Source of the DNA: Lewinella sp. W8 | GTDB lineage: Bacteria > Bacteroidota > Bacteroidia > Chitinophagales > Saprospiraceae | Assembly (NCBI RefSeq): GCF_004375085.3 | Contig: NZ_SNAQ03000010.1 | Location: forward strand, 124,001 to 188,000 | Length of the DNA: 64,000 bases | Reading direction: 5' to 3' | In this document: one piece after another, positions 1 to 64,000 of the stretch | Layout: each line of letters opens with the position of its first letter | Position numbering within the stretch: position 1 is the first letter of the stretch | Notes under the pieces: generated by a model | Seen by the model: the letters and a program-made list of their open reading frames with translations, nothing else | Database searches by the model: none | What the model was told of the DNA's origin: nothing | Translations under genes and position numbers: made by a program

Positions 1-809
1 CCGACTCCGTTATCCGAAAACGGATTGTCGGCCTGACTGTAAAAATACACGGCATCGTTTCCGGCGATCAACTCCAGTCTCAGGGAGATTTCCTGGGTGA
101 ACACCTGGTTTACCCGGTTCAGACTGGTCACTACGGCACTTTGGACAAAAGCGGCGTCCGCCGGAACAATTGCGCCGTGGTAATTACTGTACTCCACGGT
201 GGCACTGACGGCTACCGTATACTGCCTCAGAACGCAGTCACCCGCCAGATTACTTCTTTCTCCTACCTCCACGTCGTTGGCTTCTTCCCCCGGCGTTTCG
301 CAGTGAAAGGGAACCGCCGGCTCGGGCAAATCTTCCCGACGGTAGAGTTGATAGTAGGCAAGCTCTCCCCGGAAAAGAGGGTCAATGTAGTAGGACGGAC
401 CATCTCCTCCCCGGACGGACGCGTGGAAACCTCGCTCGGTCCAGTCCAGAAAAATGGTTTGCGCCGGATTATCCGTATTGTAGCCGTACCAGGTCCGAAT
501 ATTCGGAAAGCGCTCCCGATCCTCGGCGGCCATCAGGTCATAAGCGACGATGCGGAACTCGACCGTGCCGCGGCCAGGAGCGGGAAGGATGAGGGGCATA
601 CCCCCGGCCTCGGGAGATGTTTCTGCTTCGTGCGGGGCCAGGAAGAGACTTGATCGAAGAGATTCCGGATCAACCTGAAGTATCCGTGCCTGCTTGGGCA
701 CTATTCGACGGTCACCGCTCAGCCCTTCGGGATTAATTGTTTTCCAGGTCTGACCCTGCAGGAAAGTAGTCGTCAATACCAGGGACACCAACACACATAA
801 ATAACGCAT
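1..809 (-). CDS. Reprolysin-like zinc metallopeptidase, N-terminal part (runs off left edge)
   Basis: An open minus-strand frame starts at ATG 809-807 and is still open at base 1, so only about 269 N-terminal residues are present. It begins with a signal peptide (MRYLCVLVSLVLTTTFLQGQ). A propeptide-like region follows, with segments such as IRTWYGYN and FLDWTERGFHA. The segment near residues 200-240 (RQYTVAVSATVEYSNYHG, then VVTSLNRVNQVFTQEISL) matches the start of the M12B-like catalytic domain in secreted Bacteroidota metalloproteases, which normally continue to HExxHxxGxxH and a T9SS sorting tail. The zinc motif would lie beyond the window, so catalytic competence cannot be judged. Likely secreted. 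The family call is by motif recognition. Confidence 0.7.
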   Translation of the reverse strand, partial: MRYLCVLVSLVLTTTFLQGQTWKTINPEGLSGDRRIVPKQARILQVDPESLRSSLFLAPHEAETSPEAGGMPLILPAPGRGTVEFRIVAYDLMAAEDRERFPNIRTWYGYNTDNPAQTIFLDWTERGFHASVRGGDGPSYYIDPLFRGELAYYQLYRREDLPEPAVPFHCETPGEEANDVEVGERSNLAGDCVLRQYTVAVSATVEYSNYHGAIVPADAAFVQSAVVTSLNRVNQVFTQEISLRLELIAGNDAVYFYSQADNPFSDNGV

Positions 810-929
810 CGTAAATGAATCTAACTCAGTGCAAAAAAGACGATCATGAGATTACACCCCAATCAAAAGGAGCGCTAAGTTAGTTCAATAAAATCCAACC
901 AGACGGGGCATTAATCAATTGGTTGCCGA

Positions 930-1361
930 TCAGTGAGAACTGGTAGCTTTGGGGGTGGGTGCCGTGATGGTGCCCGCATCTACTCCCTCCGTAAATTCTT
1001 TCTGGTAAGGCGTGACCATGTAAAAATACAGGGCCCGGGAGAAGCGAAACCACCATACGAACAGCAATGCTCCTACGGTGATCAGGGCGACAAAGGATGT
1101 CGCCAGCGAAAGGTCAAAAACCCAGTGCAGTAACATCACAAACCCGAGGCAGAAGAAACCCGAACCAATGTAGGATAAGAACATCGCTCCCCAGTAAAAT
1201 CCGGGCTCCGGAAAATAATCCTTGGCGCATTTCGGACAGTGTTCGTACTGTTCGAAGGGCTGCTTAAACGAAAAGGAACCGGTAGGAAACAAGTCTCCGC
1301 GTCGGCATCGGGGGCAGCGTAAGCCAAATAATCCGGAGAGCAGTGATGGGCGTGAGGGCAT
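930..1361 (-). CDS. DUF983 family membrane protein
   Basis: A 143-residue protein. A zinc-ribbon-like N-terminus has two Cys pairs, CPRC (about residues 16-19) and CPKC (about 42-45), followed by the family hallmark PEPGFYWGAMFLSY. Two or three hydrophobic segments follow (about 58-80, 85-105 and 108-118). Both the length and the order cysteine pairs then membrane anchor fit DUF983, whose function is unknown. It is flanked by a metallopeptidase and a serine hydrolase on the same strand, with gaps of 120 and 97 bases, so it is probably transcribed separately. A -7 box lies about 20 bases upstream. Confidence 0.85.
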   Translation of the reverse strand: MPSRPSLLSGLFGLRCPRCRRGDLFPTGSFSFKQPFEQYEHCPKCAKDYFPEPGFYWGAMFLSYIGSGFFCLGFVMLLHWVFDLSLATSFVALITVGALLFVWWFRFSRALYFYMVTPYQKEFTEGVDAGTITAPTPKATSSH

Positions 1362-1381
1362 GGGGGCTTGATTGATTACCG

Positions 1382-1389
1382 CAAAGTTA
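1382..1389 (-). promoter_or_regulatory. Bacteroidota -7 box upstream of the DUF983 gene
   Basis: The minus strand reads TAACTTTG, an exact match to TAnnTTTG, about 20 bases upstream of the start at 1361. No TTTG is present at the expected -33 spacing, so support is from the -7 box alone. Confidence 0.4.
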
Positions 1390-1458
1390 CCTAGCGCAAA
1401 AAGGGTGATCTGCGATATTGATCACAAAAAAGATGAGAATCATCATTTTCTGATTCAC

Positions 1459-2697
1459 CTACCCGCCGAGATGCCGACTAATCCTGGTGAACAGCCCCAG
1501 GTAGCCATCGTCGTATTTCCTGCCCAGGCGGACGATGATGACCTCCCGGTCGGGATCAACAAACAAATACTGATTCATGATGCCCAGGGCATAAAAGTCA
1601 TTGGAGGCGTAGTGAATGTGCCACTCGTTGGCGCCCGCCTCCAGCGGGTCAACGTAGAAGTGGGGGATTCCGAGTGATCGAGCGCCCTCGACGGCCGCCA
1701 GGGAGTCGGGATAGGTGTATTGCTGCCCATCCTTGCGGGCGATTCCTCCCCGGCCGTACCACTGGTACTGGTAATTGTCATTTTCCATATTCGGAGTGGT
1801 GGAGGCTTCCACCCACTCCCGGGAGATGATCTGCTGACCATTCCAGTTCCCGTCGTTCAGGTATAACCGGCCAATTTTGGCCAGGTCCCGTGCCGTAGCG
1901 TTAAGGCAGCAAAAGGTCTTTCCGGATCGGTTCTTCTTGTCGTCAACACTCCAGGTGGCGTCGAACTCCATTCCCATCGGCTTCCAGACCTTCTCTTCGA
2001 GGTATTGCCCGATTTCCAGGCCGGTTACCTTCTCCACCGCGATGCCCAGCAGGGCCGTTGACACACTTTGGTACTGGTGGACACTCCCGGGCTCAAAATT
2101 GAATTGGTACTTGCTGATCTGCTTGAGCTGATTGGTGCCATAGTACAGTTTGGCCACGTGCGCAAAGGGCGATCCGTAGGCCTCCCGGAAATTCAGTCCG
2201 GATCGCATATTGAGCAGGTGCTTGATGGTGAGCTTTTGCCAGTCGGGGTCATCCTGTGGCAGCTCGGGAATGTATTTGGTGATGGGGTCATTGATGTCTT
2301 CGATGAGCCCCTCATCAACCGCAATGCCCACCAGAAGACTGGTCACCGATTTGGAAACGGAGAAAAAGGTGGAAATGTCATCCGGCTCCCGCCCCTCAAA
2401 GTAATTCTCGTACACGATACTGTCCCGGTGCACGACCAAAAAGGCCGTGGTTGAGGTCTTGTCCAGCAGGGTAGTAAGGTCCTGAGCCTCGCCGTGATAA
2501 TTGTCCCGAAAATTGGCCAGCGGCCGCTTTTTCGCCGGGGGGAATTCAAAGGTGTTATCGGGATTAGTACCTACGGGGGTGTAAGGAAAAATTTTGTAGT
2601 CGGTAATGTTGGCCTTGTTCCGGGTGAAAAATCGGGGGACGTGGCAGGCCGAAAAAATCACGGACAGCAATAGGGTAGGGAGAAAGAGTTTTTTCAT
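1459..2697 (-). CDS. Serine hydrolase lipoprotein (class C beta-lactamase / DD-peptidase fold)
   Basis: A 412-residue protein with a lipoprotein signal: MKKLFLPTLLLSVIFSAC with the lipid-modified Cys at residue 18. The serine-hydrolase SxxK motif is visible as S113-V-S-K116 in FFSVSKSVTS, and the second motif is Y209-Q-S211. LLNMRSGLNF (about 161-170) is a typical family segment. Such proteins are penicillin-binding-protein-like esterases, amidases or peptidases; their substrates cannot be inferred from sequence. Expected to be anchored at the cell envelope. It stands alone: the neighbours on the same strand are 97 and 182 bases away. The third catalytic motif (KTG/HxG) was not confidently identified. 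Confidence 0.88.
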   Translation of the reverse strand: MKKLFLPTLLLSVIFSACHVPRFFTRNKANITDYKIFPYTPVGTNPDNTFEFPPAKKRPLANFRDNYHGEAQDLTTLLDKTSTTAFLVVHRDSIVYENYFEGREPDDISTFFSVSKSVTSLLVGIAVDEGLIEDINDPITKYIPELPQDDPDWQKLTIKHLLNMRSGLNFREAYGSPFAHVAKLYYGTNQLKQISKYQFNFEPGSVHQYQSVSTALLGIAVEKVTGLEIGQYLEEKVWKPMGMEFDATWSVDDKKNRSGKTFCCLNATARDLAKIGRLYLNDGNWNGQQIISREWVEASTTPNMENDNYQYQWYGRGGIARKDGQQYTYPDSLAAVEGARSLGIPHFYVDPLEAGANEWHIHYASNDFYALGIMNQYLFVDPDREVIIVRLGRKYDDGYLGLFTRISRHLGG

Positions 2698-2796
2698 GAT
2701 TTCCAGTAATCTTCAAATCGGGGCTTAGCGGGCTTAATTAGCCGAGGATCGGCAAATTACGTTATCCAGAAGTTTTGGCCACTATCCGAACGACTT

Positions 2797-2818
2797 GGCA
2801 CCTGCGTCCCGTCGCCCA
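2797..2818 (+). repeat. Copy of the dispersed 20-bp GC-rich motif
   Basis: Close match to GCACCTGCGCNCCGTCGCCC, a motif found in at least seven places in this window. This copy lies in the 182-base intergenic space between the serine hydrolase and the SMP-30-like gene; nothing else was recognised there. Confidence 0.6.
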
Positions 2819-2879
2819 CAACTAATTTTGCTTGGCCCACGAACTACTCCTTAGCCCGGTAGAGGAGTGACTAAAATCA

Positions 2880-3935
2880 TCAATCCAGGACGTGAAATCC
2901 AACCCCCACATCATTCAGCGTCCCCAAAAGCAGAGAATCTCCTTTCCTTTCAACGCTGGAAATGCCCGAAAATTCGGGGGAGAGGTCCGTCCAGAACTGC
3001 AGCATCTCTCCGCCGTCGGAGAGGGCCAGGATCTGGTTACCCTTGACGGGCTTCGGCCACCAACTCCGGGGCAGTTTCGTGGTGAGCCTCCGCGTCCACG
3101 GCCGGGGTAAAATGAAGTCGTGCAGCCCGGTGCGCGGACTGATGAGGGTCAGGTAGAAATTACCGTCGGACCCCAGGCTGATGCCATCCGGCCATCCGGA
3201 CAACCCCTCGATGAAAATGTCATGACTCCCGGCCTTGGGGCCGGAAATCCAGTAACGCAGGGTACGAAACGCTCCGGTCTCGTTGACCAACGCAAAGCTG
3301 CCGTCCGGACTGACCGCCACCCCGTTGGCAAAATGCAGGTCGTCGATGAGCCGCTCCGTTTTTCCGGTCCTGGGCTCGTAGCGGTAGAAAGCTCCGTTGC
3401 CCCGTCCTTCCAGTAGGTCCAGCTGAAGGTCCTCGTCTCCGTATTTGTCGGAGGCATCGGTAAAATAAATGCGACCGTCCGGGGCAAGGTCCACGTCATC
3501 GGTCAGTTGAAAGGCTTTCCCATCGTATTCACTGACCAGTATCCGATGACCGCCGTTCCGCAAATCAATCACCGCCAAGCCATCCCGTTCCACGCAAACG
3601 TACAGGAGGGTGTCTCCCACCAGGTCCATGCCGATGGGGCGGCTCGGAAAGCTATCGATGACGACCGTAGGACCGGAATCCTTCAGGTCAAACCGCAGGA
3701 TACGCCCGTCTTCGTGGCCCGTGTACAGCCAGCGTTTATTCGCGGAAAGGTCAATGTCTTCGCACCCGGAACAGTATTCCGTAAAGCTGACCGTAAGCGT
3801 TGATAATGCGCCATTATCCCCCAACTCCTCGCGGGGAAACTCCAGGGCCACGGGGTCAATTGGAGCGGGCGTGAGCAACAAATAGAGGAACAGGACCACC
3901 AAAAGGCCCAGAAGGGTAAGTACAATTTTCCGCAT
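2880..3935 (-). CDS. SMP-30 / strictosidine-synthase-like beta-propeller protein
   Basis: A 351-residue protein with an N-terminal hydrophobic anchor (about residues 4-22), so probably membrane-tethered and periplasmic. The body has propeller-like repeats: GCEDIDLSANKRWLYTGHED, DDVDLAPDGRIYFTDASDKY, HFANGVAVSPDGSFALVNET and WPDGISLGSDGNFYLT. This order is typical of the strictosidine-synthase/APMAP branch of the SMP-30/gluconolactonase superfamily, which are mostly metal-dependent lactonases or esterases; the actual substrate is unknown. It lies just downstream of the HscA-like gene on the same strand, with a 41-base gap, so co-transcription is possible. A TATCTTTC box ends 3 bases before its ATG, implying little or no leader. 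Confidence 0.85.
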   Translation of the reverse strand: MRKIVLTLLGLLVVLFLYLLLTPAPIDPVALEFPREELGDNGALSTLTVSFTEYCSGCEDIDLSANKRWLYTGHEDGRILRFDLKDSGPTVVIDSFPSRPIGMDLVGDTLLYVCVERDGLAVIDLRNGGHRILVSEYDGKAFQLTDDVDLAPDGRIYFTDASDKYGDEDLQLDLLEGRGNGAFYRYEPRTGKTERLIDDLHFANGVAVSPDGSFALVNETGAFRTLRYWISGPKAGSHDIFIEGLSGWPDGISLGSDGNFYLTLISPRTGLHDFILPRPWTRRLTTKLPRSWWPKPVKGNQILALSDGGEMLQFWTDLSPEFSGISSVERKGDSLLLGTLNDVGVGFHVLD

Positions 3936-3938
3936 GCC

Positions 3939-3946
3939 GAAAGATA
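3939..3946 (-). promoter_or_regulatory. Possible -7 box next to the SMP-30-like start codon
   Basis: The minus strand reads TATCTTTC, one mismatch from TAnnTTTG. Transcription would start within or beside the ATG at 3935, giving a leaderless or nearly leaderless mRNA. No clear -33 partner. Confidence 0.3.
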
Positions 3947-3976
3947 ATGGCTGGCGGAAGGTTCGTCTGGAAGAAC

Positions 3977-5866
3977 TTACTCGTCGAGCTCCGTCGCCGA
4001 GGAGCCCTTCATGGCCGCGGCGACGTTGCGATCAAGGGCCTCGTGAGCCAGCGGAGTGGTAAAATCATTGAGTTCCTGCAGGGCCTGGTTGATGGCGTCC
4101 TTGTCGGTTCCCGCTACAGCTTTTGCCAATTTCAGGGCTTCCCGCTCGATGGCTTGCACCTGGTCTTCGGAGAGCCAGGATTGGTTTTGTTCGAGGAACT
4201 TTTTGGTACTCAGCAAGACATTGTTGGCTTCGTTACGCGCTTCCACCAGGGCCCGGGCGGCCATGTCACCTTCGGCGTTGGCCAGGCTGTCGAGCAGCAT
4301 CTCGGCCATTTCCTCTTCGGTGATGCCGTACTGACTTTTGATCGTTACGCTTTGGGACTGCCCGCTGCGGTGCTCCATGGCTTTGACGCGCAGGATGCCG
4401 TCGGCGTCAAGGTAGAATTGTATTTCGATTTGGGGTATCCCGGCGGGCATCGGGGGGATGTCGCTGAGGATAAACTCACCGAGTTTACGGTTGTCGGCCA
4501 CCATGTCGCGTTCCCCCTGGTAGACGGCAACCTTCAGATTCTTCTGCCCGTCCATACTGGTGGTGTATTTACGCCCGACCCGGGTAGGAACCTTACTGTT
4601 CCGGGCAATGATGGGGTCCATCAGGCCGCCCACCGTTTCAATACCCAGCGAAAGCGGGGTAATGTCCAACAGCAACACGTCTTTCTGATTGCCGGCCAGT
4701 ACGTCCGCCTGAATGGCCGCGCCGAGCGCCACCACCTGATCGGGGTCCAGGCTGTCGTTTACCGCCTTGCCGAAGAAATCACCCACCCGTTGCTTGATCA
4801 GGGGGACCCGGGTGGAGCCGCCCACCATGATGACGTGATCGATGTCTTCGGGCGTGAGGTCCGCATCTTTCATGGCGCGAGCGCAGGATGCCAGGGTACG
4901 CTCCACGAGCGGTGCAAACAGGTTTTCTGCCGTAGTGCGGTCGAGCGAGAATTTTCCGTCTTCCGAACGGTAGACCTCTTCCGTGGAAAGGGCCTTTTTG
5001 GCGCGTTCCGCTTCCAGGCGGATGGCTCCACGCTCTTCGGCGCTGTTGAGTTCTAGCTGCTGCTCTTTGGTCCAGTGGTCAACGATGGCCTGGTCAAGAT
5101 CATCGCCGCCCAGGAAGGTATCCCCGTTGGTGGACAGTACTTCAAAGATGCCCTGTTCGATCCGCAGAATGGATACGTCGAAGGTGCCCCCACCGAGGTC
5201 GTATACGGCGATGGTCCGTCCTTCGTCCGTTTCCTTGAGCCCGATGCCGTAGGCCAGGGAACTGGCGGTGGGCTCGTTGACGATCCGGAGGACGTCGAGG
5301 CCGGCCAGCTTGCCGGCGTCCCGGGTTGCCTGACGCTGAGCGTCGTTGAAGTAGGCCGGGACGGTGATGACGGCCCGACTGACTTCCTGCCCCAGCTCAG
5401 CTTCGATGCGCTGCTTGAGGTGGCGAAGGATGTGGCCCGACAATTCGATGGGACTGTAGTAGCGGTCCTTACCGTCGGCTCCGGGGACGGCAATTTTCAC
5501 CAGCCGGTCTTCATCTTCGTCGATGATGCGGTAGCCGAAGCGCTCACTGAATTTTTTCAGGTCCCCGTAACTCTTGCCCAGCAGGCGCTTGACGGAGTAG
5601 ATTGTTCGCTCGGGGGCCGTGAGTAGTTTTTCGCGGGCTTCGTCTCCCACCAGAATGTCTCCGTCCTCGGTGAAGTGTACGATGCTGGGCACCAGCACGT
5701 TTTTGCCGTCTTCTCCCGCAACCGCAATCGCCCGGCCATCCGCTACGTGAGCAACCAGGGAATTGGTGGTGCCCAGGTCAATACCGACGATGAGTTGACC
5801 TCGGGAGCTGACGGCTTCGTCCTCCTTTACGTTTCCGGCCTGTAAGTCGATACTGAATTTAGCCAT
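3977..5866 (-). CDS. hscA: HscA-type Hsp70 chaperone
   Basis: A 629-residue Hsp70. The start at 5866 ([12 protein letters not shown]) is preferred over an in-frame upstream codon because this N-terminal extension is characteristic of the Bacteroidota HscA-like group. The ATPase domain has [14 protein letters not shown] (about 24-37), [16 protein letters not shown] and [15 protein letters not shown]; the substrate-binding domain has [17 protein letters not shown]. It has NSLVA where housekeeping DnaK usually has NSCVA, and it lacks DnaK's disordered glycine-rich tail, ending in SSATELDE. HscA helps transfer Fe-S clusters from IscU; no isc genes are adjacent here. grpE and dnaJ lie 25 kb away. 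A divergent DnaK remains possible. Confidence 0.82.
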
Positions 5867-6002
5867 AGTCTGCGGTTTGGGGTTCGGGGAAGGCAACGCG
5901 GGAAGGGGATACCTGGTTGACCACGCTGGTGGAAAAGGAATAATCCTGGTGAATCGGGGAAGGTGACTCCGGAGAGCGCGGATGTTTTATCACGCTCCGC
6001 TA

Positions 6003-6165
6003 AGAGCTTGTTTGGATTTTGGTCGTCTGGCCGAATTTGAGAATTTTTTGGTGGCAGCAAGGCGGGAAAATCGGAATATAGCAGCGCTAAATGAGGATTT
6101 TCCCAACGAAGCTAGCGCCAAAAAAGGCCAAATGGAGGTCGATTATTAAAGTCCAAACAAGCTCT
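6003..6165. mobile_element. MITE-like element with 14-bp terminal inverted repeats
   Basis: The ends AGAGCTTGTTTGGA (6003-6016) and TCCAAACAAGCTCT (6152-6165) are perfect inverted repeats. The interior continues as an imperfect palindrome: TGGCCGAATTT and TTTTTTGGTGGC on the left pair loosely with AGCGCCAAAAAA and GGCCAAATGG on the right, and GGGAAAATC with GATTTTCCC in the middle. No coding frame is evident. It fills most of the 373-base gap between hscA and the ECF sigma gene; the rest is a terminator (6173-6203) and unremarkable sequence. Size and symmetry suggest a non-autonomous transposable element. No target duplication was established. Confidence 0.6.
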
Positions 6166-6172
6166 AAAGCAA

Positions 6173-6203
6173 AGGGCGATGTCGGATTGCCCGACATCGC
6201 CCT
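6173..6203 (-). terminator. Rho-independent terminator of the ECF sigma gene
   Basis: A perfect 13-bp stem (AGGGCGATGTCGG with CCGACATCGCCCT) and a short ATTGC loop, followed on the minus strand by CTTTGCTTT. It lies 37 bases past the stop of the sigma gene. Confidence 0.7.
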
Positions 6204-6239
6204 GCTTAGTGGATTGGAGCTTATCGCTCCGCAAGAGGT

Positions 6240-6776
6240 TTACGCTACGCTGCGTTCCTTCATAATCTCTTCGTACATCTTCTGAAGCTTCTTACGCGCA
6301 AAGAAGATACGGCTCTTGATGGTACCCAGTGGGCTGCCGAGTTGCTCGGCGATCTCATCATACTTGTAGCCCTGGTAGGCCATCAGGAAGGGCACGCGGA
6401 AATCATCGGGCAGACGATCTACCAGCTGCTGTAACTCATTAAAGGTTACTTCGCTTTCACCGTCATTCAGGACCGTTTTGTTACCACTGTTGATGTAGTA
6501 GTTATTCGGCGTTTGGTCGATAATCAGATTCCGACGGACTTTCTTACGGTAGTTATTAATAAAGATGTTACGCATAATGGTCACCGCCCAGGCCTTAAAG
6601 TTGGTGCCGGGGTTATACTTTTCAGCGTTGGTCATGATGCGGAGGGCCGTATCCTGATAAAGATCTTCGGCGTCATTCATATTACCCGTCAGCTTCAGAC
6701 TGAAGGCGCGGAGGCTGTTCGTAATGGAAGCCAAAAGGTCTTGAATATCTTTCTGTTGTTTCTTAGTCGCTGTCAT
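6240..6776 (-). CDS. ECF-type RNA polymerase sigma factor
   Basis: A 178-residue sigma-70 family protein with only regions 2 and 4. Region 2 holds DAEDLYQDTALRIMTNAEKY and NFKAWAVTIMRNIFINNYRK (about residues 36-80). Region 4 holds LPDDFRVPFLMAYQGYKYDE and IAEQLGSPLGTIKSRIFFAR (about 121-165). No anti-sigma gene is adjacent on the same strand. A strong promoter with both elements at 20-base spacing lies 38 bases upstream, and a terminator follows, so it is a monocistronic unit. This well-conserved Bacteroidota lineage often lacks a neighbouring anti-sigma factor; its regulon cannot be told from here. Confidence 0.93.
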   Translation of the reverse strand: MTATKKQQKDIQDLLASITNSLRAFSLKLTGNMNDAEDLYQDTALRIMTNAEKYNPGTNFKAWAVTIMRNIFINNYRKKVRRNLIIDQTPNNYYINSGNKTVLNDGESEVTFNELQQLVDRLPDDFRVPFLMAYQGYKYDEIAEQLGSPLGTIKSRIFFARKKLQKMYEEIMKERSVA

Positions 6777-6813
6777 TTGGGAATTACTTTTCTGGAGTTG
6801 TAAAAATCTTTGA

Positions 6814-6845
6814 CAAAAATAGGGGTTATTTAGACCTTTTGCAAA
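6814..6845 (-). promoter_or_regulatory. Bacteroidota sigma promoter for the ECF sigma gene
   Basis: On the minus strand TTTG (6845-6842), exactly 20 bases, then TATTTTTG (6821-6814). Both elements match TTTG-N20-TAnnTTTG. Predicted transcription start is about 30 bases before the ATG at 6776. Confidence 0.7.
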
Positions 6846-6915
6846 TAAGATCGGGCCTGCATGCCACTATTTGTACTATATTGTTACAAGAACCCTGCCA
6901 TAAATGATCGTTCGG

Positions 6916-6981
6916 GTAAAAAAATTTTACATTTATCAACCATTAGGGTCATTTAAGTGTAAATTCGATACAACAGTTTAC
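6916..6981 (+). promoter_or_regulatory. Possible operator/promoter of the XRE regulator gene
   Basis: GTAAAA and TTTTAC, separated by AAA, form a palindrome at 6916-6930. A -7-like TACATTTA (6928-6935) overlaps it. Further GTAAA (6959-6963) and GTTTAC (6976-6981) half-sites follow before the start at 6990. The arrangement fits autoregulation by the XRE protein; this is inference. Confidence 0.35.
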
Positions 6982-6989
6982 GAGACTAT

Positions 6990-7523
6990 ATGGAAATCGA
7001 GGAAGTTACTCCGTCTGAGGTTCGGACGCCAACGGCTTTGCCGAACTTCATTGCCTCCAATATCCGTTTGCTTCGCAAGCGGTTGGGGTGGTCTCAATCC
7101 GAACTTGCCGACCGGGTAAACCTTAACCGGGGGAATATCGCCAGTTACGAGAGCGGCTCCGCGGAGCCAAGTATTTGTAAATTGCTGAGAATCAGTAACG
7201 TGTTTCACGTAACTACCCGGGATATTACCCGCCTGGACTTGCGGGATAAAGATCAACTACTGTTGGCGAAACGAACCCACGCGGCCGAGGCACGGAAGGA
7301 AAACGAGCGTTTTCTGGCCTTTCGGGATCGCGCCGATGAACTGGGGGAATTGGTCAGCAGCAGCCGCAAGCTGTTCGATTACAAGCGAAGCCACCTCGAG
7401 AATCCCTGTAAGGAAGCCGAAATTTTCGCGGTTCAGTACCAGCAACTCTACGAGGTGACCCAACAGCTCATGAAGGAGCACCAGGAACTCCTTGGCAGCC
7501 TCGGCTGTCAATGCAAGCAGTAA
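6990..7523 (+). CDS. XRE-family helix-turn-helix protein with C-terminal coiled coil
   Basis: A 177-residue protein. Residues about 21-75 are a Cro/C1-type HTH: IRLLRKRLGWSQSELADRVN, then NRGNIASYESGSAEPSICKL. The rest (about 85-170) is charged and helical with heptad-like spacing, suggesting dimerisation, and ends in CQCKQ. No peptidase or ligand domain is visible. It is divergent from the ECF sigma gene; the 213-base space between them carries a strong sigma promoter and GTAAA/TTTAC half-sites, so it may regulate itself or its neighbour. Targets unknown. Confidence 0.85.
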   Translation: MEIEEVTPSEVRTPTALPNFIASNIRLLRKRLGWSQSELADRVNLNRGNIASYESGSAEPSICKLLRISNVFHVTTRDITRLDLRDKDQLLLAKRTHAAEARKENERFLAFRDRADELGELVSSSRKLFDYKRSHLENPCKEAEIFAVQYQQLYEVTQQLMKEHQELLGSLGCQCKQ

Positions 7524-7843
7524 TTATTGCATTTTGCTGACTTTTTGGCAGCTTCTTCTCCGGCCCTGGCAGCTTCCGGACGAATTGCTTATTCGATTTA
7601 GCCCAAATATTTAGCTGAGTCCCGGGCCTTACGTATCCTCAAGATAATTAGGTCTTAGCGCGGTGCCCTTGCTCGTTCTGCGAACGGTCGGCCAACCCCG
7701 CTCCGCGACCAGGAACGGCCTTCCAGGTCGAAGGAGGTATGCTTAGCATTAGTTCCTTAGCCTTCCGCCTGCGAGGCAGTGATGAATCTTGGCGGGGTTT
7801 GGTTAATACGGAAGACCTTTATCAGGTTTCCTCCGCCTCCGCC
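7524..7843. other. Intergenic region, 320 bases, no recognised feature
   Basis: Between the XRE gene and the convergent DUF4112 gene. It contains a short direct repeat (TGGCAGCTTC twice, near 7547 and 7568) and small imperfect palindromes, but no convincing gene, terminator or known repeat. Confidence 0.5.
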
Positions 7844-8347
7844 TCAGCCTTGCATTACATCCAGTAGCCAATTCACCGCGCTGAAGAATCCCCAAAGGAT
7901 AATTCCGATCAGCACGAGGATCATAATGACCACCGCCAGAATCACCGGCCAGACGCTTCCCCGGTGCTTCCCGACTTCATAATACTCTCGCATGAGCAGG
8001 GCGTTCCGGTAGTTGGCTTTGTACACCAGGTCAAAAATGTTTCCGAGCACCGGGATGGTGCCGACCAGAGCGTCGAGCCCTACGTTAAAGAGCATCCGCG
8101 CCACCAGGCGCGGACTGGCACCATGCTTGGCCATGGTGGCCACCAGTACACCCGACATGGCAAGCGAAATAAGATCTCCCGCGCCGGGAATGAGGCCCAG
8201 AATGAAGTCAGCCCCAAAGCGAATGTCGGTGCCGGGAATGCGGAATCTGGTGTCCAGTAATCGACTAAAGCCGTCTACCCAGGCTAATTGGGGGACGGAC
8301 CGCTGCTCTTCGGTGAAGATGGGAGCATTGGAAGAAGGATTATTCAT
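7844..8347 (-). CDS. DUF4112 family membrane protein
   Basis: A 167-residue protein. The DUF4112 core lies at about residues 25-120, with DGFSRLLDTRFRIPGTDIRF, DFILGLIPGAGDLISLAMSG and FNVGLDALVGTIPVLGNIFD. A strongly hydrophobic segment (VWPVILAVVIMILVLIGIIL, about 133-152) follows. The glycine-rich GLIPGAGD and GTIPVLGNIFD stretches are amphipathic membrane segments typical of the family, which has no assigned function. A -7-like box ends 4 bases before the ATG. It stands alone, convergent with the XRE gene and divergent from the CBS gene. Confidence 0.88.
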   Translation of the reverse strand: MNNPSSNAPIFTEEQRSVPQLAWVDGFSRLLDTRFRIPGTDIRFGADFILGLIPGAGDLISLAMSGVLVATMAKHGASPRLVARMLFNVGLDALVGTIPVLGNIFDLVYKANYRNALLMREYYEVGKHRGSVWPVILAVVIMILVLIGIILWGFFSAVNWLLDVMQG

Positions 8348-8351
8348 GGCC

Positions 8352-8359
8352 TAAAGATA
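8352..8359 (-). promoter_or_regulatory. Possible -7 box next to the DUF4112 start codon
   Basis: The minus strand reads TATCTTTA, one mismatch from TAnnTTTG, 4 bases from the ATG at 8347. It would give a leaderless transcript. Confidence 0.3.
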
Positions 8360-8454
8360 GCGGGTGCGTTTAATCATCGATTAAAATGACCAATTCGTGG
8401 GGAGGTGTTTATCGGCTGCGCCTAACTTGCAAACGTAATTAAACCGCCAATTGC

Positions 8455-8865
8455 ATGAATCCACTGACTAAAATTTCCACCCTCATGACGACCGACCTGG
8501 TGGTCGTAATGTCGTCTACCTCTCTGGCTGACGCCAAAGCTCTCTTTGACAAGCACGGCATCCACCACCTCCCCGTGGTGACCCCCGAAGGAAAAATCGA
8601 GGGTATGTTGTCTACCTCTGACTTCTACCGCCTCGCCGAGAAGGGGGCCAATCCGACCACCGTGGGCGAAATAATGACCCGTGGCCTGGCTAAACTGGAG
8701 TCCTACGAAACTGTCCGCACGGCGGCCAACGTCTTTGCGTTGAATCGTTTCCACGCCCTGCCCGTGGTAGAAAACGAAAAACTGGTGGGCATGCTGACCA
8801 CCCTCGATCTGATCAAGTTGCTGGACAACGAGAAAATTGACCTGGCGGATTACAAGAATCCCTAG
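8455..8865 (+). CDS. Tandem CBS-domain protein
   Basis: A 136-residue protein made almost entirely of two CBS domains. The first (about residues 8-65) contains HHLPVVTPEGKIEGMLSTSD; the second (about 70-128) contains EIMTRGLAKLESYETVRTAA and HALPVVENEKLVGMLTTLDL. CBS pairs bind adenosyl nucleotides and act as regulatory modules; as a stand-alone protein it has no visible effector domain and its partner is unknown. Start chosen at the only ATG giving a full first domain. A strong terminator follows 31 bases after the stop. Confidence 0.92.
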   Translation: MNPLTKISTLMTTDLVVVMSSTSLADAKALFDKHGIHHLPVVTPEGKIEGMLSTSDFYRLAEKGANPTTVGEIMTRGLAKLESYETVRTAANVFALNRFHALPVVENEKLVGMLTTLDLIKLLDNEKIDLADYKNP

Positions 8866-8896
8866 GGAGTTCGCCAATCCATCACCGGAAACAGAA

Positions 8897-8936
8897 AGCG
8901 CGGAGAAACAGGAAGTTTCTCCGCGCTACTTTTTTT
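8897..8936 (+). terminator. Rho-independent terminator after the CBS gene
   Basis: A 13-bp perfect stem (AGCGCGGAGAAAC with GTTTCTCCGCGCT), a 5-base loop and a run of seven T from 8930. It lies between convergent genes; only the plus strand has the T-run. Confidence 0.85.
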
Positions 8937-8952
8937 GGCGACTACGGTACGC

Positions 8953-11900
8953 TTAATTCATCAGGGTGCGTACCCACAATTCTCCGAGCGGATTGAGTAG
9001 AGCATCTTTCCACAGGGTGTTGCCCTTCCAGCGTTGCCGCTGAGGGCCGGCATCCGAACCTTCGTTCTCCTGGGTCAGAAAATCTTCTTTGCTTTCCCAG
9101 CTGATACGCTGACCTTCCGCAAGCTTTTCGTTCAGTGCGGCGACCGGTCCGTTGATCATGGCCTCGAACGTGGCCAGGGTCTTGGCCATTTCTCCGTGAA
9201 TGCGTTCGGCTTCTTTCCGCTGGCTCTCGGAAGGTTCTCCGGGGAAGGAACTGATGTCGAAGTAAAGATTACCCATCTCTTCGCGTAGACGGCTTCCTTC
9301 GTTAACGTACCCATCACCCCCCAGAAAGACCAGACGATTCATTTCTGCTTTGGCCGCCTGGTGGAGGGCGTTAGCCATCTCCTGCAGCTTTTTCTTGCGC
9401 AAATCCATCCCTTCGGTGGCGGTTTTGATCTTGCCGAGTACGTGGTAGACGTAGGCCAAATCTTCCGTGTCATCGTAGACCTGCATGAGCAGTTTGCGCT
9501 GAGCTTCCCGCTTTTCAACGGTATAGATGTCATCCTCTTCGGTAGTCAGCTCAAATTCGGTCTCGTACGTTTCCTTACCCTTAATGAGCTTCACCTGATA
9601 GGTTCCGGCGGGCAGACTAGGACCCGAAAGGGTGCCAAACAGGGCCATCCGGTTGTCACTGGGGGCCGCCTTGGGCTTTTCGATGGTGGTCGGCAGGCTC
9701 ACCACGTTTAGGCCCGCGCCCTTGCCGGCCGGGAGGGTGCGCAGGAGTTTCCCGTCCTTCCAGATCTCCACGTACATTTTTCCGAACATGTGTCGGCGCT
9801 GATTGTAGTACATGATTCGTGCCGCCCGACTGGGATTCGGCCCAACGAAGGTGCCGCTGCCGCCAAAATCTCCGTTGCCAAGACCAATGCCGCTACCGAG
9901 GTAGGCGGGCCGGGTATGGAGGAAGGCAAACTTTTGGGCGGTGACTTCGGGCGTCAGCTGACGCAGGGCTTCGATATCGTCCAGAATGATGATGCCGCGG
10001 CCGTGGGTGGCCATCACCAGATCGGCCTCCCGCTCCTGAATTACCATGTCCCGGATACCCACCATGGGCACGTTATTCCGGAAGGGTGCCCAACTTTTGC
10101 CTCCGTCAAGACTGAGGTAGAGGCCGAACTCGGTACCCAGGAAAACCAAATTCTGGTTTTCGAGATCCTGGCGTACGCTCAGCGCGTAGCCGCTGATGTC
10201 TTCGGTAATGAGGCTGGTCCAGCTCTTACCGCCGTCACGGGTGACGTACAGGTAAGGCGTCATGTCTCCCGTCCGGTGACCGTCAAAGGTGACGAAGGCG
10301 GTATTGACGTCGTGGGGGCTGGGCTCCACGAAAGTCACCCAGGTATTGGCGGGTAGGTCGGGAATGTTGGCGTTCAACAGCGTCCAGCTCTTACCGCCGT
10401 CGCGGGTCACCTGCAGGTTGCCGTCGTCGGTGCCGACCCAAATGACGTTGTTATCGAGCGGGCTTTCGGCCACGGCATAGATCGTCGTATGGTTTTCGGC
10501 CGTGGAGTTGTCAATGCTCAGTCCTCCACTTTGGGCCTGCTTCTGCTTTTCGGGATCATTGGTGGTCAGGTCCGGGCTGATCCGTTCCCAGCTGTCGCCG
10601 TCGTCGGTACTGCGGTAGAGGTACTGGGAGGCGAAGTAGAGCCGCTTACCGTCTTTGCTGATCAGTAAGGGAGCATTCCAGTTAAAGCGCAGGGGGTCTT
10701 CGCCCGCCGTAGCGTAGGGGGGAATGGCCTTGGCCTGGCCGGTCCGTTCGTCGAAGCGGACCAGTTTACCGCCCTGGTATTCACTAAAGACAATGTGCTC
10801 CTTGTTCGGGTGACGGAAGCTGTAGAAGCCGTCTCCGCCGAAGGTTTTCTTCCAGTCCGAGTTGGTGATGCCGCCGCCGGACCGGCTCGGTCCAAACCAG
10901 GAACCGTTGTCCTGAAGGCCGCCGTAGACCCGGTAGGGCTTCGCGTTGTCCACGCTAACGTGGTAGAACTGCGAGAGGGGTAGGTTCATCCACATCTTGA
11001 AGGTGTATCCGCGGTCGAAGCTTTCGTAGACGCCACCGTCGGTGGCGACGAGGATGTGCTTGCCGTTACTGGGGTCGAACCAGATGTCATGAAAGTCGGA
11101 ATGGACGGCACCGTCAAAGGAGCGCCAGGTTTTACCGGCATTTTCACTGATGATGCCGTTGAGGCCGCATTTGGCCACGATGCTGTCGTTGGAGGGGTCG
11201 ATGGCCACCTTGCTGAAGTAGAAGGGACGAATGGAGGTGTTTCGGTTAGGACCGGTCATGGTCCAGCTCTCGCCGCCGTCCGTACTCCGGTACATGCCCT
11301 TGGTCTCGTCGGTGCCCGTTTCCACGCTGGCGTAGACCACCTGCCCGTTGCCGGGGGCAACGGTTACGCCGATGCGGCCTAGGGTCTCGTTGGGTAATCC
11401 ATTGGTGACCTGCTTCCAGTTGGCGCCACCGTCGGTAGTTTTGTAGAGGCCGGATTTTCCGTGGAGTCCGGAATCGAAGGTCCAGGGTTGGCGGCGGTGG
11501 CTCCACATGGCCGCAAAGAGGACGTCCGGATTATTGGGGTCCATGCTGAGGCTGGCCGCCCCGGTATCTTCATCGAGGTAAAGGATGCGTTCCCAGCTGC
11601 TTCCGCCGTCGGTGGATTTATACACCCCGCGCTCTTCGTTGCTGTCCCATAAGTGGCCCAGCGCGGCTACGTAGACGACGTTGGCGTCTTCGGGATGCAC
11701 GAGGACGTCGGCGATGCGCTCGGTGTTTTCCAGTCCGACGGAAGTCCAGTCGATGCCACCGTTAGTGGACTTGTAGACGCCGGTGCCGACGCTGACGCTG
11801 TTCCGGGGCCAGGGTTCACCGGTGCCGACGTAGACGACCTGAGGGTCGGAAGCGGCGACGGCAATATCGCCGATGCTCTGGGTATGATCGTCGAAGACGG

Positions 11901-12138
11901 GGGTGAAGGCGCCGCCCGCCGAGGTGGTCCGCCAAACCCCGCCGCCGGCCGCACCGACGAAAATATTGGTGGGGTCCTGGGGGTTGACGGCCAGGCAGCT
12001 GACCCGCCCGCTCATGACCGCCGGACCGATTTGCCGGGCCCGCAGATCACCAAACAGGGCCGTGGTGGTTTTGAATTCTTTCTGCGCGCCAAGGACGCTC
12101 AGGCAACTTAAAAAAAGTGTGGTAAGGATATATCTCAT
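8953..12138 (-). CDS. Large secreted VPS10/BNR-repeat beta-propeller protein
   Basis: A 1061-residue protein with signal peptide MRYILTTLFLSCLSVLGAQ. Many BNR/Asp-box repeats occur over residues about 50-720: GVYKSTDGGSSWERI, GLYKTTDGGANWKQV, GMYRSTDGGESWTM, VTRDGGKSWTLL, VTRDGGKSWTSL and LSLDGGKSWAPF. This is the sortilin/VPS10-like double-propeller architecture common in Bacteroidota and often loosely annotated as glycosyl hydrolase. The remaining ~300 residues hold a beta-rich linker (about 840-890) and an alpha-helical region, with no T9SS tail. No sialidase or hydrolase catalytic residues were identified, so enzymatic activity is doubtful. Neighbours do not suggest a pathway. Confidence 0.85.
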   Translation of the reverse strand: MRYILTTLFLSCLSVLGAQKEFKTTTALFGDLRARQIGPAVMSGRVSCLAVNPQDPTNIFVGAAGGGVWRTTSAGGAFTPVFDDHTQSIGDIAVAASDPQVVYVGTGEPWPRNSVSVGTGVYKSTNGGIDWTSVGLENTERIADVLVHPEDANVVYVAALGHLWDSNEERGVYKSTDGGSSWERILYLDEDTGAASLSMDPNNPDVLFAAMWSHRRQPWTFDSGLHGKSGLYKTTDGGANWKQVTNGLPNETLGRIGVTVAPGNGQVVYASVETGTDETKGMYRSTDGGESWTMTGPNRNTSIRPFYFSKVAIDPSNDSIVAKCGLNGIISENAGKTWRSFDGAVHSDFHDIWFDPSNGKHILVATDGGVYESFDRGYTFKMWMNLPLSQFYHVSVDNAKPYRVYGGLQDNGSWFGPSRSGGGITNSDWKKTFGGDGFYSFRHPNKEHIVFSEYQGGKLVRFDERTGQAKAIPPYATAGEDPLRFNWNAPLLISKDGKRLYFASQYLYRSTDDGDSWERISPDLTTNDPEKQKQAQSGGLSIDNSTAENHTTIYAVAESPLDNNVIWVGTDDGNLQVTRDGGKSWTLLNANIPDLPANTWVTFVEPSPHDVNTAFVTFDGHRTGDMTPYLYVTRDGGKSWTSLITEDISGYALSVRQDLENQNLVFLGTEFGLYLSLDGGKSWAPFRNNVPMVGIRDMVIQEREADLVMATHGRGIIILDDIEALRQLTPEVTAQKFAFLHTRPAYLGSGIGLGNGDFGGSGTFVGPNPSRAARIMYYNQRRHMFGKMYVEIWKDGKLLRTLPAGKGAGLNVVSLPTTIEKPKAAPSDNRMALFGTLSGPSLPAGTYQVKLIKGKETYETEFELTTEEDDIYTVEKREAQRKLLMQVYDDTEDLAYVYHVLGKIKTATEGMDLRKKKLQEMANALHQAAKAEMNRLVFLGGDGYVNEGSRLREEMGNLYFDISSFPGEPSESQRKEAERIHGEMAKTLATFEAMINGPVAALNEKLAEGQRISWESKEDFLTQENEGSDAGPQRQRWKGNTLWKDALLNPLGELWVRTLMN

Positions 12139-12468
12139 AACGGTGAGTTAGGTAGGAAGGGCGACGGGGCGCGGGTGCCATGTTGTTTGGCGGGGCACCG
12201 TAGAGACAAGGCATGCCTTGTCTCAGCAATGCCATATCGTTAAAACATAGCACCTGCGCGCCGTCGCAATTGTTCTGATTGGACGGCTCCGATGAATCAC
12301 TGAATTCTGTACCATCGTTGCCGTATTCATCAGAAACCAGTAGGATGAAAATGGGGAGAACGAAAGGCATCCGGTGGTGATGCACCTGCTGCTGATTCGT
12401 TCTCCCCGGGAAGAATTTTTACCCCTGAATCCGGTGAAACACCGGCCTCAGGGATAATCGGAAATTGA
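12139..12468. repeat. Composite REP-like region: inverted motif pair around a perfect 22-bp palindrome
   Basis: This 330-base intergenic region has no gene. A reverse copy of the dispersed GC-rich motif (12159-12179) and a forward copy (12250-12267) face each other. Between them, 12203-12224 is a perfect 22-bp palindrome whose half-site is GAGACAAGGCA. The whole could fold into a cruciform or multi-stem structure, as in BIME elements. The remaining 200 bases (12268-12468) show nothing recognised. Confidence 0.6.
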
Positions 12469-13200
12469 TTAGTTGTCCTTGGGCATGGAGAACATCTCGG
12501 CTTTAACCTCCGGGTTGAGGGTTACCTCCGTGAAGGTGATCTTCTGAATGCTCTGACCGTTAAACTTAACCTCCATAAAGAAGGGCATCATGATGTTTTC
12601 CACTTCCTGGTAATCGCTCATGTAGGTTTCCATCATGGCTCCCTTCTGGGGGCCACTCTTGATGGGCGTAGCGACCATGATGGGAATCATGTATTCAGTG
12701 TCGAAGTAGTAGGTGTGGTCATACCCCTCTTCGTTGGTTACCCGCACGCCGTAGGTCTCGGTGCCTTCGATCTCCTTGCCTTCCACGGCTTCGAGTTTGA
12801 AGCCCCGGGCTTCGGTGTCGATGAATTCAGAAAGGAATTTCTGATCCTTGGCCTGTTCGGTTTCCTCGGGAGACATTTCGGTGGGCTTGGTAATCCCCTG
12901 GAAGGGCATCACCTGCCAGGCGACTTCACCGTCGAAGGCCTGGATGATCTTCTGGCCCTGGACGTCCACTTCGAGGTAGGACTTATCGCCCTTGGCGTTG
13001 GTCATGGTCATGGGGAATTCCATGCCCTGCATGGCGGCGGTCCCCTTTACTTTGGTGGCTTCGATGGCCTTCCAGGCGTCAACGCCACCGGTGTTTTCGA
13101 TGTAGGCATCCCCGATTTCCCGGGGCGAGGGAGCGTCCTGGGCGATGGCCTGTCCGACGAAAATAAAGCATAGGGATAGTAGGAGGAAAATCTTCTTCAT
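12469..13200 (-). CDS. LolA-like periplasmic/outer-membrane lipoprotein-sorting-type protein
   Basis: A 243-residue protein with signal peptide MKKIFLLLSLCFIFVGQAIA. The mature part is predicted all-beta, with features of the LolA/LolB-like fold: an N-terminal YIENTGGVDAWKAIEATKVK, KGDKSYLEVDVQGQKIIQAF and AFDGEVAWQVMPFQG. Proteins of this kind in Bacteroidota are usually annotated as outer-membrane lipoprotein-sorting proteins, though true LolA function is not proven. There is no lipobox Cys, so it is probably soluble in the periplasm. A two-element promoter lies about 60 bases upstream. Confidence 0.75.
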   Translation of the reverse strand: MKKIFLLLSLCFIFVGQAIAQDAPSPREIGDAYIENTGGVDAWKAIEATKVKGTAAMQGMEFPMTMTNAKGDKSYLEVDVQGQKIIQAFDGEVAWQVMPFQGITKPTEMSPEETEQAKDQKFLSEFIDTEARGFKLEAVEGKEIEGTETYGVRVTNEEGYDHTYYFDTEYMIPIMVATPIKSGPQKGAMMETYMSDYQEVENIMMPFFMEVKFNGQSIQKITFTEVTLNPEVKAEMFSMPKDN

Positions 13201-13258
13201 GTCTCAATTGGTTGGTTTTCCGGCATTGTTAGGGAGCCGAAAAGGTTATTCGTTTGCC

Positions 13259-13290
13259 CAAATGTATCCCAGTGTATGAAAATAGGCACA
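13259..13290 (-). promoter_or_regulatory. Bacteroidota promoter for the LolA-like gene
   Basis: On the minus strand TGTG (13290-13287), 20 bases, then TACATTTG (13266-13259): a near match to TTTG-N20-TAnnTTTG. Predicted leader about 50 bases. Confidence 0.55.
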
Positions 13291-13341
13291 GAAGTTTGGA
13301 TGAATGCCCGTAAATTTTCGATTACTGGCTGAAGTGGGCTT

Positions 13342-13365
13342 ATTGTACAATTAACACTATCTTTG
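13342..13365 (+). promoter_or_regulatory. Promoter (-7 box) and palindromic operator before the NrtR-like gene
   Basis: TATCTTTG at 13358-13365 is a perfect -7 box. Directly upstream, ATTGTACAAT (13342-13351) is a perfect 10-bp palindrome where a repressor would block RNA polymerase. The start codon is 20 bases downstream. Autoregulation is inferred. Confidence 0.5.
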
Positions 13366-13384
13366 CGATACCAAAATTTTCCCC

Positions 13385-14101
13385 GTGCCGCCAAGAGAAA
13401 GTTTTAACGCTTACTTTAAATCTGCCTTCACGGTAGACAACGTCATCTTCGGGTTTGATGAAGGCAAGCTGAAGATCCTGCTCATTCGGCGTAACGAAGA
13501 ACCCTACGACAATTATTGGGCCCTTCCCGGATATTTTGTGATGCAGGATGAGGATCTGGACGCCGCCGCCCAGCGCGTCCTGCGGGAAATGGTCGGCCTG
13601 GAAAACGTATATCTGGAGCAGGTTCACACCTTTGGTGCTCCCGGCCGCCACGACTTTGGTCGGGTCATCACGGTAGCCTATTACAGTCTGGTGAAGATCG
13701 CCGACGTCTCTCCAAAGGCCTCCGGCGTGGCTCAGGAAGTTATGTGGCACCCCGTCCAGGACCTCGGGGAACTGGCCTTCGATCACGGCGAAATCGTGTC
13801 GGTCGCCCTGAATCGCCTCAAGCGCAGTATCCGGACCCGCCCCATCGGCTTTGAACTACTGCCGCCGGCCTTCACCCTCACCGATCTGCAACATCTCTAC
13901 GAAGCGATCTGGGAAACGGACCTGGAGAAACGGAACTTCCGTAAGAAGATTCTGTCCATGGACCTGCTCAAAGACCTTGGTCGTTCCCAGGAGGGCGTTG
14001 CTCACCGTCCGGCAAAACTCTACAGCTTCGACGAAGACCGCTACCAGGCGCTCATGGACGAGGGCTTTAACTTCGAGCTGCGGGAGGGGAAGCGGAAGTA
14101 G
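13385..14101 (+). CDS. NrtR/AraR-like Nudix-domain transcriptional regulator
   Basis: A 238-residue protein starting at GTG. Residues about 10-140 form a Nudix fold (VDNVIFGFDEGKLKILLIRR, then DNYWALPGYFVMQDEDLDAA). Residues about 155-235 form a winged helix with LPPAFTLTDLQHLYEAIWET and EKRNFRKKILSMDLL, the standard NrtR/AraR arrangement. The Nudix box is degraded: the catalytic REUxEE core reads REMVGL, so hydrolysis is unlikely and the domain is probably a ligand sensor (ADP-ribose-type or sugar ligand in relatives). No NAD or arabinose genes are adjacent. A promoter and palindrome lie immediately upstream. Confidence 0.85.
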   Translation: MPPRESFNAYFKSAFTVDNVIFGFDEGKLKILLIRRNEEPYDNYWALPGYFVMQDEDLDAAAQRVLREMVGLENVYLEQVHTFGAPGRHDFGRVITVAYYSLVKIADVSPKASGVAQEVMWHPVQDLGELAFDHGEIVSVALNRLKRSIRTRPIGFELLPPAFTLTDLQHLYEAIWETDLEKRNFRKKILSMDLLKDLGRSQEGVAHRPAKLYSFDEDRYQALMDEGFNFELREGKRK

Positions 14102-14136
14102 GATTAAGGATCAAGGATTTAGGATTTAGGATTTTG
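14102..14136 (+). repeat. AGGATT-type short tandem repeat after a stop codon
   Basis: AGGATT occurs repeatedly with AAGGATCAAGGATT-like spacers, starting directly after the NrtR-like stop codon. The same repeat family occurs at 30287-30386, again directly after a gene. The following bases to 14332 hold only an imperfect hairpin near 14150 and the upstream region of hsdM. Confidence 0.5.
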
Positions 14137-14332
14137 TGAAGGTCCGTTGGTAGCGACGTTGCGCGTCGTATCGGTGCCGTGCTGGTGCTACGTCCGACAC
14201 AGCGGATGAGCTTCCCGCTGACTGCCTCCGGGGTAAGACGCATCTTATGAGCGGGCGAGTGGTATACCGCCTTTTTCTTACATTCGCCACAACGTATTTT
14301 CCACGCACTGAGTAAAGCCAAGTGAACCACCC

Positions 14333-16879
14333 ATGGCCCTAAAAAAATCTGACCTTTATTCCTCAATCTGGTCCGCCGCCGACGTGCTGCGGGGCGGGAT
14401 GGACGCCAGCCAGTACAAGGACTACGTACTGACCCTGCTGTTCATGAAGTACGTCACGGACCGGGCCGGGCGGCCCGACAGCCTCATCGAATTACCGCCC
14501 CAGCAGCCACCGGAGCCTAAGAAGGACGAGGATGGGAACATCATCCCCGGTCCGCCACCACCCGAGATAGGTTACGGGGGGAGTTTTCACGACATGGTTT
14601 ACTGGAAAGGGAAACCCGGCATCGGTCAGGCCCTGAACCAGATTGTGGCCCGCTTTGCCCTCCACAACGGCCTGAGCGGAAGCATCACCACGGCGAACTT
14701 CAATGACCCGGAGAAACTCGGTAAAGACAAGGAAATGATTGATCGACTCAGTAAGCTGATCGGTATTTTCCAGGACGAGGAACTCAACTTCAGCGGTAAC
14801 CGCGCCGGCGACGACGACCTCCTGGGCGACGCCTACGAATACCTGATGCGCAACTTTGCCACCCAGAGCGGAAAAAGTAAGGGGCAGTTCTACACCCCGG
14901 CCGAGGTGAGCCGGGTGATGGCGGCCATCGTCGACGTGGAGCGCGCCAGCAGCGCGAACTTCTCCGCCTACGACCCCACCTGCGGCTCGGGCTCCCTGCT
15001 GCTGAAGGTGGCCGACCGGGCGCCGGTGGACATCACCATCTACGGGCAGGAGCGGGACATCGCCACCACCGGCCTGGCCGTGATGAATATGTGGCTCCAC
15101 GACCGCCCCACCGCCACCATCAAGCAGGGCAATACGCTTTCAACCCCCTCCTTCACGGAAATGCGAGGCGGTAAGGAAATGCTCAAACGCTTCGACGTCA
15201 TCGTGGCGAATCCGCCCTTCAGCGTAAAGGAATGGAGCAACGGCTTCAGCCCGGAAAACGACGACTACGAGCGCTTTGCGCACTACGGCATCCCCCCACA
15301 GAAAAACGGAGACTTTGCCTTTCTGCTGCACATCCTGGCCAGCCTGAAGGTGGGCGGCACGGCGGCGGTGGTCCTGCCCCACGGCGTGCTCTTCCGGGGC
15401 AACGCCGAAGCAGACATCCGCCGGCGGCTACTGCAGGCCGGGGTGATCAGGGGGATCATCGGGCTGCCGGCCAACCTCTTCTACGGCACCGGTATTCCGG
15501 CCTGCCTGATCGTCCTCCAAAAACGGTCGTCGGCCGAGGCGGGCAGTAGCCCTGACGCGTCCGCCGACCGTGGTACAAACCCGGGCGAGGACGCAGGTGC
15601 CGTCTTCCTCCTGGACGCCAGCAGGGGCTTCCGCAAGGACGGACCGAAAAACCGCCTGCGGGAGCGCGACATCCACCGCATTGTGGAGGTCTTTCGCGCC
15701 GGGCGGGAGGAGCCCGGCTACAGCCGCCGCGTGCCCCTGACCGAAATTGCCGACAACGACTACAACCTCAACCTGCCCCGCTACATCGACGGCCGCGAGG
15801 CCGCCGACCGTCAGGACCTGGAAGGGCACCTGCGGGGCGGCATCCCGGTGGCCGACATTGACGCCCTGGCCGACTACTGGGCCGTGTTCCCGGAAATTCG
15901 GCGGCGGCTCTTCACCGACCTGCGCCCCGGCTACCTGCGGCTAACGGAGGAACGACCCGCCGTGGAGGAGCAGCCCGAGTTTCGGGCCTTCACCGCCCGG
16001 CTGGACGCGGCCTTCGACGACTGGTTCACCGGCGTGGAGGAGACGCTGCGGGGCATCGACGATACCACCCACCCCCGTAGCCTCATCCAAGAGCTCGGCA
16101 CCCGCGTCCGCGCCCACTACCTCGCCCAACCCCTGGTGGAGGCCTACGCCGTTTACCAGCACCTGATGGACTACTGGGAAACGACGATGCAGGACGACGT
16201 GTACACCATCGTCGCCGGCGGCTGGACGGCCGAACTGCAGCCCGAAATGACCGGTAAGGGCGACAAACGCAAGGTCCGCAAGGGCTACTTCAGCTGCGAC
16301 CTGCTGCCACCGGAGATCGTACGCGACCACTTTCTGAGCGACGACGTGGCACGACTGCGGGATCTGGAAAACAAAATCGCCGAAAATGAGGGCGAAATCA
16401 CCGCTATGCTGGAAGCCGAGGGCCACGAAGAGGGCTTACTGGCCGAAGCGCTCGGTGACAATGGCAAGGTGAACAAATCCGCCGCCAAAGCGAGGATCAA
16501 GGAACTCAAGGGCACCCAGGACCCCGAAGAACGGGAAGAGCTTAATTACCTGCGGGAATACCTTTACTTCGAAAATCAAGTGCTGGGCGCTAAACGGAGT
16601 CACAAGGCCCACGAGAAGGCCCTGCGGGAACGCACCTACGACCAGTACGAAAGCCTCACCCCCGAACTGGTCCAAGAGCTGGTGGTACAGCACAAGTGGC
16701 GGGCCGCCCTGCGGCAGCGTATCGGGGGCGAAACCACCGCCGTGGGCCAGGCCCTGGGCCGCCGCCTGCGCGAGCTGGCCACCCGCTACGACCGGCCCCT
16801 GCCGGAACTGGAGGCGGAAGCCGCCCGCCTCGGCGAACGCGTAAACGCTCACCTGGCAAAAATGGGACTGACGTGGTAA
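14333..16879 (+). CDS. hsdM: Type I restriction-modification DNA methyltransferase subunit (HsdM), extended
   Basis: An 848-residue N6-adenine methyltransferase. The N-terminal HsdM domain (about 8-165, SAADVLRGGMDASQYKDYVL) is followed by the SAM-binding motif I DPTCGSGSLLLKV (about 220) and the catalytic NPPF in VIVANPPFSVKEW (about 291-303). GQFYTPAEVSRVM is the typical segment before motif I. It modifies the adenine in the bipartite site read by HsdS. Classical HsdM has 500-530 residues; here an extra C-terminal ~300 residues are helical and charged. A low-complexity insert at about 400-422 (SPDASADRGTNPGEDAGA) interrupts the domain. It overlaps hsdS by 7 bases. Composition is very GC-rich. 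Confidence 0.95.
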   Translation: MALKKSDLYSSIWSAADVLRGGMDASQYKDYVLTLLFMKYVTDRAGRPDSLIELPPQQPPEPKKDEDGNIIPGPPPPEIGYGGSFHDMVYWKGKPGIGQALNQIVARFALHNGLSGSITTANFNDPEKLGKDKEMIDRLSKLIGIFQDEELNFSGNRAGDDDLLGDAYEYLMRNFATQSGKSKGQFYTPAEVSRVMAAIVDVERASSANFSAYDPTCGSGSLLLKVADRAPVDITIYGQERDIATTGLAVMNMWLHDRPTATIKQGNTLSTPSFTEMRGGKEMLKRFDVIVANPPFSVKEWSNGFSPENDDYERFAHYGIPPQKNGDFAFLLHILASLKVGGTAAVVLPHGVLFRGNAEADIRRRLLQAGVIRGIIGLPANLFYGTGIPACLIVLQKRSSAEAGSSPDASADRGTNPGEDAGAVFLLDASRGFRKDGPKNRLRERDIHRIVEVFRAGREEPGYSRRVPLTEIADNDYNLNLPRYIDGREAADRQDLEGHLRGGIPVADIDALADYWAVFPEIRRRLFTDLRPGYLRLTEERPAVEEQPEFRAFTARLDAAFDDWFTGVEETLRGIDDTTHPRSLIQELGTRVRAHYLAQPLVEAYAVYQHLMDYWETTMQDDVYTIVAGGWTAELQPEMTGKGDKRKVRKGYFSCDLLPPEIVRDHFLSDDVARLRDLENKIAENEGEITAMLEAEGHEEGLLAEALGDNGKVNKSAAKARIKELKGTQDPEEREELNYLREYLYFENQVLGAKRSHKAHEKALRERTYDQYESLTPELVQELVVQHKWRAALRQRIGGETTAVGQALGRRLRELATRYDRPLPELEAEAARLGERVNAHLAKMGLTW

Positions 16880-18087
16880 GGGAAGGGTACAAAAGGACGG
16901 AGGTGGGAATGATTCCGGAGGATTGGGAGGTGGTGACAGTTGATGATGTTGCGAACGTTTTGACTGGATTCCCTTTTCCTAGTTCTAAGTATTCTAACTC
17001 AGGAATAAAATTATTACGCGGCTCGAATGTAAAGCGAAACATTCTTGATTGGTCAGTTCAAATAACCAAGTATTGGCCTGAGCTTACTCCTGATATTCAG
17101 CAATACATATTAGAGGATGGCGACATAGTGATCGCAATGGATGGATCTTTGGTTGGTAAAAGCTTTGCTCAAATTAGCAGTGCAGATTTGCCACTTTTAT
17201 TACTTCAACGAGTAGCCAGACTTCGTACATTAAATATTGATCTTGGATACCTCAAGGAATTGATATGTTGTCCAATCTTCACAAAGCATTGTGATGAGGT
17301 TAAAACTGTTACCGCAATTCCTCATATTAGCCCAGCTGACATCAAAGGGTACAAAATTCCTCTCCCTCCCACTCGTACAGAGCAGCGCGCCATCGCCACG
17401 GCCCTCTCCGACGCGGACGCGGCCCTGGCGGCCCAGGACGCGCTGATCGCCAAAAAGGAGGACTTCAAGCGCGGCATGATGGAGGCCTTACTGAGCGGGG
17501 AGCTGAGGTTGGATGGGTTTAATGGGGCGTGGGAGGAGGTGACGTTGGGTGACCATCTAAAAATGCAAGTTGGTGCTCCATTTTCTTCAGCGTACTTTAA
17601 TAAAAAGGCTATTGGTCTTAGGCTTGTGAAAAACCGTGACCTAAAATCTAGTGATTCAATCACTTACTACTCTGGAAGTTTTTCTGAAGAATTCGTCGTT
17701 GAAAGTGGAGATATCTTAGTTGGAATGGATGGTGACTTCATCCTCTGTTGGTGGGCTGGAGGGATGGCCTTATTAAACCAGCGAATTGGCCGGCTACGAT
17801 TTATTGACTCAACAATCTACCCTGGGTATCTTTATTATTCTTTAAAGGGAAAGCTAAAAGAGATTGAACATGCTACTGCGGCAACAACCGTTAAGCATTT
17901 ATCTCACTCTGATGTAGAGAATGTTGAAATTACTATTCCCTCCCTCCCTGAACAACGCGCCATCGCCACCGTCCTGTCCGATCTAGACGCGGAGTTAGCG
18001 GCCGTGCGGGCGCGGCGGGCGAAGCTGGCGCGGGTGAAGGCGGGGATGATGGAGGCGTTGTTGACGGGGGCGGTGCGGTTGGTTTGA
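16873..18087 (+). CDS. hsdS: Type I restriction-modification specificity subunit (HsdS)
   Basis: A 404-residue protein. The GTG at 16873 is chosen because it gives the usual HsdS beginning (VREGYKRTEVGMIPEDWEVV) and a 7-base overlap with hsdM. There are two target recognition domains (TRDs), about residues 17-165 and 220-355. Each is followed by a conserved helical region: PTRTEQRAIATALSDADAAL and LPEQRAIATVLSDLDAEL, each ending in a GMMEALL segment. The two TRDs specify the two halves of the bipartite DNA site. The TRD segments are visibly AT-rich while the conserved regions are very GC-rich, a sign of TRD exchange by recombination. Confidence 0.95.
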   Translation: MVREGYKRTEVGMIPEDWEVVTVDDVANVLTGFPFPSSKYSNSGIKLLRGSNVKRNILDWSVQITKYWPELTPDIQQYILEDGDIVIAMDGSLVGKSFAQISSADLPLLLLQRVARLRTLNIDLGYLKELICCPIFTKHCDEVKTVTAIPHISPADIKGYKIPLPPTRTEQRAIATALSDADAALAAQDALIAKKEDFKRGMMEALLSGELRLDGFNGAWEEVTLGDHLKMQVGAPFSSAYFNKKAIGLRLVKNRDLKSSDSITYYSGSFSEEFVVESGDILVGMDGDFILCWWAGGMALLNQRIGRLRFIDSTIYPGYLYYSLKGKLKEIEHATAATTVKHLSHSDVENVEITIPSLPEQRAIATVLSDLDAELAAVRARRAKLARVKAGMMEALLTGAVRLV

Positions 18088-18115
18088 GTACTTTTAGGGA
18101 ATTAACACCTAGATC

Positions 18116-20614
18116 ATGAATTATCGAGAGTTTGAAGACACCATTTACGAACAGTTAAAGCAATGGAGAACGGCTTACGGCTGGCACTTTTCTATGCGCA
18201 AAAATGCCAGTACGGGCTCTGAGCGAGATCGGTTCATTGGGACGTATAAGAATAGTTACGCGGGCACTACTTTCTGGAAAATTAAAGCGGGGTATCCGGG
18301 AAGCTCCTCCGATACCATCAATCTGATGTGTACGCTCGAGGGTGGTGAATACGATTATAAATTTGAACTTAGACACACCCGGTCACCAGAAGACCACCAA
18401 AATCAGTTGGTGCTGCGATTTTTGGAACGACTGTCAGAAAGTGAGGGACCACCTTTTGATCGGATACAGCGGACCCCGTCAGACCGCAAGCACCTGGTTG
18501 ATGTAATCAGGAGCCCCCAAAGAAAATATTCAGAATGGGAAACTTTCTTTGAAGATTTACGGCAGGATTTAGCAGGGTTCATTCCCCTGGTGGACGCAGT
18601 ACTAGAAGACTTTTGCACGGAATATCCAGAATTTGAGGCCGCTAGGTTGACGGCGGAAGACAGCAAGCTGTTCGAAAATAAGTACGAAGAGCGATTGGCA
18701 AAGCACGGAAGAACCAGGCTGCCGGGAGATAACGGTTCCAAATCTTTTGTCCCTTTAGGAAGAAAAACCTGGGAGAGACTACTGAGGGATCAGGAAGTTT
18801 TTGAGCCCGATGACGTGGTTTTACTTAAGGTCATCTATCAATCGCCAGACCGGGAGAACAACGCCAAGGCCATTGATGCCTTGATTAAAGGGCTGCCATT
18901 TAACGAAGGTGAAAATGTGCGGGTGAACGGCGCCGTTTCTAGATTGGGGAAGCGGATTGGCAAAGCTTTAAGGGAAGAACATGACCTTGTTTTTCCAGAG
19001 AATAATGAAGGTAGAGATGTCTACTGGCCATTATTCTTCACTGGAAGAACCCGTGATGGGCTATTCTTCTGGAAACTTCGGCCCGAGCTGGTGGCGGCCA
19101 TGGAAAGTGTCCTCGATTTTTCTCGGCAAATCAGGAGGTTGGCCAATGCATCTCCCCTCAACCAAATTTTTTACGGTCCGCCGGGCACGGGAAAGACGTA
19201 CGCGACGATTACCCATGCCGTAGCCATTGTGGAAAACGTGGCGGTAGCTACCGTAGAAGAGGAAGAGCGATCGGAAGTACTGCGCCGCTACCGGCGGTAC
19301 CAACAGGAAAGACGTATTGCCTTTACTACCTTCCACCAGAGCCTCAGTTACGAGGATTTTGTTGAGGGTTTGAAGCCGAGAATAAATAAGGACTCGGAGG
19401 AAGAAGCTGGCGAAGTCGAGTACGAAATAAAGCAGGGCATCTTTAGGGATGCTACTACTACTGCAATCTATTCTGCGGTTGAAGTATCAGAGGCAGACGA
19501 GGAAAGAACGGCCCTGAATTTTGCGGAGAAGTACGATGCTTTTGTCAAAATGGTTCAGATGAACCTGGCGGCGGAGGAGCCGGTTGAATTGAAAACCTGG
19601 ACAGGGAAAAAAGTATACATCCGTGAGTTGTCGGAGAAGAAAAGTATGTGGATTTATCATGGCACAGACGGAGAAACTAAGCATACCGTTTCACGGCAGC
19701 GGTTAATAAAATTGAATAATAAGATTAAGGAAAAAGGGGAAATAAATAACATCAACAAGTTTATACCCGAAGCAATCGGCGGGGCAAATTACTCCGCATA
19801 TTATGCCGCATGGAAAGCCGTGCAAGACTTTGTTCCATCGATCGAAACCGCCCAGAAAGATGAATATTCATCCGTCGATGAAAAGGCAGATATCATTAGT
19901 GGGCTTGACCTTAGTGAGCTCAATTTTGACGTTGCCCCGGCCCACGTCCTTATCATCGACGAGATCAACCGGGGTAACGTCTCCGCCATTCTGGGTGAGC
20001 TCATCACGCTGCTGGAACCCGATAAGCGCCTGGGTGCCCGTGAGGAGTTGCGGGTAACCCTGCCCTACAGCCGCGAAGAATTTGGGGTGCCGCCCAACCT
20101 CTACGTCATCGGCACGATGAACACGGCCGACCGGAGCGTGGAGGCACTGGACGCCGCCCTGCGGCGGCGGTTTACCTTCCGGGAGGTGGCGCCGGATCCG
20201 CAAGTGATTACGCGTGAACACGCCACCAGTGGCCAGGTTCAGGTGAGTGATCTCGACGTGGACCTAGGGGAGCTGCTCCAGCTGATCAATCGGCGCATCA
20301 AAGTATTGAAGGACGCCGACCACCAAATCGGGCACAGCTACTTCCTGCGGGTACGTGACTGGCGGGGGCTTGCCACCGCCTTCAACGACCGGATTATTCC
20401 GCTGCTGCGGGAGTACTTCTTCGCCAACTACGGGCAGTTGCAACTGGTGGTGGGCAAAGGCTTTTGCGCCGTAGAAGCTACCGAAACGACGGACTTCGCC
20501 ATAGCCGACGATGAAGTGGAGGACTACGGGCGCGATTACCGGAGTTACCATTTTCCCGCACCGAATACGGAGGGGGAACTGGCGGATGCGCTACGGCAAC
20601 TTGGTTTGTCGTGA
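18116..20614 (+). CDS. mcrB: McrB-like AAA+ GTPase of a McrBC-type modification-dependent restriction system
   Basis: An 832-residue protein. The McrB-family AAA+ domain has Walker A GPPGTGKT (residues 354-361), Walker B VLIIDEINRGN (about 611-621) and the McrB hallmark GTMNTADRSVEALDAALRRR (about 665-684). A long insertion (about 430-590) separates the Walker motifs. The first ~230 residues form an unrecognised domain starting MNYREFEDTIYEQLKQWRTA, presumably the DNA-binding/sensing part. Residues about 230-340 include an HTH-like segment. McrB uses GTP to translocate along DNA and activates McrC. It lies 28 bases after hsdS and overlaps mcrC by 4 bases (GTGA), so it is co-transcribed with both. 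Confidence 0.9.
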   Translation: MNYREFEDTIYEQLKQWRTAYGWHFSMRKNASTGSERDRFIGTYKNSYAGTTFWKIKAGYPGSSSDTINLMCTLEGGEYDYKFELRHTRSPEDHQNQLVLRFLERLSESEGPPFDRIQRTPSDRKHLVDVIRSPQRKYSEWETFFEDLRQDLAGFIPLVDAVLEDFCTEYPEFEAARLTAEDSKLFENKYEERLAKHGRTRLPGDNGSKSFVPLGRKTWERLLRDQEVFEPDDVVLLKVIYQSPDRENNAKAIDALIKGLPFNEGENVRVNGAVSRLGKRIGKALREEHDLVFPENNEGRDVYWPLFFTGRTRDGLFFWKLRPELVAAMESVLDFSRQIRRLANASPLNQIFYGPPGTGKTYATITHAVAIVENVAVATVEEEERSEVLRRYRRYQQERRIAFTTFHQSLSYEDFVEGLKPRINKDSEEEAGEVEYEIKQGIFRDATTTAIYSAVEVSEADEERTALNFAEKYDAFVKMVQMNLAAEEPVELKTWTGKKVYIRELSEKKSMWIYHGTDGETKHTVSRQRLIKLNNKIKEKGEINNINKFIPEAIGGANYSAYYAAWKAVQDFVPSIETAQKDEYSSVDEKADIISGLDLSELNFDVAPAHVLIIDEINRGNVSAILGELITLLEPDKRLGAREELRVTLPYSREEFGVPPNLYVIGTMNTADRSVEALDAALRRRFTFREVAPDPQVITREHATSGQVQVSDLDVDLGELLQLINRRIKVLKDADHQIGHSYFLRVRDWRGLATAFNDRIIPLLREYFFANYGQLQLVVGKGFCAVEATETTDFAIADDEVEDYGRDYRSYHFPAPNTEGELADALRQLGLS

Positions 20615-21846
20615 GGCCGCCGATTGTTACTTACGAGCACCAGAAGTTGAAGGTGGACTTGAAGGGGACCAACAAAGCGCTCCTCAGCAAACCTGAGCTG
20701 GAGGCGCTCACGGCTTTCCACGCCTGTGGCGGTCATCGCTACTACGATCTCATCCACCGGGGCGTGAAGTTTAAAAGCTACGTTGGGGTACTCCGCGTGG
20801 GTAAACTAACCATCGAGGTGTTGCCGAAACTGGATAACCATGGCGGTCCGGATTTTTGGCGAAACCGGCTCCTCGATATGTTAGCGGTAGTGCCTTCCGT
20901 CACGGCTCTTCACCCAACGAGCTCGCACCTGCGGACTCGCCCAAATTCTATTTTGGAACATTACCTGCTGCTGTACGCCAACGAATTGGAGGTACTGCTA
21001 CGGGGAGGACTGGCCAAAGCCTACCACGGCCGCACCGGGAACCGTACTGCCCTGCGGGGGCGGCTGGTAATGTCGCGTCACCTCACCGAAAACCTGGTGC
21101 ACAAAGAGCGTTTTTTTGTGGAGGACACGGTGTACGATTACGACCACCCGCTAAACCGAATCCTGGGACAGGCACTGCGGCTGGCGGGGCGGTTGGCTAC
21201 CACGGCATCTTTACGCAATCGGTTGGGAGCGCTATCGCTACGTTTCCCGGATCTTCCCGACCAGTGGCCGATCACGGAGGAAACCTTTTCGCGACTACGC
21301 TACGACCGGCGCACGGAAGCTTACCGTCCGGCGGTGCAGATCGCCCGCCTACTTCTCCTTAACTACCATCCAGACCTACGTTCGGGGCGCCGGGACGTGC
21401 TGGCGCTGCTTTTCGACATGAACAAGTTGTGGGAGGGCTTTTTGCTGCAGAGTTTGCGGCGGTTTTTGCCCGCCTTTCGTGTCAGCGGCCGTACACGCGC
21501 AAAGTACTGGCAGGGACGAGGTATTCACGCTGGCCTCGAACCGGACCTTGCAATTTATCGTGAGGAATCCCTGGTCGCCCTGCTGGACGCGAAGTGGAAA
21601 GTACCTAAGCGGGACCGGCCTTCTCCGGCGGACCTGCAGCAATTGTTTACCTACGCGGGGCATTTTGGAGCCGACCGGGTGGCGCTGGTGTATCCGTCGG
21701 CTTCCGCGACGCGGACGCAGGTACCGGGGGCCTTTGTACGCACTGGAGCGGTGGCCGATCTGCTTTGGTTACCGGTGGGGGAGACCACGACCCGGGCCTG
21801 GATGGCCCAAATCGCGGGGGAAGTCGGGGAGTGGTTGGGGAACTGA
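20611..21846 (+). CDS. mcrC: McrC-like PD-(D/E)xK endonuclease subunit
   Basis: A 411-residue protein starting at GTG inside the mcrB stop overlap. The N-terminal part (about 1-150) has the McrC features VGVLRVGKLTIEVLPKL and HLRTRPNSILEHYLLLYANE. The C-terminal nuclease core holds GLEPDLAI (D312) and LLDAKWK (D326, K328), a PD-(D/E)xK arrangement. The length is typical for McrC (350-450). It cuts DNA when stimulated by McrB at modified sites. It is the last gene of the hsdM-hsdS-mcrB-mcrC operon; the next gene is convergent with an 8-base gap. Confidence 0.92.
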   Translation: MRPPIVTYEHQKLKVDLKGTNKALLSKPELEALTAFHACGGHRYYDLIHRGVKFKSYVGVLRVGKLTIEVLPKLDNHGGPDFWRNRLLDMLAVVPSVTALHPTSSHLRTRPNSILEHYLLLYANELEVLLRGGLAKAYHGRTGNRTALRGRLVMSRHLTENLVHKERFFVEDTVYDYDHPLNRILGQALRLAGRLATTASLRNRLGALSLRFPDLPDQWPITEETFSRLRYDRRTEAYRPAVQIARLLLLNYHPDLRSGRRDVLALLFDMNKLWEGFLLQSLRRFLPAFRVSGRTRAKYWQGRGIHAGLEPDLAIYREESLVALLDAKWKVPKRDRPSPADLQQLFTYAGHFGADRVALVYPSASATRTQVPGAFVRTGAVADLLWLPVGETTTRAWMAQIAGEVGEWLGN

Positions 21847-21853
21847 GTTAGGT

Positions 21854-22354
21854 TTATTCTTCCTCCCGCCAGCGCGACAGTCGCTCCTCACAGAGTTTAG
21901 CCGGTAACCACTGATTGACTTTTCGAATTTCGGTGAGCAGGTGATGGAGCTGGCTGGCGGTGTATCGATTGATGCGCTCGTTTTCGTCTAACAGCCACAA
22001 AATGCCGTGCGCTTCCCGGCCACGTTTTCGGTAAGCTTTGACGAGCAGTCGGTCCCCGGAAACGATGATGGCTTGCCTGGTTTCCGCCAGCACTACTACG
22101 GTGCAGTCCGGGTCAGAAAGCCGGCGGGATACTTCCTCCCGTAGTTCGTCGACCGCCGACTGCTCCACTTCTTCCAACCTGATGCGTTCAGCGTCAACGT
22201 AGGGCTGCCAGGAATTTCGCTGCTCGGCCCTCAATTCGTAAAAAACGTCGTAGGTGGTATAAACATCGTGATCGGGCAAGAGCAGGAGCTCGTGTTCCAG
22301 TACGATCGCTAGATCGATTAGGATGTTGGCGTCAGTCACCAGGATTTCGGGCAT
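21854..22354 (-). CDS. PIN-domain ribonuclease-like protein (putative toxin)
   Basis: A 166-residue protein with PIN-fold features: ILVTDANILIDLAIV at the N-terminus (D8 the first acidic residue), acidic residues mid-protein (DVFYEL), and TVVVLAETRQAIIVSGDRLL (about 84-105) holding the later acidic site. PIN domains are metal-dependent RNases, often VapC-like toxins. It lies 12 bases downstream of the XRE/ImmA gene on the same strand, which fits a toxin-antitoxin-like pair. It could instead be a defence effector or a non-toxic RNase. Confidence 0.75.
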   Translation of the reverse strand: MPEILVTDANILIDLAIVLEHELLLLPDHDVYTTYDVFYELRAEQRNSWQPYVDAERIRLEEVEQSAVDELREEVSRRLSDPDCTVVVLAETRQAIIVSGDRLLVKAYRKRGREAHGILWLLDENERINRYTASQLHHLLTEIRKVNQWLPAKLCEERLSRWREEE

Positions 22355-22366
22355 AGCCCAAAAATA

Positions 22367-23413
22367 CTAATTTGAGGAATATTTTTCTCCTTGCAACAAA
22401 ACGTCTCTAAAGTCGCCCAGTTTCATGCCGTACAGCTCTGCGGCCTTGGACTGAGAAATGCATTCTTCGGCGATGCCCCGCCCCAGTAACTCCAGGAGGC
22501 GGGAAGGTTTTTCTTCACCAATGAATACTTCCGGTTCGTTCTTTCGCCAGCCGATCTGGGAAATAGTGACCATGGCGTTTCGGTGGGCGTATTCGGTAAT
22601 GATGCCAAGGTCTTTGGCGCGGTAGAGTAGGGCAGCGATCGAAAGCCCAAAGTCCTTTTTCAGGCCAATGAGTTCCACTGGATGCAGCTGCTTTCGGTGA
22701 CTGCCGATCCGTTCGCGCATCATGCTGGCGGGCACGGCAAAGGCACCGGAGAATCGATTAACGGCGCGTTCCTGGTCTAGCTTCGGAGCAATTTTAAGGT
22801 AGTGATGACCGAGTTCGTGCAACAGGGTGAAGCGCTGCCGGTCCAGCGGTTGGTTTCGGTTAAAAACAATGAAGTCCTCCTCGCTATCCGGGGTAGAGGA
22901 TAATCCATCGAAGGCGGAATGAGCGTCTACGGCTAAAATACGGATACCTTCCGCCTCCATCTCTTCTACTACACTATGGATAGGGTTTTCGCCCAGTCGC
23001 CAATCTTTTCGCAATTGGTCGGCGGCAGATTCGGCGTCTTCCAGGGATTTGATCACTCCGGAAAATTCCGGCAATTTTTGGGAGGGGATATTCATGAGGT
23101 GCTCCGCCTCGGTGTAGCGCTCCAGGAAGTCGCGGGTTTGTTCGAGGATTTGCTGTTCTACCTTTTTGCCTAGTTTACTGCGCTTGCGAAAAGCAACCTG
23201 ATTGATAACTTTTGGGGTACGGAAGAAGTAACTATAGGGAAGCTCCATTGCCCGGGCCAGCCACCGCAGTTTGTCGGGAGACGGGGCTATTTCTCCTCGT
23301 TCGAATCGGCTTAGGGTCGCGGAGGATACTGCCCCACTGGTAAGACCGGCCAGCTCCTTCAGGGAGTAACCGCGCATGAGCCGCGCTGACTTTAGGCGAG
23401 TGGATAGGGACAT
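22367..23413 (-). CDS. XRE-family regulator with ImmA/IrrE-type zinc metallopeptidase domain
   Basis: A 348-residue protein. The N-terminal HTH (about 5-60) includes RLMRGYSLKELAGLTSGAVS and LSRFERGEIAPSPDKLRWLA. The C-terminal COG2856 domain (about 150-300) has the zinc motif HELGHH (199-204) after FIVFNRNQPLDRQRFTLL. Such proteins bind DNA and can cleave a partner repressor or act as antitoxins; relatives control prophage-like and defence genes. It is the upstream gene of the pair with the PIN protein and divergent from hsdR. A strong 11-bp inverted repeat in the shared intergenic region is its likely operator. Confidence 0.88.
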   Translation of the reverse strand: MSLSTRLKSARLMRGYSLKELAGLTSGAVSSATLSRFERGEIAPSPDKLRWLARAMELPYSYFFRTPKVINQVAFRKRSKLGKKVEQQILEQTRDFLERYTEAEHLMNIPSQKLPEFSGVIKSLEDAESAADQLRKDWRLGENPIHSVVEEMEAEGIRILAVDAHSAFDGLSSTPDSEEDFIVFNRNQPLDRQRFTLLHELGHHYLKIAPKLDQERAVNRFSGAFAVPASMMRERIGSHRKQLHPVELIGLKKDFGLSIAALLYRAKDLGIITEYAHRNAMVTISQIGWRKNEPEVFIGEEKPSRLLELLGRGIAEECISQSKAAELYGMKLGDFRDVLLQGEKYSSN

Positions 23414-23460
23414 GATGTGGGTAAAGGACTTAGTGAAGGGCAGTAATAAAACTAAGGTAA

Positions 23461-23498
23461 ATGAGAAAAAATTGCAAGAAAAATATCTTTTTTCTCAT
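23461..23498. promoter_or_regulatory. Candidate operator: 11-bp inverted repeat between the XRE/ImmA gene and hsdR
   Basis: The arms ATGAGAAAAAA (23461-23471) and TTTTTTCTCAT (23488-23498) are perfect inverted repeats with a 16-base spacer, centred about 66 bases from the XRE/ImmA start and 150 from the hsdR start. The DNA is AT-rich. Binding by the XRE protein is inferred. Confidence 0.5.
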
Positions 23499-23598
23499 GA
23501 AGGCCAATCTGTGATCTTTCACCAGGACTTCTCTTCATTACCCAATTCGGGGGGCACCGATGTGGCCTGTTGTGTCGTCGGCAAATAGAAATATTTCC

Positions 23599-23606
23599 TA
23601 TATTTC
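23599..23606 (+). promoter_or_regulatory. Likely -7 box of hsdR
   Basis: TATATTTC, one mismatch from TAnnTTTG, 23 bases before the ATG at 23630. It supports that start over an earlier in-frame TTG. No good -33 match. Confidence 0.4.
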
Positions 23607-23629
23607 CCGTCCCGACAAACCTATTACCC

Positions 23630-26600
23630 ATGCAAGTCTCTGACCGCGAAAGAGCCACCCAGGAACGCGTTTTGAACCAGCTGAATTTAGAGCTGGGGTG
23701 GCAGTATTTAGGGAATTGGCAGTACCGGGAGAACAGCCGCTGCGTGGAACGGAAATACCTGGAACAGTATCTACAAAAACGGGGGTACGCCGCCAACGTC
23801 ATTCAGCAAGCCATCGATGAGTTGATGTGGTTGGTAGAAGATCAGAGTCGTGATTTGTATCCCATCAACATGGACGTTTACCGAATGCTCCGTTACGGGA
23901 TTCAGGTAAAACCCGGAGTGGGAGAAAATGAGGTAGACGTGAACTTCATTGACTGGGATAATTTTGGCCGCAACGATTACTATTGCGCCGAGGAGGTGAG
24001 CGTAGCCGGAGTAAATAACAAGCGGCCGGATATTGTTTTGTACATCAACGGTATTGCGCTGGGGGTTATGGAGCTCAAGCGGAGTTCGGTGAGCGTGGCG
24101 GAAGGCATCCGCCAATTGTACGGGAACCAGAAGGAAATGTACATCCGGCCATTTTTTCACACCAGTCAGCTGTTGGTAGCGGCCAACGAGAGTCAGGGAC
24201 TCCGCTACGGGACTACCCTTACTCCCGAGAAATACTATCTGCAGTGGAAGGAGGAAACGCCAACTAGGGAGTCAGGTTTGCTTCGCCGAGAAATTGCACA
24301 ACTCCTGAATCGACAACGTTTTCACGAAATTGTCAAGAACTATATTCTTTTCGATGGAGGGGTGAAAAAGGTTTGTCGTCCCCACCAGTTTTTTGGGATT
24401 CAGGCGGCGCGGGCGCGGGTGCAAAGCGATGGCGAAGGCGCAGCGCGTGGGGGCATTATTTGGCATACCCAGGGAAGCGGCAAAAGTCTGACGATGGTTT
24501 GGTTAGCCCGCTGGATCATTGAAAATGTTACCGATTCCCGGGTGGTGGTGATTACCGATCGGGATGAACTGGATAAGCAGATCGTGCGGGTATTCGACCA
24601 GGCGGGAGACGATATTCGGAGGGCAAAAAGTGGGGCAGATTTACTCAAACTGCTGAACGAACACCAACCAGCCCTGATTTGCTCTTTGGTTCACAAGTTC
24701 GGTACCCAGCTTTCCGGCGGTAAGGAAGTCTCCGAAGAAGACTACGCCAAAGAACTGCGGGCGGCCTTGCCCCGGGGTTTCAGGGCTAAGGGCAACGTTT
24801 TTGTCTTCGTGGATGAGTGCCACCGAACGCAATCAGGCAAACTAAACGAGGCCATGAAGGAGGTCGTGCTGCCGGAGGCCGTCTTCATCGGCTTTACGGG
24901 AACTCCACTTATGGCCAGGGACAAGAAGCGTAGCATCGAGGTCTTCGGCTCTTATATCGGTACGCCCTACAAATTTGATCAGGCGGTAGCCGACGGGGTG
25001 GTGCTTGACCTACGCTACGAAGCCCGCGACATCAACCAGCGAATCAGCAACCAGACCAGGGTGGACGAATGGTTTGATGCCAACACCCAGGGATTGAACG
25101 ACATTGCCCGACACCAACTCAAACAGAAGTGGGGAACCTTACAAAAAGTCTTGAGCAGTAAGAGCCGCCTGGACCAAATTGTCATGGACATCAACCTTGA
25201 CTTTATCAGCAAGCCAAGACTGAAGGAGGGCCAGGGGAACGCCATGCTGGTGGCGGGGTCAGTGTACGAGGCCTGTCGTTATTATCAACTGTTCCAAGAA
25301 ACGGATTTGGCCGCCCACTGCGCCATTGTGACGTCCTATTCACCGTCCGCCGGTAAGGTGAGTAAGGAAGATAGCGGTGAGGGCACCACCGAAGAACTGC
25401 TCAAGTATGAGGTATACCGTAAGATGTTGGGTGACAAAGATCCGGAGGCTTTTGAGCGTGAAGCAAAACATACTTTCATCAACGAACCGGGGAGAATGAA
25501 ACTCCTGATCGTAGTGGATAAACTCCTGACGGGCTTTGATGCTCCATCGGCCACCTATCTCTACATCGACAAAAGCATGCGGGACCACGGTCTGTTCCAG
25601 GCCATCTGCCGGGTCAACCGCTTGGACGGAGAGGGAAAGGATTACGGATACATCATTGACTACAAAGATTTGTTTAAAAGTCTCGAGAAGTCCATTACGG
25701 ACTATACCAGCGAAGCTTTCGATAATTACGACGCGGAGGACGTTGCTGGTCTGATCGTGGACCGTATTGCCGCTGGGCGGGAACGCCTGGACGATGCACT
25801 TGATGCCTGTGAAGCCTTAATTGAGCCCATCGGTAGCCATTTCATGGAACCTCAGATGGTCTATTTTTGTGGACAGGAAGGTGGTCCAAGCCGTGACGAT
25901 CAAGAGTTACAGCAACGAAGAAAAGTCTTGTACAAGCTCACCGCTGAGCTTTCCCGGGCCTATGCTGCTCTGGCGAATGACATGGCTAAAGCAGGGTATA
26001 CTGATGGGCAAACCAGTGCCATCAAAAGCCGGGTAGTACACTTTGAAAAGTTACGCCAAAACGTACAACTGCGTAGTAATGACCGCATTGATATGAAGAT
26101 GTACGAGGCAAAAATGCGTCGCCTCATCGATATGTATATCATCGCCGAGCACAGCCGAAAAATCTCCGAGTTGGAGGATTTTTCGCTCATTGAATTGATC
26201 GTAGAAAAAGGGAAGGCGGCGATAGCATCCCTGCCCGAAAACATCCGAGCAAGCGAAGACAACATCGCGGAAACGATCAATGCCAACATCAGAGATGAGA
26301 TCGTTGAAAAACGGGCTACTAATCCAGAATTCTTCGAGCGGATGTCATCGCTTTTGGAGGAAATTATTCGACTGCGGGAAGCTAAAGCCATTGAGTACGA
26401 AGAATACCTGAAAAGAATAGTTGAATTTACCAGGGAATTGAGAGGAAAGGGCCAGAGCTCCCGGTACCCAGAGAATATCTCAACTCCAAGGCAAGTAGCA
26501 CTGTACGACAATCTTGGAAAAGACGAAGTGCTGGCCATGATGGTAGAAGATACGCTGCGGCTAAGTGCTCGGGATGGATGGAATGGCCATCCTATGAAAG

Positions 26601-26698
26601 AAAGGGCAGTCGAGAAGGCAGTTGAGAAGCAATTGGAAGGTACTTCCTTTTCGGTAGATGAAATCATGGCGATCTTGAAAAAACACGAGAATGGGTAG
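23630..26698 (+). CDS. hsdR: Type I restriction-modification endonuclease/translocase subunit (HsdR)
   Basis: A 1022-residue protein. The nuclease domain has KRPDIVLYINGIALGVMELK (about 130-150), giving PD and ExK. The SF2 helicase/translocase follows: HTQGSGKSLTMVW (Walker A, about 278-290), VFVDECHRTQSG (DEAD-like box, about 391) and FIGFTGTPLM. The C-terminal helical region would contact HsdM. The ATG at 23630 (MQVSDRERATQ) is preferred over an upstream TTG because a -7 box lies 23 bases before it. It cuts unmodified DNA after ATP-driven translocation. Unusually it is separated from hsdMS by mcrBC and a PIN/XRE pair, and has its own promoter. It overlaps the next gene by 8 bases. Confidence 0.95.
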   Translation: MQVSDRERATQERVLNQLNLELGWQYLGNWQYRENSRCVERKYLEQYLQKRGYAANVIQQAIDELMWLVEDQSRDLYPINMDVYRMLRYGIQVKPGVGENEVDVNFIDWDNFGRNDYYCAEEVSVAGVNNKRPDIVLYINGIALGVMELKRSSVSVAEGIRQLYGNQKEMYIRPFFHTSQLLVAANESQGLRYGTTLTPEKYYLQWKEETPTRESGLLRREIAQLLNRQRFHEIVKNYILFDGGVKKVCRPHQFFGIQAARARVQSDGEGAARGGIIWHTQGSGKSLTMVWLARWIIENVTDSRVVVITDRDELDKQIVRVFDQAGDDIRRAKSGADLLKLLNEHQPALICSLVHKFGTQLSGGKEVSEEDYAKELRAALPRGFRAKGNVFVFVDECHRTQSGKLNEAMKEVVLPEAVFIGFTGTPLMARDKKRSIEVFGSYIGTPYKFDQAVADGVVLDLRYEARDINQRISNQTRVDEWFDANTQGLNDIARHQLKQKWGTLQKVLSSKSRLDQIVMDINLDFISKPRLKEGQGNAMLVAGSVYEACRYYQLFQETDLAAHCAIVTSYSPSAGKVSKEDSGEGTTEELLKYEVYRKMLGDKDPEAFEREAKHTFINEPGRMKLLIVVDKLLTGFDAPSATYLYIDKSMRDHGLFQAICRVNRLDGEGKDYGYIIDYKDLFKSLEKSITDYTSEAFDNYDAEDVAGLIVDRIAAGRERLDDALDACEALIEPIGSHFMEPQMVYFCGQEGGPSRDDQELQQRRKVLYKLTAELSRAYAALANDMAKAGYTDGQTSAIKSRVVHFEKLRQNVQLRSNDRIDMKMYEAKMRRLIDMYIIAEHSRKISELEDFSLIELIVEKGKAAIASLPENIRASEDNIAETINANIRDEIVEKRATNPEFFERMSSLLEEIIRLREAKAIEYEEYLKRIVEFTRELRGKGQSSRYPENISTPRQVALYDNLGKDEVLAMMVEDTLRLSARDGWNGHPMKERAVEKAVEKQLEGTSFSVDEIMAILKKHENG

Positions 26699-27410
26699 AA
26701 AAACTACCGAAAAGGTAGGCGACGTAAGTGTTCAGGTGGAGTATAAGGCAGTCAAACACTTACACCTTAGTGTCCATCCGCCAGAGGGGACGGTAAAAGC
26801 AGTAGTACCCATCAATACGGATTCAGAGAAAGCTCGCCTGTTTATCGTCTCTAGGCTAGCTTGGATCAAACGCAGACAACGTGCCATCGCTGACCAACCA
26901 CGAAAATTACCTCCCCAGTTCACTGATGGGGAAAGTGCCTTTTTGTGGGGGAAGCAGTATCGAATCCGCCTTCAATCGACGGCTGGTCGACACCACGTAA
27001 AAACTAAGGGTGGATGGTTGGAGATTTGGGTTCGTCCCGGGACTGACCGGCGAGGAAGGCAAAGAACGTTGCGGAGGTATTATAGGGAGGAACTCATGCG
27101 AGAGACTCCTCATTTGGCACAAAAGTGGGAAAAAAGGACAGGATTAAGGGCTTCGGAATACAAGGTGAAATTGATGTATACGAAGTGGGGAAGTTGTAAC
27201 CCAGACGCTGGTAGAATCTGGCTCAACTTAGAATTGGCAAAGCATAATCGGGCTTGTCTAAGTTACTTGATCCTTCATGAGCTGTTACACCTTCAAATTC
27301 GGCAACATACAAGTGATTTTAAGGCACTTTTGACTAAATATCTTCCGACCTGGCGGTCAATTAGGGACGAGCTGAACAATGATTTTCCGGGGCTGCCAAT
27401 ACGGGAATGA
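26691..27410 (+). CDS. DUF45/YgjP-like M48-type metallohydrolase associated with type I R-M
   Basis: A 239-residue protein. The C-terminal zincin-like core has MYTKWGSCNPDAGRIWLNLE (about 163-182) and LILHELLHLQIRQHTSDF with HELLH at about 195-199; the downstream His in RQHTSDF completes the YgjP pattern. DUF45 proteins are commonly encoded directly after hsdR; their substrate is not known. It overlaps hsdR by 8 bases and is translationally coupled. Base composition is more AT-rich than the surrounding core genome. It ends 2 bases before the convergent methyltransferase gene. Confidence 0.88.
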   Translation: MGRKTTEKVGDVSVQVEYKAVKHLHLSVHPPEGTVKAVVPINTDSEKARLFIVSRLAWIKRRQRAIADQPRKLPPQFTDGESAFLWGKQYRIRLQSTAGRHHVKTKGGWLEIWVRPGTDRRGRQRTLRRYYREELMRETPHLAQKWEKRTGLRASEYKVKLMYTKWGSCNPDAGRIWLNLELAKHNRACLSYLILHELLHLQIRQHTSDFKALLTKYLPTWRSIRDELNNDFPGLPIRE

Positions 27411-27412
27411 GT

Positions 27413-28246
27413 TTACCACCACCAGCCCTTCCTCAATGCAAGATGTTCCTCCTCCACCCCCGGCCGGAAAAACAATACCCCCAGGTGGTACAAATCCAGC
27501 GAGGCGGATACCTCCGGCAGCCCCTTCAGCTCCTCCCACGCCCGTTCCATCCCGGGAGACCAGTGAATGTCTGCCACCACAAAGACGGCGTCCGCTGATC
27601 GGTGGGGCAGTAAGGTTTTTACGTAGTTCAGGGTTGGCTCGTAGCGGTGGTCGCCGTCGAGAAAGAGCAGGTCAAGGGACTCAATGGTCCCGGCTTGCTG
27701 ATCGTTGGGGAGATGCTCCTCCAGCCACTCCGCAAAGCTGGCCCGGTACTGGTGAAGCCCGGGGCCTGCGCCGGCTATTTGGAAGGTTTGTTGGGCGAGT
27801 TGGGCGATTTCCGAATTCCCCTCTACGGTGTGCAGCGCTGCCCTGGTGTTGGCGGCGTGCAGGTAAAGTCCGGAGATGCCGACGTTGGTGCCCAGTTCCA
27901 GGATAGTTTCGGCGCGGAGCCACAGCGCCAGTCGGAAAAGAAGTTTACCGGTGGAGGCGTCGATGGCGTTTTGCCGGACGAGCCGGGCCACCGGGCGCCG
28001 CGGCGCCCGGGTAGTGCGACTGGCGGCCCCCAGGGTTGCGGTGGAGACCGTGCCCGGTTGCCGCCGCCAGTGGCGGCGAATGCTGTTCACCAGGTCAAAG
28101 GCGTGGTAGTGGCGGTCATCCAGGTAGACCTCCCGGAGGAATTCTTGCAGGTATTCCCCCCGCACGGCGCGGGGAGATTTTGCCGCGAAGTACCAGCGGA
28201 GGGTGGTTTTAATGCGGAAGAGCCAGTATTTGAGAAAGCTCATCAT
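27413..28246 (-). CDS. Class I SAM-dependent methyltransferase (O-methyltransferase-like)
   Basis: A 277-residue protein; the double ATG at 28246-28241 is chosen over an upstream TTG. The methyltransferase core begins around residue 105: AETILELGTNVGISGLYLHA (motif I), LHTVEGNSEIAQLAQQTF, and SLDLLFLDGDHRYEPTLNYV (metal/SAM-binding acidic loop). VFVVADIHWSPGMERAWEEL follows. The pattern matches Bacteroidota proteins annotated as SAM-dependent or O-methyltransferases, acting on an unknown small molecule. The N-terminal ~100 residues are basic and arginine-rich. It is convergent with the defence island and marks its right border. Confidence 0.85.
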   Translation of the reverse strand: MMSFLKYWLFRIKTTLRWYFAAKSPRAVRGEYLQEFLREVYLDDRHYHAFDLVNSIRRHWRRQPGTVSTATLGAASRTTRAPRRPVARLVRQNAIDASTGKLLFRLALWLRAETILELGTNVGISGLYLHAANTRAALHTVEGNSEIAQLAQQTFQIAGAGPGLHQYRASFAEWLEEHLPNDQQAGTIESLDLLFLDGDHRYEPTLNYVKTLLPHRSADAVFVVADIHWSPGMERAWEELKGLPEVSASLDLYHLGVLFFRPGVEEEHLALRKGWWW

Positions 28247-28331
28247 TGTGGGCCGCAAGTTAGTATCCTGCTTATTACTTTAGCGCAGCATCGGAGGGGA
28301 ACCCCTTCCATTACCTACCTAATCAACGCCC

Positions 28332-29468
28332 ATGTCCCTGCTGGACGCACCTTATCGATTTACCCGACTGCAAAAGGGTCTCCTGTTTTTGGCGGGCCTG
28401 GTTCTTTTCCTGGCGGCCTGGTGGTTCCTGGCCGAAAGAATGTCGGTACAGCAACCCGTTGGTACCTTCAATACCCGACCGCCATCCAGCCTCACGACCG
28501 ATCCGGCGGAAATCGCGTACCGGGATTCCATTCTGCGGGCGGACAGCATCGCCTACGCCAACGCCACCGAATTCAAGAAGGTATACCCCCTGCTGCCACC
28601 ACCCCATCTGGTGTTTAAGTCCTTACCGGAGCTGATTAGTCCGCCGGAAGGGTCAGTGAACAAGAGCCTGGTCATCCACACCGCAATCTCCATCTGGCGC
28701 AATCTCCAGGGGTATTTTTGGGCGGTGTTCATCAGTTTGCTGATCGGCATTCCGATTGCGATCAGTCCGGTTGCCAAGGCCATGTTCAGCCGGCAAATTG
28801 ATACCCTGCGGTACGTTCCGCTTACGGCACTGACCCCCATCTTTTTGATCATCTTCCGACCGGAGGCCGCCGAGGCGATGAAGGTGAGTTTTCTGGCCTT
28901 CGGTATTCTGGTGTACCTGCTGCCCGTGGTGATGCAGCGACTCTGGGAAACCGAAGACGTCTACCTGAAAACGGCCTACACCCTGGGAGCCAGCGACTGG
29001 CAACTGGTCAAGAGCGTATACATTCCGGCGGTACTCAGCAAGCTGATTGACGATATCCGGGTACTTACGGCCATCAGCTGGACCTACATCATCATCGCGG
29101 AGGTGTACTACCGGGATGATGGACTGGGCTCATTGAGTTACATCCTGGGACGCCAGGGCAACGTAGCGGGCGTATTTGGCGTCCTCATCGTCATTGTGCT
29201 GATCGGTTACCTGCAGGATCAGCTTTTTGCCTACATGAACCGCAGGCTGTTCCCCCACCGGGACGTGAAATCCGTCCGCCCGGGTCTGAAGGAAACCCGG
29301 AGTGGATTCATGATCATTCTCGGAGTAGTGATGACTTACTTACTCATCAGTGCCCTGGTTGGCAAAGTGGCCATTCTGGGCTTCATCGTCGCGATCATCG
29401 TGGCGGCTGCCGCTCTCCTCATCATTTTTGGCGAAATCAAACTGCGCGGAGGCGTCCAAACTGCTTAA
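28332..29468 (+). CDS. ABC transporter permease (nitrate/taurine/SsuC-like family)
   Basis: A 378-residue inner-membrane permease. One transmembrane segment (about 15-35) is followed by a ~75-residue non-membrane stretch, longer than in SsuC/TauC permeases. The BPD_transp_1 domain spans about 120-310: WAVFISLLIGIPIAISP, LTALTPIFLIIFRPEAAEAM and the ATPase-coupling loop TAYTLGASDWQLVKSVYIPA. Two more hydrophobic segments lie at the C-terminus (about 325-370). It pairs with the ATPase gene 3 bases downstream. No substrate-binding protein gene is adjacent, so the substrate (nitrate, sulfonate, thiamine-precursor or similar) is unknown. Confidence 0.85.
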   Translation: MSLLDAPYRFTRLQKGLLFLAGLVLFLAAWWFLAERMSVQQPVGTFNTRPPSSLTTDPAEIAYRDSILRADSIAYANATEFKKVYPLLPPPHLVFKSLPELISPPEGSVNKSLVIHTAISIWRNLQGYFWAVFISLLIGIPIAISPVAKAMFSRQIDTLRYVPLTALTPIFLIIFRPEAAEAMKVSFLAFGILVYLLPVVMQRLWETEDVYLKTAYTLGASDWQLVKSVYIPAVLSKLIDDIRVLTAISWTYIIIAEVYYRDDGLGSLSYILGRQGNVAGVFGVLIVIVLIGYLQDQLFAYMNRRLFPHRDVKSVRPGLKETRSGFMIILGVVMTYLLISALVGKVAILGFIVAIIVAAAALLIIFGEIKLRGGVQTA

Positions 29469-29471
29469 TCC

Positions 29472-30281
29472 ATGCCAGACTTTCAGGACAGTAATCTCGA
29501 GAACATCATCGAGCTCCGGAATATCTCCCAGAGCTACGACGGCGGAAAGAACTACATCATTCAGGGCCTGGATTTTCTGGTCGAGGACAAACCCGCTCAG
29601 GGGCAGTTCGTGGCCATACTCGGGGCTTCGGGGGCGGGTAAGAGTACCGTTCTGCGGTACATTGCCGGCCTGCAACAGCCGACGGAGGGTACCGTACTGG
29701 TCAAGGGAAAACCGATCCGGGAAGCCCCCCGGGTGGGCATGGTTTTCCAGCAGTACAGTAGTCTTCCGTGGCTCACCGTGCTGGAGAACGTGGCGCTTCC
29801 GCTCCAGTATCAGGGAGTGGCCAAATCCGAGCGACTGGCCCGGGCCGAAGAGATGATCGAGCTGGTGGGGCTGGCCGGGCACGAACAGAAATACGCCCAG
29901 TATCCGACCTTGTCGGGCGGGCAGCTTCAGCGGGTGGCCATTGCCCGAAGCCTGATCGCCAACCCCGATATCCTGCTGATGGACGAGCCCTTCGGCGCCC
30001 TGGACATCAATACCCGCCTACAGATGCAGGATTTGCTTACGGAGGTGTGGCACCGGATCCATCCCACCATCGTCTTCGTGACCCACGACATTTCGGAGGC
30101 CGTGTACCTGGCGGACGACATCTACATGATGAAACCCGCCCCCAGCCGTTTTACGGAACACGTCAAAGTGGATCTTCCCCTGAAGCGCGACCGCTCGACG
30201 AAGCGCACGGATCGCTACGTGGAACTGGTGCGACTGGTGGAGGATAAAATGATCCAGATTACGAGTGGACAGGGGGAGTGA
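29472..30281 (+). CDS. ABC transporter ATP-binding protein (SsuB/TauB-like)
   Basis: A 269-residue ATPase with Walker A GASGAGKST (about 50-58), Q-loop in GMVFQQYSSLPWLTVLENVA, signature TLSGGQLQRVAIARSLI (about 145-161), Walker B ILLMDEPFGALD (about 166-177) and the H-loop VTHDISEAVYLADDIYMM. The sequence falls in the nitrate/sulfonate/taurine importer group. It is 3 bases after the permease gene, forming a two-gene operon without a binding protein. A repeat-rich hairpin region follows the stop. Confidence 0.92.
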   Translation: MPDFQDSNLENIIELRNISQSYDGGKNYIIQGLDFLVEDKPAQGQFVAILGASGAGKSTVLRYIAGLQQPTEGTVLVKGKPIREAPRVGMVFQQYSSLPWLTVLENVALPLQYQGVAKSERLARAEEMIELVGLAGHEQKYAQYPTLSGGQLQRVAIARSLIANPDILLMDEPFGALDINTRLQMQDLLTEVWHRIHPTIVFVTHDISEAVYLADDIYMMKPAPSRFTEHVKVDLPLKRDRSTKRTDRYVELVRLVEDKMIQITSGQGE

Positions 30282-30286
30282 GGAGT

Positions 30287-30386
30287 GAGGACTTAGGATT
30301 CAGGAGTGAGGATTTAGGATTGAGGATTGAGGATTCAGGAAGAGTGTGTGCCTAAATCCTAAATCCTGAATCCTTGATCCTTAAGC
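30287..30386 (+). repeat. AGGATT direct and inverted repeats after the ABC operon
   Basis: A run of AGGATT-type units (GAGGATTTAGGATTGAGGAT and similar) is followed by their reverse complement (CCTAAATCCTAAATCCTGAA and similar), so the RNA can form a long imperfect hairpin just after the stop codon. The family is also present at 14102-14136. Confidence 0.6.
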
Positions 30387-30397
30387 CTGTAATTATT

Positions 30398-30417
30398 GCA
30401 CCTGCGCTCCGTCGCCC
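30398..30417 (+). repeat. Copy of the dispersed 20-bp GC-rich motif
   Basis: GCACCTGCGCTCCGTCGCCC, an exact match to the consensus, in the intergenic space before grpE. Confidence 0.65.
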
Positions 30418-30580
30418 TACGTGAACAACAGCGTGTAGGATCGTTACTTTTCCCGGGATTTTAGGTCAAAATGCCGAACCATTTGGCAGTTTTTGCCTTC
30501 CTGTCCTGACAGATTGGCCCTTCGTGGAGATGGTCCGTCATTTGCACACCGCACGCAAGATGCTTAAACGAGTATTTAAC

Positions 30581-31162
30581 ATGGCAAAAAAGAATTCCAA
30601 CGAACCCATCGTGGATGACGAGCTTCTGGAGCAATCAGGTGCCGAACCGGAAGAGAATACGGTAGCTGACCCCGTCGAGGAAGAGCTGATTGAACAACAG
30701 GAACAGGGAGAGCCGGAGAACGAATCAGCTTTTACCCAAAAAATTGCTGATCTCGAAGACCGCAACCTGAGACTTCGGGCTGAATTTGAAAATTTCAAAA
30801 GACGCAGCAACCGGGAGAAGCTTGATCTCATCGAAACTGCCGGAAAAAAAACTATGCTCGCGCTCCTGCCGGTGCTGGATGATTTTGACCGGGCCAAACA
30901 GCAGGCCCTCAGCGATGAGGGAACGGCGAAAGTTTGGGAAAGCGGCATCGGACTCATCGTCAAGAAGTTGCTGACCAGCCTGGAGGCCCAGGGACTCCGC
31001 CCCATGGATAGTACGGGGAAAGACTTTGACGCTGATTTCCACGAGGCCGTAACCGAAATTCCCAATCCTGAAATGTCGGGCAAAGTGGTGGATACCATCG
31101 AGCGGGGATACACCCTGAACGGAAAAATCATCCGGCACGCCAAGGTCGTCGTCGGAAAATAA
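30581..31162 (+). CDS. grpE: GrpE nucleotide exchange factor
   Basis: A 193-residue protein. An acidic N-terminus (about 5-55) is followed by a long coiled coil (LEDRNLRLRAEFENFKRRSN) and the GrpE head: MLALLPVLDDFDRAKQQA, DFHEAVTEIPNP and KVVDTIERGYTLNGKIIRHA. GrpE releases ADP from DnaK. The ATG at 30581 is preferred; an upstream in-frame ATG at 30560 would add seven residues. It is the first gene of grpE-dnaJ-gldH; the gap to dnaJ is 50 bases. A short inverted repeat (CTGTC, 2 bases, GACAG) lies about 70 bases upstream, but no recognised heat-shock element. Confidence 0.95.
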   Translation: MAKKNSNEPIVDDELLEQSGAEPEENTVADPVEEELIEQQEQGEPENESAFTQKIADLEDRNLRLRAEFENFKRRSNREKLDLIETAGKKTMLALLPVLDDFDRAKQQALSDEGTAKVWESGIGLIVKKLLTSLEAQGLRPMDSTGKDFDADFHEAVTEIPNPEMSGKVVDTIERGYTLNGKIIRHAKVVVGK

Positions 31163-31212
31163 CCCCCCTTTTCGGAAGTCTTCCCTTCCCCAATTAATTG
31201 ACAAGCCCGTCT

Positions 31213-32373
31213 ATGGCAAAGCGTGATTATTATGATGTCCTCGGCGTTGATAAAGGTGCCGACGAAAATACTTTGAAGAAAGCCTACCGGAAGCTGGCCA
31301 TGAAGTATCACCCGGACCGTAACCCCGGGGATGCGGAAGCCGAAGAGAAATTCAAGGAAGCCGCCGAAGCTTACGATGTGCTCAGTGATTCCGAAAAGCG
31401 GGCACGCTACGACCGTTTTGGCCATGCCGGTATGGGGCAGGGGGGAGGATTCTCCGGCGCCGGCGGTATGACGATGGAAGACATCATGTCTCAGTTTGGT
31501 GACATGTTTGGCGATGGTGGAGGTCCCTTCGGCTCTTTCTTTGGCGGCAGTGCCGGTGGCGCCGGACGTCGGCCACGCGGGGAGCGGGGGTCTAATCTGC
31601 GGATTAAAGTTGCCCTTTCGCTGGAAGAAATCGCCAATGGCGTAACCAAAAGAATCAAGGTCAAGCGCCAGAAAACCTGTGAGGTTTGTGACGGTAGCGG
31701 CGCCAAAGACGCCAGTAATGTATCTACTTGTGGCACCTGTGGTGGTGCGGGGGTGGTGCGGCAGGTTCGGTCCACTTTCCTGGGGCAGATGGCCACGACC
31801 ACGACCTGCCCAACCTGTTCCGGAGCGGGAACGGTGGTGAAGGCCAGTTGTAGCAACTGCAAGGGCGAGGGACGTACCTACGGGGAAGATACCATTGAGG
31901 TCAAAATTCCCGCCGGAGTAGAGGAAGGCATGCAGCTGAGTATGCGCGGGAAGGGCAACGCCGGCCGCCGGGGCGGCCCGGCCGGAGACCTGTTGATCAA
32001 CATTCAGGAAAAACCCCACGAAACGCTTCAGCGGGATGGGCAAAAACTGATTTTTGACCTCTACCTCAATTTCGCGGATGCGGCCCTCGGCACCTCGGTT
32101 GAAGTGCCCACCATTGACGGGCGGGTGAAAATCAAGGTTCCCGCCGGTACCCAATCCGGTAAGATTTTCCGCTTACGGGGCAAGGGGTTACCGGCCCTGC
32201 AGGGGCACGGCAAAGGTGATCAGTTGATTCACGTGAACCTTTGGACCCCAAAGAACCTCACCAAGGAGGAAACCGCGCTGCTGGAAAAGATGCGTGACAT
32301 GGAAAACTTCAAGCCCAAACTCGAAAAGGGCGACAAGGGATTCTTTGAGCGGATGAAAGAATATTTCAGCTGA
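31213..32373 (+). CDS. dnaJ: DnaJ co-chaperone (type I Hsp40)
   Basis: A 386-residue protein with complete type I architecture. The J domain has the HPD motif in [10 protein letters not shown] (about 35). A G/F-rich linker follows, then four zinc-binding repeats [24 protein letters not shown] and CSNCKGEG (about 156-225), then the two C-terminal substrate-binding domains. It delivers clients to DnaK and stimulates its ATPase. Start at 31213 ([12 protein letters not shown]) rather than an upstream TTG. It lies between grpE and gldH. Confidence 0.96.
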
Positions 32374-32412
32374 TCTTTGCGTCTTCAAGGCCAGAAAGCC
32401 CCAAATCCTACT

Positions 32413-32931
32413 ATGAGACAACTGGCGCAAATTATTTTTTCAATCCCTACTCCCAAAGGAAGCGGACGTTGGTTAATGGCTTTTTTGCCCCTGTGTCTGC
32501 TGCTGACGGGCTGTGGTCCGGAAATCCTCTTTGAGCGAACGCAAGAGTTGCCCACCGGAGGGTGGGCCTATCAGGATTCCGTGGCCTTCGAATTCAGTGT
32601 GCCCGATACCGTTCGGAAATACGACCTTTTGCTGAACGTAACCCACGACCAAAGCTTTCCCTACCAGAATTTCTACGTCAATATTCACACGGACTTCCCC
32701 AACGGGCGGCGAACAACCCAACGCGTATCGCTGCAACTAGCGGGTGATTTTGGCGCGTGGCTGGGCGACTGTGGAGGTACAAGCTGTGATTTACAAATTC
32801 CCGTGCTCTCCAACGCCCGATTCGCTCAGTCCGGAACGTTTGGCGTTGTGGTAGAACAATACTCTCGTGATGAACCCCTGGTGGGCGTCCGGGAACTGGG
32901 GCTGCGGGTAGAGGTGGCCGAAGAACAGTAA
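32413..32931 (+). CDS. gldH: Gliding motility lipoprotein GldH
   Basis: A 172-residue lipoprotein with lipobox LLLTGC (Cys 34). The mature part has YQDSVAFEFSVPDTVRKYDL, LNVTHDQSFPYQNFYVNIHT and GTFGVVVEQYSRDEPLVGVR, the conserved GldH pattern. GldH is one of the lipoproteins needed for gliding in Flavobacterium; its precise role is unresolved. Start chosen at ATG 32413 rather than a TTG at 32377. It follows dnaJ with a 39-base gap and may be read from the grpE promoter. Confidence 0.9.
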   Translation: MRQLAQIIFSIPTPKGSGRWLMAFLPLCLLLTGCGPEILFERTQELPTGGWAYQDSVAFEFSVPDTVRKYDLLLNVTHDQSFPYQNFYVNIHTDFPNGRRTTQRVSLQLAGDFGAWLGDCGGTSCDLQIPVLSNARFAQSGTFGVVVEQYSRDEPLVGVRELGLRVEVAEEQ

Positions 32932-32953
32932 GCTCCCGTACCCGAAGGCGAGA

Positions 32954-32986
32954 TTTGACAAGTCCCGGTGAAATGGCTACATTTTG
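32954..32986 (+). promoter_or_regulatory. Promoter for the small two-TM protein
   Basis: TTTG (32954-32957), 20 bases, then TACATTTTG (32978-32986), a Bacteroidota-type promoter with one extra base in the -7 box. Predicted transcription start about 20 bases before the ATG at 33013, which supports that start. Confidence 0.5.
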
Positions 32987-33012
32987 CCAGATTCACCAAC
33001 CCGCCAAAACGG

Positions 33013-33201
33013 ATGCTCAATAAATTTCGCGACAAGTACTGGCTCCTGGCCTTTGGCGTAGCCCTACTTGTTCTTGGTTCCACGATATTCGCTTTTGACC
33101 TGTCGGAGCAAACCCGTAAATGGGTGGTGGGCCTGTTGATCTTCGTCTACATGCCGGCCGTAGAAATACTGTTGTGGTTAAAGCGACGTAACACCGAGTA
33201 A
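33013..33201 (+). CDS. Small two-transmembrane-segment protein
   Basis: A 62-residue protein with two hydrophobic segments, LLAFGVALLVLGSTIFAFDL and WVVGLLIFVYMPAVEILLWL, and a basic C-terminus (KRRNTE). No family was recognised beyond a small membrane protein. The ATG at 33013 is favoured by the upstream promoter; an earlier in-frame ATG (32968) lies upstream of the predicted transcription start. Convergent with rpoD, 14 bases away. Confidence 0.6.
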   Translation: MLNKFRDKYWLLAFGVALLVLGSTIFAFDLSEQTRKWVVGLLIFVYMPAVEILLWLKRRNTE

Positions 33202-33215
33202 CCGGCGCCGAACAA

Positions 33216-34082
33216 TTACCCCAAATAACTTTTGAGGAGATGCTTATTACGGCTCCGCCGTAAGCGGCGAATGGCCCGCTCCTTGATCTGGCGGACCCGC
33301 TCGCGCGTCAGGTCGAAACGCTCTCCGATTTCTTCGAGATTGAGTTGTTCTTCACCGTCAAGACCAAAGTAACAGGCCAGGACGGTGCGTTCGCGGGGGG
33401 CGAGCATATTGAGATTGGAAATTACTTCCTTAGACAGCGACTCCCCCATGATTTTCACGTCCGGGTTGGATTCTCCGTCGGTGGCCATGGTGTCCAGCAT
33501 GGTAATGTCCGAATCATCGCCGGCAACCGGGGCGTCAAAGGAAAGGTGGCGTTGCCGGCCGCGCAGGGCGCGTTCGACGTCGGCCAGGGAAACGTTCAGC
33601 AAATCGGCCAGTTCTTCCGGCTCCGGGTCCCGCTCAAATTCCTGTTGGAAACTGGCGATGGCCTGAGACACTTTGGTGTAGCCGGCTGCCTTGTTGTTGG
33701 GCATTCTCACCAGACGACTGTATTCCACGATGGCCTGCATGATGCTCTGGCGAATCCACCAGACGGCGTAGGAGATAAACTTGAAACCGCGGGTTTCGTC
33801 AAATCGCTTGGCGGCCTTAATCAGACCGACGTTTCCTTCGTTGATCAGGTCGGCCAGACTCAATCCCTGGTTTTGGTACTGCTTGGCTACCGAAACGACG
33901 AAACGGAGGTTGGCTTTAGTCAGTTTTTCCAGGGCCAGTTCGTCCCCTTCACGAATGCGGGCGGCTAGCTGAGCCTCCTCTTCGGGGGTTAGCAGGTCGA
34001 TCTTTCCGATGTCGGATAAATACTTCTCTAACGCGATGCTCTCGCGCGAAGTGATTTTATTACTGATCTTTAGTTGCCGCAT
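33216..34082 (-). CDS. rpoD: Primary sigma factor RpoD (short Bacteroidota type)
   Basis: A 288-residue housekeeping sigma-70. The N-terminus [20 protein letters not shown] is typical of the Bacteroidota primary sigma factor, which lacks the long region 1.1 of proteobacteria. Region 2 has [40 protein letters not shown] and [20 protein letters not shown]. Region 3 and region 4 ([20 protein letters not shown]) are intact. This sigma recognises TTTG/TAnnTTTG promoters, consistent with those found across the window. Confidence 0.97.
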
Positions 34083-34610
34083 TCCTGGAGCCTTTTCAAA
34101 GCTTGTGTTTTTTTGTCATCCGGAGAATGGGAGCATACTCCCGTTTGGTTCCTGATCCCCGAAAAATACATTTCTTAAAATATGTCCTAATATAGAAAAA
34201 GTTTCAAGGAATCGCAGGGACAAATCGACCAGGGCGAATTTTCCAATTTTAATTGCCGCCCCGCCAACAGTAATGACGGTGGGTTTCTTCCCGGGTTGCT
34301 TCCGGTTTTTCGACGAATGATTTCCAGACTCAGGCCGTGAGGACCTGATGTTTTGCGAGGAAGGAAGGGCCAATGGTCACCCCCGCTCCCGGTCCGCTGG
34401 GTACGAGAATCCGACCGGTTCTCACGAAAGGCTTAGACTTCCCAATAGACCGGGAACGGTGGTGAGAAAAGCACGACGTTTCATGGATGAAGGGATTTTT
34501 TGTTGCTCGCGCGACTCTTCCGGAGCGGCAGATGGGGCGGAAGGTTTTAGTGTTTCTTTGCACGAGTGGGGATAATCAGGACGTTTTGCCTTCAACTAAA
34601 CCCTCAGACC
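34083..34610. other. Intergenic region upstream of rpoD and the DUF4846 gene
   Basis: Apart from the possible enolase-superfamily remnant, this divergent region shows no recognised gene, terminator or repeat. It must contain the rpoD promoter, but no clean TTTG/TAnnTTTG pair was found. Confidence 0.5.
34330..34437 (-). pseudogene. Possible C-terminal remnant of an enolase-superfamily gene
   Basis: A short minus-strand frame ends GRILVPSGPGAGVTIGPSFL then AKHQVLTA and a stop. This resembles the C-terminal end of mandelate racemase/muconate lactonizing enzyme-type proteins (usually a PxGPGxGVxxD-like segment near the end). Nothing upstream in the frame matches, so if real it is a decayed fragment. 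The rest of 34083-34610 holds no recognised gene. Confidence 0.3.
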
Positions 34611-35468
34611 TTGAAATTTTTCTGGCCCGTACTCGTATTTCTGGCCTGCTCCTCCACGGAGCCCGGGATTACCGAAGAACTTCCCCAAATGACATCTTCG
34701 CTCCCAGTGGTCGTGATCGATACTGCGGGGCACACCGTTGCCACCCGCTTCCCTCCTCCACCCGGATTTGTACGGGCACCATTGCCCGCCGATGGCTACG
34801 GGAGCTTTCTGAGGAACCAACCGCTGCTGCCGGACGGAACACCCGTGCGATTGTTCAACGGGCAACTTAAGGGACGGCAAGACGTACATGCTGCCGTTTT
34901 GAAGCTGGACGTGGGTAACCGCGACCTGCAGCAATGCGCGGACGCCATCATGCGGCTACGGGCCGAATACTTGTGGCAGGAGGAGCGGTTCGCCGATATT
35001 CACTTCAATTTTGTTAGCGGTTTCCGGGCGGACTACGCCCGCTGGCGACGGGGGCAACGGATCAGCGTATCCGGAAACCAGGTGAACTGGACGGCCCCCT
35101 CCGGACCCAAAACCAGCTATGAGGAATTCCGGCGTTACCTGACGATGGTGTTCAGCTACGCCGGAACGGCGTCGCTGGCCCGGGAAATGAAGGCAGTTCC
35201 CGTTGAGGACATCAGGGTGGGTGATGTCTTTATCCGGGGCGGAAGCCCCGGACATGCGGTGGTGGTCATGGACCGGGTCCAAAACCCGGAAACGGGAGCG
35301 GTGCGCGTGCTGCTGGCCCAAAGCTATATGCCCGCCCAGCAAGTGCACGTGTTGAAAAACCCCAACGGAGAAAATGGTAGTCCCTGGTACGACCCCTCAC
35401 AATCACCGCTGGTGACGCCCGAGTGGACGTTTACGCGGGACGAGCTTAAACGCTTCGCGGAAGAGTAG
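34611..35468 (+). CDS. DUF4846 family lipoprotein-like protein
   Basis: About 285 residues from a TTG start (KFFWPVLVFLAC gives a short lipoprotein-like signal); a GTG at 34566 would add 15 residues. The DUF4846 pattern is clear: PPPPGFVRAPLPADGYGSFL, VRLFNGQLKGRQDVHAAVLK, QQCADAIMRLRAEYLW, HFNFVSGFRADYARWRRGQR and VRVGDVFIRGG-like GDVFIRGGSPGHAVVVMD. The last segment with its conserved His, together with a preceding Cys, resembles a papain-like fold, but catalytic function is unproven. Probably at the cell surface or in the periplasm. Neighbours give no pathway. Confidence 0.82.
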   Translation: MKFFWPVLVFLACSSTEPGITEELPQMTSSLPVVVIDTAGHTVATRFPPPPGFVRAPLPADGYGSFLRNQPLLPDGTPVRLFNGQLKGRQDVHAAVLKLDVGNRDLQQCADAIMRLRAEYLWQEERFADIHFNFVSGFRADYARWRRGQRISVSGNQVNWTAPSGPKTSYEEFRRYLTMVFSYAGTASLAREMKAVPVEDIRVGDVFIRGGSPGHAVVVMDRVQNPETGAVRVLLAQSYMPAQQVHVLKNPNGENGSPWYDPSQSPLVTPEWTFTRDELKRFAEE

Positions 35469-35496
35469 CCGGCACGGCTCCCTCAAGATTACTTTG

Positions 35497-35516
35497 CACC
35501 TGCACACCGTTGCCCT
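35497..35516 (+). repeat. Copy of the dispersed 20-bp GC-rich motif (diverged)
   Basis: GCACCTGCACACCGTTGCCC, three differences from the consensus, 28 bases after the DUF4846 stop codon. Confidence 0.55.
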
Positions 35517-35627
35517 AAGGCAAGCCGCATAAGTACGCCGTTGCATTTTCTCAAAAATCAACGATCCCGACGAGCTATGCGGCAGGTTTGACGTGAACCA
35601 GTCGTCAGATTGCCCGCTGGAACCGAC

Positions 35628-36197
35628 CTATCCTTTTCCAAAAATTTCCCGTTCCACCTCTTCGCAAATGATGTGCCCGAGGAGCATATGACCCTCCTGA
35701 ATGCGGGGCGTGTCCGTGCTCGGGATATTGATCAGGATGTCCACGAACCGGCCGAGTTGGCCGCCACTGGCCCCCGTCATCCCGATGATGGTGGCCCCGG
35801 CCTTGTGTCCCGCAGCCGCGGCGGCCAGCACATTTTTGCTGTTTCCGCTGGTGGACAAGAGGAACAGCACGTCTCCCGGTCGGGCCATTGCCGTTGTCAG
35901 GCGCGAAAAGGCGTGATCGTAGCCGTAATCATTGGCCACCGCGGTCACGAAGCTGGTGTTGACGTGCATGGCCTCGGCGAACAGGGGCGGTCGGTCCAGG
36001 TAAAAGCGGCCGCTCAATTCGGCGGCGAGATGCTGCGCATCGGCGGCCGAACCACCATTGCCGCAGAAGAGTACTTTTCCGTCGGCCCGAAAGCTGCTGA
36101 CGCAGGCGTCAATGGCCGCCCTGACCCGGTTCTGGAGCTCCTGATCGGCCAGCATGGCCTGCTTAACGTCAATGGCGGCTTGAATGCGGTCTTGCAA
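35628..36197 (-). CDS. gmhA: Phosphoheptose isomerase (GmhA-like, SIS domain)
   Basis: A 189-residue SIS-domain protein. It has VLFCGNGGSAADAQHLAAEL (about 42-61), SGRFYLDRPPLFAEAM, VTAVANDYGYDHAF and DVLFLLSTSGNSKNVLAAAA, then a GHMLLGHIICEEVE end that is diagnostic of GmhA. It converts sedoheptulose 7-phosphate to D-glycero-D-manno-heptose 7-phosphate for LPS core synthesis. No in-frame ATG precedes the conserved start, so the TTG at 36197 is used. A -7 box lies about 90 bases upstream. Other heptose genes are absent nearby. Confidence 0.93.
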   Translation of the reverse strand: MQDRIQAAIDVKQAMLADQELQNRVRAAIDACVSSFRADGKVLFCGNGGSAADAQHLAAELSGRFYLDRPPLFAEAMHVNTSFVTAVANDYGYDHAFSRLTTAMARPGDVLFLLSTSGNSKNVLAAAAAGHKAGATIIGMTGASGGQLGRFVDILINIPSTDTPRIQEGHMLLGHIICEEVEREIFGKG

Positions 36198-36286
36198 TGG
36201 TAAAAGACTTAAAACGGTTGGAAAATCACGGGTGGGGAAGGATGTGAATCGCCCTCTTCGCCCGGGCGGTGCGGCGACCGAAGCGC

Positions 36287-36294
36287 CAAAGTTA
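36287..36294 (-). promoter_or_regulatory. Likely -7 box of gmhA
   Basis: The minus strand reads TAACTTTG, an exact match to TAnnTTTG, giving a leader of about 80 bases. No -33 match at the expected spacing. Confidence 0.4.
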
Positions 36295-36371
36295 CGGACT
36301 GGAGGCGTAGGGTACGGAACGCTGAAATGGCCTATCTTCCGGCATCGTTCATGTGATAAATTCAGACCACC

Positions 36372-37769
36372 TTGTCAAACACATCAATCTCCCGGGGTTT
36401 TTATGCCACCCTGAGTCTGCCGGCCACGGCCATGGGGTTTGCCCTCTGCGTTCAGATTGCCGCCCTGAGTTGGATTCTCAACACGAAGTATGGCCTCAAC
36501 ATTGAGGAGATTGGCTACGTGTGGCTGGCCGGCCCGGTGGCCGGCATCCTTGGTCAGGTGATCATCGGCGCGATCAGTGATAACGTCTGGCTCTGGGGAG
36601 GGCGTCGCCGTCCCTTCATCATCATCGGCGGTACCCTGGCGGCCCTCATGATCCTGGCCCTGCCCTACCTGGACGTGATCAACGAAACGTTGGGCATCGG
36701 GAGCATCATCGGCGTGGCGATCACCGTGGCCCTTACCCTTGACCTGGCCATCAACGTCAGCTTCAACCCCGCCCGTTCCATCATCGCCGACGTGACGCCC
36801 GCGGGCGATCCCCGCACCAAGGGCTACACCTGGATGCAGACCATCTCCGGCTTTTTTGGGGTGCTGGCTTACCTGATCGGGGCTTTCGTCAGTAATTATT
36901 TCCTGATTTATACCGGGGCGGTAATCGTGTTTGTCTTTGCCGTCATCCCGCCCTTCTTCATCCGGGAACCCCGGGAGCTGGAAGGTGAGGCACCGCCCGA
37001 AAGTCCGGAGGTGCTTGAAGCCCTGGTGACGGACGTCGGGGAAAATCCCGGGGCCGAAAACCGTTCCGGGGAGGGCAACGATCGCCTGGCGCCCAACAAT
37101 ACCGACTGGACGGCCTTCCTGAAAATTTGCCTGGCCCACGCCTTCACCTGGGTGGGGGTGCAGACGATGTTCATCTACACTTTCGCCTACATCAAGGAAG
37201 TGATCATGGGCTACGAAACCACCGCGGAGCTGACTGAGGCCCAAAACAATGAAATTGGTTTCAGCATCGGCATTGCCTTCGCCATTCTGAATACGGTGGG
37301 TTTCCTGCTGCCCGCCCTCGTTCTGGAACCCGTCGCCGAACGGATCGGCCGGGTGCGCACCCACACCATCGCCATTGCGGTAAGCGCGCTGGGCTATCTG
37401 CTCATCGTTTACCTGGGCACCAGCGTCACGTCCTTCTTTATCCTGATGGCCGTCGTCGGGGTGGGGTGGGCCGCCATCGTGAGCTTGCCGTTCGCCATTA
37501 TGTCCGAAGTCGTGGACCAACGGAAAATGGGGTTGATGATGGGACTGTTCAACCTCTCCGTCGTCCTCCCGCAAATTGTCGCCTCAAACCTGGGGGGATT
37601 CATCGAGGGGTCCGCCGATAAGACCAGCATTTTCTGGATCAGCACCATTACCCTTGGCGTCAGTGCCCTGCTGTGGTTACTGGTCAAGGAGCAATCTAGG
37701 GGCGTGACCCCCGGCAGAGCACGAGGGCGCAAGCGCGCAGGTGCCGTGTCCGCCGGTGGGGGGCATTGA
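36372..37769 (+). CDS. MFS transporter, SLC45/GPH-like sugar transporter
   Basis: A 465-residue membrane protein with about 12 transmembrane segments. Landmarks are WLAGPVAGILGQVIIGAISD, the loop DNVWLWGGRRRPFIIIGGTL (SLC45-type RxGRRRP) and NVSFNPARSIIADVTP. A hydrophilic central loop (about 210-245) separates the halves. It resembles bacterial SLC45/sucrose-transporter-like proteins of the MFS; the substrate is probably a glycoside or oligosaccharide, unproven. The start is TTG at 36372, with a TATCTTCC box 30 bases upstream. The C-terminal tail (about 447-465, GRARGRKRAGAVSAGGGH) is encoded by a copy of the dispersed GC-rich repeat and lies beyond the conserved transporter. Confidence 0.85.
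   Translation: MSNTSISRGFYATLSLPATAMGFALCVQIAALSWILNTKYGLNIEEIGYVWLAGPVAGILGQVIIGAISDNVWLWGGRRRPFIIIGGTLAALMILALPYLDVINETLGIGSIIGVAITVALTLDLAINVSFNPARSIIADVTPAGDPRTKGYTWMQTISGFFGVLAYLIGAFVSNYFLIYTGAVIVFVFAVIPPFFIREPRELEGEAPPESPEVLEALVTDVGENPGAENRSGEGNDRLAPNNTDWTAFLKICLAHAFTWVGVQTMFIYTFAYIKEVIMGYETTAELTEAQNNEIGFSIGIAFAILNTVGFLLPALVLEPVAERIGRVRTHTIAIAVSALGYLLIVYLGTSVTSFFILMAVVGVGWAAIVSLPFAIMSEVVDQRKMGLMMGLFNLSVVLPQIVASNLGGFIEGSADKTSIFWISTITLGVSALLWLLVKEQSRGVTPGRARGRKRAGAVSAGGGH
37724..37744 (-). repeat. Dispersed GC-rich motif forming the end of the MFS gene
   Basis: The reverse complement reads GCACCTGCGCGCTTGCGCCC, close to the consensus. It lies inside the coding sequence of the MFS tail, ahead of the stop codon. 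Confidence 0.5.
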
Positions 37770-37934
37770 TGGTCGGTAGTGCTCCTCGTAGCCGCCGAGT
37801 GAAACGAGCTGCTCCAAGGTGTCGAGAAGCTAGTTCAACGAATAGCATTCATCGAAAGCAGATTCTTTCGTCGCTACGCCTACGGTCTTCAATAAACCGC
37901 AAACCATCGCCCGTTGCACGTCAACAGACGCTGA

Positions 37935-39971
37935 TTACCGAATAACCAGTTTACGGGTTTCGAAACCCGCCCGGAGCAGGTACACGCCCGGTGGTAAACC
38001 TTCTACGGAGAGGCGATCTCCGTAGTCGGCGGGCCACGAGAGTAGTTGCTTGCCGCTCAGGTCCAGTAGGGTGATGGGGGAGGGATCATCTTGCCAGATC
38101 ACCCGCAGGTCCCCGCGGCTTGGATTGGGAAATACCCGGAAGCTGCTCGGGCCGAATTCAAGGCCCACCACCTCGCTGTAGGTGAAGCTTCCGTCCAGAT
38201 CTTCCTGCCGCAGTCGGTAGTAGTTTTCTCCCGCTAAGGGGGTGTGATCCGGAGCAGTGTAGGCGTGCTGCCCGGGGCGGTTCATGGCCGTTACCCGGCT
38301 GATGGCGGTCCAGTCTTCATCGGCCCCACTGCGTTCCAGCACGAAGTGACTGGTCGCAACCTCCTCGGCGGTTATCCAGGAGAGTTTGGCCCATTTGTCG
38401 TCCATGTTTTCCCCCCGGAAGGACAGTAATTCCAACGGTAGGGCTGCGGTCAGTTCGCCCTCCGTTACGCGCAGAAACTGATTGGCAGCCACGTCCGTAG
38501 CGGATTCCGTGAAGCCGTTTGGCCACCGGATGACCAGACTGTCCACACTTACTTCGGCACCCAATCCGAAATGGGCCGTCATGCTGTTCATGATGCCGTA
38601 GCCTTCTCCGGAGCGGACTTCCCGCACCTGAACGCCCCAGGGACCGAAGATTTTAATCTTCGCCCCAATGCCGTTCACGTTACAGTTCGTACCGGTGAGG
38701 AGGAGCTTCAAGTAATTGTTGCCCGTCCGTTCGTTGATGAAAACCCGGTCGGGGTTTCCGCTACTCGGAGAATTGTACCCGCCGGCGTAGCCCACGTAGA
38801 GATCCATATACCCGTCGTTGTTCAGGTCTCCGGAAGCGGCACTCTGGAACTTGCTGAGGTTGAAGGTCGGGAAAGAGGTTGCGCCGCCGGGGAGGAGGGT
38901 GAAGGAGGTTCCTTGCTGGTTGTAGTAGATGCGACTGCCCACGCCCCCATAATGAGTAAGTAATAGGTCTACCCAACCGTCGTTATCAAAATCTTCGAAG
39001 TTGCACTGGATTCCGGTGGCGCCGGGCACGAGGATGTCCGTCAGCTGCATGGCCGCCGTTACGTCGGTGAAGGTGCCGTCGCCATTGTTGCGGTGAAGCT
39101 GGCTGAGTTTGTCGTGGTTAACGATGAAGCAATCGAGGTCGCCGTCGTTGTCGTAGTCGCCGAAATCGGCGGACCAGCTCTGGGCCAGGGGCAGTAATCC
39201 GATACTGCCCGCAACGTTCTGGTAATTGTTGTTGCCGTCGTTTTGCCACATCTGGTTCATGCGGGTTCCGGCCATGGGGTTGCTTTCCCCCAGGCGGCAT
39301 TTGCTCAGGTACATGTCGAGGTCCCCATCGTCGTCGTAGTCGGTCCAGACGGAAGCGTAATTCCCGGCGTGGTTGGTACCATTGGTGGAGTAGGGCTCGA
39401 TGAGTTCGGGGGTATAGGTGAGAGCGCCGGTGCCGTCGCCCCGGTAGGCGCGGGAGAGATTGACGTCGTCGCAGGCAAACAGATCCGTATGGCCGTCGTT
39501 GTCAATGTCCGCGAAATTGACGCCCTGCAGGAAGCTTACCGTTTCGATGACGTCAGCGGACTGGTATCCGGGGGCGGAACCCACGCTCCGGAGCAGGGCC
39601 AGATCATTAAATCCACCGGTAATGAGGTCGTTGAAGCCGTCTTCATTCACGTCCGCCACGGCCAGCCCCCACTTGCCGGACCCCGCCAATTGCCCGTAGG
39701 GCAGGCTCGCAAAGGGTAGGGTGGTCGTTTGATAGTCAATGGTGAGGGTCCGGGCATTATCGAGTCGGACGAGGTCATCAAGGCCGTCGCCATTCATGTC
39801 CACCACCCCCATGGCCACCCCACTGGAAACGTTGGTGTTGCTCAAATAACTTGTCGTCTGGTCGGAGAAATAGGGCTGGGCGGACAGCAGGCTGGTGCTG
39901 AACAGCAGGCATAAGAATGTACGTAACAAGAGCGTGATTTCAGATAGTGAGTGTGTAAATGGGGGGCACAC
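37935..39971 (-). CDS. Secreted FG-GAP/VCBS repeat protein with ASPIC/UnbV domain and T9SS sorting tail
   Basis: Up to 678 residues from a GTG at 39971; a TTG at 39929 would give the more typical signal peptide (LRTFLCLLFSTSLLSAQ). Multiple FG-GAP calcium-binding repeats occur: DMNGDGLDDLV, DVNEDGFNDLI, DIDNDGHTDLF, DYDDDGDLDMY, DYDNDGDLDCF, DFDNDGWVDLL and DLNNDGYMDLY. An ASPIC/UnbV-type domain follows (KIFGPWGVQVREVRSGEGYG), as in CRTAC1-like proteins. The C-terminus (RVFPNPSRGDLRV, then GVYLLRAGFETRKLVIR) is a type A T9SS sorting signal. Probably exported to the cell surface by the T9SS. Confidence 0.9.
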   Translation of the reverse strand: MCPPFTHSLSEITLLLRTFLCLLFSTSLLSAQPYFSDQTTSYLSNTNVSSGVAMGVVDMNGDGLDDLVRLDNARTLTIDYQTTTLPFASLPYGQLAGSGKWGLAVADVNEDGFNDLITGGFNDLALLRSVGSAPGYQSADVIETVSFLQGVNFADIDNDGHTDLFACDDVNLSRAYRGDGTGALTYTPELIEPYSTNGTNHAGNYASVWTDYDDDGDLDMYLSKCRLGESNPMAGTRMNQMWQNDGNNNYQNVAGSIGLLPLAQSWSADFGDYDNDGDLDCFIVNHDKLSQLHRNNGDGTFTDVTAAMQLTDILVPGATGIQCNFEDFDNDGWVDLLLTHYGGVGSRIYYNQQGTSFTLLPGGATSFPTFNLSKFQSAASGDLNNDGYMDLYVGYAGGYNSPSSGNPDRVFINERTGNNYLKLLLTGTNCNVNGIGAKIKIFGPWGVQVREVRSGEGYGIMNSMTAHFGLGAEVSVDSLVIRWPNGFTESATDVAANQFLRVTEGELTAALPLELLSFRGENMDDKWAKLSWITAEEVATSHFVLERSGADEDWTAISRVTAMNRPGQHAYTAPDHTPLAGENYYRLRQEDLDGSFTYSEVVGLEFGPSSFRVFPNPSRGDLRVIWQDDPSPITLLDLSGKQLLSWPADYGDRLSVEGLPPGVYLLRAGFETRKLVIR

Positions 39972-40162
39972 AGGGCACCAACTCTAAAGGTAAACTATTG
40001 CTCAGTATTCAACCGGTCGCTGGCGGACAAATCCCCGGAAACGGATAGACGACAGCACCCGCCAAATCCTTTCCCGTAACGAAACTACCTGGTCAGACAT
40101 AAAGGGGCAGTCAAACGGACCGTTTTCCACGGCCCCAAATGCATCACTCAATATCCCTTATC

Positions 40163-41269
40163 ATGAAAAAATTGTTCTCCTTACTTACGCTCCTGATTTG
40201 CTCCGGCATCCTGCTGGCGCAGAGCACCACCCTCAACGTCACGATCACTACCGGTGGTGACGACCTGCGCGGTGGCAAGGATAATGCCAATCTGGTCGTG
40301 CTGTTCAGCGATGGCCAACAGCAGTACTTCCGCAACATCAACGGCAGCCAGCGCTGGAAGGATCATACGCCCTACACCGTACGCTACACCGTGCGCCGGC
40401 CCGCTTCGGCCATCCGGGGAATCCGCCTGGAAACCACCGCTTCGGGGGGCTTCAGCGGAGATAACTGGAACGTCAACGGCATCAAGGTGTGGGCCACCGG
40501 GTCCGAGCGTTCGCGGGTCCTGCTGGACCGAAGGGGTAACCATCTGGTGCGCTTTACCGGCGATAACCGGGTGGAGGAATTCATTTGGGGAAGTAGTGCT
40601 CCGGTAGCGGCCCCGGCAAAATTTACCAACTTCGTTCCGGCGCGTCACGGCTTCAAGTTCGTGAACTCGTTTACCAACAAGATCGTTGGCGACATCGAAA
40701 CCAAGGGCCTGTGCGGGGGGATGAGCTACGCCGCGCTCGATTATTACTATTCCGGCATGGCGATTCCCCGCCAGTCGAGTCAACCCGCCGTGGGTACGGC
40801 GCTCCGCAATTATTTACTCGACCGGCAGGTTAAATCCCTTACGGACAACGCCGACAAGTGGTCGGAGCTGATCGGCACCAACTTTGCCGGCAACCGGGAC
40901 CAGGAATTCTTCAACTGGGGACTACAGGCCGGTTCCGGCCGCCTGGGCGAATTAATGAGCGCCATTGACCGGGGACGCCCCGTGCCGCTGGGACTGCAAA
41001 CCACCGGAAGTGGTCCGTTCAGCCACCAGGTAGTGGCCGTCGGCTACAAACTTGGCCGCTACCAGGGAGACCTGGGCGCCCACAAAACGGACGTGGAAAT
41101 CTATATCTACGACCCTAACTACCCGAACCAACGGCTGACCCTGGTGCCGGACCCCGCACGCCGCTGTTACCGCATCAAGGAAAAGCCCCACTGCTACTGG
41201 CGGACTTACTTCGTGGACAAGCGCTACCGGGCGCAGCGCCCGGGTACCCGCGCCGCCCGCAAGAAATAA
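40163..41269 (+). CDS. Secreted PLAT-like plus papain-like cysteine-peptidase-fold protein
   Basis: A 368-residue protein with signal peptide MKKLFSLLTLLICSGILLAQ. Residues about 22-112 look like a PLAT/LH2-type beta-sandwich (NVTITTGGDDLRGGKDNANL and NWNVNGIKVWATG). The second half has GLCGGMSYAALDYYYSG (Cys184), GPFSHQVVAVGYKLG (His288) and EIYIYDPNYPNQ (Asp317), in the order and spacing of a papain-fold catalytic triad. It ends in a basic tail (RAQRPGTRAARKK). This is a plausible secreted peptidase or amidase but no named family was recognised. A strong terminator follows. Confidence 0.65.
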   Translation: MKKLFSLLTLLICSGILLAQSTTLNVTITTGGDDLRGGKDNANLVVLFSDGQQQYFRNINGSQRWKDHTPYTVRYTVRRPASAIRGIRLETTASGGFSGDNWNVNGIKVWATGSERSRVLLDRRGNHLVRFTGDNRVEEFIWGSSAPVAAPAKFTNFVPARHGFKFVNSFTNKIVGDIETKGLCGGMSYAALDYYYSGMAIPRQSSQPAVGTALRNYLLDRQVKSLTDNADKWSELIGTNFAGNRDQEFFNWGLQAGSGRLGELMSAIDRGRPVPLGLQTTGSGPFSHQVVAVGYKLGRYQGDLGAHKTDVEIYIYDPNYPNQRLTLVPDPARRCYRIKEKPHCYWRTYFVDKRYRAQRPGTRAARKK

Positions 41270-41290
41270 ACCAGCCGGGGTTAAATGAGT

Positions 41291-41333
41291 CCGGGGCCTC
41301 CGTCACCATCGACGGAGGCCCCGGCTTTTTTTT
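41291..41333 (+). terminator. Strong rho-independent terminator
   Basis: CCGGGGCCTCCGTC pairs with GACGGAGGCCCCGG (14 bp, perfect) around a short loop (ACCATC), followed by eight T. It separates the PLAT/papain-like gene from the convergent tyrS. Confidence 0.9.
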
Positions 41334-41342
41334 GGGTAAAGC

Positions 41343-42677
41343 TTAATCCTTTACCACGATCAGGTAGCGGCGCTTCTTGCCGTTTTCGATCATAAGGTAC
41401 CGATCGTGCAGCAGGTCTGAGGAAGTAAGGGTGGCGGCTTCGTCGGTCACTTTCTCCTTGTTTACCGAGATGGCGTTGCCCTGAATGGCGCGTTTGGCTT
41501 CGCTTTTGCTGTTCACGATGCTGGTCAATTCGGACAAGAAATCGATCAGACTCGGGGCTGCCGCCAGCGCTTCGGGACTGACTTCAAAGGTGGGGATGTT
41601 ACCCCCCAGGGAGCCCAGCGTCTTGGCGTCGAGGGCCCGGAGATCTTCGGCGGTGGCACTACGCCCGTAGAGCAGGTTGGTGACCCGTTCGGCGGTGGCC
41701 AGGCCTTCCGGACCGTGCACCCGCAGGGTGATTTCCGCGGCGAGCGCCTGCTTGATGGCAATGATGGCCCCGTAGTCTTCACCGGCCTCTACGGTGGCGG
41801 CGTCCGCCAGCACCTCCTCTTTGGACCGGAGGCTGAAGTACTTCAGGTACTTGGGGATGTCTGCATCGTCGGAGCGCACCCAGAACTGGTAGAAGTCGTA
41901 GGGGCTGGTCAGGTCGGGATCGAGCCAGATGTTTCCCTGGGCGGATTTGCCAAATTTGGAGCCATCGGCCTTGGTCAGCAGTGGCGTGGTTACGGCGTAG
42001 GCCTTTTCCCCCAGGTTGCGCCGGATGAATTCGGTGCCGCTGGTGATGTTGCCCCACTGATCGGAGCCCCCCATTTGCACGGTCACGTCCTGCTCCTTGA
42101 GCAGGCACTGAAAGTCGTAGCCCTGCAACAACTGGTAGCTGAACTCGGTGAAGGACAGTCCGGACTCCAGACGATTCTGGACGCTGTCCTTGGCCATCAT
42201 GTAGGACACCGTGAGGGTTTTCCCGACGTTGCGCAGGAAATCCAGCACGTTCATGTCCCGGTAGAAGTCCAGGTTGTTGACTACTGAGTAGTCTTTTCCT
42301 TCCTCCACGGCCATACTGGAGAACTCGGCACCCGCGATCGCGCCCAAATTATTGGTCAGCAGCCGGTGCATCTGCTGGGCCTGAAAGGACAGGTTGTTGT
42401 CCAGTTCCTCGTAGGATTTCAGCTGACGCTCTTCGCTTTTCCCGCTGGGGTCGCCGATGCGGCCCGTGGCGCCGCCGAAGAGTACCACCGGATGGTGACC
42501 AGCCTTGGCCCACAGGGTGAGCAGCATGATCTGGACGTAGTTACCGATGGTCATGGAAGGAGCGGTAGGGTCAAAGCCGATATAGGCCTTGCGCGGAGAT
42601 TCTGCGAGGTGATCTTCGATTCCCGGGGTGAGCTGGTGGAGCATTCCACGCCATTCCAGTTCTTCGATAAAATCCAT
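41343..42677 (-). CDS. tyrS: Tyrosyl-tRNA synthetase
   Basis: A 444-residue class I aminoacyl-tRNA synthetase. Start at 42677 (MDFIEELEWRGMLHQ) is preferred: a perfect -7 box (42747-42754) overlaps the alternative ATG at 42749. The HIGH-like motif is in AYIGFDPTAPSMTIGNY, the KMSKS-like motif is KFGKS in TKADGSKFGKSAQG, and the tyrosine pocket includes GYDFQCLLKEQDVTVQMGGS and DQWGNITSG. The C-terminal S4-like RNA-binding domain (about 375-440) has AKRAIQGNAISVNKEKV. It charges tRNA-Tyr. Convergent with the PLAT/papain-like gene and divergent from the FtsX-like gene. Confidence 0.97.
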   Translation of the reverse strand: MDFIEELEWRGMLHQLTPGIEDHLAESPRKAYIGFDPTAPSMTIGNYVQIMLLTLWAKAGHHPVVLFGGATGRIGDPSGKSEERQLKSYEELDNNLSFQAQQMHRLLTNNLGAIAGAEFSSMAVEEGKDYSVVNNLDFYRDMNVLDFLRNVGKTLTVSYMMAKDSVQNRLESGLSFTEFSYQLLQGYDFQCLLKEQDVTVQMGGSDQWGNITSGTEFIRRNLGEKAYAVTTPLLTKADGSKFGKSAQGNIWLDPDLTSPYDFYQFWVRSDDADIPKYLKYFSLRSKEEVLADAATVEAGEDYGAIIAIKQALAAEITLRVHGPEGLATAERVTNLLYGRSATAEDLRALDAKTLGSLGGNIPTFEVSPEALAAAPSLIDFLSELTSIVNSKSEAKRAIQGNAISVNKEKVTDEAATLTSSDLLHDRYLMIENGKKRRYLIVVKD

Positions 42678-42746
42678 GGGGGCTACGTTTAGGGCGGATA
42701 ACGGACCTGGGGTGTCCTGGGTTCCGACGGAAACAAAAAATTTGCG

Positions 42747-42754
42747 CAAATATA
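42747..42754 (-). promoter_or_regulatory. -7 box of tyrS
   Basis: The minus strand reads TATATTTG, an exact TAnnTTTG. Transcription would start near 42740, giving a leader of about 60 bases to the ATG at 42677. Confidence 0.5.
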
Positions 42755-42834
42755 GTATTCCAGATTTGACTTCGTTTACCAGACGGGAGTCCTATTCCTG
42801 TTGTCCGGAGTTCACCGCTTCCCTCCCTGTCCAT

Positions 42835-42842
42835 TATCTTCG
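42835..42842 (+). promoter_or_regulatory. Possible -7 box of the FtsX-like permease gene
   Basis: TATCTTCG, one mismatch from TAnnTTTG, 8 bases before the ATG at 42851. It would give a nearly leaderless transcript. Confidence 0.35.
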
Positions 42843-42850
42843 CCTCCGAC

Positions 42851-44173
42851 ATGAACCTACCCCTTTATCTGGCCCGCGGAGTTGCCCGGGGCGGCACCCA
42901 GTCCATCTCCCGTACGATCATCGGCATCGCCGTAGCGGCGGTTACTATTTCCATGGCTACGATGGTCCTGGCCAGCGCCCTGGTGAATGGGTTCAAATCA
43001 GAAATCTCCACCAAGATTTTTGGCTTCTGGGGCCACATCCACATTACGGCGGATGCGGCGAGCTACGGCATCCTGGATACCTACAATTTTCCCATTTCTA
43101 AGGACCAGGATTTTTACCCCAGCCTGGATACGACGGGCCGGGTGACACTGGAGGGTTTTGGCTCCAGCCTGGGGCTGGATGCCGCCGAGCCCCAAACCAG
43201 TAAGGCGGGGATCAAACACATCCAGCAGTTCATCGTCATGCCGGGAGTCGTGTCCGTTTACCAACCCGGTGAACGCCTGCCCACCCAGGAAGCCCTGATT
43301 CTCAAGGGCATCGCCGAAGACTACGACTGGGACAGCTTCGGCCGCTACCTGGTGGACGGAGAGATTCTGCGCGTGGACCCCGACTCCACCAGCCGGGGGA
43401 TCGTCATCAGCAGCATCACCGCCGACCGCCTACAGCTGGCCCTCGGTGACCGCATGGACTTCGCCTGGCTGAACCAGCGGGGTGAAAGCCGGGTACGGGC
43501 ATTTCAGGTGACGGGAATCTATAAAACGGGACTGGAAGAATATGACCGGCAGTTTGCCCTCGTGGACATCAAACAACCCCGGGCACTGCTGGGCTGGCGT
43601 GACGATCAGATCGGTGGGTTCGAGGTAGTACTGGATGATATTGCGGACCTGGAACTCTTTTCCGAGTACATCCACTACGAGGTGTTGCCCCAGGACCTGT
43701 ACGGTGAGAGCCTACGGAAAAAGGTCAGTGAGTTGTTCAACTGGCTCGATATCCAGGACTACAACTTTGCGATCATCCTCGCCCTGATGGTCATCGTGGC
43801 CATCATCAACATGATGACGGCGCTCCTCATCCTCATCCTCGAGCGCACCAACATGATTGGTACCCTGAAGGCGCTGGGGCAGAGCAACTGGAGCATCCGT
43901 CGAATCTTTCTGTATTACGCGGCCTTCATCATTGGCTTCGGCCTGCTGCTGGGCAACGGCATCGGCCTGTTGCTGTGTTGGGTACAGGACACCTTTGGCG
44001 TCGTCCGCCTCGACGAAGCCTCCTATTATTTATCCGTCGCGCCGATTGCCATCAACTGGTGGACGGTACTGGCCATCAACCTCGGCACCTTCCTCATCAC
44101 CCTCCTCTTTCTCGTCATTCCGAGCTATCTGGTGACCCGCATCGAGCCGGTCCGGGCCATCAGGTTCAAATAA
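42851..44173 (+). CDS. FtsX-type/LolE-like ABC transporter permease
   Basis: A 440-residue protein with the MacB/FtsX/LolE layout. The first transmembrane segment (ISRTIIGIAVAAVTISMATM, about 20-40) is followed by a large periplasmic domain (about 50-300) and three C-terminal transmembrane segments: FAIILALMVIVAIINMMTAL, IFLYYAAFIIGFGLLLGNGI and WTVLAINLGTFLITLLFLVI. The conserved LERTNMIGTLKALGQSNWSI loop is the ATPase-contact segment. LolE-type permeases extract lipoproteins from the inner membrane; the partner ATPase is not adjacent. The gene ends about 70 bases before the repeat array. Confidence 0.88.
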   Translation: MNLPLYLARGVARGGTQSISRTIIGIAVAAVTISMATMVLASALVNGFKSEISTKIFGFWGHIHITADAASYGILDTYNFPISKDQDFYPSLDTTGRVTLEGFGSSLGLDAAEPQTSKAGIKHIQQFIVMPGVVSVYQPGERLPTQEALILKGIAEDYDWDSFGRYLVDGEILRVDPDSTSRGIVISSITADRLQLALGDRMDFAWLNQRGESRVRAFQVTGIYKTGLEEYDRQFALVDIKQPRALLGWRDDQIGGFEVVLDDIADLELFSEYIHYEVLPQDLYGESLRKKVSELFNWLDIQDYNFAIILALMVIVAIINMMTALLILILERTNMIGTLKALGQSNWSIRRIFLYYAAFIIGFGLLLGNGIGLLLCWVQDTFGVVRLDEASYYLSVAPIAINWWTVLAINLGTFLITLLFLVIPSYLVTRIEPVRAIRFK

Positions 44174-44241
44174 TTCCGGATCAGCCTTTGGGCCCGGCGG
44201 GCAGGTGCACGGCTTTTTTGAGAAGAGCAAAGTATTCTGGT

Positions 44242-44540
44242 GTCGCCTTTTGCCGAAAGGCGACCGGGAAATGTATGAGGCGAGATGCGGTTATTGCGCC
44301 TGGCCCGAAGACTCTGGGTGCTGGGGATATTTGAATCTTTAGTTGTGTGCGGGTATGGTTTCCTTTCGGCGAAAGGAAACACCAGCTGGTGTCGCCTTTT
44401 CCCAAAAGGCGACCGGGTGATGTTCCTTCTGTTGGCAGATTTTGGCTAAGTGTACCTGGGCCTGAATTTCGAGGTCTTTGAATTTCTCCTGATGCGGATG
44501 TGGTTTCCTTCCGGGGAAAGAAAACACCAGTTGGTGTCGC
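44242..44540 (+). repeat. REP-like double-hairpin array, left part (before the RAYT gene)
   Basis: Two hairpin types alternate. Type A has arms GTTTCCTTTC and GAAAGGAAAC; type B has arms GTCGCCTTTT and AAAAGGCGAC. Here: B1 44242-44264, linker L1 to 44357, A1 44358-44380 with B2 44391-44413, linker L2 to 44501, A2 44502-44524, and then half a B hairpin that stops at about 44540 where AT-rich DNA carrying the transposase gene begins. A and B are joined by CACCAGCTGGTG-like palindromic bases. The array begins about 70 bases after the FtsX-like stop codon. Confidence 0.85.
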
Positions 44541-44656
44541 TTAAAATTTAATAATTTAGGTTCAGAGCTAGGTATTTGTTTACGGGCATTTCTTTAGGCC
44601 GTTGGAAATCAATAATTTGTGAGGCTTACTTTTTATTCACCTATCGGACCCTAATT

Positions 44657-45286
44657 ATGAGACAGTTTAAAAACCATGACATCACCCGTGATCCAGTACA
44701 CGTGATTTATCGATTGGAGAATAGCATTCCACGACAAAATTTGATTAGGCTTAGGGAAGCATACCAACAAAACTTACTTCAATTGGAAATAGGTGATAAT
44801 TCTTTTCAAGACCAATATTCTCAACCTCCAATGGACAAGGAGTCTAGGTTGCAAGAAGAATTTCAATTAAGGTACGATCAGGAATTGCACACCATTAATC
44901 AAGGGCCGCATTTATTAGCGAATTTAGAGATCAAAAGAATCATTATTGACGATTGGATTCATTTTCAATCAAAGGGGGTTTTGGAAATTTATGCTATCTC
45001 CGTAATGTCTAATCACGTCCATGTTCTCTTAGCTAGTTGTAATCCTTGGGAAAGAATCGATTTCAAAAAATTTATGGCGTCTAGAAAGAGGTTTACGGCA
45101 AGGAAAATAAACCAGGTTCTTAAGCGGAGGGGGAAACTTTGGGCAAGGACCTCTTTTGACCGTACTTGTAGAAAAAATCAATTTGGGACAGTGTTTAACT
45201 ATGTTATCAATAACCCCTTGAAGGCTGGACTTACTAATGACCCTATCTCTTGGAAAGGAAATTATATAAATCCGAATTTCTTATAG
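44657..45286 (+). CDS. REP-associated tyrosine transposase (RAYT, IS200/Y1-like HUH family)
   Basis: A 209-residue protein from ATG 44657; a TTG at 44576 would add 27 unlikely residues. The HUH motif is H120-V-H122 in SVMSNHVHVLL. The catalytic tyrosine is Y182 in FNYVINNPLKAGL, aligning with the Tyr of E. coli TnpA-REP (DYIYINPVKHG) by recall. The first ~100 residues include a charged insertion longer than in compact RAYTs. HUH enzymes nick and rejoin single-stranded DNA at hairpins. The gene is clearly more AT-rich than its surroundings, suggesting transfer. It lies inside the hairpin array, between A2 and A3. All catalytic residues are intact. Confidence 0.88.
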   Translation: MRQFKNHDITRDPVHVIYRLENSIPRQNLIRLREAYQQNLLQLEIGDNSFQDQYSQPPMDKESRLQEEFQLRYDQELHTINQGPHLLANLEIKRIIIDDWIHFQSKGVLEIYAISVMSNHVHVLLASCNPWERIDFKKFMASRKRFTARKINQVLKRRGKLWARTSFDRTCRKNQFGTVFNYVINNPLKAGLTNDPISWKGNYINPNFL

Positions 45287-45312
45287 GTTTTCCCATGCTC
45301 AGTGCGGGCGTG

Positions 45313-47065
45313 GTTTCCTTTCGGGGAAAGGAAACACCAGGGTGGAGTCGCCTTTCGCCGAAAGGCGACCAGGTGATGTATTCTTTTGAGGGAGATTTTG
45401 GCTAGGTGTGCCTGGGCCTGAATTTCGAGGTCTTTGAATTACTCCTGATGCGGGTGTGGTTTCCTTTCGGGGGAAAGGAAACACCAGGGTGGTGTCGTCT
45501 TTTCCCAAAAGGCGACCGGGAAAAGTATGAGGCGAGATGCGGTTATTGCGCCTGGCCCAAAGACTCTGGGTGCTGGGGATATTTGAATCTTTAGTTGTGT
45601 GCTGGCGTGGTTTCCTTTCGGGCTTGCCCGACTGGCGAGACGGGGAAAGGAAACACCAGGGTGGTGTCGCCTTTCGCCCAAAGGCGACCGGGTGATGTAT
45701 TCTTTTGAGGGAGATTTTGGCTAGGTGTGCCTGGGCCTGAATTTCGAGGTCTTTGAATTACTCCTGATGCGGGTGTGGTTTCCTTTCGGGGGAAAGGAAA
45801 CACCAGGGTGGTGTCGTCTTTTCCCCAAAGGCGACCGGGAAAAGTATGAGGCTAGATGCGGTTATTGCGCCCGGCCCGAAGACTCTGGATGCTGGGAATA
45901 TTTGAATCTTTAGTTGTGTGCTGGCGTGGTTTCCTTTTGGCGAAAGGAAACACCAGGGTGGTGTCGCCTTTCGCCCAAAGGCGTCCGGGAAATATATGAG
46001 GCTAGATGCGGTTATTGCGCCCGGCCCGAAGACTCTGGATGCTGGGAATATTTGAATCTTTAGTTGTGTGCTGGCGTGGTTTCCTTTTGGCGAAAGAAAA
46101 CACCAGTTGGTGTCGTCTTTTCCCAAAAGGCGACCGGGGAATGTATGAGGCTAGATGCGGTTATTGCGCCTGGCCCGAAGACTCTGGGTGCTGGGGATAT
46201 TTGAATCTTTAGTTGTGTGCTGGCGTGGTTTCCTTTCGGGGAAAGGAAACACCAGGGTGGTGTCGCCTTTTCCCAAAAGGCGACCAGGAAATGTATGAGG
46301 CTAGATGCGGTTATTGCGCCCGGCCCGAAGACTCTGGATGCTGGGATGTTTGAATCTTTAGTTGTGTGCGGGTGTGGTTTCCTTTCGGGGAAGAAAACAC
46401 CAGTTGGTGTCGCCTTTTCCCAAAAGGCGACCGGGAAATGTATGAGGCGAGATGCGGTTATTGCGCCTGGCCCGAAGACTCTGGGTGCTGGGGATACTTG
46501 AATCTTTAGTTGTGTGCGGGCGTGGTTTCCTTTCGGGGAAAGGAAACACCAGGGTGGTGTCGCCTTTTCCCAAAAGGCGACCGGGTGATGTATTCTTTTG
46601 AGGGAGATTTTGGCTAGGTGTGCCTAGGCCTGAATTTCGAGGTCTTTGAATTACTCCTGATGCGGGTGTGGTTTCCTTTCGGGGGAAAGGAAACACCAGG
46701 GTGGTGTCGTCTTTTCCCAAAAGGCGACCGGGAAAAGTATGAGGCGAGATGCGGTTATTGCGCCTGGCCCGAAGACTCTGGGTGCTGGGGATATTTGAAT
46801 CTTTAATTGTGTGCGGGCATGGTTTCCTTTCGGCGAAAGGAAACACCAGGGTGGAGTCGCCTTTTCCCAAAAGGCGACCGGGTGATGTATTCTTTTGAGG
46901 GAGATTTTGGCTAGGTGTGCCTGGGCCTGAATTTCGAGGTCTTTGAATTACTCCTGATGCGGGCGTGGTTTCCTTTCGGCGAAAGGAAACACCAGCTGGT
47001 GTCGCCTTTTGCCAAAAGGCGACCGGGAAATGTATGAGGCGAGACGCTGAAAGAAAACACCAGTT
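45313..47065 (+). repeat. REP-like double-hairpin array, right part (12 A-B units)
   Basis: A starts: 45313, 45459, 45609, 45778, 45929, 46079, 46228, 46377, 46525, 46671, 46822 and 46968; each is followed 10-12 bases later by a B hairpin (last B 47001-47023). The period is 146 bases when the next linker is type L2 and 148-151 when it is L1. Linker order after B3 to B14: L2, L1, L2, L1, L1, L1, L1, L1, L2, L1, L2, partial L1. L1 and L2 share their beginnings (GGG-ATGTAT), CCTGG-CC-GAA, TTTGAAT and the GCGGG-GTGG end, so they are diverged relatives. The A5 loop (45609-45653) carries 22 extra bases. A partial A arm remains at 47049-47065, directly against the desaturase stop codon. Confidence 0.9.
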
Positions 47066-47068
47066 CCG

Positions 47069-47833
47069 TTACCGCTTCTCCGTAACCCGCTCAAACCGAT
47101 CTTTATACTTTTTGCTTTCGGTGCCCATCCACTCGTCCCAGTAGGTGAAGTAGAGCCCGAAGTTGGTGCGGGCCTGTTTATGGTGCAGGTCGTGGTGGGT
47201 CGCTCCGATCAGACGGCGGAGCAGCGGGATTTTGCTCCAGGAGGCCGGGAAGACTTCGACGCCGGCGTGATTGATGGTGGCCGACAGGGTCATCAGAGCC
47301 AGGAGAAATAGAAAAATGAACGTCTGGATCGGTAGCACCAGAATAATGAGGGGGATGTAGATGGCCTGAATGATGGCTTCCAGGGGGTGAAAACTAAAGG
47401 CCGTGAAGGCGGTCGTTTCAATGCTTTCGTGGTGCCAGGCGTGCACTCGCTCGTAGATGCCGGGCAGGTGCATCCACCGGTGTGTCCAGTAGTAGTAGGT
47501 TTCCTGTAGGGCAAGAAAGAGCAGGGGGGAAAGCGGGAGCCAAATCCAGTGATGTTCCCCGGGATCGAGGTAAAGGCGGGTGTGGCCACGCTGCCACAAC
47601 CAGAGCGTGGCGATACCCGCCACGGCAAAAACCACCGAAACTCCGGCGGCGCGAATAATCTCTTTCCGCATGATCGTCTGCCCGGCGGGACGGTCGTGAA
47701 AAATGCGTTGTTGCAGTCGGTCTTTCCAGTGCCGCCGGAACAGGTAATGATAAGCGCCGCTGAAGAGCAGGTAGCGAACAAAAATGATCGCGAACAGCAA
47801 ACAACTCCAGAGAATGAAATCAGCGGTGGTCAT
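47069..47833 (-). CDS. Sterol desaturase / fatty acid hydroxylase family protein
   Basis: A 254-residue membrane di-iron enzyme with about four hydrophobic segments. The histidine clusters are HRWMH (about 117-121), HAWHH (about 130-134) and HHDLHH (about 214-219), which bind the iron pair. WLWQRGHTRLYLDPGEHHWI and SATINHAGVEVFPASW add family signature. Such enzymes hydroxylate or desaturate sterols, carotenoids or fatty acids; the substrate is not deducible. The likely promoter at 48005-48012 would give a leader of ~165 bases with a 125-bp inverted repeat. The 3' end abuts the REP-like array. Confidence 0.9.
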   Translation of the reverse strand: MTTADFILWSCLLFAIIFVRYLLFSGAYHYLFRRHWKDRLQQRIFHDRPAGQTIMRKEIIRAAGVSVVFAVAGIATLWLWQRGHTRLYLDPGEHHWIWLPLSPLLFLALQETYYYWTHRWMHLPGIYERVHAWHHESIETTAFTAFSFHPLEAIIQAIYIPLIILVLPIQTFIFLFLLALMTLSATINHAGVEVFPASWSKIPLLRRLIGATHHDLHHKQARTNFGLYFTYWDEWMGTESKKYKDRFERVTEKR

Positions 47834-47857
47834 GATATCAACGAAGGGGAGGAATTC

Positions 47858-47982
47858 CTACACTGCTAGACAAAGGATTGTTTCGGTTCCTCTCCAGCGT
47901 AGCGAAATGGAGAGCCCGCCCGGCCTGACTGCCAGTCGGACGGGGTTAGGAGAGGGAGAAACACATTTGTCTAGCAGTGTAG
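47858..47982. mobile_element. MITE-like 125-bp element with 17-bp terminal inverted repeats
   Basis: The ends CTACACTGCTAGACAAA (47858-47874) and TTTGTCTAGCAGTGTAG (47966-47982) are perfect inverted repeats. Inside, GTTTC and CCTCTCC face GGAGAGGG and GAAAC, and a small hairpin (CTCTCCA with TGGAGAG) lies in the left half. No coding frame. The central part (GCCCGGCCTGACTGCCAGTC) resembles the 22 extra bases in hairpin A5 of the nearby array. It lies between the desaturase start and its likely promoter. Confidence 0.65.
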
Positions 47983-48004
47983 AGAAATTCACAGTTTTGG
48001 TGGG

Positions 48005-48012
48005 CAAAGATA
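48005..48012 (-). promoter_or_regulatory. -7 box of the desaturase transcript
   Basis: The minus strand reads TATCTTTG, a perfect match, 172 bases upstream of the desaturase ATG. A second weaker box (TATCTTTA) lies at 48023-48030. Confidence 0.45.
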
Positions 48013-48050
48013 CTTCCGGTCGATAAAGATATTTTGCTAAAGCGGCATAG

Positions 48051-49316
48051 TTATGGGTAGAGGAGATAGGCTTGTCTCTGCTTCCGATAGGCTTCCAGTC
48101 CCGGCTGCCAGCTCTCCCGGATTTCTTCCGGCCGCAGGCCGGCCTGAATGGATTCCCGCAGCGAGGAGGAACCCGCCAGGAGGTCGAAAAAATCCGGACG
48201 AGAAAAGAGCTCAATGTTCTTGGCCTTCAGGGCCAGATGCGCTTTGAACAGCGGGGCGAGATCGATTTGCCCCCGTTGCCGCATGAGTTGGAGGTCAATT
48301 TTTTCCCCGTCTTCGCCCCGGCAACGCTGGCCCTCCAGTTTGGGGTATTGGCTGCCCGGACCGGGGGTGGGGGTGAAGTAGATGTCGCCAAAGGGAAACT
48401 CCGGGTGGCCGTACACCTGAAATTGTCGGTCGGTACCACGGCCCACCGAAACGACGGTGCCTTCAAAAAAGCAAAGGCTGGGGTAGAGGTATATGGCCCG
48501 TTGGTTGGGTAAGTTTGGCGAAGGTGGAATGGGGAGAACGTATTCGGCGTCGTGCCGATAGTTTGGCATGTCGATCACGGTGAGGTCCGCCGTGAGGTCG
48601 TCGGGCAGCCAGCCCTCGCCGTTCACCATGCGGGCGAATTCACCAACGGTCAGGCCATGCACCACGGGAATGGAAACAATGCCGACGAAGCTCTGGAACT
48701 CCGGTTCCAGCATCGGCCCGTCCACGTAGTGCCCGTTGGGGTTGGGGCGATCCAGAACCATGACCCGGGTTCCGTACCGGGCGGCGGATTCCATGAGATA
48801 GTAAAGGGTACTGATGTAGGTATAAAAGCGGGCCCCCACGTCCTGAATGTCGAAGATGACCACGTCCACGTCGGCCAGATCCGCCCGGCTCGGCTTTTTG
48901 TTTTTGCCGTAGAGTGATTTGATCGGCAGGCCGGTCTTGAGGTCGCGGCCATCGGCCACGAGGGCACCGGCGTCGGCGTCCCCCCGGAAGCCGTGCTCGG
49001 GGGCGAAAATCTTGACCAGGTTGAGTCCGCGGGCCTGGAGAGTATCCACGAGATGGGTACCGTTTTCCAGCGTGGAGGTTTGGTTGACGAGCAGGGCGAT
49101 GCGTTGTCCGGCCAACTGGGGGCTCCACCGGTCCAGGTCATTGGCCGCGGGGTGGAAGGGTTTACTGGTTACTGGTTGCTGGTTGCTGGTTGGCTGGTTG
49201 CTGGTCGGCTCCTCAACCGATGACACGGCATCCTGCGCGCCGTCGCCCGCACCGCTATTGACACAATTTGCGGTAAACGCGACGAGAAAACAAAAAAATA
49301 TAGTTACCTTGGCCAT
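48051..49316 (-). CDS. NamZ-like exo-beta-N-acetylmuramidase (DUF1343)
   Basis: A 421-residue protein. Start at 49316 (MAKVTIFFCFLVAFTANC) gives a short lipoprotein-like signal; an upstream frame extension is disregarded. The DUF1343 domain spans about 65-415: GQRIALLVNQTSTLENGTHL, VKIFAPEHGFRGDADAGALV, DVVIFDIQDVGARFYTYIST, MVLDRPNPNGHYVDGPMLEP and ICFFEGT-like LYPSLCFFEGTVVSVGRGTD. NamZ cleaves terminal N-acetylmuramic acid from peptidoglycan fragments. Residues about 21-55 are a low-complexity linker rich in S, N, Q, P and T, encoded by a CTGGTTG microsatellite and a copy of the dispersed GC-rich motif. Divergent from the exonuclease/GIY-YIG gene. Confidence 0.9.
   Translation of the reverse strand: MAKVTIFFCFLVAFTANCVNSGAGDGAQDAVSSVEEPTSNQPTSNQQPVTSKPFHPAANDLDRWSPQLAGQRIALLVNQTSTLENGTHLVDTLQARGLNLVKIFAPEHGFRGDADAGALVADGRDLKTGLPIKSLYGKNKKPSRADLADVDVVIFDIQDVGARFYTYISTLYYLMESAARYGTRVMVLDRPNPNGHYVDGPMLEPEFQSFVGIVSIPVVHGLTVGEFARMVNGEGWLPDDLTADLTVIDMPNYRHDAEYVLPIPPSPNLPNQRAIYLYPSLCFFEGTVVSVGRGTDRQFQVYGHPEFPFGDIYFTPTPGPGSQYPKLEGQRCRGEDGEKIDLQLMRQRGQIDLAPLFKAHLALKAKNIELFSRPDFFDLLAGSSSLRESIQAGLRPEEIRESWQPGLEAYRKQRQAYLLYP
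49160..49206 (+). repeat. CTGGTTG/CTGGTTA microsatellite inside the NamZ-like gene
   Basis: Five to six imperfect copies of a 7-base unit (TGGTTGC, TGGTTAC) encode the TSNQPTSNQQPVTSK linker on the minus strand. Copy-number change would shift the frame unless the change is a multiple of three units. Confidence 0.6.
49228..49248 (+). repeat. Dispersed GC-rich motif inside the NamZ-like gene
   Basis: Matches the consensus with one inserted base (GCATCCTGCGCGCCGTCGCC). It encodes part of the N-terminal linker (GAGDGAQDA) just after the signal sequence, so it has been absorbed into a coding region. Confidence 0.5.
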
Positions 49317-49356
49317 TCGGACACTTTGACGGTCCGCCTCACTCGGAAACGCAACC

Positions 49357-50772
49357 ATGAAGAAAAAGGATTACGCGATCATCGACGTCGAAACGACCGG
49401 TGGGCGGGCCAACCGCCACCGGATCACCGAAATCGGGATCGTTCTCTTTAATGGCGAGCAAATTACCGAAACTTACGAAACCCTGGTAAATCCGGAAATG
49501 CGCATTCCGGCCGGCATCACCGAATTGACGGGCATTACGATGGACATGGTCAAGGATGCCCCAAAATTCCACGAAGTGGCCCGCCGGATCGTGGAGATGA
49601 CCCAGGACCGTATTTTCGTGGCCCACAACAGCCGGTTCGATTATGACTTCATCCGGGAGGAATTCCGGCGGTTGGGCTACACCTTCAGCCGTAAGCAGCT
49701 GTGTACCGTCCGTTTGACGCGCAAGACCTTTCCGGGGCTGCGGTCCTACAGTCTGGGGAACCTGACCAGGCACTTCGGAATCGAGCTGAACAATCACCAC
49801 CGCGCCCTGGCGGACGCCCGGGCCACCACCGAACTGCTTAAACTGTGCCTGGCCACCCCGGACTCGGATCAGGAGGTGAAACAACTGGTCAATCGCGGCA
49901 TCGCTTCCACCAAGCTGCCGCAGAACATGAGCCTGCAGCAGATCGAGGATATTCCCGAAGACTGCGGCGTCTACTATTTCCACGACGACACCGGCCGGGT
50001 GATCTACGTGGGCAAGAGCAAAAATATCCGTTCGCGGGTGGCGCAGCACTTCAATGACCGCACCACCAAGGGGAAGTCCATTGCCCGCCAGGTGGCGGAC
50101 ATCACCTACGAAGTCACGGGCTCGGAGTTGGTGGCCCTGCTGCTGGAGAGTGAAGAGATCAAACGCCTGCAGCCCAGCATCAATCGGGCCCAGCGGGCCA
50201 CGCGCTTCCGCTACGCCATCATTTCCTACCTGGACAAAAATGGCTACCTACGCTTCGAGGTGGAACGCAATACCGCCCAGTTGCGTAAGGAAAAGGATAT
50301 CGTGAGTGAGTACCCCTCCCTCAGCCGGGCCAAGGGCCGGCTGAACTTCGTCCGTAAGCACCTGGAGTTGTGCGGGGAGCTGACCCAGACGGCGCCGAGC
50401 AGCTCCGCCTGTTTTTACTATCACCTGAAGCAGTGTCGGGGAGCCTGCGCCGGCGCGGAGGCGCCGGAAGACTACAACGCCCGGGCCGAAGAAGCCCGGC
50501 TGCACCTGCGCAACGTATTCGATTACGATTTTCTCCTCTTCGACCGCGGTCGCACCCACAATGAGGAAGCGGCGGTGCTGGTCCGCAACGGCCGCTACCA
50601 GGGTTTTGGCTTCGTCTCCTGCGAGGAAGCCCACGACGTCGAGAGCGTCCTGCGCTGCATCAAAACCTTCCAGACCCACCCGGACACCAGCCGCATCATC
50701 CAGCGCTTCGTCAGCGAACGGGGCGGACGCATGGTGGATCTGGAAACGGGCAAACGGGTGAGTTTGGTGTGA
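49357..50772 (+). CDS. DEDD 3'-5' exonuclease fused to a GIY-YIG/UvrC-like nuclease
   Basis: A 471-residue fusion. The N-terminal DnaQ-like exonuclease (about 5-170) has IIDVETTG (motif I), VAHNSRFDYDFIREEF (motif II) and HHRALADARATTELLK (motif III). The second part (about 200-290) is a GIY-YIG domain: GVYYFHDDTGRVIYVGKSKN then IRSRVAQHF. The C-terminal region (about 300-460) resembles the UvrC/Cho cysteine-containing part, with CFYYHLKQCRGAC. Similar exonuclease-UvrC-N fusions are annotated in Bacteroidota as DNA polymerase III epsilon-like proteins; a repair role is likely, but the exact one is unknown. Start ATG 49357, divergent from namZ 40 bases away. Confidence 0.9.
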   Translation: MKKKDYAIIDVETTGGRANRHRITEIGIVLFNGEQITETYETLVNPEMRIPAGITELTGITMDMVKDAPKFHEVARRIVEMTQDRIFVAHNSRFDYDFIREEFRRLGYTFSRKQLCTVRLTRKTFPGLRSYSLGNLTRHFGIELNNHHRALADARATTELLKLCLATPDSDQEVKQLVNRGIASTKLPQNMSLQQIEDIPEDCGVYYFHDDTGRVIYVGKSKNIRSRVAQHFNDRTTKGKSIARQVADITYEVTGSELVALLLESEEIKRLQPSINRAQRATRFRYAIISYLDKNGYLRFEVERNTAQLRKEKDIVSEYPSLSRAKGRLNFVRKHLELCGELTQTAPSSSACFYYHLKQCRGACAGAEAPEDYNARAEEARLHLRNVFDYDFLLFDRGRTHNEEAAVLVRNGRYQGFGFVSCEEAHDVESVLRCIKTFQTHPDTSRIIQRFVSERGGRMVDLETGKRVSLV

Positions 50773-50944
50773 TCTCCCCACTTTAACGATTTCTGGCAGC
50801 CGACCCTGTCCAGGGTTTCATCATGCTGAGATTTAACTACCTGGCTTGGCGGAGCCGCCCCGTAAGCTACCTTTCATCCAGTTAATATTACCGTTTCTCA
50901 CATAGGTTGGCCACGGATTATTCCGGCCTTTACGTTGACCGGGG

Positions 50945-50952
50945 TATCTTTG
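50945..50952 (+). promoter_or_regulatory. -7 box of the giant adhesin gene
   Basis: TATCTTTG, a perfect match, 50 bases before the ATG at 51003. No TTTG at the -33 position. Confidence 0.45.
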
Positions 50953-51002
50953 GCGGGCAACACGCTGTTTCGCCCTTCTTTTTTATGTGAGATTGCTCCC
51001 TT

Positions 51003-54000
51003 ATGAAATCTTTGTTTTTTGTCTTTACCCTGGCGCTTTGTGGATTTTACCTCTGTGGACAGGAAGCTCCTGCTGAATTAATCCCCACCGCAAAAATTGT
51101 CACGTCCGGAAACACGGTCCCCGAAAAGGTACCTTGTTCGGGGGGGACGTTGATGATCACCGGAATTAATGTAGAAAACGGTGGCAACGGAGATAATAAT
51201 CCCGCTAATGGAGCCTTCATGAGCTGGACGGCCTCGGGAAGCAGTACGGGGCTTTACTACTCCATCATTATTGATCCTAACGGCATGGTATGGACCATCG
51301 TGCAGGGGGGGACCAGCAACAGCGTTTTTCCCGCCGATGGCAGCGGTAATTTATCGACGAACCTTACGGTCGGCGCCCCGGGCGCCGGCTCGGGCGACTG
51401 CCTCCCCGCGGGAGATTACGTACTGCAGGTATGGGAAGTCGAGGATAACAATTCGGACAACCTGCCGGACATTGACGGGGTCACCGGAGACACGCTGGGA
51501 TGCTACGTGCGGGGAGTATTTACCTTCAATCCCTCCTGCCCGTCCCCCACCACGGTCACCGCCACGGCCAACGTAACCAATATTGGCTGTGTTAGTCCAA
51601 CCGGAAGCATCACCCTGGAAAACTTCGTAACCAGTAGCCTTTACTGTGTGGAATCCAACGGCGCCGGCGCAACGGTTACCTGGACCGGCCCCGGGGGCTA
51701 CACCGGCAGCGGCACCTCGATCTCCGGCCTGGCGGCCGGGACCTACACGGCCACCATATCGGATGCCTACGGCTGCCCGACAACCGTATCGGCAACGGTC
51801 ACCTCCGCCCCGCCGGTGGCCATCTCCTGTTCGGTCATCCGCAGCCCGACGGTATTCGGCGGCTCCGACGGCGCCGCCCGGGTAACGATCAACGCCGGCT
51901 CCGGCGACTACACCATCTCCTGGACCGGCGAGACCTCGGGCAGCCGCACCGGATTCGACGGCTCCAATACTGTCCCCAACCTGCCGGCCGGAACCTACAC
52001 CTTCACCGTAACCGATAATGGGTCCGGCTGTACGGACATGTGTACGGTGACCATTCCCGACCCACCCTGTGAGGTAGACTTCGTGGTGGAGTACACCATG
52101 TTCGGGGATATCTTCATCCGTATCCTCAACGGTACGCCGGACTTTTATGTGAATTATACAGGAGACACCTTTTCGCCTTCCGATTACGGTCCCTTCGGTA
52201 ACGAAGGTTACACGATTCCCGGGTCCGAATTTGTGCCGGGCGACTATATATTCACGGTCTTCGAAGCGGGCCGCACCGACTGTCAGGACGTAGAGTTTTT
52301 TACCATCGCCGGACCGGACTGTACGGATCTGATGCTCACCAACGAAGACTCCACCAACCCGAGTTGTAGCGACGTGGATGACGGCACCATCACCGTTGAA
52401 TTTACGGGGCTGGACAATCCCGTCATCAGCTGGAACGGCCCGGGCGTAACCGGGTCCAACGCCACCACCATTTCGGGCCTCGGGGCGGGGACCTACAGCT
52501 ACCAGATCATTGACGACGAAGGATGTTTCCTCGACGGCAGCTACACCCTGACGGCACCGCCCGCCCTCACCCTGAGCTGCGACGGGATTAACGAAACCCG
52601 CGACGCACTGGACGACGGGATGATCGCCCTCGACGTGGGCGGAGGAACGCCCGGTTACCGCCTCAGCTATACCGCTACGGACGATATGGGGATGCCGCTT
52701 CCGCCGGTGACCAACCAGGCCATTACGGCCATCGATACGCTGCGGAATCTGGTGGCCGGAACTTACCAGATCACCATCACCGACGATGCTGGCTGTACGA
52801 TCGATTGTACCACCACGATCACCCAGCCCAACTGTGACCTCTTCCCGGATTGTGTGCCCACCGATGCGTCCGTCATCGGCGGAACCGGTTCCGTGGAGCT
52901 GACCTTTGACGGGACGCCGGACTGGACGGTAACCATCACCGGGCCGGTGGACACCTCCTTCGTTACCTCCAATACCACGGAAGTCATCAATGATTTGCCT
53001 CAGGGTGATTATGACCTGGACGTATACAATGACGCCGGATGCGTCGGCGTCTGCAATTTCACCATTGCCGGCCCCAGCTGTGGCATTATGGTGGGGACGG
53101 ACTTCATGAACCCCTCCTGTCCGGGAGGAGATGACGGCGCCATCTTCCTGGATATTTCCGGACAGGGTGCCGGCCTGACCATTGACTGGGATGATGATAT
53201 TTACGACGGACAAGACACCCTCCGCGGCCTGGAGGCCGGGACCTACTCGGTGATCGTCAGCGACGCCACGGGTTGTGTTTTGGCACCCCTTGATTTCACG
53301 CTGGTGGACCCCGATAGCCTGCGGGCGACGATGAGTATTGATACCGAAATCAGCTGCGCGGGAGACAGCACCGGCGGAATTTCCGTTTCCGTGGTGAACG
53401 CCACCCCTCCGCTGTCCTACGCCTGGTCCGTGGATAGCCTGCCAGATGCTCCGGCGGTTGGGGGACTGATTATCGGGACCTACTCCGTAACCGTTACCGA
53501 CGCCAATGGCTGTACGGTCATCGCTGATACCTCCCTGACGGAACCGCCGGCCTTAATGCTGAGCTGCGGAAGTGTGGCGGAATCCACCATTGGGGCCGAC
53601 GACGGACGGGTAGGATTTGATCTGTCCGGGGGAACCATGCCCTACGTCATGCAGCTTAATGGCACCACCGTCACGCCCCCGGCGGACGATACCTTCCGGA
53701 TGCTAATGCCCGGGCAGTACATCATCGACGTCGTGGACGCCAACGGATGTACGGCGAGCTGTACCGCCGTGGTGAATGCGGGAGGTTGTGGAGACTTCAC
53801 GGTAGCCATCACGGAAACCCAGCCCGACTGCAACAGTGCCACCGGGAGTGCCACCGCCACGGGAATGATGGGCAACGGGATGATAACCTACCAGTGGGAC
53901 AACGGAGCCACGACGGCTACCGTCACGAACCTCGTTCCGGGAACCTACGAAGTGCTGGCCACGGACGCCGCCGGCTGTACGGCCGTCGATCAGGTAACCA

Positions 54001-57000
54001 TTGTCGCCTTCACGGACATCCCTTCGGTGGCGGTGGGCAGCTTCAGCACCGTCTGTGACGATGCATGCTCCGAAATCACCCTCACTTTTGCGGGCACGCC
54101 GCCCTTTACGGTGGACTATGAAATAGATCGCGGCGGAACGCAGGTGCCGGGCCAGTTGACGACGAGCAGTGTTGGCGACACCACCTTCACTTTCTGTCCC
54201 GCCGATTTTGGTTTCCCCGATCTGGGAAATAATAGTGTAGTAGGTTTCGCAACGGTTACGGACGGAAATGGCTGTAGTCGTCCGGTCGATCAGCTGGAAG
54301 CGATCCCGGCACAGCAAACCCAAACGGGAACCTACTCGGAGACCCGGTGCGAGGGGGATACCCTGCGGTACTTTGGCGAAGAGTTTTTTGCCGCCCGTAC
54401 CACGGGAGACGTTACCCTGCCCTTCCCCGCAGCCAACGGCTGCGATAGCGTCGTCACCGTCACCCTGAATTTCTTCGCTCCGGCCACGGGCACCTACGCC
54501 GAAACGATTTGCGAAGGGGATACCCTGACGTACCAGGGCGAAATCTTCCACGCCCTGCGGACTACGGGCGACGTGGTGATCCCGGATGCCTCGGCTAACG
54601 GCTGTGACTCGACGGTTACGGTGACGGTCGACTTTTTCGCACCGGCCACGGGCACCTACGCCGAAACGATCTGCGAAGGAGATACCCTGACCTTCCAGGG
54701 CGAAATCTTCCACGCCATGCGCACGACGGGCGACGTGGTGCTCCCGGACGCCTCGGCCAACGGCTGTGACTCTACGGTCACGGTGACGGTCGACTTCTTC
54801 GCACCGGCCACGGGCACCTACGCCGAAACGATCTGCGAAGGAGATACCCTGACGTACCGGGGAGAGATTTTCCACGCGCTGCGCACGACGGGCGACGTGG
54901 TGCTCCCGGACGCCTCGGCCAATGGCTGTGATTCCACGGTCACGGTTACGATTGATTTCTTCGCGCCGGCCACGGGTACCTACGCCGAAACGATCTGCGA
55001 AGGAGACACCTTGACGTACCAGGGAGAGATTTTCCACGCGCTGCGCACGACGGGCGACGTGGTGCTCCCGGACGCCTCGGCCAACGGCTGTGATTCGACG
55101 GTCACGGTGACGGTCGACTTTTTCGCTCCGGCCACGGGCACTTACGCCGAAACGATCTGCGCGGGGGACACCCTGACGTACCAGGGAGAGATTTTCCACG
55201 CGCTGCGCACGACGGGCGACGTCGTTCTCCCGGATGCCTCGGCCAATGGCTGTGACTCAACGGTTACGGTGACGGTCGACTTTTTCGCTCCGGCCACGGG
55301 CACTTACGCCGAAACGATCTGCGAAGGGGACACCCTGACGTACCAGGGCGAAATCTTCCACGCCATGCGGACTACGGGCGACGTCGTGATCCCGGACGCC
55401 TCGGCCAACGGCTGTGACTCAACGGTCACGGTGACGGTCGACTTCTTCGCTCCGGCCACGGGCACCTACGCCGAAACGATCTGCACGGGGGATACCCTGA
55501 CGTACCAGGGAGAGATTTTCCACGCGCTGCGCACGACGAGCGACGTGGTGATTCCGGACGCCTCGGCCAACGGCTGTGACTCCACGGTCACGGTGACGGT
55601 TGACTTTTTCGCTCCGGCTACGGGCACCTACGCCGAAACGATCTGCGAAGGAGACACCCTGACCTTCCAGGGCGAGATCTTCCACGCTATGCGCACGACG
55701 GGCGACGTGGTTCTCCCAGATGCCTCAGCCAACGGCTGTGACTCGACGGTCACGGTAATGGTCGACTTCTTCGCGCCCGCTACGGGCACCTACGCCGAAA
55801 CGATCTGCGCGGGGGATACCCTGACGTACCAGGGAGAGATTTTCCACGCGTTGCGCACGACGGGCGACGTGGTGATTCCGGACGCCTCAGCCAACGGCTG
55901 TGACTCGACGGTCACGGTAATGGTCGACTTCTTCGCGCCCGCTACGGGCACCTACGCCGAAACGATCTGCGCGGGGGATACCCTGACGTACCAGGGCGAG
56001 ATCTTCCACGCTATGCGGACGACGGGCGACGTGGTGATTCCGGACGCCTCGACCAACGGCTGTGACTCTACGGTCACGGTCACGATCGACTTTTTCGCTC
56101 CGGCCACGGGCACCTACGCCGAAACGATTTGCGAAGGGGATACCCTGACGTACCAGGGAGAAATCTTCCACGCCATGCGGACCATTGGCGACGTCGTTCT
56201 CCCGGATGCCTCGGTCAACGGCTGTGACTCCACGGTCACGGTTTCCATTGATTTCTTTGCACCTGCGGTGAGCGCCTTCAATACCACCATATGTCTTAGC
56301 GATACTTTCCGGTTAAACGGAGAAATCTTTGATGCGAACCGGACCAGCGGTGACGTAATCTTCCCCGATGCTTCCATTAACGGCTGTGACTCCACGGTCG
56401 CCGTCACGATTGACTTTTTCCCCCAGGCGGTAGGCTCGTTTGATACCACCATTTGTGCGGGAGGCTCCTTCACGTACGGTGGACAGGTATTTGACGAGGC
56501 GGTGGATCAATTTTTTGTCACGCTGCCACAACCCAGTAGCAATGGCTGCGATAGTGTAGTGGCCGTTTCCGTGACAGTGGAACAACTCCCGAACATCAGC
56601 CTGAGTGGTGACGGGATCATTTGTCCGGACGGAGACGTGAGCATTACCCTGGAGTACGACGGAAGCGTTCCGGCCACCGTATTCCTGAGTTCTGACCCCG
56701 GAGAGGCCATTACGGTCCCCGTGGGAGGAACTACTATTCAGCGCACGATTGCTGCGGGCACCGCCGTAAGTATCCTCAGTGCGACCACCGCTTCGGGCTG
56801 TCCGCCCAACTTCACGGGTGACCTGCTCGTTACGGAAACCGATCTGGCGGTGGGCATTGACATCATGAGCGGCGACGGCATCTTTGCCGTCAGTTGTGCC
56901 GAAGGCAGTGACGGCGTGGTGCAGGCCGTCGTTTCCGGGGGTAGTGCACCCTACGAATACACCTGGAGCACCGGAAGCCAGGAGGTCATGGTAGAGGGAC

Positions 57001-57863
57001 TGCCGGCGGGGGATTACTCTCTGATGGTTACCAGCAGCCGCGGTTGCCAACGGGAGGCCTCCATTACGTTGAACAGCCCCGAAATTCTTGCCGTCTCCAT
57101 CAATGAGGTCCCGGCTAACTGCGTGGATACACTGCCGGTGCTGGTAGTCCAGGATATTCAGGGAGGTGTGGCCCCCTACGTGTTTGGTACGGCCGCTGGG
57201 GCCCTGTCGCCGGCGGGTGGCTTCCCGGATTCGCTCCGACTCCCGGTCGGGGAAAGCACCTTTGTATTGGAAGACGTCAACGGCTGCGTGCTGTCGCAAA
57301 ACTTCACCTTCGACCCCGCTCCCCGGGGAGAGCTGGTGGTTACGCCCGCTCAGTCCATCATTCGGCTTGGGGATAGCGTGGCGCTTTCGGTGCTGACCGA
57401 CCTGAATACCGACGGTTTCCTGATCAGTCCCGGTCCGGAAGAACTGATTTCGGGTGCGGAGGTCTTCGTGGCTCCCCAGACGTCCACGACCTACACGTTT
57501 ACGGCCATTGATCCGGAAGGGTGTTCGGCCACCGCCACGGCGAAGGTCATCGTGGATCGATTCGTGCCGATCTACGCTCCGACGGCCTTTAGTCCGAACC
57601 TCGATGGCACCAATGACCTTTACCGGGTCTTTGCCAACGACCAGGTGCGGGAGATCTCCGACTTTTTCATCTTCGACCGTTGGGGGGAGAACGTATTCAC
57701 TTTCCCCGGTCCGGTCGGGCCCAATGACGTCAACTGGGGATGGGACGGTACGGCGGCCGATGGCCGCCTCTACGAACAGGGCACCTACGTCTTCAGCGTT
57801 AAGGTTACCCTGCTGGACGGCCGGGAAATTACCCTGAAGGGGGACTTCGTGCTCATGCGATAA
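51003..57863 (+). CDS. Giant secreted adhesin with SprB-like repeats and gliding-motility C-terminal domain
   Basis: A 2286-residue protein with signal peptide MKSLFFVFTLALCGFYLCGQ. Residues about 190-1110 hold SprB/PKD-like repeats (ISGLAAGTYTATISDAYGCP, LRGLEAGTYSVIVSDATGC, IIGTYSVTVTDANGC). Residues 1157-1750 are 11 head-to-tail copies of a 54-residue unit. Diverged copies flank both sides. The end (about 2190-2286: FVPIYAPTAFSPNLDGTNDL, ISDFFIFDRWGENVF, GTYVFSVKVTLLDGREITLK) is the gliding-motility-associated C-terminal (CHU_C-type) domain that serves as a type B T9SS sorting signal. It is probably a surface adhesin. No sprC/D/F genes follow; a porP/sprF-like gene lies 3.7 kb downstream. 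Confidence 0.92.
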   Translation: MKSLFFVFTLALCGFYLCGQEAPAELIPTAKIVTSGNTVPEKVPCSGGTLMITGINVENGGNGDNNPANGAFMSWTASGSSTGLYYSIIIDPNGMVWTIVQGGTSNSVFPADGSGNLSTNLTVGAPGAGSGDCLPAGDYVLQVWEVEDNNSDNLPDIDGVTGDTLGCYVRGVFTFNPSCPSPTTVTATANVTNIGCVSPTGSITLENFVTSSLYCVESNGAGATVTWTGPGGYTGSGTSISGLAAGTYTATISDAYGCPTTVSATVTSAPPVAISCSVIRSPTVFGGSDGAARVTINAGSGDYTISWTGETSGSRTGFDGSNTVPNLPAGTYTFTVTDNGSGCTDMCTVTIPDPPCEVDFVVEYTMFGDIFIRILNGTPDFYVNYTGDTFSPSDYGPFGNEGYTIPGSEFVPGDYIFTVFEAGRTDCQDVEFFTIAGPDCTDLMLTNEDSTNPSCSDVDDGTITVEFTGLDNPVISWNGPGVTGSNATTISGLGAGTYSYQIIDDEGCFLDGSYTLTAPPALTLSCDGINETRDALDDGMIALDVGGGTPGYRLSYTATDDMGMPLPPVTNQAITAIDTLRNLVAGTYQITITDDAGCTIDCTTTITQPNCDLFPDCVPTDASVIGGTGSVELTFDGTPDWTVTITGPVDTSFVTSNTTEVINDLPQGDYDLDVYNDAGCVGVCNFTIAGPSCGIMVGTDFMNPSCPGGDDGAIFLDISGQGAGLTIDWDDDIYDGQDTLRGLEAGTYSVIVSDATGCVLAPLDFTLVDPDSLRATMSIDTEISCAGDSTGGISVSVVNATPPLSYAWSVDSLPDAPAVGGLIIGTYSVTVTDANGCTVIADTSLTEPPALMLSCGSVAESTIGADDGRVGFDLSGGTMPYVMQLNGTTVTPPADDTFRMLMPGQYIIDVVDANGCTASCTAVVNAGGCGDFTVAITETQPDCNSATGSATATGMMGNGMITYQWDNGATTATVTNLVPGTYEVLATDAAGCTAVDQVTIVAFTDIPSVAVGSFSTVCDDACSEITLTFAGTPPFTVDYEIDRGGTQVPGQLTTSSVGDTTFTFCPADFGFPDLGNNSVVGFATVTDGNGCSRPVDQLEAIPAQQTQTGTYSETRCEGDTLRYFGEEFFAARTTGDVTLPFPAANGCDSVVTVTLNFFAPATGTYAETICEGDTLTYQGEIFHALRTTGDVVIPDASANGCDSTVTVTVDFFAPATGTYAETICEGDTLTFQGEIFHAMRTTGDVVLPDASANGCDSTVTVTVDFFAPATGTYAETICEGDTLTYRGEIFHALRTTGDVVLPDASANGCDSTVTVTIDFFAPATGTYAETICEGDTLTYQGEIFHALRTTGDVVLPDASANGCDSTVTVTVDFFAPATGTYAETICAGDTLTYQGEIFHALRTTGDVVLPDASANGCDSTVTVTVDFFAPATGTYAETICEGDTLTYQGEIFHAMRTTGDVVIPDASANGCDSTVTVTVDFFAPATGTYAETICTGDTLTYQGEIFHALRTTSDVVIPDASANGCDSTVTVTVDFFAPATGTYAETICEGDTLTFQGEIFHAMRTTGDVVLPDASANGCDSTVTVMVDFFAPATGTYAETICAGDTLTYQGEIFHALRTTGDVVIPDASANGCDSTVTVMVDFFAPATGTYAETICAGDTLTYQGEIFHAMRTTGDVVIPDASTNGCDSTVTVTIDFFAPATGTYAETICEGDTLTYQGEIFHAMRTIGDVVLPDASVNGCDSTVTVSIDFFAPAVSAFNTTICLSDTFRLNGEIFDANRTSGDVIFPDASINGCDSTVAVTIDFFPQAVGSFDTTICAGGSFTYGGQVFDEAVDQFFVTLPQPSSNGCDSVVAVSVTVEQLPNISLSGDGIICPDGDVSITLEYDGSVPATVFLSSDPGEAITVPVGGTTIQRTIAAGTAVSILSATTASGCPPNFTGDLLVTETDLAVGIDIMSGDGIFAVSCAEGSDGVVQAVVSGGSAPYEYTWSTGSQEVMVEGLPAGDYSLMVTSSRGCQREASITLNSPEILAVSINEVPANCVDTLPVLVVQDIQGGVAPYVFGTAAGALSPAGGFPDSLRLPVGESTFVLEDVNGCVLSQNFTFDPAPRGELVVTPAQSIIRLGDSVALSVLTDLNTDGFLISPGPEELISGAEVFVAPQTSTTYTFTAIDPEGCSATATAKVIVDRFVPIYAPTAFSPNLDGTNDLYRVFANDQVREISDFFIFDRWGENVFTFPGPVGPNDVNWGWDGTAADGRLYEQGTYVFSVKVTLLDGREITLKGDFVLMR
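54471..56252 (+). repeat. Eleven tandem 162-bp (54-residue) repeats in the adhesin
   Basis: Exactly 11 x 162 bases. The unit begins FFAPATGTYAETIC and contains GDTLTYQGEIFHALRTTGDV and DASANGCDSTVTVTVDF, with two conserved Cys per unit. Variable positions include E/A/T after ETIC, Y/F in TLTY, L/M in HAL and I/L in VVI. Many differences between copies are synonymous. Less similar copies flank the block (54318-54470 and 56253 onward). Confidence 0.95.
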
Positions 57864-57915
57864 GCTTGTTCCCCACCGCTACAAATCTTTTGGCAGGTAG
57901 CGGTGGGGAATATCC

Positions 57916-59154
57916 CTATCGCCGGATGGCTTCTACCGGGTCAAGTCCCGCGGCCTTTCTGGCGGGATATGTCCCGAAGATTACGCCCACGAGAATGGCC
58001 ACGATCACCACGACGATGAGCGTATTGAGGGTGAACACGGCACTGAATTCCGTTTCGGGAATCAGGTAGGTCAGGATGGGGGCCGCAATGCTGGCCACCA
58101 GCATCCCGAGGATCACGCCGAAGAAACATCCGATGATGGAAATGGCGATGCTTTCCGACAGGAATTGTACGATGATCTTGCTCCGATTGGCGCCCACGGC
58201 CTTGCGGATGCCGATCTCCGGCGTCCGCTCGGAGATGGCCATGAGCAGGACGTTCATGACGCCGACACCGCCCACGACGACGGCAATGCCTACCAGAAAG
58301 CCCATCACCAGCCGGAAGACCAGCATGCCCTTGCCCAGTTCTTCCAGGTAGCCCGTTTGGGTGAAGCTCTGGGTGGCTTCGGGGATGTCCGGAAAGTGTC
58401 TTTCCATCCAGCCGTCGATGTAGTCCTGGGCCTCGAGTACGTTGTGCACATTATCCATGGCGATCATCAGGTTGGGCGTGATCCGTGGCTTGTCCGGGAA
58501 TTTGGCCAGGGTATTGAGCGGAAAGCCGGCCGTGAGGCCCTGCTGGTCTCCGTTTTTCATGATGCCCACAATCGTCAGCGTGTCGCCGAAAAGAAGGAAT
58601 TGCCGGTTCAGGGCTACGTCCACCGAATCCGTCTCGGCGACCATTTTGCGCGCAAAGGCCTGGTTGACGGCGGCCACCTTGGCACCCTGCCGTGACTCCG
58701 CTTCGGTAATCATCCTTCCGTGCAGGACGAGGCTGTCGGGAATCGGTTCGAGGAAGGGCATCGTAAACGCCTGGTAACGGATGCCCAGTTTGGTGCTGTC
58801 CATCCGTCGTCCGATGGTGGAACCCTGATGGGCCAGTTGACCGACGGCGTCGTAGGGGAGGGAGTCGAGCAATTCCGTCATGATGGCCTCATCGATTTCG
58901 GCGATCGTATCTCTTGGCGTATACACGCCGTCGATTCGGGTGCCCGTCTGGCTGGTCACGGTGATCATCTCTAGAGAACTCTTGTCGGCAATGCGCTCCT
59001 GCGCCCAGCGGTCCAGGCCATCGATCAGGGCCAGCATGGCCACCAGGGCACCTACCCCAATGATTACGCCGAGAACGGAAAGGAAGGTTTGGAAAAAGTT
59101 ATTGCGCAGGTTGCGAAAGGCTTCGGAAAAAGCCCGGCGGATGGAGGTTAACAT
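57916..59154 (-). CDS. MacB-like ABC transporter permease
   Basis: A 412-residue protein; start at 59154 (MLTSIRRAFSEAFRNLRNNF) is chosen because it begins the standard MacB-permease N-terminus, excluding 22 upstream in-frame residues. One N-terminal transmembrane segment (FLSVLGVIIGVGALVAMLAL, about 25-45), a periplasmic MacB_PCD domain (about 50-265), then three transmembrane segments with the conserved NVLLMAISERTPEIGIRKAV, GANRSKIIVQFLSESIAISI and GTYPARKAAGLDPVEAIRR end. The family exports peptides, lipoproteins or toxins using a separate ATPase and a periplasmic adaptor; none is adjacent. Convergent with the adhesin gene. Confidence 0.9.
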   Translation of the reverse strand: MLTSIRRAFSEAFRNLRNNFFQTFLSVLGVIIGVGALVAMLALIDGLDRWAQERIADKSSLEMITVTSQTGTRIDGVYTPRDTIAEIDEAIMTELLDSLPYDAVGQLAHQGSTIGRRMDSTKLGIRYQAFTMPFLEPIPDSLVLHGRMITEAESRQGAKVAAVNQAFARKMVAETDSVDVALNRQFLLFGDTLTIVGIMKNGDQQGLTAGFPLNTLAKFPDKPRITPNLMIAMDNVHNVLEAQDYIDGWMERHFPDIPEATQSFTQTGYLEELGKGMLVFRLVMGFLVGIAVVVGGVGVMNVLLMAISERTPEIGIRKAVGANRSKIIVQFLSESIAISIIGCFFGVILGMLVASIAAPILTYLIPETEFSAVFTLNTLIVVVIVAILVGVIFGTYPARKAAGLDPVEAIRR

Positions 59155-59435
59155 GCCGGAGAGATTAGAATCTTGACTAGATGATGGGGCAAGGTGCCCA
59201 TTCGCATCCGGATGAACCACTTTATTAGATGGATGGCTACCGCTGGCGGATGAGTGCGGCTGATCGACCAGGGAACCGTATCAAGAGGAGAGAAAATAAT
59301 CCACTGCTTTGTGTAAGTCGGCTTTCGACAGCATCTATTCAAGGAGGCTGACTTCCCCGGCCAGCCGGGTGCCGGGTAAGGGGTAGCCACACATTTGTCG
59401 TTTGGCCGCAAAACCAATACCACCCTCCGACCGTA

Positions 59436-61595
59436 TTGCTATGCAAAGAATCTTCTACCTTTCCGTTCAACCTAAACATCACTGCCATCGCCCAGCCTGC
59501 CCACACCAATGCGTTGATTCACGAGTCGAGTCCCTATCTGTTGCAGCACGCCCACAATCCGGTGGATTGGCACCCCTGGAAGCCGGAAGTGCTGGCCGAA
59601 GCCCAGCGCCTGGACCGTCCGATCATCGTATCCATCGGCTACAGTACCTGTCACTGGTGCCACGTCATGGAGCGGGAGAGCTTTGAAGACGAGGAGACAG
59701 CGGCCCTGATGAACGAAAAATTTATCTGTATCAAGGTAGATCGCGAAGAGCGTCCCGACGTGGACCGCGTCTACATGGAAGCCTGTCAGGCCATTTCCGG
59801 TGGTGGCGGGTGGCCCCTGAATGCCTTCCTGCTGCCCGACGGTCGGCCCTTTTACGCCGGTACCTACTATCCACCCGAGCGCAAATACAACCGGCCGAGC
59901 TGGAGAGAACTGCTGGAGCACCTCAGCAACCTCTTCGAGCAGGATCGCAAAACGGTGGAGGAGCAGGCCGACCGATTGACGGACAACATCCGGGGCGGGG
60001 GAAATCGGCTGATGTCCTTAGAGCCCCAAACCGAAGATCATGATTCCTGGCGGGAGGCGCTGATGACCAAACTCAGGGGGCAATACGACCTCAAGCACGG
60101 CGGCTTCGGTGGTGCCCCCAAGTTTCCGATGAGCCAGTCGCTGGAAGCCCTGTTGGTGCACGGAATGCAACGGGAAGAGTACAACGACCTGCACCTGGCC
60201 GCCCACGGTATGCTGGCAATGCTGGACGGGGGGATTTATGACCACCTCGGCGGGGGCTTTTCTCGCTATACGGTGGACGCACAGTGGCGGGTGCCGCACT
60301 TCGAGAAAATGCTCTACGACAATGCGCTGCTGCTCCGGCTACTGGCTAAGTTGCAAATGGCGGTTCCGAACGCCCGTTTCGTTACGGCCATGGAAGAAAC
60401 TACGGAATGGCTGCTGCGGGAAATGTTGCTTCCCGCCGGCGGCTACCGCGCCGCCCTTGATGCGGACAGCGAAGGCGTGGAGGGCAAATATTACGTCTGG
60501 CAACTCGACGAAGTGGCGGACTTGATCCCCGAGGAAGACCTCCCCCTGGTGGCGGCATTTTACGGCTTGACCGAAACGGGGAACTGGGAGGAAGAGCACA
60601 CCAATATCCCCTACCGGCCGGACACCCTGGCGGCGGCAGCCGCCGCCGCGGAGGTTCCGCTGGAAGAAGCCACGGAACGGATCGCCAGCGCCCGTAAAAT
60701 CCTGCACACTCACCGGGTGGAGCGGGTGCCTCCCGGAGCGGACGACAAAATGATCCTGCAGTGGAACGCGCTGCTGATATCCGGTTGGTGCTGGTGCTAC
60801 CGGGCCACGCAGGAAAAAAATTACCTCCGCCTGGCCGAAGAGCTTTGGTACGGGGTGAAGAAAAAACTTTACGTCGACGGACAGTGGTACCGGAACCGGA
60901 CCAACGGCCAGTTGGGGGCACCGGCTTTCCTGGACGATTACGCCGCCCTGGCGGAGGCCCTGCTGGAGCTGAGTGCCGTGAATTTTGATCTGTCCCTGAT
61001 CCTGGGAGCCGAAGAAGTGGCGGACAAAGATGGGCCGGGGACGGCAGGTGCCGGGACTTCGGCCAGAAGCATGGTCGATTACGTTTTGTCGCGCTTTTCT
61101 ACGCCCCGGGGGCCCATGTTTTTCCTGCAGGCCACTCAGGACAATGAGCTTCCGGTAGACACCCTGGAGCTGTTCGACAACGCCCTGCCCAGCGGTAATT
61201 CCCAGATGTGCAGCAACCTGCTGCGGCTCCACCGGATTACCGGAGAGGGTCAGTACCTGAAGCGGGGAGAAGAAATGCTGGCGGCCATGGCCGGCGGCAT
61301 GGAACGCTACCCCTCCAGTTTCGGCGGATGGGTACAAACGGCCCTCGTGCACGCCGGAGCGGACGAAGAGCTGGTCGTTACGGGCCGGGAGGCCCGGGCC
61401 GCGGCCCGGGAGTTCCTGTCGCTCTACCGACCAGGAATGCTAATTGTCGCCACCGAAACGGAGCGGGAAGACGTACCAGTCCTAAAAGACCGTTACCTTG
61501 ATGGCGAGCTGCGGTATTATTTCTGCCAGAACCAGCAATGCCTCTTGCCCGTTACGACTGCGGAAGCTGCCCGGGCCCAAATCCTAAATTCTTGA
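59436..61595 (+). CDS. DUF255 thioredoxin-fold protein (YyaL/SPATA20-like)
   Basis: Up to 719 residues from TTG 59436; the true start is uncertain because the family usually begins just before [20 protein letters not shown], and a TTG at 59514 is also possible. The N-terminal thioredoxin-like domain carries [20 protein letters not shown] (CxxC active site) and [20 protein letters not shown]. The C-terminal two thirds form an (alpha/alpha)6-like barrel: [35 protein letters not shown] and [16 protein letters not shown]. The function is not settled. Residues about 533-548 ([15 protein letters not shown]) are a low-complexity loop partly like the dispersed GC-rich motif. It ends 4 bases before the next gene. 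Confidence 0.9.
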
Positions 61596-61599
61596 ACCG

Positions 61600-62574
61600 A
61601 TGATGAAACGACTACTCTTGTCTGCTGTTTTCGCACTGACCCTGGGGTGCGTTCTTCACGGTCAACAGCTGGCGCAATACAGTATGCCCTGGTTGGACCC
61701 CGTACAGTTTAACCCCGCCTACGCCGGCCTGGACAACAGCCTGAGCATTACCGGGACATTTCGCACCCAGTGGACCGGCCTGGAGGGCCAGCCCTCCGGC
61801 CAGCGGCTTAGTGCGCACCTACCGATCTACTACCTCAGTAGCGGGTTTGGCGTGGAGGTAGAACGCGATGAAATTGGCGCCAGAAGACTCAGTCGCTTTG
61901 GTGCATCCTACAATTACCAACTGGTCACCTCCTCGGCCGTATGGTCGGTGGGCGTGTCCGCCCGGATGACGCAGCTGAGTCTCGACGGTAGTCTGCTGCG
62001 GACGGCGGACGGCATTTACGAGGATCCCAACGCCATCATCCATAACGATGATTTGCTGCCGACCACGGCCGTTGACAACAGTACCCTGAGCCTGTCGGCC
62101 GGAATTTTCTATCAGGCGGAGAAATTGGAGGGCGGGGTGTCCGTCCGTAACCTCAATCAGCCCGTCCTGGGATTCTCGGGGCTTGATTACCAACTCGGAC
62201 AACAGTACCACGCTTACCTGCGCCTGAAGTTTGACGTGGTCCGGAACTGGCAGTTGGCTCCGGTATTTTTTGCGGCCAGCGACGGGGTGCAAACCCAGCT
62301 CAGTCTGGGAGCCACGATGCAGTACAACCAAAACATTTTCGTGGGAGCCACCTACCGGGGGTACAACGCCAATACTTCGGACGCCATCGCCCTCATCGGA
62401 GGATTGAACCTCAGCGACAAAATTTCGCTGGCCTACGCCTACGACCTTACGCTTTCGGAGTTGAGGAGCGTTCAGGATGGAAGCCACGAAATCACCATCA
62501 AGTACAACTTGAGAACCAGGATCGGAGCGGGTGTCCCGCCGCCGATTATTTACTATCCGCGGGCCAAAGAGTAA
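61600..62574 (+). CDS. PorP/SprF family type IX secretion outer-membrane protein
   Basis: A 324-residue protein with signal peptide MMKRLLLSAVFALTLGCVLHG. The PorP/SprF signature is clear: QLAQYSMPWLDPVQFNPAYA, GLDNSLSITGTFRTQWTGL and an all-beta body with GGLNLSDKISLAYAYDLTLS, ELRSVQDGSHEITIKYNL. This is a predicted beta-barrel associated with the T9SS and with export of SprB-like adhesins. It lies directly upstream of gldK, the arrangement of porP-porK in P. gingivalis. Start at ATG 61600; ATG 61603 is equally possible. Confidence 0.93.
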   Translation: MMKRLLLSAVFALTLGCVLHGQQLAQYSMPWLDPVQFNPAYAGLDNSLSITGTFRTQWTGLEGQPSGQRLSAHLPIYYLSSGFGVEVERDEIGARRLSRFGASYNYQLVTSSAVWSVGVSARMTQLSLDGSLLRTADGIYEDPNAIIHNDDLLPTTAVDNSTLSLSAGIFYQAEKLEGGVSVRNLNQPVLGFSGLDYQLGQQYHAYLRLKFDVVRNWQLAPVFFAASDGVQTQLSLGATMQYNQNIFVGATYRGYNANTSDAIALIGGLNLSDKISLAYAYDLTLSELRSVQDGSHEITIKYNLRTRIGAGVPPPIIYYPRAKE

Positions 62575-62691
62575 ATCTTTGTGTTAAAAGTTGGTTTATC
62601 CCGCCACTTTAATAATAAGCGCTTCCGGTATTGCGTTTCCGTCGGGAAGCTGCCAAGCAGGGTGTTAAAAACTTTTTGACTTGCGTTGAAA

Positions 62692-62723
62692 GTTGGCAAC
62701 ACCCGGCATCTCGTATATCTTTG
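62692..62723 (+). promoter_or_regulatory. Promoter of gldK
   Basis: GTTG (62692-62695), 20 bases, then TATCTTTG (62716-62723). The -7 box is perfect and the -33 box has one mismatch. Transcription start about 30 bases before the ATG at 62764. Confidence 0.65.
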
Positions 62724-62763
62724 TACCGCTTTTTGAAATTCAGAGGTAAACTCGGGTCTTTTA

Positions 62764-63990
62764 ATGAAGAACTATTTTAACCCCATCCTGGCCACCGTCC
62801 TTCTGGCCGTTTTGCTCACTAGCTGTGGAAGCCGTGAAACCGGCGAGTTGGTTGGAGCACTTGATCGTCCTGACTGGAAAGGCGTACAGCCCTACGGCAT
62901 GGTATACGTTCCTTCCGGAACCGCCCACGTCGGTAACAGTGACCAGGACATCACCGGAACATTTATCCAACGTCCGAAATCCATTACCATCAATGGATTC
63001 TTCATGGACGATACGGAAATCACCAATAACGAATACCGTCAGTTTGTCAACTGGGTGCGCGACTCCATCGCCCACGACATGTTGGGAGACTTTGACGAAA
63101 ACGGGAACATCGACTGGGAGGTAGATCTCTACTACGACGATGAAGCCCTCGCTGACCTTTGGCTCGAAGAGCGTTTTGCCGGCCGTCGTCAGATCAACAC
63201 CAGCCTTTACGAGTATACCTACAAAGAAGCAGACTGGGGTGCAGCCGCCATGGCCCGTCCTAACGGACAGAGCGGACAGGGTATGGATCAGTACATCACC
63301 GAAGAAACGGTGAACATCTACCCCGATACCCTGGTGTGGGTGCGCGACTTCGCCTACAGCTACAATGAGCCCATGGCCCGGAGTTACTTCTCTCACCCCG
63401 CCTACGACGACTACCCCGTGGTTGGCGTTGACTGGCACATGGCCCGCGCCTTCAGCTACTGGAGAACCTCCCTCTGGAACAAGTACAACGAGACCCTCAT
63501 CGAGGAATTCCGTCTCCCCACCGAGTACGAATTTGAATACGCCTCCCGTGGCGGTAAGGAGCACGCTCCCTTCCCCTGGGGTGGCCCTTACGTAAGAAAC
63601 TCCAAAGGTTGTTTGCTGGCCAACTTCAAGCCCGGTCGCGGAAACTACCCCGATGATGGCGGTGCCTACACCGTAGCCGCTGACGCCTACTACCCCAACG
63701 ATTACGGCCTCTACAACATGGCCGGTAACGTTGCCGAGTGGACCATCACCGCCTTCTACGAAAACGCCAACAGCTTCGTTCACGACTTCAACCCCGATAT
63801 TCGCTACAACGCCAAGGACGATGACCCGATCGCCATGAAGCGTAAAGTGATCCGTGGCGGTAGCTGGAAGGACATCAGCTTCTACCTCCAGAACGGTACC
63901 CGGACTTACGAATACCAGGATACCACCAAATCTTACGTTGGTTTCCGGAACGTAATGTCCTTCATGGGGCGTTCGCTGAGCGACTTCTAA
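62764..63990 (+). CDS. gldK: Gliding motility/T9SS lipoprotein GldK (PorK-like)
   Basis: A 408-residue lipoprotein with lipobox LLTSC (Cys 21). The mature part is an FGE-sulfatase-like (SUMF1) domain: GMVYVPSGTAHVGNSDQD, GFFMDDTEITNNEYRQFVNW, PVVGVDWHMARAFSYWRTSL, RLPTEYEFEYASRGGKEH and YNMAGNVAEWTITAFYE, ending KRKVIRGGSWKDISFYLQ. GldK forms the periplasmic ring of the T9SS with GldN. Its own promoter lies upstream, and gldL, gldM and gldN are expected beyond the window. The call GldK rather than GldJ rests on the porP/sprF neighbour and the segment DTEITNNEYRQF. Confidence 0.9.
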   Translation: MKNYFNPILATVLLAVLLTSCGSRETGELVGALDRPDWKGVQPYGMVYVPSGTAHVGNSDQDITGTFIQRPKSITINGFFMDDTEITNNEYRQFVNWVRDSIAHDMLGDFDENGNIDWEVDLYYDDEALADLWLEERFAGRRQINTSLYEYTYKEADWGAAAMARPNGQSGQGMDQYITEETVNIYPDTLVWVRDFAYSYNEPMARSYFSHPAYDDYPVVGVDWHMARAFSYWRTSLWNKYNETLIEEFRLPTEYEFEYASRGGKEHAPFPWGGPYVRNSKGCLLANFKPGRGNYPDDGGAYTVAADAYYPNDYGLYNMAGNVAEWTITAFYENANSFVHDFNPDIRYNAKDDDPIAMKRKVIRGGSWKDISFYLQNGTRTYEYQDTTKSYVGFRNVMSFMGRSLSDF

Positions 63991-64000
63991 GACACATCAT

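Follow-up and report, generated by a model that had tools for sequence, protein, structure and literature searches.

REPtrons, and BIMEs lying beside REP-associated transposases (RAYTs, or TnpA-REP), are described in several reports, taken together here as far as their available text goes (PMC6006769, PMC2817692, PMC3116915, PMC3733652, PMC8266576, PMC12306157). The yafM gene of Escherichia coli is flanked by BIME-2 on both sides, and one third of RAYTs have BIMEs beside them (PMC2817692). In Pseudomonas fluorescens SBW25, three RAYTs each have one REPIN cluster next to them (PMC3116915). REPs are concentrated near some RAYTs, which have been taken as recent arrivals (PMC2817692, PMC8266576), and the hairpins of the Bacteroidetes subclass 2.6 are reported to lack GT[AG]G (PMC6006769). 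A REPtron with an adjoining BIME array is a kind of locus known from gammaproteobacteria.

Here we describe such a locus from Lewinella sp. W8, located in a window of 64,000 nucleotides, which is the whole stretch of DNA that was analysed. It is very probably a REPtron, a RAYT/TnpA-REP gene embedded in tandemly arrayed BIMEs of the REP family that belongs to it, and the array would be mainly a by-product and reservoir of REPINs. The identity as a REPtron with a large BIME array is well supported; the mechanism by which the array was amplified is what we infer. The sequence basis for this reading is that a single REP family alternates in orientation, that its stems covary, that the head is TGG(T/A)G almost throughout, that an open HUH/Y1 gene occupies a unit, and that the REP was not found in 20 congeners. 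The locus is ordinary in kind, and it is notable for its size, its lineage, its head sequence and for being one of many in its genus. The array exceeds the maximum given for P. fluorescens in the available text of PMC3116915, its head is not GT[AG]G, and its host is a marine member of the Bacteroidota. The array and its neighbours are arranged as follows.

42851-44173, + strand: flanking FtsX/LolCE-like ABC transporter permease gene, stop 63 bp upstream of the array
44237-47063, no strand assigned: whole tandem array (BIME array/REPtron), 15 unit positions of REP, linker and inverted REP
44237-44384, + strand: unit 1, type-2 linker; REP 44238-44265 (+), inverted REP 44357-44384 (-)
44386-44530, + strand: unit 2, type-1 linker
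44531-45340, + strand: unit 3, transposase gene in the place of the linker
44531-44540: left REP of unit 3, head and first stem bases only
44657-45286, + strand: REP-associated Y1 (HUH/tyrosine) transposase, 209 aa; HUH motif NHVH, tyrosine motif YVINNP
45312-45339: inverted REP of unit 3, whole, on the right side
45342-45487, + strand: unit 4, type-1 linker
45489-45660, + strand: unit 5, type-2 linker; 22-nt loop insert in the inverted REP (hairpin 45610-45654)
45661-45806, + strand: unit 6, type-1 linker, 98% identical to unit 4
45808-46552, + strand: units 7-11, consecutive type-2 linkers
46554-46699, + strand: unit 12, type-1 linker
46701-46849, + strand: unit 13, type-2 linker
46851-46995, + strand: unit 14, type-1 linker
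46996-47063, + strand: unit 15, with an internal deletion that leaves a whole REP, the start of a type-2 linker and the inverted REP's right arm
47069-47833, - strand: fatty-acid-hydroxylase family gene, convergent flank, end 5 bp beyond the array

The array is 2.8 kb long; of its REP hairpins, 28 are full and 2 truncated. The first-pass annotation had counted about 14 double-hairpin units of A and B; indeed, 14 hairpins each of A and B, of which some contain one or two mispaired positions, run in register from 44242 to 47023, but the unit positions number 15. One of these positions is occupied by the transposase gene, with a truncated left REP, and the last one is internally deleted. The phase A-B-linker that had been assigned to the unit has to be replaced: the outer ends of the array, CTGGTGT at the start (44237) and ACACCAG at the stop (47063), lie at REP heads, so that the unit reads B-linker-A, a REP-linker-inverted REP, i.e., a BIME/REPIN. 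The units begin with CTGGTG, TTGGTG, GTGGTG or GTGGAG and end with ACACCAG. Other features of that annotation were borne out, namely the position between convergent genes, two kinds of linker, and a period of 146 or 148-151, for which we measured 145-151 and 168 for the unit with the 22-nt loop insert. TRF gave periods of 297 bp and 150 bp. Type-1 linkers occur in units 2, 4, 6, 12 and 14, and type-2 linkers in units 1, 5, 7-11, 13 and the truncated 15. The two types bear a weak similarity to each other beyond chance, equalled by 2 of 1000 mononucleotide shuffles for the whole linker and by 10 of 1000 for its core. The window contains 16 perfect stems that reach at least 10 bp and have loops of 3-4 nt, all 16 within the array, and the same search gave 0 or 1 per window in 20 Markov-1 control windows.

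Could the number of units have been altered by repeat collapse or expansion during assembly? The genome is a draft of 91 contigs, but many positions vary between the units, their loops differ and one has a 22-nt insert, and the array lies inside a contig of 222,792 bases with unique genes on both sides, which makes an artefact hardly credible.

The REP is 28 nt long and comprises a TGGT head, a 10-bp stem and a 3-nt loop. Hairpins A and B had been regarded as two hairpin types. Reverse-complemented, A can be aligned with B without a gap, and thus, as judged from the sequence, A and B are a single REP in alternating orientation, the consensus forms differing at three compensated base pairs. We rejected a pairing between the GGG-containing A loops and the CCC-containing B loops as a special device, because this complementarity is explained by A and B being inverted copies of one REP. 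The foot, or head, TGG(T/A)G is near-constant at the unit ends and present in nearly all REP rows. The REP does not show the 5' GT[AG]G at the hairpin foot that defines the GTAG REP superfamily, almost every row carrying TGG(T/A) there. One form of the REP has its loop enlarged by about 22 bases (GGGCTTGCCCGACTGGCGAGACGGG-like); it is seen in the array at 45610-45654 and also occurs at the unlinked loci L026, L093, L095, L096 and L103.

Covariation, which the first-pass annotation had proposed as a check, supports the view that the REP stem is kept by compensation. Doubly changed cells numbered 23 against 7.7 in shuffled alignments for a set of 61 REPs (25 distinct rows), and 39 of 400 against 11.0 for a set of 60 REPs with more dispersed copies (40 distinct rows), none of 500 shuffles being as high in either case; part of this signal is the single A/B split, and the rows were partly pre-filtered, as the collection kept only hairpins with at least 8 of 10 pairs, which favours pairing in the 61-REP set and in most of the 60-REP set. 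The unfiltered part of the latter came from a later search without the 8/10 pairing criterion. Paired cells made up 96.0% of the 60-REP set and 37-59% of slid control alignments. When the middle arms were left free (three bases per arm free in the pattern, no pairing filter), 28 of 33 positions in 11 distinct arm pairs were Watson-Crick against 14.0 in shuffled arms, with 0 of 10000 shuffles as high; the input was 27 distinct sequences from 72 zero-mismatch pattern matches, 24 one-mismatch ones being omitted. Pairs with a double change showed no clear excess (254 of 500 shuffles as high in the 61-REP set, 71 of 500 in the 60-REP set), nor did the number of pair types (485 of 500 and 109 of 500, respectively). 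The 61-REP set omits 17 entries that read the same palindromes from the reverse strand, as well as five array A hairpins of deviating loop or stem length (45, 24, 24, 24 and 22 nt). The 60-REP set omits repeated identical dispersed copies and five hits (the second of L093, both of L095, that of L096 and the first of L103), four with 3-5 pairs, mostly expanded-loop forms. The compensation pointed out earlier in the stem of the third B hairpin, where CTTTCGCC pairs with a GAAAGG arm, is real.

The transposase gene encodes 209 aa from an ATG start and 236 aa from a TTG start, the latter being the version searched. It matches Pfam Y1_Tnp (1.8e-07) and scores 60.5 bits against the REP transposase model NF047646 of NCBIfam, under the cut-off of 80. 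A 20-row alignment shows no variation in the HUH motif and at least 90% conservation of the tyrosine; in a 39-row alignment, H122 and Y182 are invariant and H120 is at least 90% conserved. A Foldseek search of the PDB with the AlphaFold2 model (pLDDT 93.3) returned 4er8, the E. coli RAYT on a REP hairpin, as the top match, although the match is moderate (E 1.7e-06, TM 0.49/0.60, rmsd 10.7, 14% identity). The PDB search by sequence found only five IS200-type chains, weakly. The conserved residues and the top fold match thus identify a RAYT with HUH and catalytic tyrosine, as expected of a REPtron, in agreement with the link to REPs and the resident transposase suggested in the first-pass annotation. 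The motifs were compared with those of RAYT subclasses at the motif level only. On the right side of the gene the REP is whole, and on the left it is cut to the head and the first stem bases; therefore, the REP-gene-REP frame is incomplete on that side. This truncated left REP, the head other than GT[AG]G, the sub-cut-off score with NF047646 and the moderate match to 4er8 all count against the reading as a REPtron. The own genome encodes five further Y1 proteins with 30-37% identity to the transposase. We rejected the low GC content of the gene (37%) as proof of recent transfer, as 43 of 45 RAYT genes, including this one, are GC-poorer than their flanks. Over these 45 loci (45 of 54 used, among L031-L064 and L106-L119), the genes were poorer by a median of 0.10.

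Like the E. coli REPtron (tnpA-REP/yafM, BIME-2), the Lewinella locus has a Y1 gene amid alternating REPs on both sides, and there are two versions of the REP, Y and Z2 in E. coli and A and B in Lewinella. Unlike the E. coli REPtron, to which the available text of PMC6006769 ascribes three REPINs, it has its 28 full REP hairpins at one locus, its head is TGGT and not GTAG, its stems are mostly perfect without the AA-GC bulge of E. coli REPs (PMC8266576, available text), and the left REP next to the gene is truncated. The tandem REP-doublet clusters next to each of the three cognate RAYTs in SBW25, with an own REP per RAYT, are also similar, whereas the largest of them consists of four REPINs and one REP over 700 bp (PMC3116915, available text), compared with 15 unit positions over 2.8 kb and a gene inside. 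The Bacteroidota TnpA-Y1 subclasses 2.4/2.6 (RAYT groups 4/5) share the lineage and the NHVH and NNP motifs near the tyrosine, and the flanking hairpins of subclass 2.6 lack GT[AG]G, as does the Lewinella REP. Tandem arrays such as the one in Lewinella are not mentioned for these subclasses in the available text of PMC6006769. IS200/IS605 insertion sequences share the HUH/Y1 fold and the hairpin ends, but in Lewinella a single transposase copy lies amid many non-coding units and the genome has no other above 37% identity.

By analogy with the enzymes of E. coli, Stenotrophomonas and Marinomonas (PMC8266576, available text), the transposase would act on the REP folded in single-stranded DNA, cut nearby and rejoin the ends. 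It may occasionally mobilise REP-linker-inverted-REP units, and such mobilisation, combined with recombination or slippage among units that are nearly identical, could lengthen the array beside the gene. In that case the array would be mainly a by-product that stores non-autonomous REPINs and is tolerated where two convergent genes leave a gap.

Alternatively, the BIME array may owe its amplification to recombination by the host or to slippage during replication, the transposase being a passenger that has ceased to act on the array; we consider this possible but rather unlikely. This would agree with the 297-bp dimer period, the 95-98% identity of the type-1 units 4, 6, 12 and 14 (unit 2, 85-88%), the run of five consecutive type-2 units, and a 5-unit array on contig C33, on which no match to the transposase was found. 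Growth by host recombination alone may indeed account for the array, as the near-identical 297-bp dimers fit equally well. Against a passenger gene, arrays concentrate at the RAYT genes of the genus (31/54 versus 0/40, see below), and the array is bounded by REP heads at both ends, though recombination between REPs would preserve this as well.

The first-pass annotation had described a single-locus array and had stated that many dispersed copies would support a REP/BIME family. The REP turned out to be dispersed: a covariance model trained on own-genome copies found at least 106 matches in the own genome, 28 of them in the array, with 150 of 6215 candidates scored. They represent at least 105 distinct hairpins, at least 77 of which lie outside the array, a number that is 77 and not 78 because one C33 hairpin was matched on both strands. 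The REP pattern with up to 1 mismatch matched 96 times in the own genome and 0 times in the 20 congener genomes, with 0 matches of the reversed-pattern control in the own genome and 1 in the congener genome G004. With the covariance model, the 20 congener genomes likewise gave 0 matches at E up to 0.01 among the 150 candidates scored per genome. The family thus has the conserved 5' head, the inverted pairs and the many dispersed genome copies that characterise REPs and BIMEs. Besides the 5-unit array on C33, there is a short array of this REP on C4, and the linkers of these arrays are other or diverged. Among the own-genome 3-kb REP loci, 12 of 17 had no ORF of at least 120 aa over the REP and 5 had one (mechanical ORFs, no annotation).

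Long-linker units are nearly confined to the main array, and about 15 dispersed REP pairs form the middle of a different nested inverted-repeat element of about 0.5 kb with its own ends, which probably spread them. Hence, the dispersal of the REP is due only partly, if at all, to the transposase. The nested element measures about 0.5-0.6 kb and has TAGGCTGTTCCGTGA at its outer ends and GTAGCGGCA... at its inner ones, with one REP pair centrally; its approximately 15 copies lie at L020:1168-1772, L025:1171-1799 and about 13 further places in the own genome.

The dispersed copies (at least 106 matches) refute the single-locus form of another explanation, according to which the double hairpins are a new system peculiar to this locus and not related to REPs. 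The regularity of the array, its long conserved linkers and the head other than GT[AG]G would suit such a system, but the hairpins are one REP in inverted orientation, the transposase has the RAYT fold, and the same architecture recurs with other sequences at other RAYTs. We give this explanation next to no credence.

RAYT matches were found in 20 of the 21 genus genomes. TRF arrays (period at least 30, length at least 100, within about 1.5 kb to either side of the RAYT gene, irrespective of coding status) were present at 31 of 54 genus RAYT loci and in 0 of 40 control stretches 20-40 kb away (Fisher p 1.8e-10), two of the controls lying about 40 kb and the others about 20 kb away. The 54 loci include the own locus and three cut by contig ends, and cover 55 of 62 RAYT matches, the seven omitted ones having E 5e-13 or weaker. 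Tandem arrays of locus-specific units are thus often found at RAYT loci of the genus, and the description of the array as unusual, on the grounds that REPs are dispersed, is not supported; tandem BIMEs beside the cognate transposase are known (PMC2817692, PMC3116915, available text). Repeated hairpins occurred at 17 of 54 RAYT loci and 2 of 40 controls. The unit sequences differ among the RAYT loci, and by eye, several of the loci listed have two hairpins sharing an inverted head, such as GGAC at L037 and GTAG at L121 and L125. The nearest RAYT, with 50% identity (L037), sits among unrelated hairpins headed GGAC. The 20 congeners have 0 REP matches and no RAYT above this identity; only one genome carries both the REP and its cognate RAYT.

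Beyond Lewinella/Neolewinella, arrays were found at 16 of 44 RAYT loci, although two of the 16 look like coding repeats by our reading and one of the 44, L184 (no array), actually belongs to the genus set. In the same survey, the Lewinella/Neolewinella group had arrays at 22 of 36 loci, which overlap the 54-locus set and are not independent of it, and 1 of 70 distal controls, shorter than the RAYT flanks, had an array. Our search of the open-access literature, as far as the available text goes, found no description of RAYT arrays in Lewinella-type bacteria. It is conceivable, if unlikely, that in Lewinella-type Bacteroidota a tandem array of its own REP is a usual home of a RAYT and the gene one cargo among others, linker and gene being interchangeable, that the head changes quickly together with the transposase, and that the array is an actively turned-over product of the RAYT, or a sink limiting its action elsewhere. 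For the question of how REPs multiply and why RAYTs persist, a genus with arrays at more than half of the RAYT loci examined offers many natural pairs for testing the recognition of head and stem beyond the GTAG systems of Proteobacteria. The permease gene was not found in the flanks (up to 1.5 kb) of 20 other hydroxylase loci, 12 of them with 59-68% identity to the hydroxylase; these flanks are too short to reach the permease even at the own locus, where the array intervenes, and thus no empty site can be read from them.

The array fills the gap between the convergent genes, 63 bp and 5 bp from their stops, and in E. coli, REPs reportedly make mRNA more stable and terminate transcription (PMC6006769, available text). 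The array might accordingly act mainly as RNA, its hairpins ending or protecting the 3' ends of both convergent transcripts. We consider this very unlikely, since one hairpin would suffice, the REP is also found at many other loci, and the promoter and terminator scan was near chance, with 8 terminator-like sites against 5.4 (sd 2.0) in shuffled sequence. Rfam also returned no match, whether the window was searched at the gathering threshold or 44100-47200 at E up to 1, and a known RNA family was rejected on the same grounds.

Two further repeats were seen in the window. One, at 47858-47982, is 125 bp long and has perfect inverted ends of 17 bp (CTACACTGCTAGACAAA); elsewhere in the genome there are two further near full-length copies of it and several part copies. 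At 54471-56242, about eleven 162-bp tandem repeats lie inside an open frame of 2286 aa (51003-57863), whose C-terminus resembles that of a secretion-sorted surface protein.
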